From: Nevskia sp.
Lineage (GTDB): Bacteria; Pseudomonadota; Gammaproteobacteria; Nevskiales; Nevskiaceae
Length of the DNA: 64,000 nt
Direction: 5' to 3'
NCBI GenBank assembly: GCA_031291075.1
Contig: JARLJS010000022.1
Location: 19,950 to 83,949, forward strand
Shown here piece by piece: positions 1-64,000 of this stretch (the stretch's first letter is position 1; each line of letters starts with the position of its first letter). The position numbers were made by a program, and so were the translations under genes. Below the pieces are notes generated by a model. That model had not been told where the DNA came from and ran no database searches. It saw nothing but the letters and a program-made list of their open reading frames with translations.

Positions 1-104
1 ATGGACCGCCACGCGCGGCCGCCCGTACGCGCCTGAAGCCCGGCGGCGAATCTCCCTCCGCGTCCGTTGTACACTGGCTGCGGGAATTCAAGCGGGGGAA
101 AGCG

Positions 105-578
105 GTGCAGGTTGCCGACATCCAGAGCTGGACCGACGTCGCGCTGCGCATGGGCCTCGCCACCGTGGTGGGCATCCTGGTCGGCATCAACCGCGAGATG
201 CACCACAAGCCGATCGGCATGCGCACGCTCGGGCTGGTGGCGGTGGGCTCCTGCATGCTTGTGCTGAGCGTGCTGCAGTACGCCCAGCTCCACAACGCCA
301 GCAGCTCGGACGCGGCCAGCCGCGTGGTGCAGGGCCTGGTTGCCGGCCTGGGCTTCCTCGGCGCCGGGGTGATCATGCGCAGCAACGACCAGCAGCACGT
401 CTACGGCCTCACCACCGCCGCCGCCATCGTCGTGGTCGCGGCTCTGGGCATAGCTTGCGCCCTGGCGCTGTGGCCGATCCTGTTGTGCGGCTTCGCCGCC
501 AGCGTGTTCCTGTTGGTGGTGTGCGATCCGCTGGAGCGGCGCCTGCAGTCCTGGATTGACCGGCGGCCGCCGGAATGA
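105..578 (+). CDS. MgtC/SapB family membrane protein
   Basis: N-terminal GLATVVGILVGINREMHHKPIGMRTLGLVAVGSCML and GLGFLGAGVIM resemble the MgtC/SapB family; hydrophobic. Confidence 0.85.
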   Translation: MQVADIQSWTDVALRMGLATVVGILVGINREMHHKPIGMRTLGLVAVGSCMLVLSVLQYAQLHNASSSDAASRVVQGLVAGLGFLGAGVIMRSNDQQHVYGLTTAAAIVVVAALGIACALALWPILLCGFAASVFLLVVCDPLERRLQSWIDRRPPE

Positions 579-597
579 GGCTGCTGCCGGTGACCCG

Positions 598-1293
598 ATG
601 AATGATCTGGACCGCTATCTTTCCCGCTATTTCGTGAATGCCGGACAACTGGCGGCCTCCTGCGGCATCACATCCGACGAGCTTTCCCAATACATCGAAG
701 ACGAACTCGTTCCCGCACCTTCCTACATCGTTTCCGGGTCCGCATCGGTCAATTCATTCGTCTTCGGCCGGATGGAGGCGCAGGGTTCAACGGATGGGCG
801 CTATTTCCATCCGTCGACTCGCATCTGGGTAGACCGCGCCGTTGTTGCGATTTGCAAGGTCGGTCGAAGTCGCGCCCATGCCGAACTGAAGAATCAATTC
901 ACCGCGAATTTGGAGGCGGCACTGGCCGAGTTCGACAAGACCATCTGGCGCCTGCGCGACGCTTTTACGGACGATGGGTCGGTGATTGAGGAAGGCCTCA
1001 AGGTGCGGATCGATTCGATGTGGGAACACTTTCTGAATGGAACATTCGGCTTGTGCGTGGCGAAGCCCGATTCGGAGCGCGCGATCGCACGCAAGGAAAT
1101 TCTCCAGGAAAAGCTTTCGGAACTGACCGGGAATGGCCAAAGGACAAGCTTCTCCGAGGCTGAAGCTCCCGGCCTTCTCACGTTGATCGATGAATTCGCA
1201 GAGGCGGCCATGCCGTTTTCCCCGGTCGAGTACCCGAGGAGCAGCCGGAAGCGCCTGGTCGAAGACCTCCGTCAACGTATCCCGAAGCCCTGA
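598..1293 (+). CDS. hypothetical protein, possible DNA-binding N-terminus
   Basis: Long ORF; ATG at 598 is a better start than 556; N-terminal FVNAGQLAASCGITSDELSQYIEDELVPAPSYIV looks MerR/HTH-like. Confidence 0.6.
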   Translation: MNDLDRYLSRYFVNAGQLAASCGITSDELSQYIEDELVPAPSYIVSGSASVNSFVFGRMEAQGSTDGRYFHPSTRIWVDRAVVAICKVGRSRAHAELKNQFTANLEAALAEFDKTIWRLRDAFTDDGSVIEEGLKVRIDSMWEHFLNGTFGLCVAKPDSERAIARKEILQEKLSELTGNGQRTSFSEAEAPGLLTLIDEFAEAAMPFSPVEYPRSSRKRLVEDLRQRIPKP

Positions 1294-1334
1294 CCGCTCA
1301 CGCGGGCAAGGGTGATCAGGTCCGCGCCCCGGCT

Positions 1335-1877
1335 ATGAACGAAACATACCATCGCCGCAGTACGCAGTATCCGGTCGGCTGGGCTTTCATCCTGGTGTTC
1401 GCAGCCGTTTACGTCGCCCTCTACCTGCTTTACTCAGTCGTACCCAATGCGGTGCTGGTCGATCGCGTCTACCATTTCGGCATCGTCTGGCCGGCCAAGA
1501 TGCTCATCAACTGGCTGGCGCCGGACGAGCAGGCGACGGCCGTACACAACCAGCTCATGTCGTCCCGGTTCGGCCTCAGCATCGTACGCGGTTGCGACGG
1601 CTCGGGTGTGATATTCCTCCTGGGCGCTGCCATCCTCGCGTTCCCGGCTCGCCTGAAGCGCAAGCTGAGTGGCCTGGCCGGGGCGGTCGCCCTCGTATAT
1701 GTGCTGAACCAGGCCCGCATCGTGATGCTGTACTTCGCGGGGATGTACCGGCACGGCTGGTTCACGGCATTGCATGTGTACTTCGTTCCCACCCTGATGA
1801 TCCTGGCCGGAACGCTGTACTTCGCTTTCTGGACGTGGCGCGCCCGGCATGACATCGCCCGACCCGATCAGGCTTAG
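1335..1877 (+). CDS. exosortase/archaeosortase family protein
   Basis: Multi-TM protein with exosortase-like Cys (GCDGSGVIFLLGAAI), Arg (NQARIVMLYFAG) and His (ALHVYFVP) motifs in order. Confidence 0.8.
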   Translation: MNETYHRRSTQYPVGWAFILVFAAVYVALYLLYSVVPNAVLVDRVYHFGIVWPAKMLINWLAPDEQATAVHNQLMSSRFGLSIVRGCDGSGVIFLLGAAILAFPARLKRKLSGLAGAVALVYVLNQARIVMLYFAGMYRHGWFTALHVYFVPTLMILAGTLYFAFWTWRARHDIARPDQA

Positions 1878-2475
1878 CCTGCGGATGCTGGTGGCGTGGT
1901 GCGTCCTGTCCGCGGCGGGATTCATTTTCGTGCGGCCGATCACGTCTGCACTGCTGCCCGTGATGGAGTCGGCCAGCAACGGGATGCAGTCGGAGTTCAT
2001 CGTCGATCTCTCGCTCGAAGACGCGCCGGGCGGGCCGGCGATCCGGATGGAGTGCACCACCCGACACCCCGTCGCGCTGGGGTCGGGCAACGTGGTCCCG
2101 GCTTACGGCGTCTTTGAGGGAGGCTCGGTGGACGCCGTGCATGCCCTGGTGCCCGTCGTGATATTTCTGGTGGTGATCGCGGCGTGGCCATTCGCCGGGT
2201 ACCGCGAGCTTGCCGTGCGCCTGCTCGGCACGGCACTGCCGCTGCCGGTCATCGTCGCGCTGACCACCTCGTTGCTCCTGGTCGAGCGGGTCGAGGTCTT
2301 TCTGAACCATGCGGCGACATATCGCACCGAATCGCAGTTCGTGGTCATGACGCAACCGTTCGTGTTCATGGAGTCGGGCGGGCGCTGGCTGCTGCCGCTG
2401 CTGGCAGCGGCCTTATGCGTCGGCATCGGCGGCCGGTTGTCGACCCGGCGCAGCTCGCACGCGATCGTCACCTGA
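1849..2475 (+). CDS. exosortase-associated membrane protein (hypothetical)
   Basis: Overlaps the 3' end of the exosortase gene on the same strand; several hydrophobic segments. Confidence 0.6.
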   Translation: MTSPDPIRLSLRMLVAWCVLSAAGFIFVRPITSALLPVMESASNGMQSEFIVDLSLEDAPGGPAIRMECTTRHPVALGSGNVVPAYGVFEGGSVDAVHALVPVVIFLVVIAAWPFAGYRELAVRLLGTALPLPVIVALTTSLLLVERVEVFLNHAATYRTESQFVVMTQPFVFMESGGRWLLPLLAAALCVGIGGRLSTRRSSHAIVT

Positions 2476-4239
2476 CGGGGCGCGCTTGATCAGGGAATCC
2501 ACCTGGTCTTTCGTCAATCGCATCAGTTTTGCGGCGGAGTCGTTGATACCGTAGGAGAAGATCACTTCGCGGTCGAGGATCGCCATCCCGCTGCAGAACT
2601 CGACGCCCCGATGCTCGAAAAAGAACTCGTCCGACATGCCGGCGACGTTCCATGCCGGGTCCATCTCGACGATCCTGTGCACGTAGTAGGTTCCACCCGG
2701 CTTCTCGATGCGGGCGTGGACGATGCACAGGTAGCTCCCGCCGTAGAGGACGACCTGCGACGAGCCGCTGTAATCCGCCAGCGACGGGTGTCCCATCCGC
2801 GTCGCCTCGATGTTCGTTGCGCCGTCGCCGAGCCGGATCAGGCAGAAAGGACTCATCCGGTAGATCACCAGGGCCCCGTGGCTGCCCTCGACCACCATCC
2901 AGTTCTTTTCCCTGCCATGGCCGAACGGGGAGCGGATGGCCCTGACGTCGCAGAATCGTCCGTCCACGATCGAGGCGCGAACCATGGTGTTCCGCTCCAG
3001 CGCGGCGAATCGGCCGGAGCCGAGCACGAACAGGCCCGCTGGCGAGAGGTGCAAACGGCAGTCCTCCAGGCCGTTCGGCGCCAGCCGCCCGCCGCCGGCG
3101 CTCAGCACCAGGCGGTCGTCGATCAGAGTTGGTTGCGCGACTGTGCGAAGGCCATCGTCCACCTCCAGCAGCCAGTTTTCGCTATGCAGTTCCTGCCCGT
3201 TCACGCCGACAAACTCGCCGCGCGAGTTCAGACGGTAGTTGTGGCTCCTGACCAGCACCATCAGCCGCCCCGCAGACCACACCACGCTCGGGTTGCAGGC
3301 GGAGTCGCTGGTCGGGATCGATAGCTGCGCGGTCTGTGGCGCGAACAGGCCCGCGAGCGTCGGTATCTGTGCCGGCGGACCTTGGTCCACGGCCTTGTCC
3401 GCGCGGGCAAGGCCGCGCCTCGTCAGCCGCTGCAGGCTCTGCAGGGTCTGCTGTTGCAAGGTCCGGAAACATTGCAGGTAGGCTTCGTCGCGGGTATCGA
3501 GATAAGCGCGCTTGGCCGCGTCCAGCGCGACCAGTTCCTTGCCGAACTGCGCGCAATAGGGGTTCGAGGCGGGCATCCGGAACGGCGGGTAGTTGCGGAC
3601 GGAGAGGTCCCGGAGTCCCGCCAGCAGGGTCGAGGCCAGGCGTTCGGCGATCAGCGCCCATACCGGCGTGTGCATCTGCGCGCCGGCTACGGGTGCGTTC
3701 AGCGGTGCGTAGAGCCGCGACGAGGGATCCTGGACGTGCGCGAGGCACTGATCGACGACCTGTTTCCAGCGTTTCCAGAAGACGGGCTTCGCTACCAGAT
3801 AGTTGCAATGAATGGTGGTGCGCGAGTCCATCACCAGCCGGGTGATGTCGATGCGCAGGCCGATCGCGTCGAACAGCGCGCGCGCGGTGTCGGCCATGCC
3901 CTGGTGGCGACTTTCACCCTGCTCGAACATGTTGATGTAAAGACTCGCCTGGTCCGGAAACGGCGGGAATCCGACGACGTCGTGGGCGGCGGCCTGCGCC
4001 ACGAAAGCCTTCACGTCCCGGCCGGTGAGGCCGGTGTCGGCCCTAAACCGCGGCGGCAGGAACCCGTAGTGGCAGTCTTCCGCCAGCGGGTTGTCGTTCA
4101 GATACCGCCAGATCGGCCAATATTCGGCCCAGTGCGGCCCCGCGTCCGCGCCGTGGTCGAGCGGTTCGAACTCCGGATCCGGCGCCGTCCGGGCCGATAC
4201 ATCGGAATTGATCTGGAAAATGCGGATTCGGGACGCCAT
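2413..4239 (-). CDS. two-part protein: glycan-biosynthesis-like N-terminus and GH130-like beta-propeller C-terminus
   Basis: ATG at 4239 (MASRIRIFQINSD). C-terminus has LEDCRLHLSPAG, VVLYGGSYLCIVHARI, GVEFCSGMAILDREVIFSYGINDSAAKLMRL, typical of GH130/mannoside phosphorylase-like propellers. Confidence 0.6.
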   Translation of the reverse strand: MASRIRIFQINSDVSARTAPDPEFEPLDHGADAGPHWAEYWPIWRYLNDNPLAEDCHYGFLPPRFRADTGLTGRDVKAFVAQAAAHDVVGFPPFPDQASLYINMFEQGESRHQGMADTARALFDAIGLRIDITRLVMDSRTTIHCNYLVAKPVFWKRWKQVVDQCLAHVQDPSSRLYAPLNAPVAGAQMHTPVWALIAERLASTLLAGLRDLSVRNYPPFRMPASNPYCAQFGKELVALDAAKRAYLDTRDEAYLQCFRTLQQQTLQSLQRLTRRGLARADKAVDQGPPAQIPTLAGLFAPQTAQLSIPTSDSACNPSVVWSAGRLMVLVRSHNYRLNSRGEFVGVNGQELHSENWLLEVDDGLRTVAQPTLIDDRLVLSAGGGRLAPNGLEDCRLHLSPAGLFVLGSGRFAALERNTMVRASIVDGRFCDVRAIRSPFGHGREKNWMVVEGSHGALVIYRMSPFCLIRLGDGATNIEATRMGHPSLADYSGSSQVVLYGGSYLCIVHARIEKPGGTYYVHRIVEMDPAWNVAGMSDEFFFEHRGVEFCSGMAILDREVIFSYGINDSAAKLMRLTKDQVDSLIKRAPSGDDRVRAAPGRQPAADADA

Positions 4240-4399
4240 CGAAGCGTTCTGTTCCGGGGAGGATCCACGGGGCTCGGCGCCATCATGCCATCGCTTCGGC
4301 GGCCTGGGTATGGCAGCTGCTTTGGTCCGCTCGCGGGCCCTAGTGCCCGGCGCGATCCCTGGACTCGACGATGGTTCCCCCGGGACCGGCAACGGATCG

Positions 4400-5155
4400 T
4401 CAGGTCATCCGCGCGACCCAGCGCAGAGGCAGGTTGCGCATGGCGAAACCCATCGCCTTCCACGGCCAGGCCGGGACGCTGGCTTCCGGCACCTCCTGTT
4501 CGATCGCCGCCACCAGGGCGCGGCAGCCGGTGGCGGTATCAACGATGAAAGGGGTGTTCTTCACCTTCTCGTTGATCTCGCTGCGGATGAAGCCGGGGTA
4601 GAGGGTGGTGACCTTGATCCTGGTGCGCAGCAGGTCGGCGCGGATGCCCTCGGCCAGGGTGGCCACCGCGGCCTTGCTGGCGGCGTAGGTGGTCAGGTTG
4701 CGCGGCATCCCGCGCATGGCGCTCATCGACGAGATCACCACCAGGTGGCCGTGCTGCTGGGCGCGGAATATTTCCACCGCGGCCTCGCATTGCGCCAGCG
4801 CGGCGACGAAGTTGGTCTCCGCGGTTTGACGGTTGGCGTGGAAATAGCCGGTGCCGATGGGTTGGCCCTTGCCGATGCCGGCGTTGACGATGACCCGGTC
4901 GAGGCCGCCCATCTGCCCGGCGAACTCGCGGAATACCGTGAACACGCTGTCGTAGTCGTTGACGTCCAGCGGCTTGACCAGCACGCGGATGCCGGGGTGG
5001 GCGGCGAGCAGTTCCTGCCGGAGCGCCTCCAGCCGTTCGGTCCGCCGGGCGCACAAAGCGAGGTCACGCCCCTTGGCGGCGAACTCCCGCGCCATGCCCG
5101 CGCCGAGACCGGAGCTGGCGCCGGTGATGAGGATGTTCTTCCGAATCGGCTTCAT
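4400..5155 (-). CDS. SDR family oxidoreductase
   Basis: MKPIRKNILITGASSGLGAGMAREFA Rossmann motif; NAGIG; YAASKAA catalytic motif. Confidence 0.9.
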   Translation of the reverse strand: MKPIRKNILITGASSGLGAGMAREFAAKGRDLALCARRTERLEALRQELLAAHPGIRVLVKPLDVNDYDSVFTVFREFAGQMGGLDRVIVNAGIGKGQPIGTGYFHANRQTAETNFVAALAQCEAAVEIFRAQQHGHLVVISSMSAMRGMPRNLTTYAASKAAVATLAEGIRADLLRTRIKVTTLYPGFIRSEINEKVKNTPFIVDTATGCRALVAAIEQEVPEASVPAWPWKAMGFAMRNLPLRWVARMT

Positions 5156-5168
5156 GGTCTTGGATGAT

Positions 5169-5295
5169 GTGAGGGGTGAGGAGTGAGGAGTGAGGAGTGA
5201 GGAGACAAGCAAAAGCCCGGCTGAAACCACTCTGCGCCTTTTGCTTGTCCCCTCACAGCGCCCGTAAGGGCGCGACCTCACTCCTCACCCCTCAC
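5169..5295. repeat. GTGAGGGGTGAGG palindromic intergenic repeat, copy 1
   Basis: GTGAGGGGTGAGGAGTGAGG...GACAAGCAAAAG / CTTTTGCTTGTCCCCTCACAGCGCCCGTAAGGGCGCGACCTCACTCCTCACCCCTCAC. Confidence 0.8.
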
Positions 5296-5984
5296 CGGTA
5301 CGTAATGAGATGGCGCCGCGCGCCCTCGAAATGGCTGTGCTCGTTGAGGGTGCTGAGGTAGACCGACCGCTCGCTGTAGATCAGCTTGGTGACGCCGCAG
5401 TTGGCCATGGTCCAGTTGACGCGCGCCATCTCGGCGTCGGCGATGCCAAGCAGCTTCTGGCAAATGGCAGAGATCGGTCCGCCGGAGGTGAACACCAGCG
5501 CGGTGCGCGAAGCGCCGAGCGCGCGCACCAGGTCCTCCAGCGCCTTGCTGCAGCGCGCCTGGAAGGCACTCCAGGATTCGCTGTACTCGGCATCGTGGCG
5601 ACCGCTCATCCAGCGCTCCATCGCTTTGCCGAACAGGGCCTGGAAGGCGCGGCGCGCGTCCGGTGTGCCGGCGAGTTCGGCGGCGAGCTGGGCGTGGTCG
5701 GCATAGCGCGGCTCCAGCCGCGCCACCAGTTCGTCGTGGTCGTACTCGTTGAAGCCGGGCTGTTCCAGGCGTTCCGCGTCCAGGCGCATCGCCGCCAGGC
5801 AGGCGTCCGCGGTCTGGCGGTGCCGCCGCATGGTGCCGCTGAGCACCAGGTCCACCTGCGGCAGCCGCGTGCGCAGCGCCTCGCCCAGCACGCGCGACTG
5901 CTCGACGCCGGTGCCGGAGAGCGCGTCGTAGTCGGCCTGGCCGAACGAGGCCTGGCCGTGCCGGATCAGGTAGACGGCGCCCAT
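5292..5984 (-). CDS. histidine phosphatase family protein
   Basis: MGAVYLIRHGQASFG (RHG motif) and later TSGGPISAICQ. Confidence 0.85.
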   Translation of the reverse strand: MGAVYLIRHGQASFGQADYDALSGTGVEQSRVLGEALRTRLPQVDLVLSGTMRRHRQTADACLAAMRLDAERLEQPGFNEYDHDELVARLEPRYADHAQLAAELAGTPDARRAFQALFGKAMERWMSGRHDAEYSESWSAFQARCSKALEDLVRALGASRTALVFTSGGPISAICQKLLGIADAEMARVNWTMANCGVTKLIYSERSVYLSTLNEHSHFEGARRHLITYR

Positions 5985-5989
5985 GCGGC

Positions 5990-7225
5990 CTATTTCTTCG
6001 AGTAGCCGCGCTTGGCCAGCTCGATACGCGCGATCAGGCCCTTGTGCACCTCGTCCGGACCGTCCGCCAGGCGCAGCGTGCGCGCCTGCACGAAGAAGGC
6101 GGTGAGCGGCACGTCGCGCGACACGCCGGCGCCGCCATGAATCTGGATGGCGTCGTCCACCACTTTCTGCAGCACGTTCGGCGCCACCACCTTGATCGCG
6201 GAGATCTCGGTCATGGCGGCGAGCGCACCCACCTTGTCGATCTTCCAGGCGGCGTACAGGGTCAGCAAGCGCGCCTGGTCGATGGCGATACGCGCCTCGG
6301 CCAGCCGCTCGCGGTTGCCGCCCAGGTTGAGGATCTGCTTGCCGAAGGCGGTGCGCTGCATGCCGCGCTCGATCATCAGGTCCAGGGTCTGCTCCGCCGC
6401 GCCGATGCAGCGCATGCAGTGGTGGATGCGGCCCGGGCCGAGCCGGCCCTGGGCGATCTCGAAGCCCTTGCCGGGGCCGGCGATGACGTTGGACAGCGGC
6501 ACCCGCACGTTGTTGAAATGCACCTCGCCATGGCCGTGCGGCTCGTCGTATTCGCCGAACACCGGCAGCATGCGCGTGATCTTCACGCCGGGTGCGTCCA
6601 GCGGCACCAGCACCATCGAGTGCTGGTGGTGGCGGTCCTTGTTCGGGTCGGCGGTGAGCGCCATGTAGATGGCGATCTTGGCGCGCGGGTCGCCGATGCC
6701 GGACGACCACCACTTCTTGCCGTTGAGCACGACATGGTCGCCTTCGACCACCGCCGTGGCCTGCATATTGGTGGCGTCGGAGGAGGCGACGTCCGGCTCG
6801 GTCATGCAGAACACCGAGCGGATTTCGCCGGCCAGCAGGGGCTTGAGCCAGCGTTCCTTCTGCTCCTCGCTGCCGTAGCGGTACAGCACCTCCATGTTGC
6901 CGGTATCGGGTGCGTTGCAGTTGAAGATTTCCGGCGCCATCAGGCTGCGGCCGGTTTCCTCGGCGATCGGCGCGTATTCCAGCGTGGTGAGGCCGGCGCC
7001 CAGCTTCTCGTCCGGCAGGAACAGGTTCCACAACCCCTCGGCACGCGCCTTCTGCTTGAGTTGCTCCACCGCCGGCGGAATCTTCCACTGCTGCCAGTCG
7101 CCGCCGTGGCGCTGCGCGGCGATGGCGTCCCAGTGCGCGCGCTCGACCGGCAAGATGTGCTCGCGCATGAAATTCCTGACGCGCTTGGTGTAGTCCTTGG
7201 ACTTGGGGCTGGCTTCGAAATGCAT
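5990..7225 (-). CDS. acyl-CoA dehydrogenase family protein
   Basis: [37 protein letters not shown] motifs; start at MHFEASP. Confidence 0.92.
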
Positions 7226-7315
7226 GGATCGCTCCTCCGCTGGAGCGACCATTCTGGACCTGGCCGTATAATTCATGAAGTGATACTTTTGCATCTAAGA
7301 TCATGAATATAATTC

Positions 7316-8236
7316 ATGGATAAATCCGTCGACGTGCCGCGCCTGCTGCGCCTGGACCTGAACCTGTTCCGGGTGTTCGACGTGGTCTACCGCGAGCGAA
7401 ATCTCACCCGCGCCGCGGCGGTGCTGTCGCTGAGCCAGTCGGCGGTGAGCCACTCCCTGGCCAGGCTGCGCGAGGTGCTGCAGGACCCGCTGTTCGTGCG
7501 CCGCGGCCGCGGCGTGGCGCCGACGCCGCGGGCCGAGCAGCTCGCGCCGGCGGTGCAGCAGGCGCTGGCCGCCTTGCGGCAGGGCCTGCAGCGTGGCCGC
7601 GCCTTCGATCCCGCCCACGACCTGACCCGTCTGCGGCTGGCGATGCACGAGGAGCTGGAGCCCAACCTGCTGCCGGCGGTGTTCGAACGCCTGCGGGTGG
7701 CGGCGCCGGCCGCGGCCATCGCCAGCGTGCGGCTGGACCGCGCCAACCTCAAGGCCGACCTGGCCGCCGGCCGCGTCGACTTGGCCATCGACGTGGCCCA
7801 GGTCACCGAGCCCGAGCTGCGCCACGAGCCGCTGCTACAGGATTCGCTGTGCGTGGTGTCGGCGGCGGCGCGGCGCCGGCTGGATTTCGACTCGTACATG
7901 GCCGCGCAGCACATCGCCGTCTCCTCGCGCCGCACCGGCCCGGCGATGGAGGACTTCATGTTCGGCCGCCAGGGCCTGCAGCGGCAGATCGTGCTGCGCT
8001 GCCAGCATTACGAGAGCGCCTGCCGCATCGCCGCCGCCTCCGACCTGCTGCTCACCATTCCGCGCCGCAATGCCGAGTCGCTGCGCACGGCCGCGCTGCG
8101 GCTGTGGCGCATGCCCCTGGAACTGCCGCCGATCGAACTGCACCTGTACTGGCATCGCCAGGCGGAGCTGGAACCGGCCACGCTGTGGCTGCGCTCGGAA
8201 CTGCGGGCGCTGGCGGGAAAGAACAGCGGGCGGTGA
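7316..8236 (+). CDS. LysR family transcriptional regulator
   Basis: LDLNLFRVFDVVYRERNLTRAAAVLSLSQSAVSHSLARLREVLQDPLFVR HTH; divergent from the acyl-CoA dehydrogenase gene. Confidence 0.93.
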   Translation: MDKSVDVPRLLRLDLNLFRVFDVVYRERNLTRAAAVLSLSQSAVSHSLARLREVLQDPLFVRRGRGVAPTPRAEQLAPAVQQALAALRQGLQRGRAFDPAHDLTRLRLAMHEELEPNLLPAVFERLRVAAPAAAIASVRLDRANLKADLAAGRVDLAIDVAQVTEPELRHEPLLQDSLCVVSAAARRRLDFDSYMAAQHIAVSSRRTGPAMEDFMFGRQGLQRQIVLRCQHYESACRIAAASDLLLTIPRRNAESLRTAALRLWRMPLELPPIELHLYWHRQAELEPATLWLRSELRALAGKNSGR

Positions 8237-8243
8237 CCGGCTT

Positions 8244-10163
8244 CTACGCCGCCGCCCGCAACGGCACCACAGCCGGGGCCATGGCGGCTTCGGCCGCGTG
8301 GTCCTTCGCCCGCAGCACGCGGCCGAAGCGCTCGTGCGCGTAGGCGGGGGTATAGGCGCCCTCGTTCCAGGCCAGCTTGCCGGCGATCATCACCTGCGTC
8401 ACCACGCCCTGCGGACGGTTCACCAGCTGCTTGCATTCGAACAGGTCGCGGTGGATGTATTCGATGGTGGATTCCGGTTGCCAGTGCTGCAACGCCGCCG
8501 GGTCCACCACGCAGAGGTCGGCCTGGACACCCGGCGCCAGCAGGCCGGCGTTGATGCCGAAGAATTCGGCCGGGGCCTGGGTCATGCGGTGCACGGCGGT
8601 CGCCACCCGCTGCAGGCCGTCGGCCTGCGCGATCTGCAGCGTGCGCAGGTTGCCGTCGTAGAACGCCATGTTGGTGATGTGGGCGCCGGAATCGTTGAAG
8701 CCGGGCAGGGTCAGCGGGTGGAACAGCAGCTCCTTCACCACCGCCGGGTCGCGGTTGGCGGTGGTGGTGGTCCAGCGCAGCCCGGTGTCCCACCGCCGCA
8801 GCAGGTGCAGCACGAAGTCGGCCTCGTCGCCGATCGGGCTGGGGCAGGCGCGGAAGAAGGCTTCCTCCTGCTCGTCCCGGGCACCTTGTCCGTCCGCTTG
8901 CCAGCGCCGCAGGCGGTCGTAGGCGGCCTGCAGAGTCTGGCCCTGCCAGCTTGCCAGCGGGCAGCCGTCCACGACCATGTCGTCCAGGCGGCGGCTCAGC
9001 ACCATGTCCTCACGCCCGAGCAGGCGCTTGAGGTTGGCGAGGTTGAGGCCGCGCTTGCCCTTGAACCACATGGCGCGGAAGGCGCGTATGTACTGCGGAT
9101 CGTTGAGGATGCGCAGGCGCCCCTCGCGGTCCTCCAGGTCGCACTCGTTGAGCAGGCGCAGCTCCGGGATCTCCTCGGCGATCGGCGTGATCATGCCGTC
9201 GCTCCACAGCTTGAACGGCGCCGACAAGGCCTGGAAGCGGAACAGGCCGCCGACCGCCTTTGAATTGAGCAGGCGCAGCAGCGCGAGGCCGAGCCTGGCG
9301 AGCGAGCGGTTGGTATGCAGGTCGATCACCGCCACCGCGGTGGTGCGCAGCGTGCGGCCGTAGAGCCGGCCGCTGGTGAGGAGGAACGTGCGCAGGGTCT
9401 GCAGCGGGCTGTCCTTCGGCGGCGTCGCCTGCCAGACGCGATTCCAGCGCCGCACAATGCCGGTGAGGCGCTTCAGCTCGGCGAAGGAGGCGAACTGGGT
9501 GGGGATCTGCTTGCGCGTGTTGGGCTGGTTGGCGAGGTAGTGGAAGGGCAGGGCGTCAGTGGAAAAGCCGGCGTAGCCCTGCTCCATGCCCTGTTCCAGC
9601 AGCGCGGCCATGCGGTCGAGCTCGGCTGGGCCGGGGTCGCGCGCCACCGACTGCTGCAGGCCCATCGCCTCGATGCGCAGCATCGAGTGCGGGATCAGCG
9701 GCACCACGTTGGGGCCGAGGTGCAGTTTCTGGAAGTGATCGAGGTAGGCGCCGGAATCGTTCCAGTGGACGACGTCGCCGACCTTGCGCAGCACGTGCTT
9801 GGGCACGTTCTCCACCCGCGCGAAGCAGTCGACGATGGGGTCGTCGCCGCCGCGGCGCTGGTTGCCGTAGGCCAGGCCCAGCGAGCAGTTGCTCATCACC
9901 ACCGTGGTGGTGCCGTGCCGCACCACTTCGGGCAGCTCGGGTGCCAGTTCCACTTCCAGGTCGAGATGGGTGTGGATGTCGAGCAGTCCGGGCATCAGCC
10001 AGCGGCCGCTGCAGTCGATGGTCTGTGCCCCGGCGGGCACCGGCAGATCTCTGCCCATCGCGGCGACGCGGCCGTCGCGCACCGTTACGTCCATGACCTG
10101 TGGCGGCCGGTCGCGGCCGTCGAACACGGTCGCGTTGCGGAACAGGGTGGCGGATGCGGTCAT
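8244..10163 (-). CDS. amidohydrolase family protein (N-acyl-D-amino-acid deacylase-like)
   Basis: WLMPGLLDIHTHLDLEVELAPELPEVVRHGTTTVVMSNCSLGLA; C-terminal GINAGLLAPGVQADLCVVDP. Confidence 0.85.
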   Translation of the reverse strand: MTASATLFRNATVFDGRDRPPQVMDVTVRDGRVAAMGRDLPVPAGAQTIDCSGRWLMPGLLDIHTHLDLEVELAPELPEVVRHGTTTVVMSNCSLGLAYGNQRRGGDDPIVDCFARVENVPKHVLRKVGDVVHWNDSGAYLDHFQKLHLGPNVVPLIPHSMLRIEAMGLQQSVARDPGPAELDRMAALLEQGMEQGYAGFSTDALPFHYLANQPNTRKQIPTQFASFAELKRLTGIVRRWNRVWQATPPKDSPLQTLRTFLLTSGRLYGRTLRTTAVAVIDLHTNRSLARLGLALLRLLNSKAVGGLFRFQALSAPFKLWSDGMITPIAEEIPELRLLNECDLEDREGRLRILNDPQYIRAFRAMWFKGKRGLNLANLKRLLGREDMVLSRRLDDMVVDGCPLASWQGQTLQAAYDRLRRWQADGQGARDEQEEAFFRACPSPIGDEADFVLHLLRRWDTGLRWTTTTANRDPAVVKELLFHPLTLPGFNDSGAHITNMAFYDGNLRTLQIAQADGLQRVATAVHRMTQAPAEFFGINAGLLAPGVQADLCVVDPAALQHWQPESTIEYIHRDLFECKQLVNRPQGVVTQVMIAGKLAWNEGAYTPAYAHERFGRVLRAKDHAAEAAMAPAVVPLRAAA

Positions 10164-10263
10164 GGCGGCGGCCTCGGCACGATTGAGTTATTTTTCACTA
10201 TACGGGCCGCCGGCCCGGGGGCGGATAGGAAGATTGGCCTAATGGCCAGGATTCAACGGGTTC

Positions 10264-10701
10264 CTAGGGTATTTCGTCCAGCAGCGCCTCGATGATCGGG
10301 CAGCCTTTCACTTCGCCGCGTCCCGAACAGTGCGCCGCGTGATGGGCCAGGATCGAACGCATCCGTTCCAGTTCGCGGATGCGGCTCTCCAGGTCGGCCA
10401 CGCGCTTCTCGGCGATGGACTTGATGCCGGCGCGGTCGTGGCCGTCCTCGGTGAGGCGCAGCAGCTCGGCGATGTCCTCCAGCGAGAAGCCCAGGGCCTT
10501 GGCGCGCCGGATGAAGCGCAGGCGCTGGGCGTCGGCTTCGTCGTAGAGACGATAGCCGGCCGCGGTGCGCGGCGCCGGGGGCAGCAGGCCCTGGCGCTCG
10601 TAGAAGCGCACCGTGTCGATGTTCACCCCGGCGGACCTGGCCAGGCGCCCGATGGTGAAAGGCCCCGGCCGTGCCGGATGCGGGCTGGCGGCACGGGGCA
10701 T
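10264..10701 (-). CDS. MerR family regulator, heavy-metal-responsive type
   Basis: FTIGRLARSAGVNIDTVRFYERQGLLPPAPRTAAGYRLYDE; C-terminal HCSGRGEVKGCPIIEALL. Confidence 0.85.
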   Translation of the reverse strand: MPRAASPHPARPGPFTIGRLARSAGVNIDTVRFYERQGLLPPAPRTAAGYRLYDEADAQRLRFIRRAKALGFSLEDIAELLRLTEDGHDRAGIKSIAEKRVADLESRIRELERMRSILAHHAAHCSGRGEVKGCPIIEALLDEIP

Positions 10702-10713
10702 GCGCGGTGGCTC

Positions 10714-13212
10714 CTAGAACTGGTACTTGACGAAGGCCTGGGCGAAGTCGCGGTCCGACAGCACGTTCTGGTCGCCGCCGCCCCAGTACCAGGTGTAGCC
10801 GAGGTTGAGCGACAGCGAGGCCTTGTAGCGGAACTCGTAGAGCGTATCCACTTCCTTGCGGCCGCCCACGAACTCGAACGCCGGTCCCGGCGAGATGCCC
10901 TGCACGTCATGGGCGAACAGGATGGTCGGGTGGATGCCGATGTTGGGCAGCACGTTTTCGTAGCTGCCCAACACCACGAAGCGGTAGCCCCAGGCGAAGG
11001 ACTTCACGAAATCGCCGATCGGCTGCTGGTGCGGGTTGAAGCGCAGGCCGTCGGGACCGTAGGAACAGTCAGGGATGTTGGAGCAGGCCAGCCGCGAACG
11101 GTCGGCGCCGGTGCCGTCGGCGCCGGCGGTGGCGGACAACGGCGTGTTGGGGCCGTTGATCTGCAGCGCGTCGTGGGCCGGCAGGTCCGGCACGATGTCG
11201 CTGCCCACTTCGCCCAGCACGATGATCTGGTCGGCGCCGAAGGGGTTGTCCGAAGCGCCCAGCACGCGTGTCACGCCCAGGTCCAGCTTGACCAGCTGGT
11301 AGCGCTCGTAGCCACGGATGTAGCCGGGATTGCTCTGGTTGAGCGGCTTGGACAGGTCGGTCGACGGGTTCTCGCCGACGATGCCGCCGCGGTACGGAAT
11401 GACGAAGTTGGGGAAGGAGCGCGCCGAGCCCGGCGCCGCGCCCAGGCCGAGCAGGTTGAAGGTGTCGTTGTAGGCGCCGGGTGTGCCCTTGCTGTCGATC
11501 ACGTAGTCGCTGCTGCCGGCCGAGCCGATGCTGCCGTTGGCCATGTTGGCGATGTTCAACCCGCCGGTGCCCAGGCAGTGGATGCTGGCCTCGTTGCAGC
11601 GGGTGAGCGCGGGACCGGCGGCGGCGAATTCCAGGTCGCCGATCGACACCTGCATCGGCAGATTCGGGCGGTAGGCCACTTCGCCCTGCACCGAGTAGTC
11701 GCCGACGGTGGTGCTGAAGCTGGTGCCGAGCAGGTCGATGTTCTCCGGGTACTCGAGGAACAGGTAGCCGGTGCTGAGCGGCACCGCGTCGCTCTTCTTC
11801 TTGCTCAGCAGCCCGTGCAGGGCGGGGATGCCGGGGCAGTCGAGCAGGAAGCTGACCGGGTCGGTGGCGTCGTTGTGGCGCGGGTTGCCTTCGCGGCGGG
11901 CGCAGCTGTCCTGCACCGCGAAGAAGCCTAGATAAGGCAGGCGCGAGTGGTAGTGCTCGTAATACACCGCCATGTCGGTGCCGTTGTTGAGCCAGTCGGC
12001 GTAGTAGTCGAGCTTGACGCCGTACTGGCCGGCGGTGCGCGGGTTCAGGTCGGGCGAGCGTCCGGCGTAGGCGGTAAGGTAGGTGACCTGGCCCAGCGGG
12101 CTGTCCAGGGGCGTCCCGATGCCGTTGGGATCGTCGTTGGTGCTGCCGAAGCTGAGGTTGGCGCTGCGGATGGCGTTGTAGGTGCCGACGTCGTTGCTGG
12201 AGAAGTAGCTGCCGGGCGCCGGCGCCTCCAGCGGCTTCCACTCGAGCTGGTAGAAGCCTTCCATGGTGGTGTTCGGCAGCGGCTCGAAGCTGAGGAACAC
12301 CATGTTGAGCGGCGTGAAATCCTCTTCGAGCTGGTTGCCGATGCGGTAGAAGTTGTTGCCGTTGATCGGGTTGGCCTGGTTGATGCTGTTGAACACCAGG
12401 GTGGTGCTTTCGCCCCAGTTCACCACCTGCCGGCCAAGCTTGACGGTCAGCTTCTTGTCGTCGGTGAACGGGATCGGCAGCTTGCCGTAGACATAGCTGT
12501 CGAGGTACTGCAGGTTGGTGCCGACCTGCTTGAGCACGGCCGGATCGGTGCGCTTGGTGCGCTCGTACGCGCCCACGCCATACAGCTTCTGCGACAGCAG
12601 CGGGATATTCCCGTACAGCGGCGAGGCCGGCAGGATCAGGTTGGACAGCCCCGGCACCGGCGAGCCGATGCGGCCCACCGACTTCTGGTTCTGCGGCGTG
12701 ATGATGTCCGGATGCCGGTCGTTGAAGTCGTCGTTGACGAAATCGTAGAAATACAGCAGGCGTCCGAAGAACCCGAAGTCCTTCCAGGTCAGCGTCAGGT
12801 CCGGCGTGACCTTGACCGGCGCCTGGAAGATGCTGCCCTTGTTGTAGTTCAGGTCGCCGTCGTCGTGGGCCATGGTGTAGGCGCCCGGCACGTCCGCCAG
12901 GCGCTGGGCCGGATACGACTGCGTGCGGTACACGCCCTGGCACTGCTGGTAGAGGATCAGGCCGGCGGAACCGCGGCCGGTGCTGCAGGCCGTCGGGTTG
13001 AGGTCGGCCTTGCCGATGAGGTCGACGTTCTGGCCCTGGGTGCGCAGGCCGACACCGGCGGTGGCGGTGGTGTTCAGCACCCCGTGGATGCTGTCGTCGC
13101 CTCCCAGCGGCACGTTGAAGTCGATCGCCTGCGCCGCCGGGGGCGCAGCCAGCAGGCCGGCGCCCAGCAGCGCCGGCAAAACAAACCCCGCATGAATCCC
13201 TCTAAGCCGCAT
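10714..13212 (-). CDS. DUF1302 family outer-membrane-associated protein
   Basis: Signal peptide; IDFNVPLGGDDSIHGVLNTTATAGVGLRTQ; porin-like C-terminus ending in aromatic residue (FVKYQF). Confidence 0.8.
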   Translation of the reverse strand: MRLRGIHAGFVLPALLGAGLLAAPPAAQAIDFNVPLGGDDSIHGVLNTTATAGVGLRTQGQNVDLIGKADLNPTACSTGRGSAGLILYQQCQGVYRTQSYPAQRLADVPGAYTMAHDDGDLNYNKGSIFQAPVKVTPDLTLTWKDFGFFGRLLYFYDFVNDDFNDRHPDIITPQNQKSVGRIGSPVPGLSNLILPASPLYGNIPLLSQKLYGVGAYERTKRTDPAVLKQVGTNLQYLDSYVYGKLPIPFTDDKKLTVKLGRQVVNWGESTTLVFNSINQANPINGNNFYRIGNQLEEDFTPLNMVFLSFEPLPNTTMEGFYQLEWKPLEAPAPGSYFSSNDVGTYNAIRSANLSFGSTNDDPNGIGTPLDSPLGQVTYLTAYAGRSPDLNPRTAGQYGVKLDYYADWLNNGTDMAVYYEHYHSRLPYLGFFAVQDSCARREGNPRHNDATDPVSFLLDCPGIPALHGLLSKKKSDAVPLSTGYLFLEYPENIDLLGTSFSTTVGDYSVQGEVAYRPNLPMQVSIGDLEFAAAGPALTRCNEASIHCLGTGGLNIANMANGSIGSAGSSDYVIDSKGTPGAYNDTFNLLGLGAAPGSARSFPNFVIPYRGGIVGENPSTDLSKPLNQSNPGYIRGYERYQLVKLDLGVTRVLGASDNPFGADQIIVLGEVGSDIVPDLPAHDALQINGPNTPLSATAGADGTGADRSRLACSNIPDCSYGPDGLRFNPHQQPIGDFVKSFAWGYRFVVLGSYENVLPNIGIHPTILFAHDVQGISPGPAFEFVGGRKEVDTLYEFRYKASLSLNLGYTWYWGGGDQNVLSDRDFAQAFVKYQF

Positions 13213-13547
13213 TGCTCGCGCCTCCGCATGAATCGTTATCTAATTTTCTTTTATATGGCGGCCGTGAACGCCCGCCATGCCGGCTTTAAGCCGCCATACC
13301 ATGGCGCATCTTGCCGAATCATTCCGGTGTGTCAAGCGCCCGGATGCCCGTGCCGCCTGCGCAGTCAAGGGATCGGCGCGCGTGCGCCCCCGCTCCGGGG
13401 CGCGTCAAATCCGGCCCACGCCTTGAGGGAACAGGGTCTTGCAAGGCGGGGCGCTGCGGGAGATCGTCCCCGGCGAATGGCGTGCCGGTCAGCCGGTGCG
13501 CGCGCGACGGCAGGCCTGTGCTGACTAGCGCGGCGCGGCCACGGCGC

Positions 13548-14009
13548 TCAGGTGGTGGCGGAGAGACGGCTCGCCAGCAATGCCGCCAGCTCCGGCAAGG
13601 CGGCGCCGACCTCGTTTTCGGCATCGCCGCGCAGGCGGCCGTAAAGCGATTTCACGGCGCCGTTCTGGACCCGCGCGACCCGGGCATCGGCCACGCCCAG
13701 CAGGGCGTCCACCGCGGCGCCGGAGCGCCCGCGCAGGAAGCCGGCAAAGTCCGCCCGCCCCGCGCCGGACACGGCCACGAAGTCCTGGTAGAGCGGATCC
13801 AGCGCCGTCACGAAATCCGGCAGTAACACCTGCATGGCACGCTGCAGGATGTCCGGCCGCGCCGTCTTGAGCATCGCCATGCCGGTCTTCACCGCCGCCC
13901 CGCGCAGGCCGCCGCGGGCCGCGATGCGCCGCTCGGTGAGCTGCACGCAGTCCGCCACCAGCGCATCTTTGTGCGCCGCAGCCAATACAATATCCGCCAA
14001 GCTCGGCAT
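13548..14009 (-). CDS. hypothetical protein (DUF6918-like)
   Basis: ORF MPSLADIVLAAAHKDALVADCVQLTERRI; family name recalled, not searched. Confidence 0.55.
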   Translation of the reverse strand: MPSLADIVLAAAHKDALVADCVQLTERRIAARGGLRGAAVKTGMAMLKTARPDILQRAMQVLLPDFVTALDPLYQDFVAVSGAGRADFAGFLRGRSGAAVDALLGVADARVARVQNGAVKSLYGRLRGDAENEVGAALPELAALLASRLSATT

Positions 14010-14038
14010 TTTCGATTCAACCCCGGACACGCAACGCA

Positions 14039-15442
14039 ATGGATTCTGGCAACGACAGAAAGCCTACCATGACCTCGATCAAGACCGGTCCGCTGGAGCG
14101 CAACCTCGCGCTGACCAAGCTGGGGCTGGGGGCAGGCACCAAGATCGTGGCGCATTCGCTGGCCAACATCTTCCGCGGCGAGGTGGCGCGCGATACCGCC
14201 GACCGCGAGTTCTACGCACGCCAGGCGCAGGTGCTGGCGGACGAGCTCGGGCGCCTCAAGGGCAGCGTCATGAAGGCGGGCCAGATGCTGTCGCTGTACG
14301 GGCAGTACTTCCTGCCGGAGGAGGCGGTGCAGGTGCTGTCGCGGCTGCAGGACGACACCGCCCCGGTGGCCTGGGCGGTGGTGGCGCCCGTGCTGGAGCG
14401 CAGCCTGGGGCCGCAGCGGCTGGCCGAGCTCGAGATCGACCGCACCCCCCTGGCCGCCGCCTCCCTCGGCCAGGCGCACATGGCGGTGCGCAAGTCGGAT
14501 GGCCTGCGCCTGGTGGTGAAGATCCAGTACCCCGGCGTGGCCGACGCCATCGACAGCGACATCAAGACCCTGTCGCGCCTGCTGATGATGACCCGGCTGG
14601 CGCCCAGGGGCCTCAACCTGGACGCGGTGTTCTCCGAGGTGCGCGAGATGCTGTACCGCGAGGTGGACTACGGCGCGGAGGCGCGCTTCACCGAGGATTT
14701 CGCGCGGCGGCTGGCGGACGATCCGCGTTTCGTGGTGCCGCGGGTACTGCGCGAATACTCCAGCGGGCAGGTGCTCACCACCAGCTACGAGGAAGGCGTC
14801 TCGCCGCGCGAGGAGGCGGTACGGGCCCTGCCGCAGGCGCGACGCAACCGTCTCGGCTTCGCCTTCCTGGACCTGTTCCTGACCGAGTTCTTCGACTGGG
14901 GCCTGGTGCAGAGTGATCCACATTTCGGGAACTACCGCATCCGCCGGGGCGGCGAGGGCGGGGACGACCGCATCGTGCTGCTCGATTTCGGCGCCACCCG
15001 CCGGTTCGAACAGCGGTTCGTGGACGGCTACGCGGAGATCGTGCGCGGGGCGGTGCTGGTGGATCGGGAGCGCCTGTTGCGGGGGGCGGCCGAGATCGGC
15101 CTGCTCAGCGGCAGCTTCCCGGAACCGGTGCTGAAAGGCTTTGCCGAGATGTGCCAGATGATCGTGGAACCGTTCAACGGGCCCGACGACCCGCGCACCC
15201 CGCCGCAGCTCCGCACGCCCCGCGGCGAGTACCGCTGGGGCGCCAGCGACCTGCCGATGCGCGCCGCCAACGTGGCGGCACGCAATGCCCTGTCGGTGCA
15301 TTTCCGCGTGCCGCCGCGGGAGATCGTGTTCCTGCACCGGCGGCTGGCCGGGGTGTTCATCATGCTGGCGACGCTGGCCGCGGAATTGGACGCGCGCGAC
15401 CTGCTGCTGCGCCGGCTCGGCATCATGGCGCCGCAGCAATAG
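14039..15442 (+). CDS. ABC1/AarF (UbiB-like) kinase family protein
   Basis: GSVMKAGQMLSLYGQYFLPEEA, AAASLGQAHMAV, VVKIQYPGVADAIDSDI, QSDPHFGNYRI, VLLDFGATR. Confidence 0.9.
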   Translation: MDSGNDRKPTMTSIKTGPLERNLALTKLGLGAGTKIVAHSLANIFRGEVARDTADREFYARQAQVLADELGRLKGSVMKAGQMLSLYGQYFLPEEAVQVLSRLQDDTAPVAWAVVAPVLERSLGPQRLAELEIDRTPLAAASLGQAHMAVRKSDGLRLVVKIQYPGVADAIDSDIKTLSRLLMMTRLAPRGLNLDAVFSEVREMLYREVDYGAEARFTEDFARRLADDPRFVVPRVLREYSSGQVLTTSYEEGVSPREEAVRALPQARRNRLGFAFLDLFLTEFFDWGLVQSDPHFGNYRIRRGGEGGDDRIVLLDFGATRRFEQRFVDGYAEIVRGAVLVDRERLLRGAAEIGLLSGSFPEPVLKGFAEMCQMIVEPFNGPDDPRTPPQLRTPRGEYRWGASDLPMRAANVAARNALSVHFRVPPREIVFLHRRLAGVFIMLATLAAELDARDLLLRRLGIMAPQQ

Positions 15443-15563
15443 ACGGGACCCCCCCCAGGTCAACTCATTGGCGAGCGTCGGGGTTTTTCTGTAGCATCCT
15501 GCGTCACAATCCGCTCCGTACTCCGCCGGACGGTCATAAACCCTGTTGAGGAGAGCTTTAGAC

Positions 15564-16907
15564 ATGAAGAATCAGTTGCTGGTCCTGGGCGTCCTGGCGC
15601 TGGGGCTGTCGGCTCCGCACGCCATGGCCGCCGACGCTTCCGACCTCGGCAAGTCCCTCACCCCCGTCGGCGCGGAGAAAGGCGCCAGCGCGGACGGCAC
15701 CATTCCGGCCTGGACCGGCGGTCACCCGCAGGAAGGCCCGCTCGCGGGCGAATTCCCGCACGACAACGCGCTCGACGGCGACAAGCCGTTGTTCACCATC
15801 ACCCACGACAACTACTCCAAGTACGCCGACAAGCTCAGCGAAGGCCACAAGGAGCTGCTCAAGCGCTATCCCGACTACAAGATGAACGTCTACCCGACGC
15901 GCCGCACGGTCGCGTTCCCGGACTTCATCTACAAGGCCACCGCCGCCAACGCCACGACCTGCAAGCTCAACGGCACCGACGACCCGGACAACTGCAGCCT
16001 GGGCTTCCCGTTCCCGATCCCGAAGTCCGGCGCCGAGGTGATCTGGAACCACAAGCTGAAGTGGCGCGGTAACTACGCCCAGCGCTACAACAACCAGTTC
16101 ATCGTGCAGCCCAGCGGCGACTTCCAGCAGACCAAGATCCTGGAGCAGGTGAAGTTCTACTACGCCAACCACGACAGCCCGGTGCCGATGAAGGCCGGCC
16201 AGGGCGAGTTCCTGCGCTACCTGTCGCAGACCCTGTCGCCGCCGCGCCTGGCGGGCACCTTCATCCTGGTGCACGAAAAGTCCGGCACCGGCGATGCCGG
16301 CCGCGCTGCCTGGCTGTACAGCCCCGGCCTCAAGCGCATCCGCCGCGCGCCGACGGTGCAGTACGACAACCCGTACGAAGGCACCGACGGCAACCAGTTC
16401 TACGACCAGGTCGACATGTTCAACGGCGCCCTCGACCGCTACAACTGGAAGCTGGTGGGCAAGAAGGAGTTCTACCTGCCGTACAACTCCAACAAGATCG
16501 CCGGCAACACGGTCAAGTACAAGGACATCATCCGTCCCAAGCACCTGAACCAGGACCTGCCGCGCTACGAGCTGCACCGCTACTGGGTGGTCGAGGCCAA
16601 CCTCAAGCCCGGTACCAACCACACCTTCAAGACGCGTCGCTTCTACGTCGACGAGGACGCCTGGAACATCGAGGCGGTGGACGACTACGACAACAAGGAC
16701 CAGCTCTACAAGTTCCAGGAAGGCCACCTGATCAACGCGCCGAACATCCAGGCCGCCTCCACCGTGCCGGAAGTGATCTACGACTTCTTCTCCGGCCGCT
16801 ACTTCATCACCGCAGCGTTCAACGAGGACAAGCCGGTGGACCTGACGCAGACCTGGCCGGACGACTACTTCACCGCCGCCTCGGTGCAGAAGCTGACCAC
16901 CAAGTAA
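15564..16907 (+). CDS. DUF1329 domain-containing protein
   Basis: Signal peptide, then LGKSLTPVGAEKGASADGTIPAWTGG and GRAAWLYSPGLKRIRRAPTVQYDNPY. Confidence 0.88.
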   Translation: MKNQLLVLGVLALGLSAPHAMAADASDLGKSLTPVGAEKGASADGTIPAWTGGHPQEGPLAGEFPHDNALDGDKPLFTITHDNYSKYADKLSEGHKELLKRYPDYKMNVYPTRRTVAFPDFIYKATAANATTCKLNGTDDPDNCSLGFPFPIPKSGAEVIWNHKLKWRGNYAQRYNNQFIVQPSGDFQQTKILEQVKFYYANHDSPVPMKAGQGEFLRYLSQTLSPPRLAGTFILVHEKSGTGDAGRAAWLYSPGLKRIRRAPTVQYDNPYEGTDGNQFYDQVDMFNGALDRYNWKLVGKKEFYLPYNSNKIAGNTVKYKDIIRPKHLNQDLPRYELHRYWVVEANLKPGTNHTFKTRRFYVDEDAWNIEAVDDYDNKDQLYKFQEGHLINAPNIQAASTVPEVIYDFFSGRYFITAAFNEDKPVDLTQTWPDDYFTAASVQKLTTK

Positions 16908-16942
16908 GCGGATCTTTCAACGACCAGGCGTTCGACTTCGAG

Positions 16943-16973
16943 GCCGCCGGGCGCACCGCCCGGCGGCTTTTTT
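16943..16973 (+). terminator. Rho-independent terminator after the DUF1329 gene
   Basis: GCCGCCGGGCG-loop-CGCCCGGCGGC followed by T-tract. Confidence 0.85.
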
Positions 16974-16983
16974 CTTTAGCCAG

Positions 16984-17502
16984 GTGATGCGGGGACATTC
17001 ACGGGGTATGACCACCAGTTTCGAGGAACGGCAGGAATTCGATCAGCCCAGGGACAAGGTGCTGCGCATGTTCAGCGACCGCGGTTATTTCGAGCGCAAG
17101 TACGCCGCGGTCGGTGGCTGGGATATCCAGGTGCTGCAGCACGAGACGGACGGCCGGCGTTTCCGTATCAAGTGCAGCTACCATCGCAGGCCGGGCGGGG
17201 ACGTGCCGGCTTTCGCGCGCAAGTTCATCGGCGACTCGGTGCTGGTCACCCAGGAAGACGTGTGGAATCTCGATACCGCCACCGGGCGGCTCGAGATCGA
17301 CGTCCGCAACCTGCCGATGCGGATCGGCGCCGACATGCGGCTGGTGGAACGGCCGGGCGGCTGCGCCAACGTCCTGCAGTGGAAGCTGCACTGTCCCATG
17401 CCCCTGATCGGCGGCAAACTGGAGCAGGCGCTGGCCGAGGAGATGCGGGAGAGAGCCGTGGAGGACCTGCAGGTTTCGCGCCGTCTCCTCGCCACCTATT
17501 GA
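16984..17502 (+). CDS. DUF2505 domain-containing protein
   Basis: FEERQEFDQPRDKVLRMFSDRGYFERKYAAVGGWDIQV; ATG at 17008 is an alternative start. Confidence 0.75.
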   Translation: MMRGHSRGMTTSFEERQEFDQPRDKVLRMFSDRGYFERKYAAVGGWDIQVLQHETDGRRFRIKCSYHRRPGGDVPAFARKFIGDSVLVTQEDVWNLDTATGRLEIDVRNLPMRIGADMRLVERPGGCANVLQWKLHCPMPLIGGKLEQALAEEMRERAVEDLQVSRRLLATY

Positions 17503-17514
17503 AGCGGAGTACCG

Positions 17515-17748
17515 ATGACCGGAAAGAGCGAACCGCCGCAGTCCGATCCGGGCAGGCTGACGCTGCTGCAGACCATCGGCAGCGTGGTCGCCTCCTTTTT
17601 CGGCGTGCAGAGCAGCCGCAAGCGGATGCGCGATTTCCAGCACGGCAACGCCGCCCGTTTCATCGCCGTGGGGCTGATCATCACCGCCCTGTTCATCCTG
17701 ACACTGGTGCTGGTGGTGAAGCTGGTGCTGCGTCAGGCCGGGGCCTAG
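17515..17748 (+). CDS. DUF2970 domain-containing protein
   Basis: LTLLQTIGSVVASFFGVQSSRKRMRDFQHGNAARFIAVGLIITALFILTLV. Confidence 0.85.
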   Translation: MTGKSEPPQSDPGRLTLLQTIGSVVASFFGVQSSRKRMRDFQHGNAARFIAVGLIITALFILTLVLVVKLVLRQAGA

Positions 17749-17841
17749 AGCATATTTAGTTTGGATGCATACATGTTGTTTCCCTCTCCCGCGTGCGGGA
17801 GAGGGGAGCAGCATACATACATCTGAACTGGAAATGCTCTA
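17746..17841. repeat. MITE-like palindromic element
   Basis: TAGAGCAT...ATGCTCTA ends; imperfect inverted arms (TAGAGCATATTTAGTTTGGATG / CATCTGAACTGGAAATGCTCTA) around an inner CCCTCTCCCGC-GT-GCGGGAGAGGG hairpin. Confidence 0.7.
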
Positions 17842-17872
17842 GGTAGCCAGCCTCAGGCCACCGCCTGCGCCG

Positions 17873-18400
17873 TCAATGCGCCGGCATCGCGGAGGGCTTC
17901 ACCGAGCCGCAGTCCGTGCCCAGCCACTGGCCCGAAAACTCGTTGCTGGTCTGCACATCGCCGGTGTGCGCGCTGGTGCCGCTGAAATCCATCTTGCCGC
18001 TGTAGTGTTCGTCGCTGTCGTAGGTCACGGTGACGTGGCCGGTGCCCTGCATTTCGCCGCTGCAGACCGTGTCTGCACTGAAGGTGTGGCCGTCGCGCTT
18101 CAGGTTCTGCACCTGGCAGTTGCCGCGCTGACCGGGCGTCGGCGGCGTATCCGTGGCGGCCTGTTCCGCGGTGACGCAGGTCTTGGTGCTGATGGGGGCG
18201 CTCATGTCCGGCATCTGGATGCCCATCTGCTTCATCATCGCCAGCTTGTCCGGCGGGATCTGCGCCTGCGGCCCGCCCTTGGTGAACTTCATCTGGGTGG
18301 TGATCTGCCAAAGGCCCGGCTTGCCGTGCGTGTAGGCGCCTGCGGCGAAGGGGATGGCGATGGCGGCGGCGGCCGCCGCGATGGTGATCCGGTTGCGCAT
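17873..18400 (-). CDS. DUF3617 domain-containing protein
   Basis: Signal peptide; GKPGLWQITTQM, DTVCSGEMQGTGHVTVTYDSDEHYSGKM. Confidence 0.8.
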   Translation of the reverse strand: MRNRITIAAAAAAIAIPFAAGAYTHGKPGLWQITTQMKFTKGGPQAQIPPDKLAMMKQMGIQMPDMSAPISTKTCVTAEQAATDTPPTPGQRGNCQVQNLKRDGHTFSADTVCSGEMQGTGHVTVTYDSDEHYSGKMDFSGTSAHTGDVQTSNEFSGQWLGTDCGSVKPSAMPAH

Positions 18401-18517
18401 ATGGTCTCCCTGTCTGGGCGTCGGGCCCGGCCTCAAGGATAAGGCATGCATGGCGCGATGTCGGCTGAAATGCTGCCCGCGGCCCGTCTCACCCCCCAAA
18501 GAGGGGGCAGAAGCGTC

Positions 18518-21127
<2,610 letters not shown>

Positions 21128-21300
21128 TGATATTGTTTGGAATATTGCCGGCGGATTTCGCTGCGGGCGTCTCCGGTCATCGATTGGCGCCGCATTTCCT
21201 CAACTATAATTCGGCCGCTGTTGTCGCGGAACGCTAAAAGACCTGGTCACGCTTTCGCTCGGTACGGTAACAGGTCGGCGAAGCCCGGTTGGAGACCTGC

Positions 21301-22269
21301 ATGAGTGCGCTGACTTCCATCATGGTCGTAATGTCCGAACGCCGCGCGACGCCCGCCTTGCATCGCGCCGAGGCTTATGCGCGGCGCAGCGGTGCGGCTC
21401 TCCACCTGTGCCTGTTCGATTACTACGCGCCGATCGACTACGCGAAAGGGATATTTGGAAGAGAGGTCGCGGACCGGGCACGCCGTGACTTCATCGACGA
21501 GCGCATGCGTTGGCTGGCGGAGCAGGCCAAGGGCCTGGCGAGCCAGGGGCTCGAAGTCGACTGCGACGTGATCTGGGCTGCCGGCGGCTATAAGGCCGTC
21601 ATCGGCAAGATACTGGAATTGAAGCCGGGTCTTGTCATCAAGGATATCGCCTGCGATCCGTACGTGGCCGCCACCTTGCATCCGTCGGGCAGCGACTGGA
21701 AGCTGATTCGACTGAGCCCGTTCCGGTTGATGCTGGTGCATCCGAAGTCGAAAGTGCTCCCGCAACGTGTCCTGGCGGCGGTCGACGTGAGTGTGGCCGG
21801 AGAAGCCAGGGGTCTGAACGTACGGGTGCTGGAGGCGGCGCGAAACTGCGCCGAGCTGAGCGGTGCCGAAGCCGACGTCGCCTCCGTGTTTTCCTACGTG
21901 CCCGCGGCTGTCGAGGGCACGGACCTCATTGCCGATGCCTACGAGCGTATGAATGCGGCCCACCAGGAGGCGCTCGAAAAGTTCGCTGCGGCGAATCACA
22001 TCGATGCCGGCCATGTCTTGCGCCGCAACGCGTTCGACGCGGCCGAAGGCATCGCGCTCTGCGCGCAGGAGTGCGGCGCGGACCTGGTGGTGCTGGGTTC
22101 GGCCTATCACAGCGGCCTGGACCGCTTGATGTTCGGCACCACTGCGGAGGCGCTCCTGCGTAAACTGGCCTGCGACGTTCTGCTGATAAAACCCGCCGGA
22201 TTCCTCGATGAGCTGGCAAGGCATGTCGAGCTGCCACAACTCAAAGAGGCGAAGGAGGAGAAGGAGTAG
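21301..22269 (+). CDS. universal stress protein, tandem UspA domains
   Basis: Two Usp-like halves; second half ends CGADLVVLGSAYHSGLDRLMFGTTAEALLRKLACDVLLIKP. Confidence 0.88.
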   Translation: MSALTSIMVVMSERRATPALHRAEAYARRSGAALHLCLFDYYAPIDYAKGIFGREVADRARRDFIDERMRWLAEQAKGLASQGLEVDCDVIWAAGGYKAVIGKILELKPGLVIKDIACDPYVAATLHPSGSDWKLIRLSPFRLMLVHPKSKVLPQRVLAAVDVSVAGEARGLNVRVLEAARNCAELSGAEADVASVFSYVPAAVEGTDLIADAYERMNAAHQEALEKFAAANHIDAGHVLRRNAFDAAEGIALCAQECGADLVVLGSAYHSGLDRLMFGTTAEALLRKLACDVLLIKPAGFLDELARHVELPQLKEAKEEKE

Positions 22270-22366
22270 GCCGATAACCGGCCCTGGCCTGGCTGCGATG
22301 GCCGGTCGCCCTCCCCGGGATTTTATTGGCGTGGCGTAAACTCGATGGCGGGAAGGGAGAGCTGCG

Positions 22367-23272
22367 ATGATTTCGAACAAGCCGGCGGTGATCGTCGCCG
22401 CCGTCGTGGGGTTGGCCGCCGCCTGGGGCGGCGCGGTGTTCGGTGCCGGTTATCGCTTTGAAGCCCCCGACGTACTCGACCTGTCGACCGTGCAACCGCT
22501 GCTGCCCCTCGAGCAGGGCGATCCGATCGCGGCAGTCCCCCTTGCGGCTGACATCGCCACGGCGATCCTGGCGGCGCCTGAAGTTGGCAACGAGGCGCCC
22601 GGCCAGGTGCCCATGCTCGACGGTAGCGACAAGGTTGCGCGCAAGCAGGAGCAGGCGCGGATCGCCGCCGAGTCGACGGCCGTGCGGCGTGCGGGCAAGA
22701 CGCTGACGATCGACACCGGGGCTGCCGGCCCGGTGAAATTCAGCGACCATGGTTCATCGTCCAGGGACGCCGCCGACGGCGAGCTGTTCCTGTACGCCGG
22801 ACGCATCGGGGCGGCGTCCTATCACCGGGTCGAGGAGCGGTTCCTGGCGGACGTTCCCGGCTCATACCTGATGAACCCTGCCAGCGGCAGGATGGTATTC
22901 GCGCCCAATGGCAGCTACGTCGTGCAGCTTTCGCCCGACGGCAGGTGGCTGCTGAGCATGAGCCCGGGCGATACGCATGTGCTGCTGGTCGTGATGGCTC
23001 TCGCGGCCGATGGTCCGGGTCTTGCGCTGGTCTGCCGCAGCGCAACCACCAACGGCGCGCTCGCCGCCTTCAAGGGTTGGTACGATGCCCGCTCGCTGGA
23101 CCTGGTTCTGACCCCCCTGGTGCTGGCGCCGGGCAAGCCGGGGCAGGGGGCTGCCGCGCTGCTGCCGTCCGAGCCCATTCCCGTGCGCCTCGCCCTCGAC
23201 GATCAGGGCTGGCACCCGCAAACTCCGGACCCGAAGGCCCTGGAGCGGATCGGGTACACCTGCCGGCGCTGA
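22367..23272 (+). CDS. hypothetical protein with N-terminal membrane anchor
   Basis: ORF with hydrophobic N-terminus and GC-rich coding pattern; no family recognised. Confidence 0.55.
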   Translation: MISNKPAVIVAAVVGLAAAWGGAVFGAGYRFEAPDVLDLSTVQPLLPLEQGDPIAAVPLAADIATAILAAPEVGNEAPGQVPMLDGSDKVARKQEQARIAAESTAVRRAGKTLTIDTGAAGPVKFSDHGSSSRDAADGELFLYAGRIGAASYHRVEERFLADVPGSYLMNPASGRMVFAPNGSYVVQLSPDGRWLLSMSPGDTHVLLVVMALAADGPGLALVCRSATTNGALAAFKGWYDARSLDLVLTPLVLAPGKPGQGAAALLPSEPIPVRLALDDQGWHPQTPDPKALERIGYTCRR

Positions 23273-23342
23273 GCCTCAAGCCGCGGCGCGGCGGTGGGCG
23301 TGCCTTATACTTGCCGTCCGCCGCAGAGCCGCGAAGGCGCGT

Positions 23343-24713
23343 GTGACTACGATGAGCAATGATGTTCCCCACGGGTGGAGCCCGGAATCCTGGCAGTCCC
23401 GCCCCGCCGTACAACAACCTGTTTATCCTGATGCGGAGGCGCTGCGGCTGGCCCTGGCCGAACTGGCCCGGCTGCCGCCGTTGGTGACGTCCTGGGAGGT
23501 CAACAACCTCAAGGCCCAGCTGGCGGAAGCGCAGGCCGGCAGCCGGTTCGTGCTGCAGGGCGGCGATTGCGCCGAAAGCTTCGCCGACTGCGAGTCGGCT
23601 CTCATCGCCAACCGGCTCAAGGTGCTGCTGCAGATGAGCCTGGTGCTGGTGCACGGCCTGCGCAAGCGGGTGGTGCGCATCGGCCGTTTCGCCGGCCAGT
23701 ATGCCAAGCCGCGCTCGGCCGACACCGAGACGCGCGGCGGCGTGACCCTGCCGTGCTACCGCGGCGACCTGGTCAACGCGCCGGAGTTCACCGAAACGGC
23801 GCGCGCCGCCGACCCCCAGCGCCTGCTGGAAGGCCACAAGCGCTCCGCCCTGACCATGAACTTCACGCGCGGCCTGATCGACGGCGGCTTCGCCGATCTC
23901 CATCACCCCGAGTACTGGAACCTGGACTGGGTCGAGCACGTGGTCCACGCCAACGAGTACCGCCAGCGGGTCGAGGCCATCGGCGAATCGCTGCGCTTCA
24001 TCGAAACCCTGGCGGGACAGACCATCAGCGACTTCAACCGCGTCGAGTTCTATACCTCGCACGAGGCGCTGCTGCTTCACGCGGAGGCCGCGCAGACGCG
24101 GCGCGTGCCGCGCCAGCCCGGCTGGTACAACCTGTCGACCCACTTCCCGTGGATCGGCATGCGCACCGCCGCGGTCGACGGCGCCCATGTCGAGTACTGC
24201 CGCGGCATCCGCAACCCGATCGGGGTCAAGGTTGGCCAGGCGATGAGCGCGGAGTGGGTGCTGCAGCTGTGCGAACTGCTCAACCCGGCCAACGAGCCAG
24301 GCCGGCTGGTGCTGATCCACCGCATGGGGGCGGCCAGGATCGCCCAGTATCTGCCGCCGCTGATCGAGGCGGTGCGCGCCAAGGGCCACCGCGTGCTGTG
24401 GCTGTGCGATCCCATGCACGGCAATACCCAGACGCTCGCCAACGGCCTGAAGACCCGCGCCTTCGCCGACATCCTGGCCGAGATCGAACAGGCCTTCGCC
24501 CTCCACGCCGGCTGCGGTTCCCAGCTCGGCGGCGTGCACCTCGAGCTCACCGGCGAGCATGTCACCGAGTGCCTGGGTGGCGCGCGCGATCTCAGTGCCA
24601 GCGACCTGGAACGGGCCTATCGTAGTGCGGTCGATCCGCGCCTGAACTACGAGCAGGCGCTGGAGCTGGCTCTGCGAATCGTGTCCATCAAGGGTGCGGC
24701 CGGGACCGCATAG
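23343..24713 (+). CDS. class II 3-deoxy-7-phosphoheptulonate synthase
   Basis: WSPESWQSRPAVQQPVYPD; FVLQGGDCAESFADC; RIGRFAGQYAKPRS; WLCDPMHGNT; GGVHLELTGEHVTECLGG. Confidence 0.96.
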   Translation: MTTMSNDVPHGWSPESWQSRPAVQQPVYPDAEALRLALAELARLPPLVTSWEVNNLKAQLAEAQAGSRFVLQGGDCAESFADCESALIANRLKVLLQMSLVLVHGLRKRVVRIGRFAGQYAKPRSADTETRGGVTLPCYRGDLVNAPEFTETARAADPQRLLEGHKRSALTMNFTRGLIDGGFADLHHPEYWNLDWVEHVVHANEYRQRVEAIGESLRFIETLAGQTISDFNRVEFYTSHEALLLHAEAAQTRRVPRQPGWYNLSTHFPWIGMRTAAVDGAHVEYCRGIRNPIGVKVGQAMSAEWVLQLCELLNPANEPGRLVLIHRMGAARIAQYLPPLIEAVRAKGHRVLWLCDPMHGNTQTLANGLKTRAFADILAEIEQAFALHAGCGSQLGGVHLELTGEHVTECLGGARDLSASDLERAYRSAVDPRLNYEQALELALRIVSIKGAAGTA

Positions 24714-24782
24714 GAAGGGCCCTGCCCGCATCCGTCGCGAGTGGATCGAGTGCCTGCGCTCGCTACGCTCTTGAGATAGGTT

Positions 24783-26354
24783 CTAAGCTGGGCCCGGCGT
24801 GTCCAGCACGGTCCGTATCATCCGGGCCAGGTCCTGCTTGCGATAGGGCTTGCGCAGCATCGCCCCGGGCGGCAGATCCTGCGCTTCCTGTCCTGGCGCC
24901 GCTCCCACGCTGGCATAGCCGGTGGTGAACAGCACTTTCAGCCCCGGCTGCAGCTGCCGCGCTGCGGCCGCCAGTTCGTAGCCGTTCATGCCCTCCGGCA
25001 TGCCGATGTCGGTGAACAGCAGGTCGAATCGCTGCCCGGCCTCGAACAGCGCCAGCGCCGCCGGGCCGTGCTCCGCTGTGCACACCTCGTAGCCCATCTC
25101 TCTCAGTTGTACCTCGGCCACCATGCGAAGGTCGGCATTGTCGTCCACCAGCAGGATCGTCTCGCCGTTGCGGGGCACAGTTTCGGCCGGCAGCGGCGAC
25201 GGGTCCGCGGTGGCATGCTGCTCCCGCTTGCCGGCCTTGGGCAGATAGAGCTTGACCGTGGTGCCGGTGCCGACCTCGCTGTAGATCTTGAGGTGTCCGT
25301 TGCACTGCCTGGCGAACGAGTAGATCATGCTCAGCCCCAGCCCGGTACCCTTGCCCTGCTGCTTGGTGGTGAAGAACGGTTCGGTGGCGCGCGCAACCAC
25401 GTCCGGTGGCATGCCGGTGCCGGTGTCGGTGACCGACAGCACGACATATTCGCCCGCCAGCACGCCGGGATGCAGCGCGGCATAGTGCTCGTCCAGCTCC
25501 ACGTTGGCGGTGGCGATCGCCAGCGTTCCCCCTTGCGGCATGGCGTCGCGGGCGTTGATGGCCAGGTTGATCAGGGCGTCTTCCACGCGCGAAGGGTCGG
25601 CTTGCGACAGCCACAGCCCGTTGGCGAGCGTGGTCGAGATGTGAATGCTTTCGCCCAGGGTGCGCTGCAGCATCGCGACGGTGCTGGGTAAAATGGCATT
25701 GAGGTCGATCACTCTCGGGTTCAGCGGTTCCTGGCGGGCGAAGGTGAGCAGGCGCTTGGTCAGCTCGGCGCCGCGCAGCGCCGCGTTGAGGATGGCGGTG
25801 GCCAGTTCCGTCTGGATCGGGTTGCTGCGCAGGGATTCGATCAGCACTTCGACGTTGCCGACAATGACGCCGAGCACGTTGTTGAAGTCGTGCGCGATGC
25901 CTCCGGTGAGCTTACCGATGGCGTCCATCTTCAACGCATGCAAGAGCTGTTGCTGCACGGCCTTGCTTTCGGCGCGCGTGCCGGCGTCGCGCAGGCCGCG
26001 CTCGATCGCCGGCAGCAGCCGGGTCAGGGCGTTCTTGGCCATGAAATCATGGGCGCCGGCGCGCATCGCCTCCACCGCCGTTTCCTCGCCTACCGTGCCG
26101 GACACGATAAGGAAGGGCAGGTCCAGCTCCGCCTGTCTCACCATGGTCAGCGCCGCCTTGGCGCTGAAACGCGGCATCGAGTAGTCCGAGACGACCAGGT
26201 CCCAGGTCTGCGCGGTGAGGGCGGCGGCCATCGCCTCCGGGGTATCGACCCGCTGGAACGACAGCGCGTAGTCGCCGCGCCGCAGTTCGCGCAGCAACAG
26301 GGCCGCGTCGCTCTCGCTGTCTTCGACGATGAGTACCCGCAGCGGTCGCTTCAT
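24783..26354 (-). CDS. hybrid histidine kinase (REC-HisKA-HATPase-REC)
   Basis: N-terminal LRVLIVEDSESDAALLLREL; GGIAHDFNNVLGVIVG; TGTGMPPDV, GTGLGLSMIYSF; C-terminal ILLVDDNADLRMVAEVQL. Confidence 0.92.
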   Translation of the reverse strand: MKRPLRVLIVEDSESDAALLLRELRRGDYALSFQRVDTPEAMAAALTAQTWDLVVSDYSMPRFSAKAALTMVRQAELDLPFLIVSGTVGEETAVEAMRAGAHDFMAKNALTRLLPAIERGLRDAGTRAESKAVQQQLLHALKMDAIGKLTGGIAHDFNNVLGVIVGNVEVLIESLRSNPIQTELATAILNAALRGAELTKRLLTFARQEPLNPRVIDLNAILPSTVAMLQRTLGESIHISTTLANGLWLSQADPSRVEDALINLAINARDAMPQGGTLAIATANVELDEHYAALHPGVLAGEYVVLSVTDTGTGMPPDVVARATEPFFTTKQQGKGTGLGLSMIYSFARQCNGHLKIYSEVGTGTTVKLYLPKAGKREQHATADPSPLPAETVPRNGETILLVDDNADLRMVAEVQLREMGYEVCTAEHGPAALALFEAGQRFDLLFTDIGMPEGMNGYELAAAARQLQPGLKVLFTTGYASVGAAPGQEAQDLPPGAMLRKPYRKQDLARMIRTVLDTPGPA

Positions 26355-26369
26355 AAGGGCCTCCGCGGT

Positions 26370-26819
26370 TCAGCCGCCGCGCGGTTCCGGCGGGGGGATG
26401 TTCAGCACCAGCCAGTACAGCCCGAGGTTTTGCACGGCTTCGGCGAATTGCTGGAAGTCCACCGGCTTGCGCACGTAGCTGTTGGCGCCGAGCAGGTAGC
26501 CTCGCATGCGGTCCTGCTCCTCGACGGAGGAGGTCAGGATCACCACCGGCAGCAGCCGGGTGCGGTCGTCGGCGCGGATGCGCTTGAGCACGTCCAAGCC
26601 GTCGATCTTCGGCAGGTTCAGATCCAGCAGGATGAGCTGCGGCAGGGCTTTCAGGTAGGCGCCGTCGGCGGGCGCCCTGCCGAACAGGTATTCCAGCGCC
26701 TCGGCCCCGTCACGTACCACCGCCACTTCGTTGCGGATGTTGCCCTTGCGCAGCGCCCGCAGCGTCAGCGTCTCGTCCATCGCGTTGTCCTCCACTAGCA
26801 GGATGGTGGTTTCGTTCAT
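26370..26819 (-). CDS. response regulator (Rcp1-like single REC domain)
   Basis: [72 protein letters not shown]. Confidence 0.92.
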
Positions 26820-28096
26820 GCTGGCGGTTCTCCTGCAGCTTGCTCCACGGCGGGGCTGAGGGTGAAATGGAACTCCGCGCCGCGATCGACCCGGCCCTCG
26901 GCCCAGATGCGGCCGCCGTGACGGTGCACGATACGCTGCACGGTGGCCAGGCCGACGCCGGTGCCCTCGAACTGCTCGGCCGCGTGCAGGCGCTGGAACA
27001 CGCCGAACAGCTTGGCCGAGTAGGCCATGTCGAAGCCGGCGCCGTTGTCGCGGACGACAAATGCACTGGCGCCGCCGGCGTCGGCGTAACTGGACACCTC
27101 GATGCGCGCGGGCTGTCTCGTCCGCGTGAACTTGAAAGCGTTGCCCAGCAGGTTCTCGAAAGCCACCTTGAGCAGGCGTGGATCGGCGCTGGCGCGGAGG
27201 CCTTCGGCGATCAGCCATTCGACCGGGCGCTGCGGCGCCTGGCGCTGCAGCGCTTCCGCTACGGCGCGTGCGATCTGCGTCAGATCGACCGGCTCCCGGT
27301 GCAGCTCGCTGCGGGTGATGCGCGACAGGTTGAGCAGGTCGTCGATCAGCAGCCCCATCTGCTGCGCCGCCTGTCGCAGGTGACGCAGATAGACTTTGCC
27401 CTGCTCGTCGAGCAGGGGTGTGTAGTCCTCCAGCAGCGCCAGGCTGAAACCGTCGATGCCGCGCAGCGGCGCGCGCAGGTCGTGCGCCACCGAGTAGCTG
27501 AACGCGTCGAGCTCGCGGTTGGCCGCCTCGGTGGCGAGGCGGCGCAGCTCCAGCTCCTCCAGCGCCGCCTTGAGCTGCCGGTTGACGTCCTTGAGCTCGT
27601 CGGCCCGCCGCCTCACCTCAGCCTCCATCCGGTCGTTGCGCCGCCGCTCGGAGCCGGCGGGGCTGCGCGAGCGGATGAACTCGGTGATGTCCTCGACGTG
27701 ATGGATGATGAAGGCGACGCCGCCATCGGCGCCGATGACCGGCGTGTTGACCGGGCTCCAGTAACGTTCCTCGAACCCTTCGGCGTCGCGTCGTGGGATA
27801 TCGTATTTCTGCACGCCCATGACATCCTGCACGCGCTGGTGCAGGACCCTCGCCAGGGAAGCGCGCAGGTCGCCCGGGCCGCGCACCACGGGTTCCTCCG
27901 GGTTGTCCGGAAACACTTCGAACAGCGGGCGGCCCACGATGTCGTGCCGGGATGTTCCGGTGACGGACAGGTACAGGTCGTTCACCGCGGCGATGGTGAA
28001 CACCGGGTCGGTATGCAGCAGCAGGTAGGGGTGCGGTGCCGCTTCGAAGATCGACCGGAAATCCGCTTCCGCCACCTCGCCAATCGCGGCGGCCAT
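26816..28096 (-). CDS. PAS domain sensor histidine kinase
   Basis: PAS-like N-terminus; [52 protein letters not shown]. Confidence 0.92.
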
Positions 28097-28103
28097 GGCT
28101 GTT

Positions 28104-29345
28104 TCAGCGGAAACGGATCACGCTTTGCGCGTCGTTGGCGGGTTCGCGGCGCTGCTGCACCCAGTCCAGCATGTCCACGAACGGCAACGGCCGGCTGAAG
28201 TAGTAGCCCTGCAGGCCGGTGGCGCCGAGCTGGGTCAGCAGGGTGGCCGTCGGCTCGGTCTCAACGCCCTCGGCCACCGTTTCCAGGCCGATGCTGCGCG
28301 CCAGCTCGATCACCGATTTGACGATGGCGAAGGAGTCGGCCGAGCCGAGCGCATCGCCGACAAAGGACTTGTCGATCTTGAGTTCCGAGAACGGCATCTG
28401 GCGCAGCGCCTTGAGTGAGGAGAAGCCGATGCCGAAATCGTCCATCGCGAGCTGGAACCCCTTCAGGCGCAGCCGGGTCAGGATGTCGATCATCGCGCCG
28501 CTGTTACCCATCGCGACGCTTTCGGTCACCTCCAGGCAGATACCGTCGATGGGGATGCCGGAAGCGTTGATGAGCTGCACCAGGCGGTCGGGAAAATCCA
28601 GACCGTGCAGGTTGACGCCGGAGATGTTGACCGAGATCGGGATCGGGCAGCCCATCGCACTGAGCCGTGCGTGCTGCCATACGGCGGTTTCGAACACCCA
28701 CATGGTGAGGCGGTCGATGACCGCCTCGTCCTCCTCGGCGATGCGCACGAAGCGGTCGGGCGCCACCAGGCCGAGCTTGGGATGGCGCCAGCGCAGCAGC
28801 GCTTCGAGACGCGTCACCACGCGTGTGGCCGACGACAGGATCGGTTGCAGGTGCAGTTCCATTTCCCCGCCCTCGATCGCCTGCATTACCGCGGCCGGGC
28901 TGAACTGGCCGTCGCTGTCCGCGGGATTCTCCAGCGCGTCCGGCACGGAGGCGCTGGACGCGGTTTGCCCCAGAGATTGCTCGATCGCTTCCAGCACTTC
29001 GCGGATCCGCGCCACGCGGATCGGCTTGGTCAGGGTGGCGATCACCGCCAGCCCCAGCGATTCCCCGACCTGGCGGGCCGATGCCAGCACCCGGGCGTCG
29101 AAGCCGCTGATGAGCGCGATGCTGCCGGTGAAACCCTGGCGGTTGAGAAAGCGCAGCTGTTCCACGCCGTCGCTGCTGCCGCCGAGCTGCAGGTCGAGGA
29201 CGATGGCGTCCGGCGCGCGCGTCCGGAAATGCGCCTGGAACTCGCCGGAAGTCCCGGACGTTTCCACCGTCCAGCCACGGTCCCGCGCAACCATGCCGAT
29301 GTAGGTCGACATGCCCAGCTCGTCATCCAGTATGAGCAGGTGCAT
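28104..29345 (-). CDS. REC-EAL response regulator (putative c-di-GMP phosphodiesterase)
   Basis: [68 protein letters not shown]; possible GTG start at 29354. Confidence 0.9.
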
Positions 29346-29644
29346 GTCAGGCACTATAGCCCCGGTAGCAGGATTTGTTGAGTATCACCTTCGTATCTCC
29401 GATTAGTGGCCGCCGGGCGGCCGCGGATCGCCGCGGTGATTGCGCGAAGGTACGGTGACGGTTTGGAACGGCCGCCTTCGCGTCGTGTGGGACAGGCGAT
29501 TCCCCTGATAATCCCGGCGTATCCTTTAGGCCTGCCCTATAGCCAGCATGTTGGCGCGTCCGCGCTCAAAAGACCGCCAAGTGCGTCACACTTCGCCGCG
29601 AGCGGCGGTTGCGAAGAGCTAAGCGGACAAGGAGCCGCAGCCGG

Positions 29645-30703
29645 TCAATAGGTCACGGTGACGGTGATCGTGTCGCTGTAGGTCCCGGGCTTCGGCGTGG
29701 TCTGCGCCTGGACGCGGCCGTAGACAGTGTAGTTCTGGCCACTGCCGTTGCCGGTACCGCTGGCCGTGCCGGTTCCGGAAGTGCCGTCGCCCCACACCGT
29801 GGCGTAGCTGGATCCCGTATAGAGCTCGTAGTGCACCACGGCGCCGCCGCTACCCGCCATCTGCCGGTCGGTGAGGCTGGCGCCGCTGGTAGTTCCCTGG
29901 CTGAGGGCGATGGTGTAGTTGTCGCTCTCGGTGCAGGTGGCGGTGATGGTGCCGTTGGCGGTCACCGGGCCGGTCAGCACGCCGACGCTGCCGCCGAAAT
30001 TGATGGTGGTGGCGGACACCAGGCAGTCGTTGACCACGCTGGCGGTGGAGTTGAAGGCGAACGTGCCGCCCGAGTTGTTGGTTCCGGAGGTGCAGGGGGT
30101 CGGGGTGCCCGGCAGGAAGAACAGCGAATACGAGAAGTTGTAGCTGACGGCAGTCTCGCTGCCGCCGAAGCCCTGCAGGTAAGAGCCGGACGGCGCGGTT
30201 GTGTTCTGGCTCGACTGCAGGTAGCCGTAGATCGGTACCGTGACCTGCGTCACGCCGCCCAGGATCAGGCTGCTGACCGTCATGTTGACGACCAGCGGGT
30301 AAGGCGGTTCGCTGTAGTGGCTGCCCCAGATGGTGGTATGTGCAGAGTCCTGGTAAAGGTTGTAGTTCAGCGTATTGGCCCCGCTGCTCATCACCCGCCC
30401 CGGGGCGGCGCCGCCGATATCCAGGCATATGGAGAAATTGGCCGAGCCGGTGACCAGGAACGCCAGGCTGCAGGTCACCGTGATGCTGCTGCTGGTCGAG
30501 TAGTTGCTTCCGCCCACCGGATCCACGTTGCCGAAGGCGATGGTCGGGGAGGTCGCGCTACAGCCCTGGATCTGGGCCCTGACCGGCGCGCTGCACAGCA
30601 GCAGGGCCGCAAGGCCCAGCAGCGCCGGCAGGCGCAGCGGCGCGACGAAGCGGGGCAGGCCGGGGCCCGGCGCGGCACCGGATTCCAAATTGATACGGCT
30701 CAT
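29645..30703 (-). CDS. spore coat U domain protein with two SCPU-like halves (putative tip subunit)
   Basis: Two halves, each CxxS..I.FG..; C-terminal YTVYGRVQAQTTPKPGTYSDTITVTVTY. Confidence 0.85.
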   Translation of the reverse strand: MSRINLESGAAPGPGLPRFVAPLRLPALLGLAALLLCSAPVRAQIQGCSATSPTIAFGNVDPVGGSNYSTSSSITVTCSLAFLVTGSANFSICLDIGGAAPGRVMSSGANTLNYNLYQDSAHTTIWGSHYSEPPYPLVVNMTVSSLILGGVTQVTVPIYGYLQSSQNTTAPSGSYLQGFGGSETAVSYNFSYSLFFLPGTPTPCTSGTNNSGGTFAFNSTASVVNDCLVSATTINFGGSVGVLTGPVTANGTITATCTESDNYTIALSQGTTSGASLTDRQMAGSGGAVVHYELYTGSSYATVWGDGTSGTGTASGTGNGSGQNYTVYGRVQAQTTPKPGTYSDTITVTVTY

Positions 30704-30842
30704 GACGCAATCTCCCGTATGACACCAAGGTAGCGCCGCATGCGCCCGCCGGCGCAGCTGACGCGGCGCAGCGGTATGCCCGGACCGACATTAGGACCCT
30801 CCAGGCGGTTCCAGGCATAGGGCTGTTGCATGAAGGTCGGCC

Positions 30843-33401
30843 TCATTTGGGCGCGCAGACCACGGGGCCGATGGTCGGCAGCGTGTTGCTGTTGGCGGGC
30901 GGGTGGTAATCGAACTCGGCGGAACAGCTCAGGTGCGCGCCGGGACCATTGTTGCGGGCCGCGAGGTGATTGTGCGCCTGCAGGTCCTCGATGAACGCCT
31001 GGCCGTCGTAGCCGACCACGAAGTCCTGGCCGGACTCGGTGTCCCTCACCAGTGTGCCGCTCGGCAATGGTGCGCCACTGCGGTCCACCAGGATCACGGT
31101 CGCCGCCGTGTAGTGGCGGATGGCGAAGTGGACGAGCACGCCGGCCTGGCTGCGTGGCGTGATGTCCAGCTTGTTCACCGGGATGCTGGCGTCCGCCGGC
31201 AGCACCAGGCTGTCGATCTCCAGGTGGTTGTGCTGGTAGGAGTTCAGGTCCGGGATGAGCAGGTGTCCGCTGCGGTCGGTGTTGCCCATCACCCGGTTCT
31301 CGTTCAGCACCGGGATGCCGGTGACGCCGTCCGTCGAGACCAGGGCGAAGCTGTCGTAGATATGGCGGGAAGGCTCGAACACGCGGTCCATGAACACCAG
31401 CCCGCCGTTGCCTTCCAGCGACAGCAACGTCTGGTCGCCGGCCTTCTGGGCGGAACCGGTGAATTCGCCGTATCGCCCCAGGTAGCCGGCGCGTGCCAGC
31501 CGGGTGTAGTTGCTGCTGCCCTCGTTGTCCTGCAGGCCCCATTCCCAGCCGCCGTTGTAGTCAGCCGACTTGACCACGTTGCCGCCGTAGTTGGTCTGCC
31601 CTGAGCTGCGGCCGCCGTTGACGAAGCCGACCACGCGACTGCCGAAGTTGATCGACAGGCCAAGCCAGAAGCCGTAGCCATGGCTGCTGTCGAAGTCCCG
31701 GTAGGCGTTGCCGAACAGGCTGCACCAGCTGATCACCTGCGCGGTATAGGAGAACGAAGCGATGCGCGACACGGGGTTGTTGTTGACCGTCGTCGTGTTG
31801 GTGATCAGGATCGGAGCGCCCGGCTGATTGACAGTCGGCGTGGACAGCGGAACCGGCAGCAGGGGATTCTCGGTATGGATGTAGCTGACACCGATGCTCT
31901 GCGTGCGCAGGATCGGCATCGACAAGTTGACCTGGTCGAAGATGCGTGGCGGCGGCGCTCCGCCGATCGTCGCCAGGTCGCGGTATTCGTGCAGGGTGCG
32001 GGTGGTCTGGGCCACGAAGCTGATGTGCGGCAGGATCAGCTGGTAGCCCAGGCTGGCCTGGTTGCCGGCGCTGGTGCCCACGCTGCCCGCGACGGCGGCG
32101 TTGACCACCCCCCACTGGCCCAGCCGCAGCAGCGCGCCCTCGCCCGCGTTGTACAGGCCGGCGGTGGCCTCGCCGTGGCCCTCGAAGGTGAAGGCGTCGG
32201 ACCAGCCGTAGCGGTAGGTGTAATTGAAGCTGGGCGTTTCGCCGTAATCGAACGACTTGAGGCCGTAGTTGCGGCGCAGGAAGCCGCCCTCGAAGGAATA
32301 GCTCGACAGGCCGCTGGCGACCATGCGGTTGTCGATGTAGATGGGCACGGTGGTGCTGACCTGGCGGCCGAGCGCGTCGCGCACCACCAGTTGCGCCTGC
32401 CCCGCGCCGGTAAGCGCCACCGGGTTGTTGATCACGAACGGGCCGGTGGGCACCTCGCTGCTGAACTGGCGCACGTTGTTGATGTACAGGTCCACGGCCG
32501 AGGGCACCGCCGCGCTGCCCGACAGTGTCGGCACCGGAAAGGTGATCAGGTCCGGCCGCAACGAGAAGTTACGGCGGAACTGGAAGCCGCCCATGCGCAC
32601 CGACCGCGACCAGCTCAGTGACGAGGAGATGGCATCGCCGGCCTGGGCGGTGGTAAGCGCCTGCGGGTCGTCGTAGTGCCAGGCGCTGTCCAGGCGGGTA
32701 TAGGGATCGAGGGCGCCGCCAGCGCGAATCACGCCGGTGTTGTCGAAGATGCCGAGCGGGTTGAACAGACGCGCCTCGTTCAACATGCTGAACGAGGTCT
32801 CGGTGCGATGGCCACCCTCCAGGAACGCGTCGTAGTTGAGGACCAGACCGGTATCGGCAGCGGCGGCGGGCGGGTGGCCCGAACGCGCCCCGATCAGGTT
32901 CGGCTCGATCAGCTGGTTGGTGACCGTCAGGTCGATGGATTGCCGCGCGGCGTCGTAGCGGTATTGCAGGCCTGGAACCTGGTCCAGGGGCAACAGGCCG
33001 GCTTCGCCGGCCGAGGCGCGGTCCAGGCGGATGCGCTTCAGCTCCGGCAGATCCTTCAGTTCCTCGGTCTTGAGCCCGATCTGCTTGAGGTCCTCCACGT
33101 CGGCGAACAGGCGCCCGTCCTTCAGGTAGAACGGTGCCACCGTCTGTGTCGGTTGGCCGTTGAGGGTGACTTCGAGGTACAGCGGCGTGGAGAATGCGGG
33201 GTTGGGCGCCCCAGGGGGCTGCGCCGGCGTCGGCGGCGTGGGTGGCTTGCCGAGGTCCAGGGCCGAGGGGCTGGCTGCCCATGCCGCGTGCAGCGCCATC
33301 ATCCCGGCTGAGGCTGCGGTTGCCAGGGCCGGGCGATAGCGGATCCCGGGCGCGGCGGTCGGGACCCGCGGACCGCGGCGCGGTGGATATTTCAGGCTCA
33401 T
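30843..33401 (-). CDS. fimbrial outer membrane usher protein
   Basis: YLEVTLNGQPTQTVAPFYLKDGRLFADVEDL; YRYDAARQSIDLTV; VGYDGQAFIEDL; start MSLKYPP. Confidence 0.93.
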   Translation of the reverse strand: MSLKYPPRRGPRVPTAAPGIRYRPALATAASAGMMALHAAWAASPSALDLGKPPTPPTPAQPPGAPNPAFSTPLYLEVTLNGQPTQTVAPFYLKDGRLFADVEDLKQIGLKTEELKDLPELKRIRLDRASAGEAGLLPLDQVPGLQYRYDAARQSIDLTVTNQLIEPNLIGARSGHPPAAAADTGLVLNYDAFLEGGHRTETSFSMLNEARLFNPLGIFDNTGVIRAGGALDPYTRLDSAWHYDDPQALTTAQAGDAISSSLSWSRSVRMGGFQFRRNFSLRPDLITFPVPTLSGSAAVPSAVDLYINNVRQFSSEVPTGPFVINNPVALTGAGQAQLVVRDALGRQVSTTVPIYIDNRMVASGLSSYSFEGGFLRRNYGLKSFDYGETPSFNYTYRYGWSDAFTFEGHGEATAGLYNAGEGALLRLGQWGVVNAAVAGSVGTSAGNQASLGYQLILPHISFVAQTTRTLHEYRDLATIGGAPPPRIFDQVNLSMPILRTQSIGVSYIHTENPLLPVPLSTPTVNQPGAPILITNTTTVNNNPVSRIASFSYTAQVISWCSLFGNAYRDFDSSHGYGFWLGLSINFGSRVVGFVNGGRSSGQTNYGGNVVKSADYNGGWEWGLQDNEGSSNYTRLARAGYLGRYGEFTGSAQKAGDQTLLSLEGNGGLVFMDRVFEPSRHIYDSFALVSTDGVTGIPVLNENRVMGNTDRSGHLLIPDLNSYQHNHLEIDSLVLPADASIPVNKLDITPRSQAGVLVHFAIRHYTAATVILVDRSGAPLPSGTLVRDTESGQDFVVGYDGQAFIEDLQAHNHLAARNNGPGAHLSCSAEFDYHPPANSNTLPTIGPVVCAPK

Positions 33402-33562
33402 GATCGGTTTATTGTTGGGGCCTGTTGCCGCGCTTTGCCTGGCAGCGTGCGTCCTGTCCCGGCGACCCGCCTCGCTTATGCGCGGTCGCACTTCCCTGTC
33501 CTCGCTCCTGCCTGGGCCTGGGTGCGTTCTGGTGCTCCGTTTGTGGTTGGCGTAGTCGTCGG

Positions 33563-34378
33563 TTAGTGGCTGCCTTCCACGCCGACCGGTGCCGGCGGCC
33601 AGGGGCTGGTATTGACCGTCGCCTGCACCTTCACGCCGGCGGCGCCGAACTTGGCCGGAAACTTCTCCGGCAGGCGCCACTCGCGGCCATTGCCGGCCAG
33701 GGCGTAGCCGAGCAGGCCGGCCGATACCTCGAAGCTGTCGCCGTCAGGCGCGGTGAGCTTGACCGCGCTGAGCTGCGCATGCGTGGCGCCATGGTTGGCC
33801 GCGGCGATGAACCAGCTGCCGTCGCGCTGGCGCAGGGTCCAGTCCAGCTTCGGCTCGGCCGGCGCCCCGCCCATCGGCACGAACACCGGGATCGAATAGC
33901 GCAAGCGGAAGTTCACGCCGCCGGTGACCTCGGACGGGGTGGTGCCGCTCTGCGGCGGGGGCAGCTCGTCGATCAGCAGGCGGTAGGTCAGTTCGTGGTC
34001 GGCCGGCTCACGGTTGAGCCGCACCACGCGTACCAGCTGCTCGGCCTGCGGCGCGATCACCACCATCGGCGGGCTGGCCACCAGCGCCTTGTCGGCCGGC
34101 TGCAGCGTATCGTCCTTGCCGTCCTGGCCCCAGGTGAACACCCGCACCTGGCCGGTCAGGGGAGCGTCTCCGGTATTGTGCAGGGTGATGCCGAGGGCCG
34201 GCTGGCCGGCCTGGAATACCAGCGTCACCGGCGAAACCTGCAGCGACGCGGCACCAGCCGGCGCGCCCAGCAGGGCCATCGCCAAGCCTAGCCAGCGTGC
34301 CCGGCTGCGGCGTCGGCCGCGCCCCGCAAGCGGGCGTGCGCGCGGCGCCGGCTCTCTTGCCCCATGCGAGTCATTCAT
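33563..34378 (-). CDS. fimbrial periplasmic chaperone (PapD-like)
   Basis: LQVSPVTLVFQAGQPALGITLHNTGDAPLTGQVRVFTW; QAEQLVRVVRL; YRLLIDELP. Confidence 0.92.
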   Translation of the reverse strand: MNDSHGAREPAPRARPLAGRGRRRSRARWLGLAMALLGAPAGAASLQVSPVTLVFQAGQPALGITLHNTGDAPLTGQVRVFTWGQDGKDDTLQPADKALVASPPMVVIAPQAEQLVRVVRLNREPADHELTYRLLIDELPPPQSGTTPSEVTGGVNFRLRYSIPVFVPMGGAPAEPKLDWTLRQRDGSWFIAAANHGATHAQLSAVKLTAPDGDSFEVSAGLLGYALAGNGREWRLPEKFPAKFGAAGVKVQATVNTSPWPPAPVGVEGSH

Positions 34379-34394
34379 GCCTACACCCCCGGAT

Positions 34395-34961
34395 TCAGAA
34401 GGTCAGCGAAGCAGTAATAATTGAACTATAGCTGTCTGCGTTCGGCCTTTCCTGCGGAAGTATACGGCCATAGACCGTAAAGGTCTGGACCACCCCCGTT
34501 CCGATCCCGCTCACGTTGCCGGCGACGCCGGAGGCGTCCCCCCAGACGGTGGAGTAGGAGGGGTCCAGGTAGAGTTGGTACTGCAGCCTGTCGGTGTTGG
34601 CCGGGTCTCCGGCGGCCGCGAGCCGCCGGTCGATGGTGGAGTCCGGCACGTTGCCCTTGTCCAGGGACAGGGTGAAACGGGTGTTCTTGGAACAGCTCAC
34701 GGTCAGGTGCGTCACCTGCAGCGAAGGTGCCACCTGGGGTTTGGCGCCGCCGACGGCATGTGCGCGGGCGTGCCCGAAGTCGAGGTCGGTCGCGCTGGAC
34801 AGCAGGCAGTCGTTGTCGACGATCACGGACACCACGAACGTCGCCGTGCGGGTGGTTGTCCCTGCGGGCGGCACGGCGGTTTGTGCGCTCGCAGCAAGAC
34901 ACAGCAGTCCCGCACCCAGGCCGGAAGCGATAGCAAGGGTGCGGGACGTGCCTCTAGTCAT
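34395..34961 (-). CDS. spore coat U domain-containing pilin-like protein
   Basis: FVVSVIVDNDCLLSSATDLDFG; VVQTFTVYGRILPQERPNADSYSSIITASLTF. Confidence 0.88.
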   Translation of the reverse strand: MTRGTSRTLAIASGLGAGLLCLAASAQTAVPPAGTTTRTATFVVSVIVDNDCLLSSATDLDFGHARAHAVGGAKPQVAPSLQVTHLTVSCSKNTRFTLSLDKGNVPDSTIDRRLAAAGDPANTDRLQYQLYLDPSYSTVWGDASGVAGNVSGIGTGVVQTFTVYGRILPQERPNADSYSSIITASLTF

Positions 34962-34994
34962 CGACGATAGATCGGGTGCTCGCGGCTGCAGGGG

Positions 34995-35525
34995 CTAGTA
35001 CGTGACCGTCGCAGTGATCGTCGTCTGGTAGGTGTCCGGCTTCGGCGTGGTCTGTGCCGGTACCTGACCGTAGACGGTGATTGACTGCGCGGTGCCGTTG
35101 CCGGTGCCGCTCACGGTGTTGGTGCCCACTGTGTTGCCCCATACCGTCGTCATGCCGGCATTGGAGTAGAGCTGGAAGCCCATCGTGGTTCCGGTGTTGC
35201 CGGCCGTGGTGCCCGCCATCAGCCGCGAGGCGACGGTCGAACCGCTGACCGTGCCGGCGTCCAGCCCCACGTTGTAGGTCGTGGTGTTGGAGCAGGTCAC
35301 GCTGACCGTGGTGGTGCCATTCACCACCGAGGTCAGCAGGCCGACGCTGCTGCCGAAGTTGAGTGTCGAAGCACTGACCGCGCAGCTCGAAACCAGCGTG
35401 ATCTGCACCAGGAACGTCGTCGTGGTGGTGCTGGCCTGGGCTGCCGGAACCATTGCTGCAGCCGCCAAAGTGGCGCAGATGCCGGCCGCAGTAAAGCGCA
35501 AATTTTTATAGTTGGTCTGTTTCAC
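34995..35525 (-). CDS. spore coat U domain-containing pilin-like protein
   Basis: GTG start; FLVQITLVSSCAVSASTLNFGSS; SITVYGQVPAQTTPKPDTYQTTITATVTY. Confidence 0.88.
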   Translation of the reverse strand: MKQTNYKNLRFTAAGICATLAAAAMVPAAQASTTTTTFLVQITLVSSCAVSASTLNFGSSVGLLTSVVNGTTTVSVTCSNTTTYNVGLDAGTVSGSTVASRLMAGTTAGNTGTTMGFQLYSNAGMTTVWGNTVGTNTVSGTGNGTAQSITVYGQVPAQTTPKPDTYQTTITATVTY

Positions 35526-35729
35526 TGTTGTCTCCCTCTGAACATCCGTTGAATGTGGTGACTCTCGATCAAATCTCCCCGCCGCATTCCTCTTGCCGCT
35601 GATACCGTGCCGCGGCGCTGGGCCCGGTATCCCTTGCATTGGTTTCGATTCTCACGGCACAGGCTCCGCCCGCCGGCCTGCGCCGGAATCGTCCCTATCC
35701 AAATATTGTTGCCCGCTGGGCGAGCAGCT

Positions 35730-36239
35730 CTAGAAGGTGATTGTCGCCGTCTCCGTCGAGCTGTAGTTATCGGCGGTCGGGATGGTCTGGGCCGGCACCT
35801 GACCGTAGATGGTGATCGACTGGGCGGAACCGCTGCCGGTACCGCTGACCGTGCTGCCGCCACTGGTATCGCCCCAGATGGTGCTGCGACCCGAATCGCT
35901 GTAGAGCTGGTACTGCACCGTTTGCACATTGCTCCCGGTTCCGGCCAGCAGGCGCGCGGTGACGGTCGAGCCGGTGGTGGTGCCCTTGTCCAGGCTCAAG
36001 GTGTAGCTCGTGCCGTTGGAGCAGGTCACGCTCAGCGTGGTGGTCTGGTTGATGGGGCTGGTCGCCAGCGCGCTCGTCGCGGTGCCGAACGGCAGCGCGT
36101 TGGCGCTGATCGAACAGTCGGACGATACGGTCAAGGAGACCAGGAAGGTTGCGGTCTTGTTGGTGGCCTGCGCCGACAACGAGACGCAGCCGATGAAGGC
36201 TGACATGATGACCGCGCGCACAATCTTGCTGTAGTTCAT
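35730..36239 (-). CDS. spore coat U domain-containing pilin-like protein
   Basis: FLVSLTVSSDCSISANALPFGTA; SITIYGQVPAQTIPTADNYSSTETATITF. Confidence 0.88.
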   Translation of the reverse strand: MNYSKIVRAVIMSAFIGCVSLSAQATNKTATFLVSLTVSSDCSISANALPFGTATSALATSPINQTTTLSVTCSNGTSYTLSLDKGTTTGSTVTARLLAGTGSNVQTVQYQLYSDSGRSTIWGDTSGGSTVSGTGSGSAQSITIYGQVPAQTIPTADNYSSTETATITF

Positions 36240-36792
36240 GGCGGTTACACTCGGGGTTTGTTGGAACGCTGCCGCACAGGCACGTGGCAACGTGCATGCG
36301 CTTTGGCCAGGGCAAGGGAAGTCACGCAGCCGACCGCCAGGGCCAGCAGGATCTGCAGTGCGGCTACATGTGGCATCTGGACAACTCCCCATGAATTCGG
36401 ATCGCTTGTGACGAGTCCTTCGTCACTGTCGCAATCCTATGCTTCACCACGCCTATGCAAGTGCAAACGACGGATCAGCGGTGGAGCCGGGAAGACCTTC
36501 GGCTTTGGGACCCACCAAGCGGCGCAGCAGGACGGATGAGTGGTGGCGAAGATCCCGTGTGCATTGGGGATTTTGTAGTTTTCGCGCGTTGCGACACAGC
36601 CCCATAGTGTGTTGATCGCCGGCTGGATTGGTAGGGCCCAGCAGGGGGTGTCTGGCACCGTTCTTGATGGCATGTCATGCCCGGCCGTCGCGGCAGGAGA
36701 CGTGCTTGCTGCGACCAAACAGGCGTTAACCGGGCCCGCTTCGCGCCGGATTGGTTAATCTGTGTGGGAAAAACACACCATGAGCTATTTCT

Positions 36793-37131
36793 ATGCAAAC
36801 CCGGGCTAACCGGCGGCGGATCGCCGCCGGGCTGATGCTCCTTTCCGGCGCCACTCACGTCGCGCAGTTATGGGTCTATCCAGGCCAAGCCGATGTGATC
36901 GGCGCAGCGGTCTTCGGCGCCCTCTATTTCCTGCTGGGTCTTTACCTGTTACAGCCCAAGCGTGCCGCACTGTGGTGCGCAATAGTGTTCCCGCTCATCG
37001 GCGGCAGCCTGGGCCTGTACCGCTACCTGATGGTGCGGCCGAATCCCTTCTCGTTGTTCCACGTCGCCGTCGACGTGGCGGTGATCGCGCTCTGCGTATC
37101 GCTGTTGCTGCGCCGTACGGGCAGCGCGTAG
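36793..37131 (+). CDS. small membrane protein, hypothetical
   Basis: About four hydrophobic segments; ORF with GC-rich coding pattern. Confidence 0.6.
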   Translation: MQTRANRRRIAAGLMLLSGATHVAQLWVYPGQADVIGAAVFGALYFLLGLYLLQPKRAALWCAIVFPLIGGSLGLYRYLMVRPNPFSLFHVAVDVAVIALCVSLLLRRTGSA

Positions 37132-37134
37132 CGG

Positions 37135-37731
37135 CTAGTGCTGTCCCTTGGCGGCCGCCAGCTGCTGCACCGCGGCCAGCGCCTTGGCGACGTTGTCGGT
37201 CGGCGCCAGGCCCCCCAGCGTCGCGGCGATCCTGCCGTCGGGGGTGACCACGTAGGTGGTGCGCTCGGCGAAGCCGTGGTCGATCTCGACCCCGCGGGTA
37301 TCCTTGATTCCGGGCGCCCCTTCCTTCACCTTCAGATCGTAGGAACGCGCGATCTTGCCGTCGGCGTCGGACGCGACCGCGATCTTGCCGGCGCAGTAGT
37401 TCGGGTCGGCGGAGAAGTCGTTGAGCCGGGCGATGCTGTCCAGCGACACGCCGATGATGCTGGCCCCGGCCGCGGCGAACTTCTCCTGGTTGATGGAGAA
37501 CGTGTGCGCCTGCAGGTTGCAGCCGCCGGTGTAGGCGGACGGGTAGAAGTACACGACCACCGGCCCCTGCTTCAGCGCCTGCTTGAGCGAGAAGGTGAAA
37601 GCCTTGCCGGCGAGGGAGGCCGGCGCCGTGAAGTCGGGAGCGGTATCCCCTTCCTTCAAGGCAGCGAGGGCGGGAAGCGCCAGGACGCTCGACAGCAGCC
37701 AGATCAGGGAATGTCGCAGGTATCGGTTCAT
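37135..37731 (-). CDS. peroxiredoxin with signal peptide
   Basis: ALKEGDTAPDFTAPASLAGKAFTFSL; VVVYFYPSAYTGGCNLQAHTFS. Confidence 0.88.
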   Translation of the reverse strand: MNRYLRHSLIWLLSSVLALPALAALKEGDTAPDFTAPASLAGKAFTFSLKQALKQGPVVVYFYPSAYTGGCNLQAHTFSINQEKFAAAGASIIGVSLDSIARLNDFSADPNYCAGKIAVASDADGKIARSYDLKVKEGAPGIKDTRGVEIDHGFAERTTYVVTPDGRIAATLGGLAPTDNVAKALAAVQQLAAAKGQH

Positions 37732-37910
37732 TGGTCCGCTCCGCAAAGCCCCGGGGGGACGGGGCGAAGGCACGACAGGGCAGCAGGAATCGTGACGGTT
37801 TCGCGAGGGGAATCCCCCCTCTGGTCCGATTCAATTTTCTTATAAGTCAGAAATCGCCCCGTTTCAATCGGCCTCCCGCTCGCCGGATGCTGCCTTCGCA
37901 GCGGGCCGGT

Positions 37911-38390
37911 TCAAGGCGGCGAAGCGGCGGGAGGCGGCGGCGGGGGAGGCGGTGGCACCGCGGTGCCGGCCGCGAATCCCGGCACCTGGTTGCCCCTGGC
38001 ATACATGCACTGTTCGTAGGCAACGTTGTAGCGGTACTGCAGGTATCCTGCCGAACGGTTGCCGCTTTCGGCACCGATGGCTGTGCCGGCCAGCAGGCCC
38101 ACGCCGGCCCCTGTCGCGGCGGCTTCGCCGCCCCGGCCGATCAGGGCGCCGGCGGCCGCACCCACGGCGGCGCCGGTGACCGCTCCCGCGGCAGTCGAAC
38201 TTGCCGCCGCCTCGCCGGGCGACTGGCCGATCTGGCTCTGCGCGTACTGGCGGCACACCGCATCGTCGGCCTGGAATACCTCGAACGGCTTGTACGGTCC
38301 CGGCATGGTCGCCACGGTGGGACCGCTCGGCATCTCGGCACAGGCCGACAACAGGCATGCGGTCAACACGCAGGCTTTCAGGGCGCGCAT
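37911..38390 (-). CDS. glycine-zipper lipoprotein-like protein
   Basis: Lipobox LLSAC; AAGAVTGAAVGAAAGALIGRGGEAAATGAGVGLLAGTAIGA; poly-Pro tail. Confidence 0.78.
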   Translation of the reverse strand: MRALKACVLTACLLSACAEMPSGPTVATMPGPYKPFEVFQADDAVCRQYAQSQIGQSPGEAAASSTAAGAVTGAAVGAAAGALIGRGGEAAATGAGVGLLAGTAIGAESGNRSAGYLQYRYNVAYEQCMYARGNQVPGFAAGTAVPPPPPPPPPAASPP

Positions 38391-38469
38391 GACATTCCTC
38401 CGGAATTTCGGGCAACGGGTGGAAAACCGGCGCTACGCGTTGCCGGGACGCCGCCGACCCGGGGGCGGG

Positions 38470-38946
38470 CTACCGCGCGGGTCCGGGTGGCACGGCGGGG
38501 ACCGTGCGCCAGGGTTCGGGACACTGAGCGACGCGGGGATAGTAGTCTCTCGCCGACTCGCAGTAGTACCAGCTTGCCGCGGGCGGCGGGGGCGAAGGCG
38601 AAGGTTCCGCCACCACGGCGGGCGGCGCGGAATAGTAATAGGGGTAGGCATAGCCCGCGTACGGGCTGTAGTACGGGTAGCCCCAGTACGCCGCGTCCCA
38701 ACCCAGGCCCAGGCCCAGCCCCAGTCCCCACCATCCCCAGCCGTCGTGCCCGCCGCCGTCGTGCCAGCCGCCGCCGTGCCAGCCCGGTTGGCCGTGCCAG
38801 CCCGGAGCGCCATGCCCGCCTGGAGCGCCATGCCCGCCACCGCCACCACCGCCCCGGTGACCCTGGGCGCCCGCGGGCAGCGCCAAGCTGCATCCGAGCA
38901 GCGCCACGCCCAGCGCGATGTTGAGTTTCAACGATGTCTTTTTCAT
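38470..38946 (-). CDS. secreted Gly/His/Trp/Tyr-rich low-complexity protein
   Basis: Signal peptide then GGHGAPGWHGQPGWHGGGWHDGGG and WGWWGLGLGLGLGW. Confidence 0.65.
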   Translation of the reverse strand: MKKTSLKLNIALGVALLGCSLALPAGAQGHRGGGGGGGHGAPGGHGAPGWHGQPGWHGGGWHDGGGHDGWGWWGLGLGLGLGWDAAYWGYPYYSPYAGYAYPYYYSAPPAVVAEPSPSPPPPAASWYYCESARDYYPRVAQCPEPWRTVPAVPPGPAR

Positions 38947-38968
38947 GGCTGCATCCTCGGCAAACGGG

Positions 38969-39580
<612 letters not shown>

Positions 39581-39747
39581 GCGGATTCTCCTGAGAGCTG
39601 ATGGAGCGCCGTTGATACCCGCTCCGCGGATATCGGCGCTTATAAAACTCATGATGCATTGGCCGCCACCGCGCGGCATTGACCTGGGTCAAGAACCCGT
39701 TAAGTAGGGTTAAGCACCCGGGTTCCGGGCGGAACAGGGAAACGAGC

Positions 39748-39778
39748 AAAAAAAAGCCGCGGCAGTGGCCGCGGCTTT
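39748..39778 (-). terminator. Rho-independent terminator of the cold-shock gene
   Basis: Minus strand AAAGCCGCGGCCACTGCCGCGGCTTTTTTTT. Confidence 0.85.
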
Positions 39779-39796
39779 GTTGCTGCTTGTGTCGCT

Positions 39797-40009
39797 TTAC
39801 AGGGGGCGGATCTTCGTCGCCTGCATGCCCTTGGGGCCGCGCGCGGCGATGTACTCGACGCGCTGGCCTTCAGCCAGGGTCTTGAACCCGTCGCCCTGGA
39901 TTTCCTTGAAGTGCGCAAAAAGGTCTTCGCCGCCGTCGGCCGGCGTAATGAAGCCGAACCCCTTGGCGTCGTTGAACCATTTCACGGAACCGGTTGAGAC
40001 ATTACTCAT
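39797..40009 (-). CDS. cold-shock protein (CspA family)
   Basis: [48 protein letters not shown]. Confidence 0.97.
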
Positions 40010-40199
40010 GATGACATTCCTAATAACCACTTAAACGGGCAACCCGCCCGGGAGAGGCAAGCGATCAAGGAACGTATCGAGAGGATTACATGTCGCCACG
40101 AGAGTGGCTGTGAAATCGAACTGACAACACTGCTTGAAACGACTGCGCTACGCACTTTACAGGAAAAGGGGGCCTGCAGCAACGGGCCGCTTCCGCACG

Positions 40200-40535
40200 C
40201 TATCTGCTTGCGCGGGAATCGGTCCGGAAAAATGCGGCGTCCACGCAATCCGGCCGATTGCGGATGCGCAGCCAGTACTCCTGCCGCGCGTCATCATCGA
40301 TATCCACGAAGCCGCCATAGAGCTTGTCGCGACCGTTGCCTTTGGGCTGTGTCACCAGGTACGGCTCGCCGGAGCCGGCATCGAAACAGTTGTACGGGCC
40401 GCAGGTGGACATCTGCAGGACCTTGCCGCCGTAGTGATAGACACGGCAGGACTTCGGGCGCTCCACCCAGCCGATGCGTCCACGGCCACCGATGGCCTGC
40501 GACTTGGCCTCGATGTACATCAGCTGCTTGTTCAT
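40200..40535 (-). CDS. hypothetical protein
   Basis: ORF MNKQLMYIEAKSQAIGGRGRIGWVERPKSCRVYHYGGKVLQ; 11 nt downstream of the repeat-protein gene on the same strand. Confidence 0.6.
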   Translation of the reverse strand: MNKQLMYIEAKSQAIGGRGRIGWVERPKSCRVYHYGGKVLQMSTCGPYNCFDAGSGEPYLVTQPKGNGRDKLYGGFVDIDDDARQEYWLRIRNRPDCVDAAFFRTDSRASR

Positions 40536-40546
40536 CCCTAGGTTCC

Positions 40547-41038
40547 CTAGCAGTCGACACCTTCCCGGTTGCGCATTTCGTCCTGCTGGCGCGTCGGTGA
40601 GACCTCGTAGTCCCCGTTGTTCGCGCGTTGCGCTTCTTCCAGGTGATATTTGCCGTCGACGCCGAGGAATGAACCGGCGTAGTGATAACAACCGTCCTCG
40701 CCGCGAAAGCAGCCGCGAGGATGGTATTTGCCATCCAAGCCCAGGAAGGCGCCCGGCGGATGATAACGGCCGTCTTCGCCCAGGAAGGAATGGGCCGGAT
40801 GATAATCGCCATCGACGCCCAGGAAATGCCCCCGCGGGCGATATACGCCATCGCCGAACAACACGTGTCCCTTGGGATGGTATTTTCCGTCGCTCCCCAG
40901 GAATGACCCGGCCGGGTAATACTCGGAATCGACACCACGGAAGGAACCCTTCGGGTGATAACGTCCGTCCTCGCCGAGGATCGAGCCGGCAGGGTAGTAG
41001 TTGCCATCGATGCCGCGCATGCGGCGGGCGCTATACAT
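40547..41038 (-). CDS. 13-residue tandem repeat protein of unknown function
   Basis: About ten consecutive 13-aa units, consensus GxDGxYHPxGSFL; no signal peptide or TM segment. Confidence 0.8.
   Translation of the reverse strand: MYSARRMRGIDGNYYPAGSILGEDGRYHPKGSFRGVDSEYYPAGSFLGSDGKYHPKGHVLFGDGVYRPRGHFLGVDGDYHPAHSFLGEDGRYHPPGAFLGLDGKYHPRGCFRGEDGCYHYAGSFLGVDGKYHLEEAQRANNGDYEVSPTRQQDEMRNREGVDC
40625..41014 (-). repeat. 39-bp coding tandem repeat array (about 10 units)
   Basis: Translated units: GIDGNYYPAGSIL/GEDGRYHPKGSFR/GVDSEYYPAGSFL/GSDGKYHPKGHVL/FGDGVYRPRGHFL/GVDGDYHPAHSFL/GEDGRYHPPGAFL/GLDGKYHPRGCFR/GEDGCYHYAGSFL/GVDGKYHLEEAQR. Confidence 0.85.
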
Positions 41039-41296
41039 GGTCTGACCCAGTTGATGAACCCGGGGTGGTGGCGCTACGGAACCGCGCGTTATGGGAGGGA
41101 CGATCGCACCTCAGCGCCGAAGCGAGGCGTCATCGAGTGTTGGAGCGTCCGGTTAAGGCGATACGCCTGCTGCTTCAGCCAGAGCAGCTGATCCCCAGCA
41201 TACGCCGGAACGCAGGAGTATGCGAATTGCCCCTTCGCAAATAGGCGTATAGTGATCCTACCGTGCTGTCGCGGTGTTCACTCTGGGTTTATCCGT

Positions 41297-41557
41297 ATGG
41301 CGCGCAACACGGTCGAAGATTGTCTTGTCCACATTTCGAGCCGATTCGATCTGACGCTGATCGCCGCCAAGCGCGCTAGACAGCTGGCCAGGGGCGCGGA
41401 CGCCAAGGTGCCGCGACAAGATCACAAGTCCACGGTGCTGGCACTGCAGGAGATCGCCAACGGCGAAATCACCGCATCGGTCCTGGCCGAATCCGATTTG
41501 CCCGTGATTCCGATGCGTGGCATCGACGAGGAGCTATTACTGCTCGGTCACCTCTGA
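41297..41557 (+). CDS. rpoZ: DNA-directed RNA polymerase omega subunit (possible paralogue)
   Basis: MARNTVEDCLVHISSRFDLTLIAAKRARQLARGADAKVPRQDHKSTVLALQEIANGEITASVL matches the omega N-terminal signature. Confidence 0.88.
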   Translation: MARNTVEDCLVHISSRFDLTLIAAKRARQLARGADAKVPRQDHKSTVLALQEIANGEITASVLAESDLPVIPMRGIDEELLLLGHL

Positions 41558-41903
41558 TTCGTTTTCCGCGACGGCGATGTGCACGGCGGCAGCCTTGGTC
41601 GACGCATCGGGAGGGAAATATGCTCAAGCTGGCAAGGAACGAAAAGAGGCAGTAAAGGGGCATCGGCGTCGTTAACGCCAAGCGCGCAGTCTCCGAATTT
41701 CCATATCACTCGTTTTCGGCGAACCGTCCGGTTTCTGCGGAAAACGTTCATTCGATCTTCAGGCGGCCTCAAATCGAGCGGCTCTGCGAGGAGCTTCCCC
41801 GCTCGTCGGTTCGCATCCAATTCACTGCACAGGGGAGTATGCTGGCTCACGCCCGAATGAATGCCACTCGCGCGCTGCGCCCCGGTTTCCTGGAGGAACA
41901 GAT

Positions 41904-42164
41904 ATGCGCGAGCTGACCCAGATGGATCGTCTCTGGCTGGTGGCTCAGGCCCACCGCGGCGGAAATCTCGTCATCTCGGCCTCATCCAGAGAGCGCCTGC
42001 GAAAAATGGATCTCATCACCACCCGCCACAACCGCTCGGCCGGGCTGACGCGCCTTGGCTATGAGTTGGCGCTCCGATTGAAACAGCAGATGAGATCTTC
42101 TGCCCACGCCGGCGCGGTCCTGGCCACCAGCTTGCCCAAAGGCAATATAGGAATCAGTCCATGA
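41904..42164 (+). CDS. small hypothetical protein
   Basis: ORF overlapping the next gene's start by 4 nt (ATGA), suggesting translational coupling. Confidence 0.5.
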   Translation: MRELTQMDRLWLVAQAHRGGNLVISASSRERLRKMDLITTRHNRSAGLTRLGYELALRLKQQMRSSAHAGAVLATSLPKGNIGISP

Positions 42165-42496
42165 GCGAATACACAGATACGGGAGCCGCCGAGTTGGCGG
42201 GCAGTCCGGTGCCGACCGCTGCTCGGCCCACGCTATCGAAGCGGCAGATCAAGGCGCTGGCATTTGCCAACGAGCGCCTGACCAGGCAAAGGTGGAAACA
42301 CATGCTGCCCGATGCAAGGGCCTTGTGGACCAAAGTACCTGCCGAGGACCTGACGAAAGTCAACGGCAACATCCATGCGCTGGCCGGTCTGGTCCAGCTG
42401 CGTTATCACACCAGTCGGGAGGATGCGGATCGGCAGGTGCAACAGTTCTTTCTGGAGCACCCGCCGACGGCAACGGCAGAAGCCACCAGGCCCTGA
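42161..42496 (+). CDS. CsbD-like stress protein
   Basis: WTKVPAEDLTKVNGNIHALAGLVQLRYHTSREDADRQVQQFF resembles the CsbD/YjbJ pattern. Confidence 0.6.
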   Translation: MSEYTDTGAAELAGSPVPTAARPTLSKRQIKALAFANERLTRQRWKHMLPDARALWTKVPAEDLTKVNGNIHALAGLVQLRYHTSREDADRQVQQFFLEHPPTATAEATRP

Positions 42497-42568
42497 GAGC
42501 CGCGCGTGCGCTGAAGTATGCAGGTTGCAGATCGTTGGCGTAGAAGACTGTAGATCATGCAGCAAACG

Positions 42569-42595
42569 AAAAACCCCGCATTTACGCGGGGTTAT
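42569..42595 (-). terminator. Rho-independent terminator downstream of tRNA-Val
   Basis: Minus strand AACCCCGC-GTAAAT-GCGGGGTTTTT. Confidence 0.85.
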
Positions 42596-42627
42596 CGTTT
42601 GTTCCGGGTCACTCCGGAACACCTGTC

Positions 42628-42702
42628 TGGTGGACGGTACAGGGATCGAACCTGTGGCCCCCGCCGTGTGAAGGCGATGCTCTACCGCTGAGCTAACCGT
42701 CC
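42628..42702 (-). tRNA. tRNA-Val(CAC)
   Basis: Minus strand GGACGGTTAGCTCAGCGGTAGAGCATCGCCTTCACACGGCGGGGGCCACAGGTTCGATCCCTGTACCGTCCACCA folds as a cloverleaf with anticodon CAC and encoded CCA. Confidence 0.95.
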
Positions 42703-42752
42703 AAGGGGACGTATTCTAGGGACGTGACCGCGCCGACGCAATGCCGCCAGCC

Positions 42753-44099
42753 TCAGGCGCTTTCCGCCTCCGGGATCTCCAGGCTGAAGCTCATGGCCGC
42801 GTCGTCGTAGGTGAACAGCTCGCCATAGCGGCCCCACATGGTGACGGCACGCAGGGTCTGCTCGGCGGCGCTGTCGCTGAGGTAGTCCTCCAGCTCGGAC
42901 AGGAAGCGCACCGCCGGCGCGCGGTGGCCGGGGCGTTCGTCCAGCACGCTCTTGATGTGGGCGGCGAGGGGGATGCGGGTGAGCATCTGCTTGGCGAAGC
43001 TGACCTTGCGCGCCTGGGTGTCCGCCAGGGCGAACTGCTGGCCCAGCGGGGTGAGGTGCACGTCGCCCGTTTCCAGTTCGGCGTAGCCCAGCATCTGCAG
43101 CGACTCGGCCAGCGGGAACAGCTCGTCCACCTCCAGCGCCAGCGCTTGCGACAGCGCCGGCATGTCGGCGCGGCCCTTGTAGGTTTCCGAGGCCAGGGTT
43201 TCGATCAGGCCGGCCATCAGGTTGGTCGACACCTCGGGGATGCGCTCGCCGATCGACAACACCGTGGTCTTGCCGGCGCCGGCCTTGACCGTCATGCGGG
43301 CGTAGATGTCGTCCACCAGCTGGCGGAAGCGCGGATCGAGGCGGTTGCGCGGGTGCTTGAACGGCACCTTGATCTCCGCCACCACGCGGCCGGGGTTGGC
43401 GGAGAACACCAGGATGCGGTCGCACATGAACACCGCCTCCTCGATGTTGTGGGTCACCAGCAGCACCGACTTGATCGGCAGCTTGTTCTCCATCCACAGG
43501 TCGAGGAAGTCGGTGCGCAGGGTTTCCGCGGTCAGCACGTCGAGCGCGGAGAACGGCTCGTCCATCAGCAGGATGGTGGGGTTCATCACCAGCGCGCGCG
43601 CGAAGCCCACGCGCTGGCGCATGCCGCCGGACAGCTCGCGCGGATAAGCGTTGGCGAAGCCGTCCAGGCCGATCAGGTCGATGGCGCGCAAGGCGCGGTC
43701 GCGCATCTCGTCCGGCGGCAGGCCCTGCGCCTCCAGCCCGGCTTCCACGTTCTGCAGCACCGTCAGCCAGGGGAACAGGGCGAAGGACTGGAACACCATG
43801 GCGATGCCATCCGCCGGTCCGTGCAGTTTCTCGCCGCGGTAGACCACCTCGCCGTCGGAAGCGCGGATCAGGCCGGCCACGATGCGCAGCAGGGTGGACT
43901 TGCCGGAGCCGGAACGGCCCAGCAGGCCGACGATCTCGCCCTTGTGCAGGTTGAGGTTGACCGACTCCAGCACCACCAACGGGTCGCCGTGCGGGCGGCG
44001 GAAGTGCCGGCGTACGCCGCGCACCTCCAGCACGGTTTCGGCGGAGATGGGGGCTTGCGCCGGCGCCGGTGCGACAGGGCTTTTCTGTTCGTCGATCAT
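42753..44099 (-). CDS. nitrate/sulfonate-type ABC transporter ATP-binding protein with C-terminal AAA-associated domain
   Basis: GLLGRSGSGKSTLLRIVAGL; LSGGMRQRVGFARALVMNPTILLMDEPFSALD; long extra C-terminal domain. Confidence 0.92.
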   Translation of the reverse strand: MIDEQKSPVAPAPAQAPISAETVLEVRGVRRHFRRPHGDPLVVLESVNLNLHKGEIVGLLGRSGSGKSTLLRIVAGLIRASDGEVVYRGEKLHGPADGIAMVFQSFALFPWLTVLQNVEAGLEAQGLPPDEMRDRALRAIDLIGLDGFANAYPRELSGGMRQRVGFARALVMNPTILLMDEPFSALDVLTAETLRTDFLDLWMENKLPIKSVLLVTHNIEEAVFMCDRILVFSANPGRVVAEIKVPFKHPRNRLDPRFRQLVDDIYARMTVKAGAGKTTVLSIGERIPEVSTNLMAGLIETLASETYKGRADMPALSQALALEVDELFPLAESLQMLGYAELETGDVHLTPLGQQFALADTQARKVSFAKQMLTRIPLAAHIKSVLDERPGHRAPAVRFLSELEDYLSDSAAEQTLRAVTMWGRYGELFTYDDAAMSFSLEIPEAESA

Positions 44100-44111
44100 C
44101 CGGTTTCCTTT

Positions 44112-45932
44112 CTATTCCTCGACGCCCGCCAGCCGCTCCGCCGTGCTGTACAGCGGCCGCCACAGCACGCGGTTGAAGCCGACCACGAACAGCGACATGA
44201 TCGCCACGCCCAGCACCACCCGCGGGTAGTCGCCGTCGTTGGTGGCCTGCGTGATGTACGCTCCCAGGCCATGAGCCTGCAGGTGGGTGTCACCCCAGGA
44301 CACGATCTCCGACACGATGCTGGCGTTCCAGCAGCCGCCCGCGGCGGTCATGGCCCCGGTGACATAGTAAGGCAGGATGCCGGGGATCATCACCCGCTTC
44401 CACCACAGCCAGCCGCGCAGGTGCAGGTTGTCGGCGGCGTCGCGCAGGTCGTGCGGGAACACGCTGGCGCCGGCGATCACGTTGAACAGGATGTACCACT
44501 GGGTGCCGAAGATCATCAGCGGGCTCAGCCAGATGTCCGGATGCAGGTGGAAGCGCACGATCACCGCCACTGCCACCGGGAACAGCAGGTTGGCGGGGAA
44601 GGCGGCGAGGAACTGGGCCACCGGCTGGGCCATCGCGGCCAGGCGTGGCCGCAGGCCGATGGAGACGCCGATCGGCACCCACAGCAGGCTGGCAATGGCC
44701 ACCAGCAGGATCACGCGCACCATCGTCGCCAGGCCGAGCAGGACGGCGTGGCCCACCTCGCCCAGGCCGAGCGAGTGACTGATATAGCTCACCGTCTGCC
44801 AGGCGCCGTAGGCAGCGGCCAGCACCACCACCCCATACCAGGCGATGTCCAGGGCCAGCGGCGTCCACGGCGGCAGGGCGAAGCCGCCCTCGGCCTGGGC
44901 GGCCAGGGGCCGGCGCGGCCGCAGCACGGCATTGATGGCCGTCTCGGTGGGCTGCCACAGGAAGGCGACGAAGCGCGAGCGCTGTAGCATGCGCAGCACC
45001 CAGGACTCCGGCTGCACCTGGCCGGGCTCGTTGTCGGCGCGGAACTTCTCGCCCCAGGCGATGAGGGGGCGGAACAGCAGCTGGTCGTAAAGCAGGATCA
45101 CGATCAGCATCGCCGCGATGGCCCAGCCGATGGCGCCGAGGTTCTTGTCGGCGATGGCGGTGGCCACGTAGGAGCCGATACCGGGCAGGGTGATGCTGGT
45201 GTTGCCCACCGTGATCGCTTCCGACGCCACCACGAAGAACCAGGCGCCGGACATCGACATCATCATGTTCCAGATCAGCCCCGGCATGGCGAACGGCAGC
45301 TCCAGGCGGCGGAAGCGCTGCAGCGGGCCGAAGCGCAGGCTCTTGCAGGCCTCCACCAGGTCCGGCGGCAGGGTGCGCAGCGACTGGTAGACCGAGAACG
45401 CCATGTTCCAGGCCTGGGCGGTGAAGATGGCGAACACCGCCGCCAGCTCGGCGCCCAGCACCTTGCCCGGGAACAGGCCCAGGAAGAACGGCACCAGGAA
45501 GGTCAGAAAGCCCAGCACCGGCACCGACTGCAGGATGTCCAGGATCGGGATCATGATCCGCTCGGCGCGCTGGCTCTTTGCCGCCAGGCCGGCGTAGCCG
45601 ATGCTGAACACCAGCGACAGCACCATGGCGGCGCCCATGCGCAGGGTGGTGCGCAGGGCGTAGTAGGGCAGGGCGGATGGGCTGAGGTCGACCGAGGTCT
45701 TTTCCAGCGCCGACAGCGGCGCCCCGAACTGCTTGGTGCCGACGGTGATCAGCACCAGGGTGCCGAACAGCAGGGCGAAGGCGACGATGTCCCAGGGGCT
45801 GGGCAGGTTGCCGCGGGCGATGCCGCGCACCGCCAGGTAGGGGTGCGTGACGATACGGCGGACCACGGCCGGCGCTTCCGCCAGCTCCTTCAACGTGATT
45901 TTGGGGTCGCCTCCGCCGATCCAGCTTTCCAA
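44112..45932 (-). CDS. ABC transporter permease, duplicated (two fused permease units)
   Basis: Two BPD-type permease halves in one ORF, adjacent to the ATPase. Confidence 0.9.
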   Translation of the reverse strand: MESWIGGGDPKITLKELAEAPAVVRRIVTHPYLAVRGIARGNLPSPWDIVAFALLFGTLVLITVGTKQFGAPLSALEKTSVDLSPSALPYYALRTTLRMGAAMVLSLVFSIGYAGLAAKSQRAERIMIPILDILQSVPVLGFLTFLVPFFLGLFPGKVLGAELAAVFAIFTAQAWNMAFSVYQSLRTLPPDLVEACKSLRFGPLQRFRRLELPFAMPGLIWNMMMSMSGAWFFVVASEAITVGNTSITLPGIGSYVATAIADKNLGAIGWAIAAMLIVILLYDQLLFRPLIAWGEKFRADNEPGQVQPESWVLRMLQRSRFVAFLWQPTETAINAVLRPRRPLAAQAEGGFALPPWTPLALDIAWYGVVVLAAAYGAWQTVSYISHSLGLGEVGHAVLLGLATMVRVILLVAIASLLWVPIGVSIGLRPRLAAMAQPVAQFLAAFPANLLFPVAVAVIVRFHLHPDIWLSPLMIFGTQWYILFNVIAGASVFPHDLRDAADNLHLRGWLWWKRVMIPGILPYYVTGAMTAAGGCWNASIVSEIVSWGDTHLQAHGLGAYITQATNDGDYPRVVLGVAIMSLFVVGFNRVLWRPLYSTAERLAGVEE

Positions 45933-46030
45933 GGTCCGCCTCGCCGCAGATCAATCAACGCAAATCGAAAGCCGCATTCTATTGCAGCCGCAATGGATTG
46001 CGGTTGTTCGCGGCGGAAAATTTCCCGGCC

Positions 46031-47362
46031 TCAAGCGGCCGGGGTTGGCCGGCCCACGCAGTCGTAGACGAAGCCCTCGCTCTTCATCCAGGCCGGGTCG
46101 TAGAGGTTGCGGCCGTCGACGATCAGCGGCTGGCGCAGCAGCTGTTTGAGCCGGCCCAGGTTGGGGCTCTGGAATACGCGCCACTCGGTCACCACCGCCA
46201 GGGCGTCGGCGCCCTCCGCCGCCGCCATCGGCGAGTCCAGCAGGGCGAAATCCGGCCGGTCGCCGTAAATGCGCTGCGCCTCCTTCATCGCCACCGGATC
46301 GTGGGCGCGCACCTTGCCGCCATCGGCCCAGATCGCCTCGATCAGGGTGCGGCTGGCCGCCTCGCGCATATCGTCGGTGCGCGGCTTGAAAGCCAGGCCC
46401 CACACCGCGATGGTCTTGCCCTGCAGGCTGCCCAGGTGCTTGCGCAGCTTGCGGTAAAGGGTCTGCTTCTGGTTGTCGTTGACCTGCTCCACCGCCTTCA
46501 GGATGGCGGCATCGAAGTCGGCGTCGCTGGCGCTTTTCACCAGCGCCTTCACGTCCTTGGGAAAGCAGGAGCCGCCGTAGCCCGCGCCGGGATAGATGAA
46601 GTGATAGCCGATGCGCGGGTCGGCGCCGATGCCGATGCGCACCTTTTCGATGTCCGCGCCGATGCGCTCGGCCAGGTTGGCCATCTCGTTCATGAAGCTG
46701 ATCTTGGTCGCCAGCATGGCGTTGGCGGCGTACTTGGTCAGCTCGCTGGAGCGCACGTCCATGACAATGACGCGGTCGTGGTTGCGGTTGAAGGGAGCGT
46801 ACAGCGTCTGCATCAGCTTGGCCGCGCGCGGGCTGTCGGCGCCGACGATGATGCGGTCCGGCTTGTTGAAGTCGGCGATGGCGTCGCCTTCCTTGAGGAA
46901 CTCGGGGTTGGATACCACGTCGAATTCCGGCGTCGCGCCGCGCTCCTGCAATACCTCGCGCAGCGCTGCGGACACCTTGTCGGCGGTGCCCACCGGCACT
47001 GTCGACTTCGACACCACCAGGCGGTAGCCATCCATGTGACGGGCGATGGAACGCGCCACCGCCAGTACGTACTGCAGATCGGCGGAACCGTCCTCGTTGG
47101 GCGGAGTGCCCACCGCAATGAACTGGTACAGGCCGTGCGCCACGCCCGCGGCGGCGTCGGTGGTGAAGCGCAAACGGCCCTCGGCGGCGTTCTTCAGCAC
47201 CAGTTCGGTGAGGCCGGGTTCGTAGATCGGGATCTGGCCCTGGCGCAGGCGTGCCACCTTGGCTTCGTCGATGTCGACGCACAGCACTTCATTGCCGACG
47301 TCGGCGAAGCAGGCTGCGGTGACCAGTCCGACGTAGCCGGAGCCGAAAATGGTGATGTTCAT
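46031..47362 (-). CDS. ugd: UDP-glucose 6-dehydrogenase
   Basis: [71 protein letters not shown]. Confidence 0.95.
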
Positions 47363-47538
47363 GCGTGTCGTGATTCCAATGTGGGTTGCGCCGATCTGCG
47401 CCAATGGTAGCACCGGCGTGGTGCGCCGCCGGACGGCGCCCGGCGGGCATCCGGGCGGGGCCGCGGCGACATGGCGGTCCGCCAAAAAATGCGCGACCAT
47501 ACCGGCCTGACTGTTACCGGAATATTACGGAGGCTGCC

Positions 47539-49032
47539 TTGGACCCGAGAGTGCGCGAATGTCGCGTGGCGATGCGTAACGCCAACGATTATGCCACCTG
47601 GCGCGAGGCTGCCGCCGAGTTCGACCGCGTCACCGGCCGCGAGGACTGGCGCCAGGAAGAAGCCTGCGAAGAGTACGACTGGAAGCTGATCAAGAACCGC
47701 CTGCGCCACATCCGCCAGCTGCGCAGCGAAGGACAGGTGTCCAAGCTGGTCTACCACCTGCGCCAGGGCCTGTACTGGAACCTCGGCAACCTGTGCAACC
47801 CGGCCCTCTACGGCTATTCCCGGCTCGGCACCAAGCAGCTCATCCACGACTATGTCAACGAGGTGGTGGGCGTACTGAACTGGCTGTGCGACGGTGACTT
47901 TCCGGAATTCGAGCTGGCCGCCAAGCGGCGCTTCTTCGAGGAGACCGCCGCCTCCTTCGGCCGTTCGGCGCTGATGCTGTCGGGCGGCGCCACCCTTGGG
48001 CTGTTCCACGTCGGCGTGGTCAAGGCACTGGTGCTGGAGGACCTGCTGCCGGAGGTGATCTCCGGCTCCAGCGCGGGATCGGTGGTGGCGTCCACCATCG
48101 GCACCCGCACTCCGGACGAGCTGGCGGAGCTGCTCGATCCGGAAAATGCCTATTACCACTTCTGGAAGCCGCTGCCGCTGCGCGAGATGTGGCAGCGCGG
48201 CGTGCTGATGGACCAGCGGCAGATCCGCAAGGCCATCGCCAGCAATATCCCGGACCTGACCTTCGAGGAGTCCTACCAGCGCTCCGGCCGCGCCATCAAC
48301 ATCACGGTGTCGCCCGCCGGCTTCAACCAGTCGCCGCGCCTGCTCAACTACCTGACCTTCCCGCACCTCTACCTGCGCGAGGCGGTACTGGCGTCCAGCG
48401 CGGTGCCGTTCCTGTTCGAGCCGGTGCTGCTGATGACCCGCGACGAGTCGGGCCGGCGGGTGCCCTACATGCCTTCGCTACGCTGGACCGACGGCTCGCT
48501 CAAGTCCGACCTGCCCGGCATCCGCCTGCGGCGACTGCACAACGTCAACCATTTCGTGGTCAGCCAGACCAATCCGCACGTGATCCCGTTCGTGCGCGGC
48601 AGCCTGCAGCAGCAGAGCGCGCTCGGCGGCCTGGCCGACTTCGCCGCCACCCTGGCCCGCAGCACCACCCAGTACGCCATCACCCTGGGCCGCCTCAGCG
48701 TGCCGGCGAAGAACGTGCGCCACACGCTGGACTATGTGTCCTCGATCCTGGAGCAGGATTACCACGGCAACATCACCATCGTGCCCAAGCTCACCGCCTG
48801 GCGCTACGCCAACGTGGCCGGCAACCCGAAGATGGAGGACGTGCGGCGCTTCATCCGCGAGGGCGAGCGCGCCACCTGGAAGCGGCTGGAGATGATGCGC
48901 AACCAGACCATCGTGGCGCAGACGCTGGATCGCTGCCTGCGCCGGATCGACCCGCGCCAGGCCAGCCGCACCCCGCTGGTCGGCCAGGCGCGCAAGCCGA
49001 ACCTGAGCGTGGTCCGCAGCAAGGAGACTTGA
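47539..49032 (+). CDS. patatin-like phospholipase with DUF3336-type N-terminus
   Basis: LMLSGGATLGLFHVGVVKAL; ISGSSAGSVVAS (GxSxG); TDGSLKSDLP (DGS); TTG start proposed behind GGAGG, ATG at 47572 alternative. Confidence 0.88.
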   Translation: MDPRVRECRVAMRNANDYATWREAAAEFDRVTGREDWRQEEACEEYDWKLIKNRLRHIRQLRSEGQVSKLVYHLRQGLYWNLGNLCNPALYGYSRLGTKQLIHDYVNEVVGVLNWLCDGDFPEFELAAKRRFFEETAASFGRSALMLSGGATLGLFHVGVVKALVLEDLLPEVISGSSAGSVVASTIGTRTPDELAELLDPENAYYHFWKPLPLREMWQRGVLMDQRQIRKAIASNIPDLTFEESYQRSGRAINITVSPAGFNQSPRLLNYLTFPHLYLREAVLASSAVPFLFEPVLLMTRDESGRRVPYMPSLRWTDGSLKSDLPGIRLRRLHNVNHFVVSQTNPHVIPFVRGSLQQQSALGGLADFAATLARSTTQYAITLGRLSVPAKNVRHTLDYVSSILEQDYHGNITIVPKLTAWRYANVAGNPKMEDVRRFIREGERATWKRLEMMRNQTIVAQTLDRCLRRIDPRQASRTPLVGQARKPNLSVVRSKET

Positions 49033-49135
49033 GACGCGGCCCGTAGGATGGGCAAAGCGCAGCGTGCCCACGCGGATGCGCACGGTGGGCACGGCCTGCG
49101 GCCTTGGCCCGCCCTACGACCGCCTTACGACCGCC

Positions 49136-52100
49136 TTACAGCTTCAGGATTTTTTCCAGCTGTTCCCTTAGCGCCGCCAGCTCCTGCTTCTGCTGGGCTA
49201 CGCGTGCGCGCTCCTTTTCCACCACCTCGGCCGGCGCGCCGCTGACGAATTTGTCGCTGGCCAGGCGCGCCTCGTTCTTCGCCAGGTCGCCCTCGGTCCT
49301 GGCGATCAGCTTCTGCAGGCGGGCGCTCTCCGCCTCCTTGTCGATCAGTCCGGCCATCGGCACCAGGATCTTCATCTGGCCGAGCAGGGCGGTGGCGGAG
49401 TGCGGCGGGGTCTCGCCCGGCGTCAGCACGCGTGGCGCCTGCACCCTGGCCACCGCGCCGATATAGCCGCCCAGGCGCCGCAGCCGCTCGACGTCGCTTT
49501 CGGCGGCATCCTGGATCAGCACCGGCAGCTCCTTGCCCGGCGGGATATCCATGCCGCTGCGGATCTGGCGCACGCCGAGGATGAAGCTCTTCAGCCACTC
49601 CACGTCGGCCTCGGCCGCCTCGTCGATGCGGTCGGCCCGCGCCACGGGATAGGGCTGCAGCATGATGCTGGGGCCGCTCCTGCCGGCCAGCGGCGCCAGC
49701 TGCTGCCACAGATCCTCGGTGACGAAGGGGATCAGCGGGTGCAGCAGCCGCAGCAGGGTTTCCAGCACGCGCACCAGGGTGCGGCGGGTGCCGCGCAGTG
49801 CCGCCGCGTCGTCGAGGCGCAGCGCCGGCTTGGTCAGCTCCAGGTACCAGTCGCAGTACTCGTTCCACACGAACTGGTACAGCGCTTGCGCCAGCAGGTC
49901 GAAGCGGTAGCTGCGGAAATGCTCGGCCGCCTCCGCCTCCAGCTTTTGCAGCTTCGACACGATCCAGCGGTCCGCCTCGCCGAGCGTGCAGGGCGCGGCG
50001 GGTTCCAGGCCGACGTCCTGCCCCTGGCAGTTCATCAGCACGTAATTGGTCGCGTTCCAGATCTTGTTGCAGAAATTGCGGTAGCCGGCGGCGCGGCCGG
50101 AATCGAAGCGGATGTCGCGGCCCGGGCTGGCCAGCGCGGCGAAGGTGAAGCGCAAGGCATCGACGCCGACGGCCTCGATGCCTTTCGGATAATCCTTGCG
50201 GGTGGCTTTCTCGATCTTCGGCGCGGTCTCAGGCTTCATCAGCCCGGTGGTGCGCTTGGCGACGAGGTCCTCCAGGGTAATGCCGTCCACCAGGTCCAGC
50301 GGGTCGAGCACGTTGCCCTTGGACTTGCTCATCTTCTGGCCTTCGCTGTCGCGGATCAGGCCATGCACGTAGACCTCGCGGAAAGGTACCTGGCCGCGCA
50401 GCTTCTGCCCCATCATCACCATGCGCGCCACCCAGAAGAAGATGATGTCGAAGCCGGTGACCAGCACACTGGTGGGGTAGAACTTGTTCAGCTCCGGCGT
50501 CTCCTCCGGCCAGCCCAGCGTCGCCAGCGGCCAGATGTCGGAGGAGAACCAGGTGTCGAACACGTCCTCGTCCTGGTGCAGTCCCCAGTCGCTGATTGTC
50601 TTTATCGAATGCGTAGCAATTTCTGCAAACGACTCACGTTCCCCCGGCGTGAGTTCAAAAAGGCTCTTCTTTCGTTCTGTCTTTACTTCACCCGTGTCGC
50701 CATAAAACAACACTTCAGGTATCCATTCATCTAAATGATGCTTGGCCACAAAATCCTGAAGCAGCTTCATCTCGTCTTTAGACGAAGTGCCATTTGCAAA
50801 GGAATTGAGCGCCGCGCTCGCGGTGGCCAGTTCACTTCTGAATCTAACGTTCGCATCGTGCTCAGATCTCGCAACGTAGGCATTATTTGAGGATGAGTAC
50901 CAGGCCGGGATGCGGTGGCCCCACCAGAGCTGGCGGCTGATGCACCAGTCCTGGATGTTGCGCAGCCAGTGGAAGTAGGTGTTGCTCCAACCCTCCGGTA
51001 CGAACCTGATGCGGCCGTCCTCCACCGCCCGGATCGCCGGTTCGGTGATCGCGGTCCAGCCACCGGGGCGGCCGTCGGGCAGGTTCTTGCGGGTCAGGTC
51101 AACGAACCACTGGTCGGTGAGGTAGGGCTCCAACACCACGCCGGTGCGGTCGCCGCGTGGCACCTTCAGCTTGTGGTCCTCGATCTTCTCCACCAGCTGC
51201 AGACCTTCCAGGTCTGTAACTATCCGCTTGCGCGCTTCGAAGCGGTCAAGGCCGCGGTAGGCCGCGGGCGCCGCCTCGTTGACCTGGGCGGTGGGAGTGA
51301 AGATGTTGATCAGCGGCAGGCCGTGGCGCTGGCCCATCGCGTAGTCGTTGAAATCGTGCGCCGGCGTGATCTTGACGCAGCCGGTGCCGAACTCGCGGTC
51401 GACATAATCGTCCGCAATGATGGGAATCTCGCGATTGCACAAGGGCAGCAACACTTTCCGCCCGACCAGGTGCTTATAGCGCTCGTCTTCCGGGTGCACC
51501 GCCACAGCGGCATCGCCCAGCATGGTTTCCGGCCGTGTCGTCGCCACCACCAGATAGCTTTTCCCATCGTTGGCGGCGGCGCCGCCAACGAGCGGGTAAC
51601 GGAAGTGCCAAAGCTTGCCGTTCTCCTCCTCCTGGCTCACTTCCAGGTCGGAGATGGCGGTCTGCAGCACAGGGTCCCAGTTGACCAGGCGCTTGCCGCG
51701 GTAGATCAGGCCCTCGTCGTGGAGGCGTACGAAGTGCTCGATCACCGCCTTGGAGTAGCCCTCGTCCATGGTGAAGCGCTCGCAGCTCCAGTCCACGGAA
51801 TTGCCCATGCGGCGGATCTGGCGGGTGATGGTATCGCCGGAATAACGCTTCCATTCCCACACCTTCTCGACGAAGCGCTCGCGGCCCAGGTCCAGCCGCG
51901 AGGAGCCCTGCGCCTTGAGGTTGCGCTCCACCACCATCTGGGTGGCGATGCCGGCGTGGTCGGTGCCGGGCTGCCACAGGGTGCTCTCGCCGCGCATGCG
52001 GTGGTAGCGCACCAGCGCGTCCATCACCGTGTGCTGAAAGGCATGCCCCATGTGCAGCGTGCCGGTGACGTTCGGTGGCGGGATCATGATGCAGTAGGGC

Positions 52101-52192
52101 GCGCCGTCACCTTGCGGGGCGAACCAGCCGTTGCGCTCCCAGGTGTCGCGCCAGCGCGCTTCCACCGTGCGGGGATCGAAGGTCTTTTCCAT
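49136..52192 (-). CDS. valS: valyl-tRNA synthetase
   Basis: [37 protein letters not shown] (HIGH-like); [18 protein letters not shown] (KMSKS). Confidence 0.97.
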
Positions 52193-52213
52193 GGATGTCG
52201 GAAGCGTCCCGGC

Positions 52214-52633
52214 CTACTTGGCCGAATTGGGCACCATCAGCGGCGGCGCCTGGCGCTCGCCGCAGTCCGGCCCGCGCGTGACGTCGATCTCGTCGGCCAC
52301 GCCGTTGCTGGGAACGACGATCACCTGGTCGCGGTTCTCGCAGGCGAAGCCGATCCGGTTGGGCCGCCGCACGCAGCTCAGGAAGTGCGGCGCCTTGCGG
52401 TTGCGGCCCTGCTCGTCGATGAAATCGCCGGTGCGGTTTTCGCAATTGAAGCCCTGCGCCGACAGGCGCGCCTCGGCGGTCTCCATGGTGGTGCCCACCG
52501 GCACGCTGGTGTGGACGCGCTCGCTGGTGTCGACGTCGACGGTGTCGTTGTAGGTGCGGCTGAGCCAGCTGCAACCGCCGAGCAGGAGCGCGGCGGCGAG
52601 CCCGGTGGCGGTGCGGGCGGAGAATGCGGTCAT
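52214..52633 (-). CDS. hypothetical lipoprotein
   Basis: Lipobox LLLGGC; upstream of valS on the same strand. Confidence 0.65.
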   Translation of the reverse strand: MTAFSARTATGLAAALLLGGCSWLSRTYNDTVDVDTSERVHTSVPVGTTMETAEARLSAQGFNCENRTGDFIDEQGRNRKAPHFLSCVRRPNRIGFACENRDQVIVVPSNGVADEIDVTRGPDCGERQAPPLMVPNSAK

Positions 52634-52646
52634 GGATGCACTTGCC

Positions 52647-53084
52647 TCAAAGGTTGTGTGACGCCAGTTCGTAGCCGCGGTCACGGTAGAACTTGTAGCG
52701 TTCGCGCGATTTTGCGCGCTGGGCGGCATCGCCGTCGACAATTTCCATCACCCGCTCGAAGCGGCTGAAGAACGCCGGCACTTCCGCGCCCAGGTTGATC
52801 ATCACCTCGTGGTATTCGTCGGGCGGCTCGGCGCCGCCGATCAGCACCGCCGGCAGCGGCTGCTGCAGCGGCGCCGCGCCCTGCCGCTCGTGCGGGACGA
52901 AGCTGCCCTGGCGGAAGCTCCACAGGGCGCTGTCGACGTTGCCCGACACTTCGCCGTCCGGCACGTAAACGTAGACCCGCTGCCCGGCGGAGGAGGCCTT
53001 ATCGCACAGCTTGCAGGCGGTCATGACCGCGCCTTCCGGCGGTTTGCCGCCCTCGGGCAGGATGTAGAAGTCGATGCGGGTCAT
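52647..53084 (-). CDS. holC: DNA polymerase III chi subunit
   Basis: MTRIDFYILPEGG; ACKLCDKASSAGQRVYVY; LWSFRQGSFVPH; VMINLGAEVPAFFSRFERVMEIVD; next to pepA and valS. Confidence 0.93.
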   Translation of the reverse strand: MTRIDFYILPEGGKPPEGAVMTACKLCDKASSAGQRVYVYVPDGEVSGNVDSALWSFRQGSFVPHERQGAAPLQQPLPAVLIGGAEPPDEYHEVMINLGAEVPAFFSRFERVMEIVDGDAAQRAKSRERYKFYRDRGYELASHNL

Positions 53085-53099
53085 GGCTGCGCCATTGCC

Positions 53100-53194
53100 G
53101 TGAGGGGTGAGGTCGCGCCCTGCGGGCGCTGTGAGGAGTGAGGGGACAAGCTTGTCTCCTCACAGCCCGCGCAGCGGGCGACCTCACCCCTCAC
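53100..53194. repeat. GTGAGGGGTGAGG palindromic intergenic repeat, copy 2
   Basis: GTGAGGGGTGAGGTCGCGCCCTGCGGGCGCTGTGAGGAGTGAGGGGACAAGCTTGTCTCCTCACAGCCCGCGCAGCGGGCGACCTCACCCCTCAC; near palindrome centred on AAGCTT. Confidence 0.85.
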
Positions 53195-53216
53195 AGCCGC
53201 GCGCAGCGCGGCGTCC

Positions 53217-54728
53217 TCACTCTTCATGCTTCGCCGCATAGTTCAGCAGGTACTGCACCAGCAGCGGCACCGGGCGGCCGCTGGCCTTCTTGCCGGTCCA
53301 GGCGGTGCCGGCGATGTCCAGGTGCGCCCACTTCATCTTCTTGGTGAACTTGTGCAGGAAGGTGGCGCCGATGATGGCGCCGGCCTCGCGGCTGCCCACC
53401 GTGGCGATGTTGGCGAAATCGGCGAACTCGCTCTTGATCTGCGGCTCGTATTCAGACCACAGCGGCAGCTCCCAGGCGCGGTCGCCGCTCTGCTCGCCGG
53501 CGGTGAGCAGGGCCCGCGCCAGGCTGGACTGGTTGGCGAACAGGCCGGAGGCGTGGGCGCCCAGCGCCACCACGCAGGCGCCGGTGAGCGTCGCCATGTC
53601 GATGCACACCGCCGGGTTGTAGGTCTGCTCGGCGTAGGTGAGGGCGTCGCACAGGATCAGGCGGCCCTCGGCGTCGGTGTTGAGGATCTCGATGGTGTGG
53701 CCGGCCATGCTGGTGACGATGTCGCCCGGCTTGTTGGCCTCGCCGTTGAGCAGGTTCTCGCAGCAGGGCACGATGCCGACCAGGTTGACCGGCAGCTTCA
53801 GCTCCGCCACCGCGGCGAAAGTGCCGAGCACGGCCGCACCGCCGCACATGTCGAACTTCATCTCGTCCATCTGCCCCGCCGGCTTGATCGAGATGCCGCC
53901 GGCGTCGAAGGTCAGGCCCTTGCCGACCAGGGCGATCGGCGCTTCGCCCTTGGCGCCCTTCAGGTACTCCAGCACGATCAGCTTGGGCGGCTCGCTGCTG
54001 CCCTTGGCCACCGACAGGAACGCGCCCATGTTGAGCTTTTCCAGCTCGGCTTTTTCCAGCACCTTGGCCTTGAAGCGATAGGCCTCGGCCAGCTTCTGCG
54101 CCTGGTCCGCCAGGTAGGCGGGGGTGCAGACGTTGCCCGGCAGGTTCGACAGGTCCTTGGTCAGGGCCACGCCGCGGGCGATGGCCAGCGCCTCCGTCAG
54201 GCCCTTCTCCCCGGCCGGCAGGTCGCTGCGGCGCGGCACGTCGAAGGTCAGCCGCTCCAGCTTGGGCTTGGGCAGGTCCTCGCGCGTCTTCTCGCTGCGC
54301 ATGGCGTCGAAGCGATAGCCTTCGCTTTCCAGCGCCAGGGTGGCCTGCTGCACGTTCCAGTGCAGGTCGCGGCCCTTCACCGTCAGGTGGGTGAGATAGT
54401 CCACCGCGTCGATCGCGCCGGTGGAGCGCAGGGTGCGCGCCACCGTGGCGTGCGCCTTGCGGAAAGCGGCCTCGTCGAAATCGCGTTCGCGGCCCAGGCC
54501 GACCAGCAGCACCCGGTCGCAGAACACGCCGGTCAGGTTGTGCAGCACCAGGGTCTGGCCGAGCTTGCCGTCCATATCGCCGCGGCGCATGATGCTGCCG
54601 ATCGCGCCGTCGGTGGCTTGGTCGATGGTGGCCGCCGATTCGGTCGGATTGCGGCGGTCGAACACGCCCACGATCACACAGGCGACGCGCTGTTTCTCGG
54701 GATTGCCGCTTTTGACGAAATATTCCAT
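53217..54728 (-). CDS. pepA: leucyl aminopeptidase
   Basis: VGKGLTFDAGGISIKPAGQMDEMKFDMCGGAAV; NTDAEGRLILCDALTYAE. Confidence 0.97.
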   Translation of the reverse strand: MEYFVKSGNPEKQRVACVIVGVFDRRNPTESAATIDQATDGAIGSIMRRGDMDGKLGQTLVLHNLTGVFCDRVLLVGLGRERDFDEAAFRKAHATVARTLRSTGAIDAVDYLTHLTVKGRDLHWNVQQATLALESEGYRFDAMRSEKTREDLPKPKLERLTFDVPRRSDLPAGEKGLTEALAIARGVALTKDLSNLPGNVCTPAYLADQAQKLAEAYRFKAKVLEKAELEKLNMGAFLSVAKGSSEPPKLIVLEYLKGAKGEAPIALVGKGLTFDAGGISIKPAGQMDEMKFDMCGGAAVLGTFAAVAELKLPVNLVGIVPCCENLLNGEANKPGDIVTSMAGHTIEILNTDAEGRLILCDALTYAEQTYNPAVCIDMATLTGACVVALGAHASGLFANQSSLARALLTAGEQSGDRAWELPLWSEYEPQIKSEFADFANIATVGSREAGAIIGATFLHKFTKKMKWAHLDIAGTAWTGKKASGRPVPLLVQYLLNYAAKHEE

Positions 54729-55011
54729 TTTTTCTCAGTACCGCCCGCAGAACATCGAAAATGAAAACTGGCGCCGGACCGGCGGCACCCGCCCCCGCCT
54801 CGCTGCCAAGGCGTAGCGGTTGAGGGGCCGTAATGCTGATCGTTGACCGGTGTATGCTGACGCGCCGGTGATTGTAAGGCATCCGCGGGGTGCGGCGGGA
54901 GGATGCTGGCCGATTCCGGCACTCCCGCGCCGGATCGGTGCGTAAAGCTGTGAAAAATCCCGAATCCACGCCCTGCCGCCGCCGTTCCCCCGGCGCTAAA
55001 CTGCGCAGCCT

Positions 55012-56085
55012 ATGAACCGGATGGTGCTTGACCGCTACCTGATGCGCGAGGCCGCCACCGCCTGGCTGGCGGTGACCCTGGTGCTGCTCGCCATCATGCT
55101 GTCCACCCGCTTCGCCAGCGTGCTGGGCATCGCCGCGCGGGGGGAATTGCCGCGCGACCTGCTGCTGTCGGTGGCCCTGCTGTCGACCCTTCGCTACCTG
55201 GTGATCCTGATGCCGGCTTCGCTGCTGCTGGCGATCATGCTCTCGCTCGGGCGGCTGTACAGCGACAACGAGGTGGCCGCCATGTCCGGCTGCGGCGTCG
55301 GCCTGGGCCGCTTGTACCGACCGTTCCTGTGGCTGGGCGCGGCGCTGGCGGTGCTGACAGCGGTGCTGTCGTTCGCGGTCGGTCCCTGGGCCGGTCGCCA
55401 GGCCGATTACCTGGTGAAGGACGCCAAGCGGCTGGTGCAGTACACCCCCTTCGAGCCCGGCCAGTTCAAGCCCACCGCCGGCGGGCGCGCGGTGTTCTAC
55501 ACCGCTTCCATGAATCCGCAGGGCAACCAGTTCGGGCAGGTGTTCGCCCAGATCGAGGAATCCCGCGGTTCCAGCGTGGTGGTGGCGCAGCGAGGCGAAC
55601 AGAGCGCCGATCCGGCAAGCGGCGAGCGCTCGGTGCGCCTCTACGACGGCTACCGTTACTACGGCACGCCCGGTGCGGCCGACTACGATGTGGTCAGGTT
55701 CAAGCAGCTCACCCTGCGCCTGTCGCCGCCGGCGTTCGACTACGTCAACGACCAGCGCGTGCTCACCCCCACCGCCGACCTCCTGGGCAGCGCCGACGTG
55801 CGCGACCGCGCCGAGCTGCAATCGCGCCTGGCGGCGCCGCTGTCGGTGCTGATCCTGGCGTTGCTGGCGGTGCCCCTGGCCTACCTGCGGCCGCGCCAGG
55901 GTCGCTACGGCAAGCTGGTGCAGGGCATCCTGGTCTACCTGGTCTACGCCAACCTGATCAGCTTCGGCGCCACCTGGATCGGCAAGGGCAAGATCCCAGC
56001 GGCGGCCGGCCTCTGGTGGGTGCACGCCCTGGTGCTGGCCGCGGCGCTCTGGCTGGTGGCGCGCCGGCAGGGGTGGCTGCGGTGA
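55012..56085 (+). CDS. lptF: LPS export ABC transporter permease LptF
   Basis: LDRYLMREAATAWLAVTLVLLAIMLSTRFA; divergent from pepA and followed by lptG. Confidence 0.93.
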   Translation: MNRMVLDRYLMREAATAWLAVTLVLLAIMLSTRFASVLGIAARGELPRDLLLSVALLSTLRYLVILMPASLLLAIMLSLGRLYSDNEVAAMSGCGVGLGRLYRPFLWLGAALAVLTAVLSFAVGPWAGRQADYLVKDAKRLVQYTPFEPGQFKPTAGGRAVFYTASMNPQGNQFGQVFAQIEESRGSSVVVAQRGEQSADPASGERSVRLYDGYRYYGTPGAADYDVVRFKQLTLRLSPPAFDYVNDQRVLTPTADLLGSADVRDRAELQSRLAAPLSVLILALLAVPLAYLRPRQGRYGKLVQGILVYLVYANLISFGATWIGKGKIPAAAGLWWVHALVLAAALWLVARRQGWLR

Positions 56086-56090
56086 AAGCC

Positions 56091-56148
56091 GTGAGGGGGA
56101 CTGACTTTTCTCCTCACAGCCCGCGCAGCGGGCCGCCTCACCCCTCAC
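56091..56148. repeat. GTGAGGGGTGAGG palindromic intergenic repeat, copy 3 (shortened)
   Basis: GTGAGGGGGACTGACTTTTCTCCTCACAGCCCGCGCAGCGGGCCGCCTCACCCCTCAC between lptF and lptG. Confidence 0.75.
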
Positions 56149-56164
56149 TCCGCACGGGGCTCCC

Positions 56165-57220
56165 ATGAACCGCATGGACCGCTACGTCATCACCCACGTG
56201 ATGGAGCTGACCGGCATCGTCGCGCTCGGGCTGGTCTCGATCTACACCCTGGTGGTGTTCGTGTCGGACGTCAACGAGGCGGGGCGGGGCGACTACGGCG
56301 TGCTGCAGGTGCTCGAATACAGCCTGCTGATGATCCCCAGCAGCCTCTACGTGCTGATGCCGATCGTGGCGCTGCTCGGCACCCTCATGGGCATCGGCGC
56401 GCTGGCGCGCACCGGCGAGCTGACCGCCATGCGCGCCGCCGGCGTCTCGCTGTCCCGCGTCGGCGCCGCGGCGCTGCTGGCCGGCGTCGGCCTTGCCGTG
56501 TTCGCCTTCTTCCTCGGCGACTGGCTGGCGCCCACCAGCGAGAACCTCGCCACCGAGATGCGCGACAGCGCGCGCGGCAACGGTTCCCCCGGCAAGTCGA
56601 TCTGGCTGCGCGACGCCGACCAGGTGGTGCGCATCAACCGGCTGCAGAGCGAATCCCACATCGGTGACGTCACCATGTTCAAGCTCGGCGCCGACGGCGC
56701 CATGACCGCCACGCTGACCGTACAGGACGGCGTCTACGTCGACGGCCACTGGCACCTGTCCGGCGTCAAGCGCACCGACTTCGCCGGCGATCGCACAAGC
56801 GTCAGCAGCTTCGACCAGCTCGATTTCAACGGCGGCATCAGCCCCAAGGTGCTCAAGCAGTTCATCCTGGAGACCGGCAGCCTCTCCGCCAGCGGCCTGC
56901 TGCGGCTGATCGACTACATGGACGAGAACCACCTCGACGCCGCCAAGTACCGCCTGCTGCTGTGGCGCAAGCTGGTCGAGCCGATCACGGTGATCGTGAT
57001 GATGCTGTTCGCCGTGCCCTTCGTCACCACCCAGCTGCGCGACACCGGCGCCGGGCAGAAACTGCTGGCCGGCGCGCTGGTCGGCATCGTCTTCTACGTG
57101 TTCAACAAGGTGTCGGTAAGCCTGGGCGACATCTACCAGTGGCCGGCGCCCCTGGCGGCAGGCCTGCCCACCGTGGTGATGGGCTTGCTGTCGTGGTGGC
57201 GCCTGGCGCGCGCCAACTGA
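56165..57220 (+). CDS. lptG: LPS export ABC transporter permease LptG
   Basis: MNRMDRYVITHVMELTGIVALGLVSIYTLVVFVSDVNEAGRGDYG; directly after lptF. Confidence 0.94.
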   Translation: MNRMDRYVITHVMELTGIVALGLVSIYTLVVFVSDVNEAGRGDYGVLQVLEYSLLMIPSSLYVLMPIVALLGTLMGIGALARTGELTAMRAAGVSLSRVGAAALLAGVGLAVFAFFLGDWLAPTSENLATEMRDSARGNGSPGKSIWLRDADQVVRINRLQSESHIGDVTMFKLGADGAMTATLTVQDGVYVDGHWHLSGVKRTDFAGDRTSVSSFDQLDFNGGISPKVLKQFILETGSLSASGLLRLIDYMDENHLDAAKYRLLLWRKLVEPITVIVMMLFAVPFVTTQLRDTGAGQKLLAGALVGIVFYVFNKVSVSLGDIYQWPAPLAAGLPTVVMGLLSWWRLARAN

Positions 57221-57308
57221 TAGTCACCCCGGCGAAAGCCGGGGCCCAGGGGGGGGCACAGCGCCGCGCTTCGCTGGATTCAGCGATCGCCAATTGATCA
57301 GAACTTCC

Positions 57309-57821
57309 CTAGGCCTTCGGCAACAGCACCATCTCGGTGCCGGCCAGCCGGTCGCAAGGCGCGCGACGGCGCGCATCCAGCAGCAGTGACGCCACCCCCG
57401 CCGTAGTGAGCGCCAGGCAACCCGCCAACACCTCGGAGCGGTACGAAATTTCGATCTTCCGCGGCAGCACCGCCAGCGCCACCGGTGCCAGGGCGATGCA
57501 CCAGCTCAGCAGCAGCGCGGCGTAGCGCACCAGCGCCACCGGCCAACGCACCGGTGCGCCATCGTCGCGGCGCACTTGCAGCCGCCACGAACGCATGCCC
57601 AGGGTCTGTCCCCCGTGGGTCCAGAACCAGCCGAAGAACCACAGCCCGGTCAGCAGCAGGCACAGCGAATTGATACGGTCGTTGCGCGGCAGGCCGGTCA
57701 GCCGGCAGACCAGCAGGCTGGCCATCAGCGTCACCATCCACACCGCCAGCAGCAGCAGGCCGTCGTAACCGGCGGCGGCAAGGCGGCGCCACAGGGGAGC
57801 GGGGACGGTGGTGGAGGTCAT
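57309..57821 (-). CDS. RDD family membrane protein
   Basis: WRRLAAAGYDGLLLLAVW; WTHGGQTLGMRSWRLQV. Confidence 0.88.
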   Translation of the reverse strand: MTSTTVPAPLWRRLAAAGYDGLLLLAVWMVTLMASLLVCRLTGLPRNDRINSLCLLLTGLWFFGWFWTHGGQTLGMRSWRLQVRRDDGAPVRWPVALVRYAALLLSWCIALAPVALAVLPRKIEISYRSEVLAGCLALTTAGVASLLLDARRRAPCDRLAGTEMVLLPKA

Positions 57822-58237
57822 GCGGGTTCGTGCGGGCAAGGGCGGCGCATCTTACTAGAATGTGTCCGCAACCCCGCGCGTTCGATCGCTCGGTACCACC
57901 TGCGGGCATGCCCGGACGAGTCGGTGGCCTGCCGGGATCCGAAGAGAATCTATATAAGATACTGAAATTGCTGCAAAATATAGTGCTGTTGCAGGTTCAA
58001 CCGCTTACAGTGGTGGCATAGTTAAGGGATCGGTGGCAATTGCTGCAGCGCATCCTTGTCGTGACCTTCTACACTATCCAGGAGCCAAGCCCGAGATGAT
58101 TGAGGGAGGTTGAGCCTAGCCCCGTCGTTATTTCACCAGCTCACGCTGCGGAGCGCGGTCAACTCCATTGACAGGATGACTGGGGCGCTGCAGGACGCGG
58201 AACCACGGACTACAGAACCTCGGAAAGAGACCTATTC

Positions 58238-59551
58238 ATGTACGTAAGCAAAGTAATCCTTAATGACATCCGCGGATTTGCCGATCTTGATTTTAATCTT
58301 GTTCGCGAGGACGGCACCTACGCTGGATGGACAGTTTTTACTGGCGATAACGGATCGGGCAAGAGTACCCTGCTGAAGGCGATATCGATCGGCCTAACCG
58401 GCAAAGACACCGCCAGGGCTCTGCAGCCGAGCTTCAATCGTTGGGTCCGTGAAGGTTCCGCCACCAAAAATGCTTCAATTCAACTGGAGATTGTCCGGCG
58501 CTCAGAGGACGACACCTTGGTCTCATCGGGACAGGCCCCTGGTGAACGGTTTCCTGTCAAAATCGTGCTGGCCAACGGCGGCAAAGAGACAACGCTCCAA
58601 GTCGTAGTCCCGCCGAAGAAGCCCAAGAAATATTCGACGCCTGAACGAACGCTATGGTCGCCGGACGCCCGAGGGTGGTTTTCCTGCGGATACGGGCCGT
58701 TTCGCCGTGTCTTTGGAGCATCGTCGGAAGCCATGCAGCAAATGCTGGCCCCTTCAACAGCCCGTTTTGCGACAATGTTTCAGGAAGCGGCCTCGCTTGC
58801 CGAAGCCGACCGCTGGCTGCGTGACCTAAAGTACAAAGAGCTGGAGGATAAGCAGAGGGATAAATCAGCTGAGAGTGAGCCGCTCAGGATTTTGCTTCAG
58901 CTTCTAAAGGACGACTTGATCCCAAAGGGCCTTTCAGTAGATCGAGTCGACTCAGATGGCTTGTGGCTCGTGGACAAGAACGGCGTGCAATTGGCATGGG
59001 CCGAAATGAGCGACGGCTACCGGGCGGCGTTGGCGCTGTTGACCGACATCGTGCGGCACCTGATCAACGCATACGGCTCGGCAGGCCTTACTGCAACGGA
59101 CGATCAGGGACGGCTCTACATCAAACGCAGCGGTGTCGTCCTTATCGACGAAATCGACGCGCACCTGCATCCCACGTGGCAGCGGGAGATTGGTTTCTGG
59201 CTGAAGCGTCATTTTCCGAACATACAATTCTTGGTCACCACGCACAGTCCGATCATCTGCCAGGCAGCCGATTCGAATGGATTATTCGTTTTGCCGGAAC
59301 CAGCTAGCGGCGCTGCACCTCGTGCACTCACCGCTGATGAATACAGGAAGGTCATCGCGTCGCGACCTGACACAATTCTACTGACCGCTGCATTCGGCAT
59401 GCAAAACACCCGTTCGCCAAAAGCGGTGGAAAGTCGAGCGAAGCTGGCTCGACTGGAGGCCAAGAAGCGGGCCGGCGCTGCCCTCAGCGCGGACGAGCGG
59501 CAGATGGAATTGGAACTTCAACTTTTTGCAGCCGCGGGCGAGGATGCCTAA
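58238..59551 (+). CDS. AAA/ABC-type ATPase (Septu PtuA-like)
   Basis: Walker A FTGDNGSGKSTLLKAI; MSDGYRAALALL; Walker B GVVLIDEIDAHLHPTWQREI; H-switch TTHSPIICQ; followed 3 nt later by an HNH gene. Confidence 0.85.
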   Translation: MYVSKVILNDIRGFADLDFNLVREDGTYAGWTVFTGDNGSGKSTLLKAISIGLTGKDTARALQPSFNRWVREGSATKNASIQLEIVRRSEDDTLVSSGQAPGERFPVKIVLANGGKETTLQVVVPPKKPKKYSTPERTLWSPDARGWFSCGYGPFRRVFGASSEAMQQMLAPSTARFATMFQEAASLAEADRWLRDLKYKELEDKQRDKSAESEPLRILLQLLKDDLIPKGLSVDRVDSDGLWLVDKNGVQLAWAEMSDGYRAALALLTDIVRHLINAYGSAGLTATDDQGRLYIKRSGVVLIDEIDAHLHPTWQREIGFWLKRHFPNIQFLVTTHSPIICQAADSNGLFVLPEPASGAAPRALTADEYRKVIASRPDTILLTAAFGMQNTRSPKAVESRAKLARLEAKKRAGAALSADERQMELELQLFAAAGEDA

Positions 59552-59554
59552 CCG

Positions 59555-60292
59555 ATGCGACGAATCACCCGGAGGTCTCTACCAACGGCCACAGAAGGGT
59601 CTTTGAGCGATCGACAACGCAGCGCCGACGTCAAGCGCGCCGCCGGTACGCTGGACGTTCAGTCAGAATGGAAGAACGCCAGAAAGTCAAAGGCACTGAA
59701 GACCGTCCTTGGCACGCTCAGGGAAATGGCCGGAACGCGTGAACGCTGCATGTACTGCGGCGATTCGCACGGCACTGACATCGATCGCTTCTGGCCCAAG
59801 GCGCCCTATCCGGAGCGCCTATTTGTATGGACCAATCTACTTTTGGGCTGCACCGAATGTGGCCGGTTCAAGGGCGAACGTCTGCCGCTGCAAAGCGGAA
59901 TTCCGCAACTGATCGATCCAACCGCTGAGGATCCCTGGGAGCATCTTGACTTCGATCCGGCCACAGGCAATATCGTCGCTCGATTTGATCCGGCAGCAAA
60001 CAACTGGATGAGCAAGGGGACGGAGACGGTGAGACTGCTTCAACTCGACCGCCGGGAAGCGTTAGCGGCCGGCTATCAAAAGACTCACCTTCGCATCAAG
60101 TCGATCATTGCGCAGACCCTACAGGGGCCCGTGCCTCAGGCCGAGACTTTGATACAAGCGTTGCGCGCCGCTGATGACCACGGCCTGTCCGGCTGGTGCT
60201 TCCGGGGAGCCGGCGCGAACGAATCTCCCTTTCGCGAGTTTCGCGCGCAGCACCCCGGAACATGGGCCGTTTGCGAAACAAGCCTGGCGTGA
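59555..60292 (+). CDS. HNH endonuclease (Septu PtuB-like)
   Basis: RCMYCGDSHGTDIDRFWPKAPYPERLFVWTNLLLGCTECGRFKGERLPL (two CxxC pairs around an HNH core). Confidence 0.82.
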   Translation: MRRITRRSLPTATEGSLSDRQRSADVKRAAGTLDVQSEWKNARKSKALKTVLGTLREMAGTRERCMYCGDSHGTDIDRFWPKAPYPERLFVWTNLLLGCTECGRFKGERLPLQSGIPQLIDPTAEDPWEHLDFDPATGNIVARFDPAANNWMSKGTETVRLLQLDRREALAAGYQKTHLRIKSIIAQTLQGPVPQAETLIQALRAADDHGLSGWCFRGAGANESPFREFRAQHPGTWAVCETSLA

Positions 60293-60392
60293 CGGCTTTG
60301 CTACTGGACCTCATTGGACGGCTTTGGACGGGCCTGGACGACATACCCAAGCAAGGCTGGTGGGAGGCTTGTTGCCGGTGCACAATAGCATC

Positions 60393-60845
60393 ATGTCTAC
60401 GCCCGTCATCGAAATGCGCGAGGCTGAACGCCTGCCACTCACGCCGGCCATTACTGATCGCGTCGAGACCAAGGCGAGTGACACGGGCAAGAAAGTACGG
60501 ATTGAGGAGGTAGAAAGTTCCGGCAACATCTACGCCGACCTTGGATTCCGCTATGCCGAGGCGGTGAAAGTCAAGGCCGGCTTGGTGATGAAAATCGATG
60601 CGATTCTCAAGCAACGTCGACTGACGCAAACCCGCGCGGCAGAAATCACCGGCATCCCGCAGCTATCGGCAATCCTGCGCGGGCACTTCCATAACGTGTC
60701 CGAGCGCAAGCTGCTCGAATGCCTGATCGCGCTTGGGCAGAACGTGAAGATCGTCGTGACGCCGGCACGCCGGGGGCGGGAGGGCACGCTCACAGTGGCG
60801 GCATGGTTGAGGGATAGGCAGGTACGCACCAGCGCAGAAGCGTAA
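60393..60845 (+). CDS. HigA-like/XRE family HTH protein
   Basis: ESSGNIYADLGFRYAEAVKVKAGLVMKIDAILKQRRLTQTRAAEITGIPQLSAILRGHFHNVSERKLLECLIALGQNVKIVV. Confidence 0.82.
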   Translation: MSTPVIEMREAERLPLTPAITDRVETKASDTGKKVRIEEVESSGNIYADLGFRYAEAVKVKAGLVMKIDAILKQRRLTQTRAAEITGIPQLSAILRGHFHNVSERKLLECLIALGQNVKIVVTPARRGREGTLTVAAWLRDRQVRTSAEA

Positions 60846-60856
60846 CCCTAGTCGAC

Positions 60857-63256
60857 ATGAGTGATCCCACGACCGAATTGCTACGACTGCAATCCGAAAA
60901 TGCGCGTCTCATCCGACTTCTGGAACGGAGCGGTATTGATTGGCGCGAACGTCCCGTTGCTGCGGCTACACCGGCAGCAGCACCGAAACCATCGCAGCTT
61001 TCGACCGATGAGAAGGTGACGCTATTCCGTCGCCTGTTCCGTGGCCGGACCGATGTCTACGCATTACGCTGGGAGGGCAAGTCCGGCAAAGCAGGCTATG
61101 CCCCAGCCTGCTCAAACGAATGGAAACCTGGCATCTGCGAGAAGCCGCGCATCAAGTGCGCGGAATGTCCACACAGGCAATTCTTGCCAGTGACCGACCG
61201 CGTCGTCCACGACCATCTGGCGGGCAAGATCACCGTTGGGATCTATCCGCTCTTGCAGGACGACACCTCCCATTTTCTCGCGGTGGACTTCGATGAAGCT
61301 GACTGGCAGGAGGATGCGCAGGCCTTCATGCGCTCATGCGCGGAACTGAAGGCGCCCGCATCGCTGGAAATTTCGCGCTCCGGTAAGGGGGCGCACGCAT
61401 GGATTTTCTTTACGTCCCCGGTTCCGGCACGGGATGCGCGCCGCCTGGGTACCGCGATCATCAGTCACACATGCACCCGCACACGACAGCTGCGGCTCAC
61501 GTCCTATGACCGCCTATTCCCGAACCAGGACACAATGCCCAAGGGAGGTTTCGGCAATCTCATCGCCCTGCCCCTGCAGAAGAAGCCACGCGAAGAGGGG
61601 TTCAGCACTTTCGTGGATGAATGGCTTCAACCCTACCCGGACCAATGGGGCTACCTTGCCACAGTGCGGGCGCTGGCCGCCGATGAACTGGAAGGGATCA
61701 TCGCCAGCGCCACCGGCGGCGGGCATCCGCTAGACGTCACCTTCATCACCGAAGAAGACGAGGCTGAGCCTTGGCGACGGCCGACCCGTATTCCGAAATC
61801 CTTGCCTGGTCCCCTGCCCACAGCGTTGACGGTCACGCTTGCCAACCTGCTCTTCTTCGAGAAGGCGCAACTGCCACAGCCTCTGGCCAATCGCTTGATC
61901 CGGTTAGCCGCGTTCCAGAACCCGGAGTTCTACCGCGCACAAGCGATGCGCTTTAGTGTGTGGGACAAGCCGCGCGTGATCGGTTGCGCCGAAAACTACC
62001 CGAAACACATTGCCCTGCCGCGGGGTTGTCTCGATCCCATGCGCGAGCTTCTGCGCGAGAACAAGATCGCCCTGCACCTACGTGACGAGCGCTGCGCCGG
62101 CGAGCCACTAAACGTGAGCTTCGCCGGAAGCCTTCGGCCAGACCAGGAAGCGGCCGCCAGCGCCATGCTGCAGCACGAATCCGGGGTGCTGTGTGCGCCT
62201 ACAGCATTCGGCAAGACCGTCACCGCGGCGGCGTTGATCGCCAGGCGTGGCGTCAACACGCTGATCCTGGTCCATCGCGCGGAACTGCTGAAACAGTGGA
62301 AGGAACGTCTCAACTCCTTCCTCCAGGCTGGCAAAGAAACTGTTGGCACCATCGGTGCCGGCAAGGCTCGTCCCACCGGCAAGATCGACATTGCGGTGAT
62401 GCAGTCGCTGTCCCGGCAAGGAGAAACAAGCGAGCGGGTGGAGCAATACGGCCATGTGATCGTGGACGAGTGCCACCATCTGTCTGCGGTTTCGTTCGAA
62501 GCGATTCTCAAGCGCGTGAAGGCGAAGTATGTTCTAGGCCTCACGGCCACGCCGTTCCGTCGGGACGGCCAGCAACCAATCATTTTCATGCAGTGCGGGC
62601 CTGTGCGGCACACCGCCTCCAAACCGGCGGGCGCGCCAGCGGTGATGGAAGTCGTACCGCGTCATTTGCATGGCAGCATCGACGTTCCGGCGGAGGCGGG
62701 GATTCAGGATGTGTTCCGACAGCTAGCCGAAGATGGCGCTCGCACGACGACGATTGCCTCCGAAATCGTCAGCTTGGTCAATGCCGGCGGAAAGGTTCTG
62801 GTGCTTACGGAGCGCACAGAGCATTTGGATGCGATCCGAGCGGCACTGGAGCAGCGCATCAGCAATCTGTTCTCGCTGCATGGGCGCATGCCTAAGAAGG
62901 AACGCGCCGCCGCCCTCGCCAATCTGGAAGCTCTCCCGGGCGATGCACCGCGCGTGCTGCTGGCCACTGGAAAACTGATTGGCGAAGGCTTCGATCACCC
63001 GCCGCTAGACACCCTGGTGCTAGCCATGCCGATCTCATGGAAGGGCACACTGCAACAGTACGCGGGCCGCCTACACCGCGAGCACGCAACAAAGATGACA
63101 GTCCGCATCGTCGACTTTGTCGACACCGGCCATGCTGCATTGCAGCGTATGTGGGAGCGACGGCAGAAAGGGTATCGCACCATGGGCTATCAGGTTGTTG
63201 ATGCGAGCCACGGAGAGGTCCTGACGATTCAGGACGATGTGTTTGAAGCCGGATAG
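60857..63256 (+). CDS. TOTE-type archaeo-eukaryotic primase fused to SF2 helicase
   Basis: Primase motifs HFLAVDFDEADW and EISRSGKGAHAWIFF; Cys cluster GICEKPRIKCAECPH; helicase motifs APTAFGKT, IVDECHH, GLTATPFRRDG, QQYAGRLHRE. Confidence 0.88.
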   Translation: MSDPTTELLRLQSENARLIRLLERSGIDWRERPVAAATPAAAPKPSQLSTDEKVTLFRRLFRGRTDVYALRWEGKSGKAGYAPACSNEWKPGICEKPRIKCAECPHRQFLPVTDRVVHDHLAGKITVGIYPLLQDDTSHFLAVDFDEADWQEDAQAFMRSCAELKAPASLEISRSGKGAHAWIFFTSPVPARDARRLGTAIISHTCTRTRQLRLTSYDRLFPNQDTMPKGGFGNLIALPLQKKPREEGFSTFVDEWLQPYPDQWGYLATVRALAADELEGIIASATGGGHPLDVTFITEEDEAEPWRRPTRIPKSLPGPLPTALTVTLANLLFFEKAQLPQPLANRLIRLAAFQNPEFYRAQAMRFSVWDKPRVIGCAENYPKHIALPRGCLDPMRELLRENKIALHLRDERCAGEPLNVSFAGSLRPDQEAAASAMLQHESGVLCAPTAFGKTVTAAALIARRGVNTLILVHRAELLKQWKERLNSFLQAGKETVGTIGAGKARPTGKIDIAVMQSLSRQGETSERVEQYGHVIVDECHHLSAVSFEAILKRVKAKYVLGLTATPFRRDGQQPIIFMQCGPVRHTASKPAGAPAVMEVVPRHLHGSIDVPAEAGIQDVFRQLAEDGARTTTIASEIVSLVNAGGKVLVLTERTEHLDAIRAALEQRISNLFSLHGRMPKKERAAALANLEALPGDAPRVLLATGKLIGEGFDHPPLDTLVLAMPISWKGTLQQYAGRLHREHATKMTVRIVDFVDTGHAALQRMWERRQKGYRTMGYQVVDASHGEVLTIQDDVFEAG

Positions 63257-63534
63257 CCGGTTGAATGACCGAGCGCGCCAGAAGCTGTCATCGCCCTGAA
63301 CTATAGACAGTTCTTCGGCTACGAGAGCATTGCTATAGAGATCTTGGGTCGCCTCGCCTCGAAACGAGTTGAGATAGCGCGGGTTTGGCGGGCGCCTTCG
63401 GCGTGCAGAAGTGGGGTCACGCCAGCGCCGCTTCGCGGCGCAGAAGCCTTGATACACTACACAATCTCCGATAGCCGCTGGCGCCCGCGCCCGGCGCGGG
63501 TTTGGCTTTTTTGGGGGGGTGCCAGCCAAGAGCA

Positions 63535-63560
63535 CCCCCCCCCCCCCCCCCCCCCCCCCC
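63535..63560. repeat. 26-nt poly-C homopolymer
   Basis: Direct reading; preceded by GGGGGGGTGC...GCACCCCCCC. Confidence 0.95.
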
Positions 63561-63860
63561 ACCTCGCAAACCCACATGGCACGTGCGTTTCAGCGTAATC
63601 CAGGCGCCGCAAATTTGGTCCGGCATCGCTGCGCCGTCGCAGGCATCGGCCACGAGCCCGCCACCAGCGCGTTGCGATGCTATTTCGCGCTTCGGCCCCA
63701 TCAAGGCCAAGCCCTGACGGGTGCGAACTGCGTTCGCAGCCTTGACCGGCCCGGATCGCGAAAATCCTCGTCTTCCGCGCCGGCGGCGGCCCCGAAGCTG
63801 ACCCTGCGCACCGCGAATTTCACAGTGCGGCGCCGGGCAGCTGAGCAATTTACGTATCGG

Positions 63861-64000
63861 CTACCCGAGAAAAGAACCCACGACTACATGCGCCATGGCA
63901 CGACCACGCTGTTTGCCGCGCTGGACATCGCCACCGGCCAGGTCATCGGACAACTGCGCCGGCGCCATCGCGGCAAGGAATTCTTGAAATTCCTTTCACA
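63861..64000 (+). mobile_element. IS630-type transposase fragment, 5'-truncated and running off the window
   Basis: [42 protein letters not shown] matches IS630-type DDE transposases; no matching upstream N-terminus seen. Confidence 0.75.

Follow-up and report, generated by a model that had tools for sequence, protein, structure and literature searches.

The window analysed here is a stretch of 64,000 nucleotides from Nevskia sp. whose right end coincides with the end of its contig. GC content drops from 67–70% over pepA-lptF-lptG-RDD to 55–62% from about 57.5 kb, defining a low-GC island that adjoins lptF-lptG and is seen from its left border. Neither a Septu pair nor a primase-helicase followed lptG in the five relatives examined; in the two nearest ones, the gene at this position encodes a recombinase (Pfam Resolvase) or looks by eye like an integrase gene. 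At the contig end, a run of 26 or more C residues (63535–63560) precedes a fragment (63870–64000) that by eye resembles an IS transposase, although a Pfam search of its open reading frame returned nothing. The genes and features of the island are as follows.

58238–59551, plus strand: PtuA-like ATPase of a Septu pair, 437 residues (PADLOC PDLC00269, 530 bits; alignment)
59555–60292, plus strand: PtuB-like HNH protein, 245 residues (PADLOC PDLC00317, 124 bits; alignments)
59786–59788, plus strand: PtuB codon of Arg78, which is His (the HNH histidine) in 9 of 9 aligned homologues
59861–59863, plus strand: PtuB codon of Gly103, which is Asn (CxxCN) in 8 of 9 aligned homologues
60393–60845, plus strand: toxin-less HigA-like HTH_37 protein, 150 residues (PF13744, 65 bits; homologues mostly behind HigB)
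60657–60665, plus strand: junction of a 6-bp in-frame deletion (2 residues) where the HTH recognition helix begins (protein and DNA alignments)
60857–63256, plus strand: intact TOTE-type primase-helicase, 799 residues (PF22548, PF04851, PF00271; motif conservation)
61010–61693, plus strand: AEP-TOTE primase domain, residues 52–279, including a Cys cluster (residues 85–104; Pfam)
62129–63079, plus strand: XPB/RadD-like SF2 helicase core, residues 425–741 (domain and structure matches)

An intact primase-helicase beside damaged genes

Residues 52–279 of the 799-residue protein matched the AEP-TOTE family (PF22548) with 337 bits (E 8e-101; curated cut-off 27 bits), and this domain was followed by ResIII/DEAD and Helicase_C matches in Pfam, placing an SF2 helicase core at the C-terminal end of the fusion. 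Cys85, Cys94, Cys101, and Cys104 of the Cys cluster, Asp144/Asp146 (motif I), His180 (motif II), and Asp218 (motif III) of the AEP domain, and Lys453/Thr454 (Walker A), the Asp537-Glu-Cys-His box, and Gln734, Arg738, and Arg741 (motif VI) of the helicase were each identical in 81 of 81 aligned homologues, leaving Walker A, DECH, and motif VI intact. A preliminary description of this DNA had reported an HTH gene 11 nt upstream of a TOTE-type protein of this length with archaeo-eukaryotic primase motifs, a Cys cluster, and a DECH helicase, and had proposed to abandon the idea if alignment revealed missing primase catalytic residues. Coordinates, gap, length, motifs, and family assignment all held up, and the catalytic residues are present. 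The domain architecture is already described, and the window protein adds a new member to the known TOTE family, its island being unusual and in part decayed. It departs from the consensus at 15 of 418 conserved columns, compared with a median of 4, and this modest divergence suggests that decay may be starting here too. The nearest solved structure to the AEP domain was the CRISPR-associated Prim-Pol 7nqd (profile E 7.5e-16; Foldseek TM 0.7 of target), and those nearest to the helicase half were XPB and RadD; these matches were used only at the level of domains because the model of the whole protein was poor (mean pLDDT 65). No phage homologue covered 80% or more of the primase-helicase, the best phage matches being to its helicase half.

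The Septu pair, which was missed in the preliminary description, lies directly upstream of the HTH gene and has the right order, PtuA and then PtuB. Alignment with three annotated relatives showed that the Walker A and DEIDAHLH blocks of PtuA are intact. By contrast, the HNH active site of PtuB is broken, with Arg78 replacing the HNH histidine and Gly103 replacing a conserved asparagine. In a PtuB from E. coli, substitution of H75 or N91 in the H-N-H motif abolishes immunity (PMC13096335), and loss of the HNH histidine and of a second conserved residue in the window protein makes it probable that the nuclease, and hence the Septu pair, is dead. As the two substitutions are independent, a single sequencing error is an unlikely cause. 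Among 85 genomes of the order, a single one had PtuA of this kind, and no viral carriers of window-type PtuA were confirmed.

The HTH protein carries a lesion of its own. Its HTH_37 domain is clear (PF13744, E 5e-18), but where the recognition helix begins it reads GIPQ--LSAILRG compared with GLPQPKLSAILRG, and both missing residues are present in 18 of 18 homologues. In the DNA alignment this loss is a clean 6-bp deletion, which would be expected to weaken DNA binding and may have left the protein inactive. A HigB-type toxin adjoins 12 of the 18 aligned homologues, many plasmid matches overlap an annotated RelE/ParE-family toxin gene, and the Nevskia genome also contains a 60%-identical paralogue with its own HigB intact. 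Beside the window gene, including the interval between PtuB and the HTH gene, tblastn detected neither a HigB-type toxin nor a remnant of one, in agreement with the earlier remark that the gene has no toxin neighbour. L102 and L104, both among the closest homologues, likewise lack HigB and adjoin other toxin-antitoxin genes, BrnTA and ParE.

Linkage of the HTH gene to its neighbours

Our sample for co-occurrence comprised 80 homologous loci taken from named genomes, together with relatives from the family, about 90 loci in all; a same-strand gene stands upstream of the primase-helicase at 71 loci. If the HTH protein acted locally to regulate the primase-helicase or as its sensor, with both encoded in one operon, then their linkage should recur; the preliminary description had regarded the two genes as a candidate undescribed system and had itself named lack of conservation of the HTH gene upstream of homologues as grounds for giving it up. 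The window HTH matched a gene adjoining the primase-helicase at just one of the roughly 90 loci (L095), where it belongs to a full HigB-HigA pair; at another (L079), a window-type match lies ~4 kb away. Some HTH antitoxin gene does stand directly upstream at 5 of the 71 loci (L035, L048, L061, L095, and L100), and in the window the two genes share a strand with an 11-nt gap that contains no promoter-like match. However, the toxin is present in 5 of 5 cases (that of L100 is an MqsR-MqsA pair, MqsR being recognized by eye), the HTH state arose independently on the tree, with no fewer than three changes, the genes upstream of most homologues are unrelated, and the window HTH has lost part of its recognition helix. 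We therefore consider a regulatory operon improbable and regard the HTH gene as a chance neighbour rather than a conserved partner. A still larger unit, a single new defence system made up of the Septu pair, the HTH gene, and the primase-helicase, is suggested by the shared strand and short spacing of the four genes, but PtuA and PtuB were matched beside no other primase-helicase homologue, annotated PtuAB relatives occur without the HTH and primase-helicase genes, and both PtuB and the HTH protein carry lesions; we discarded this four-gene Septu-TOTE operon as highly improbable. These comparisons remove a tempting but false pairing of an HTH protein with a primase-helicase and put a testable picture in its place.

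Neighbourhoods of primase-helicase homologues

At the homologous loci, the primase-helicase is the final gene and keeps promiscuous company, following type I restriction, McrC, BrxL (BREX-type), AbiE, HigBA, and SIR2-Ago genes, and most often a 181-residue protein. The latter is encoded directly upstream at 21 of the 71 loci, often overlapping the primase-helicase start (e.g. L044:1619–2164). It is all-helical with a weak likeness to DUF6155 and no PADLOC match, and a fold search gave no match below E 0.001. A YgjP metallopeptidase precedes the primase-helicase at 7 of 71 loci, and McrC, BrxL, AbiEii, RhuM, Fic, HipA, SIR2, NYN, resolvase, and TniQ were among the other upstream genes. In the nearest relative (about 80%; locus L097 of genome G008), the primase-helicase, itself split over two frames, stands behind SIR2-Ago, AbiE, the 181-residue gene, and a gene that is VapC-like by eye, with no HTH gene.

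Type I restriction genes were found near 19 of 80 homologues but in only 1 of 40 control windows, although the flanks averaged 8.6 kb per locus compared with 20 kb for each control; this count is less circular than one over all neighbour families, though it too used queries drawn from the loci themselves. For all families together, the counts were 63 of 80 and 3 of 40, an enrichment with some circularity, as the same loci had served to choose the families. The homologues do sit among defence genes, as expected from the earlier view of this family as conflict-system genes. Five loci also share, close to the primase-helicase, a protein of ~386–450 residues with no assigned function (e.g. L062:5088–6248 and L088:4640–5992); its L062 copy had no Pfam or PADLOC match. 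Homologues occur on conjugative plasmids as well, and at two further loci (L120 and L124) they are flanked by a resolvase and a Tn3 transposase (Escherichia albertii) or adjoin TniQ (Sinorhizobium), placements indicating that transposons carry the gene as cargo too. Within the family, 13 of 58 genomes had any match, and only about seven had a true homologue.

Possible roles of the primase-helicase and comparison with known systems

Taken as a whole, the locus is best explained, in our judgement with somewhat better than even confidence, as a decaying defence island in which an add-on anti-invader primase-helicase is intact and the HTH gene is a relic. The island would have been acquired horizontally beside lptF-lptG, and it now comprises an intact TOTE primase-helicase, a Septu pair whose nuclease is probably dead, and a HigA-like antitoxin that is orphaned and damaged in its recognition helix. 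The antitoxin gene would then regulate no dedicated system and be a remnant of island turnover, and the primase-helicase would be a stand-alone or add-on enzyme against invader DNA. We found no experiments on a TOTE primase-helicase in the open literature searched, and the mechanism that we suggest thus draws throughout on domains, neighbours, and analogy. The XPB/RadD-like motor would engage and open foreign DNA, and the AEP domain would prime and copy the exposed single strand. Invader replication or recombination might be disturbed as a result, or incoming single-stranded DNA might, by a second-strand synthesis step that we infer, be made duplex and so become cleavable by neighbouring nucleases. 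Two published studies offer points of reference. When the primase-polymerase gene of a mobile element in Thermus was deleted, natural transformation increased 100- to 1000-fold and replication of the element was unaffected (PMC7693054). CAPP enzymes are able both to prime and to extend DNA, and helicase-fused non-CRISPR relatives of theirs occur in mobile elements (PMC8211822). More tentatively, it is conceivable that TOTE primase-helicases are general add-on effectors behind many DNA-targeting systems and, with the often-overlapping 181-residue protein, make up a two-gene defence system that has so far gone undescribed. Should the add-on role prove right, a widespread primase-helicase family would gain a function.

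Other roles for the enzyme have to be weighed against this one. Because homologues reside in transposons and on conjugative plasmids, a role in replicating or transposing a mobile element, rather than in defence, is a live rival, and AEP-helicase fusions are common as replication proteins of such elements (PMC5862659). Yet relaxase, integrase, or origin-type partners are not conserved beside the primase-helicase, whose neighbours are mostly restriction and toxin-antitoxin genes, and we rate this role as rather unlikely. The matches of the helicase core to RadD and XPB might instead point to a DNA-repair enzyme of either type that merely resides in islands, but patchy distribution in the family, island location, and changing neighbours make that quite improbable.

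ApsAB, an antiplasmid system, was considered as a relative and rejected: it consists of a helicase-nuclease and an Argonaute-like partner, and the word 'primase' is absent from the ApsAB paper. With known Septu systems, the window pair shares the PtuA and PtuB models and the gene order but differs in the lost HNH histidine and second residue of PtuB. Likewise, the HTH protein resembles the antitoxin of HigB-HigA pairs (PF05973 with PF13744) in its HTH_37 domain and mostly HigB-paired homologues but differs in having no toxin and in lacking two recognition-helix residues. Ppol-Hel of Thermus thermophilus ICETh2 (PMC7693054) also combines a primase-polymerase with a helicase in a mobile element and has an anti-DNA-uptake phenotype; its two proteins come from separate genes, unlike the fused window protein, and it serves here as an analogue. 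The nearest solved AEP folds (7nqd and 7nqf) belong to CAPP, a group with a helicase-fused type and non-CRISPR relatives (PMC8211822). The window protein has an AEP domain of the CAPP kind, but it lies outside a CRISPR-Cas operon, with PtuA, PtuB, and HTH genes as neighbours, carries an SF2 helicase of the XPB/RadD kind, and scores 80 bits against the NCBIfam CAPP model (cut-off 200). Its closest match in kind is the TOTE-type AEP primase-helicases (PF22548), with which it shares the AEP domain and Cys cluster followed by an SF2 helicase, and its identity to many proteobacterial members reaches about 72%; the protein itself is no different from these, and what sets the locus apart is the company of a Septu pair and an orphan HTH gene.
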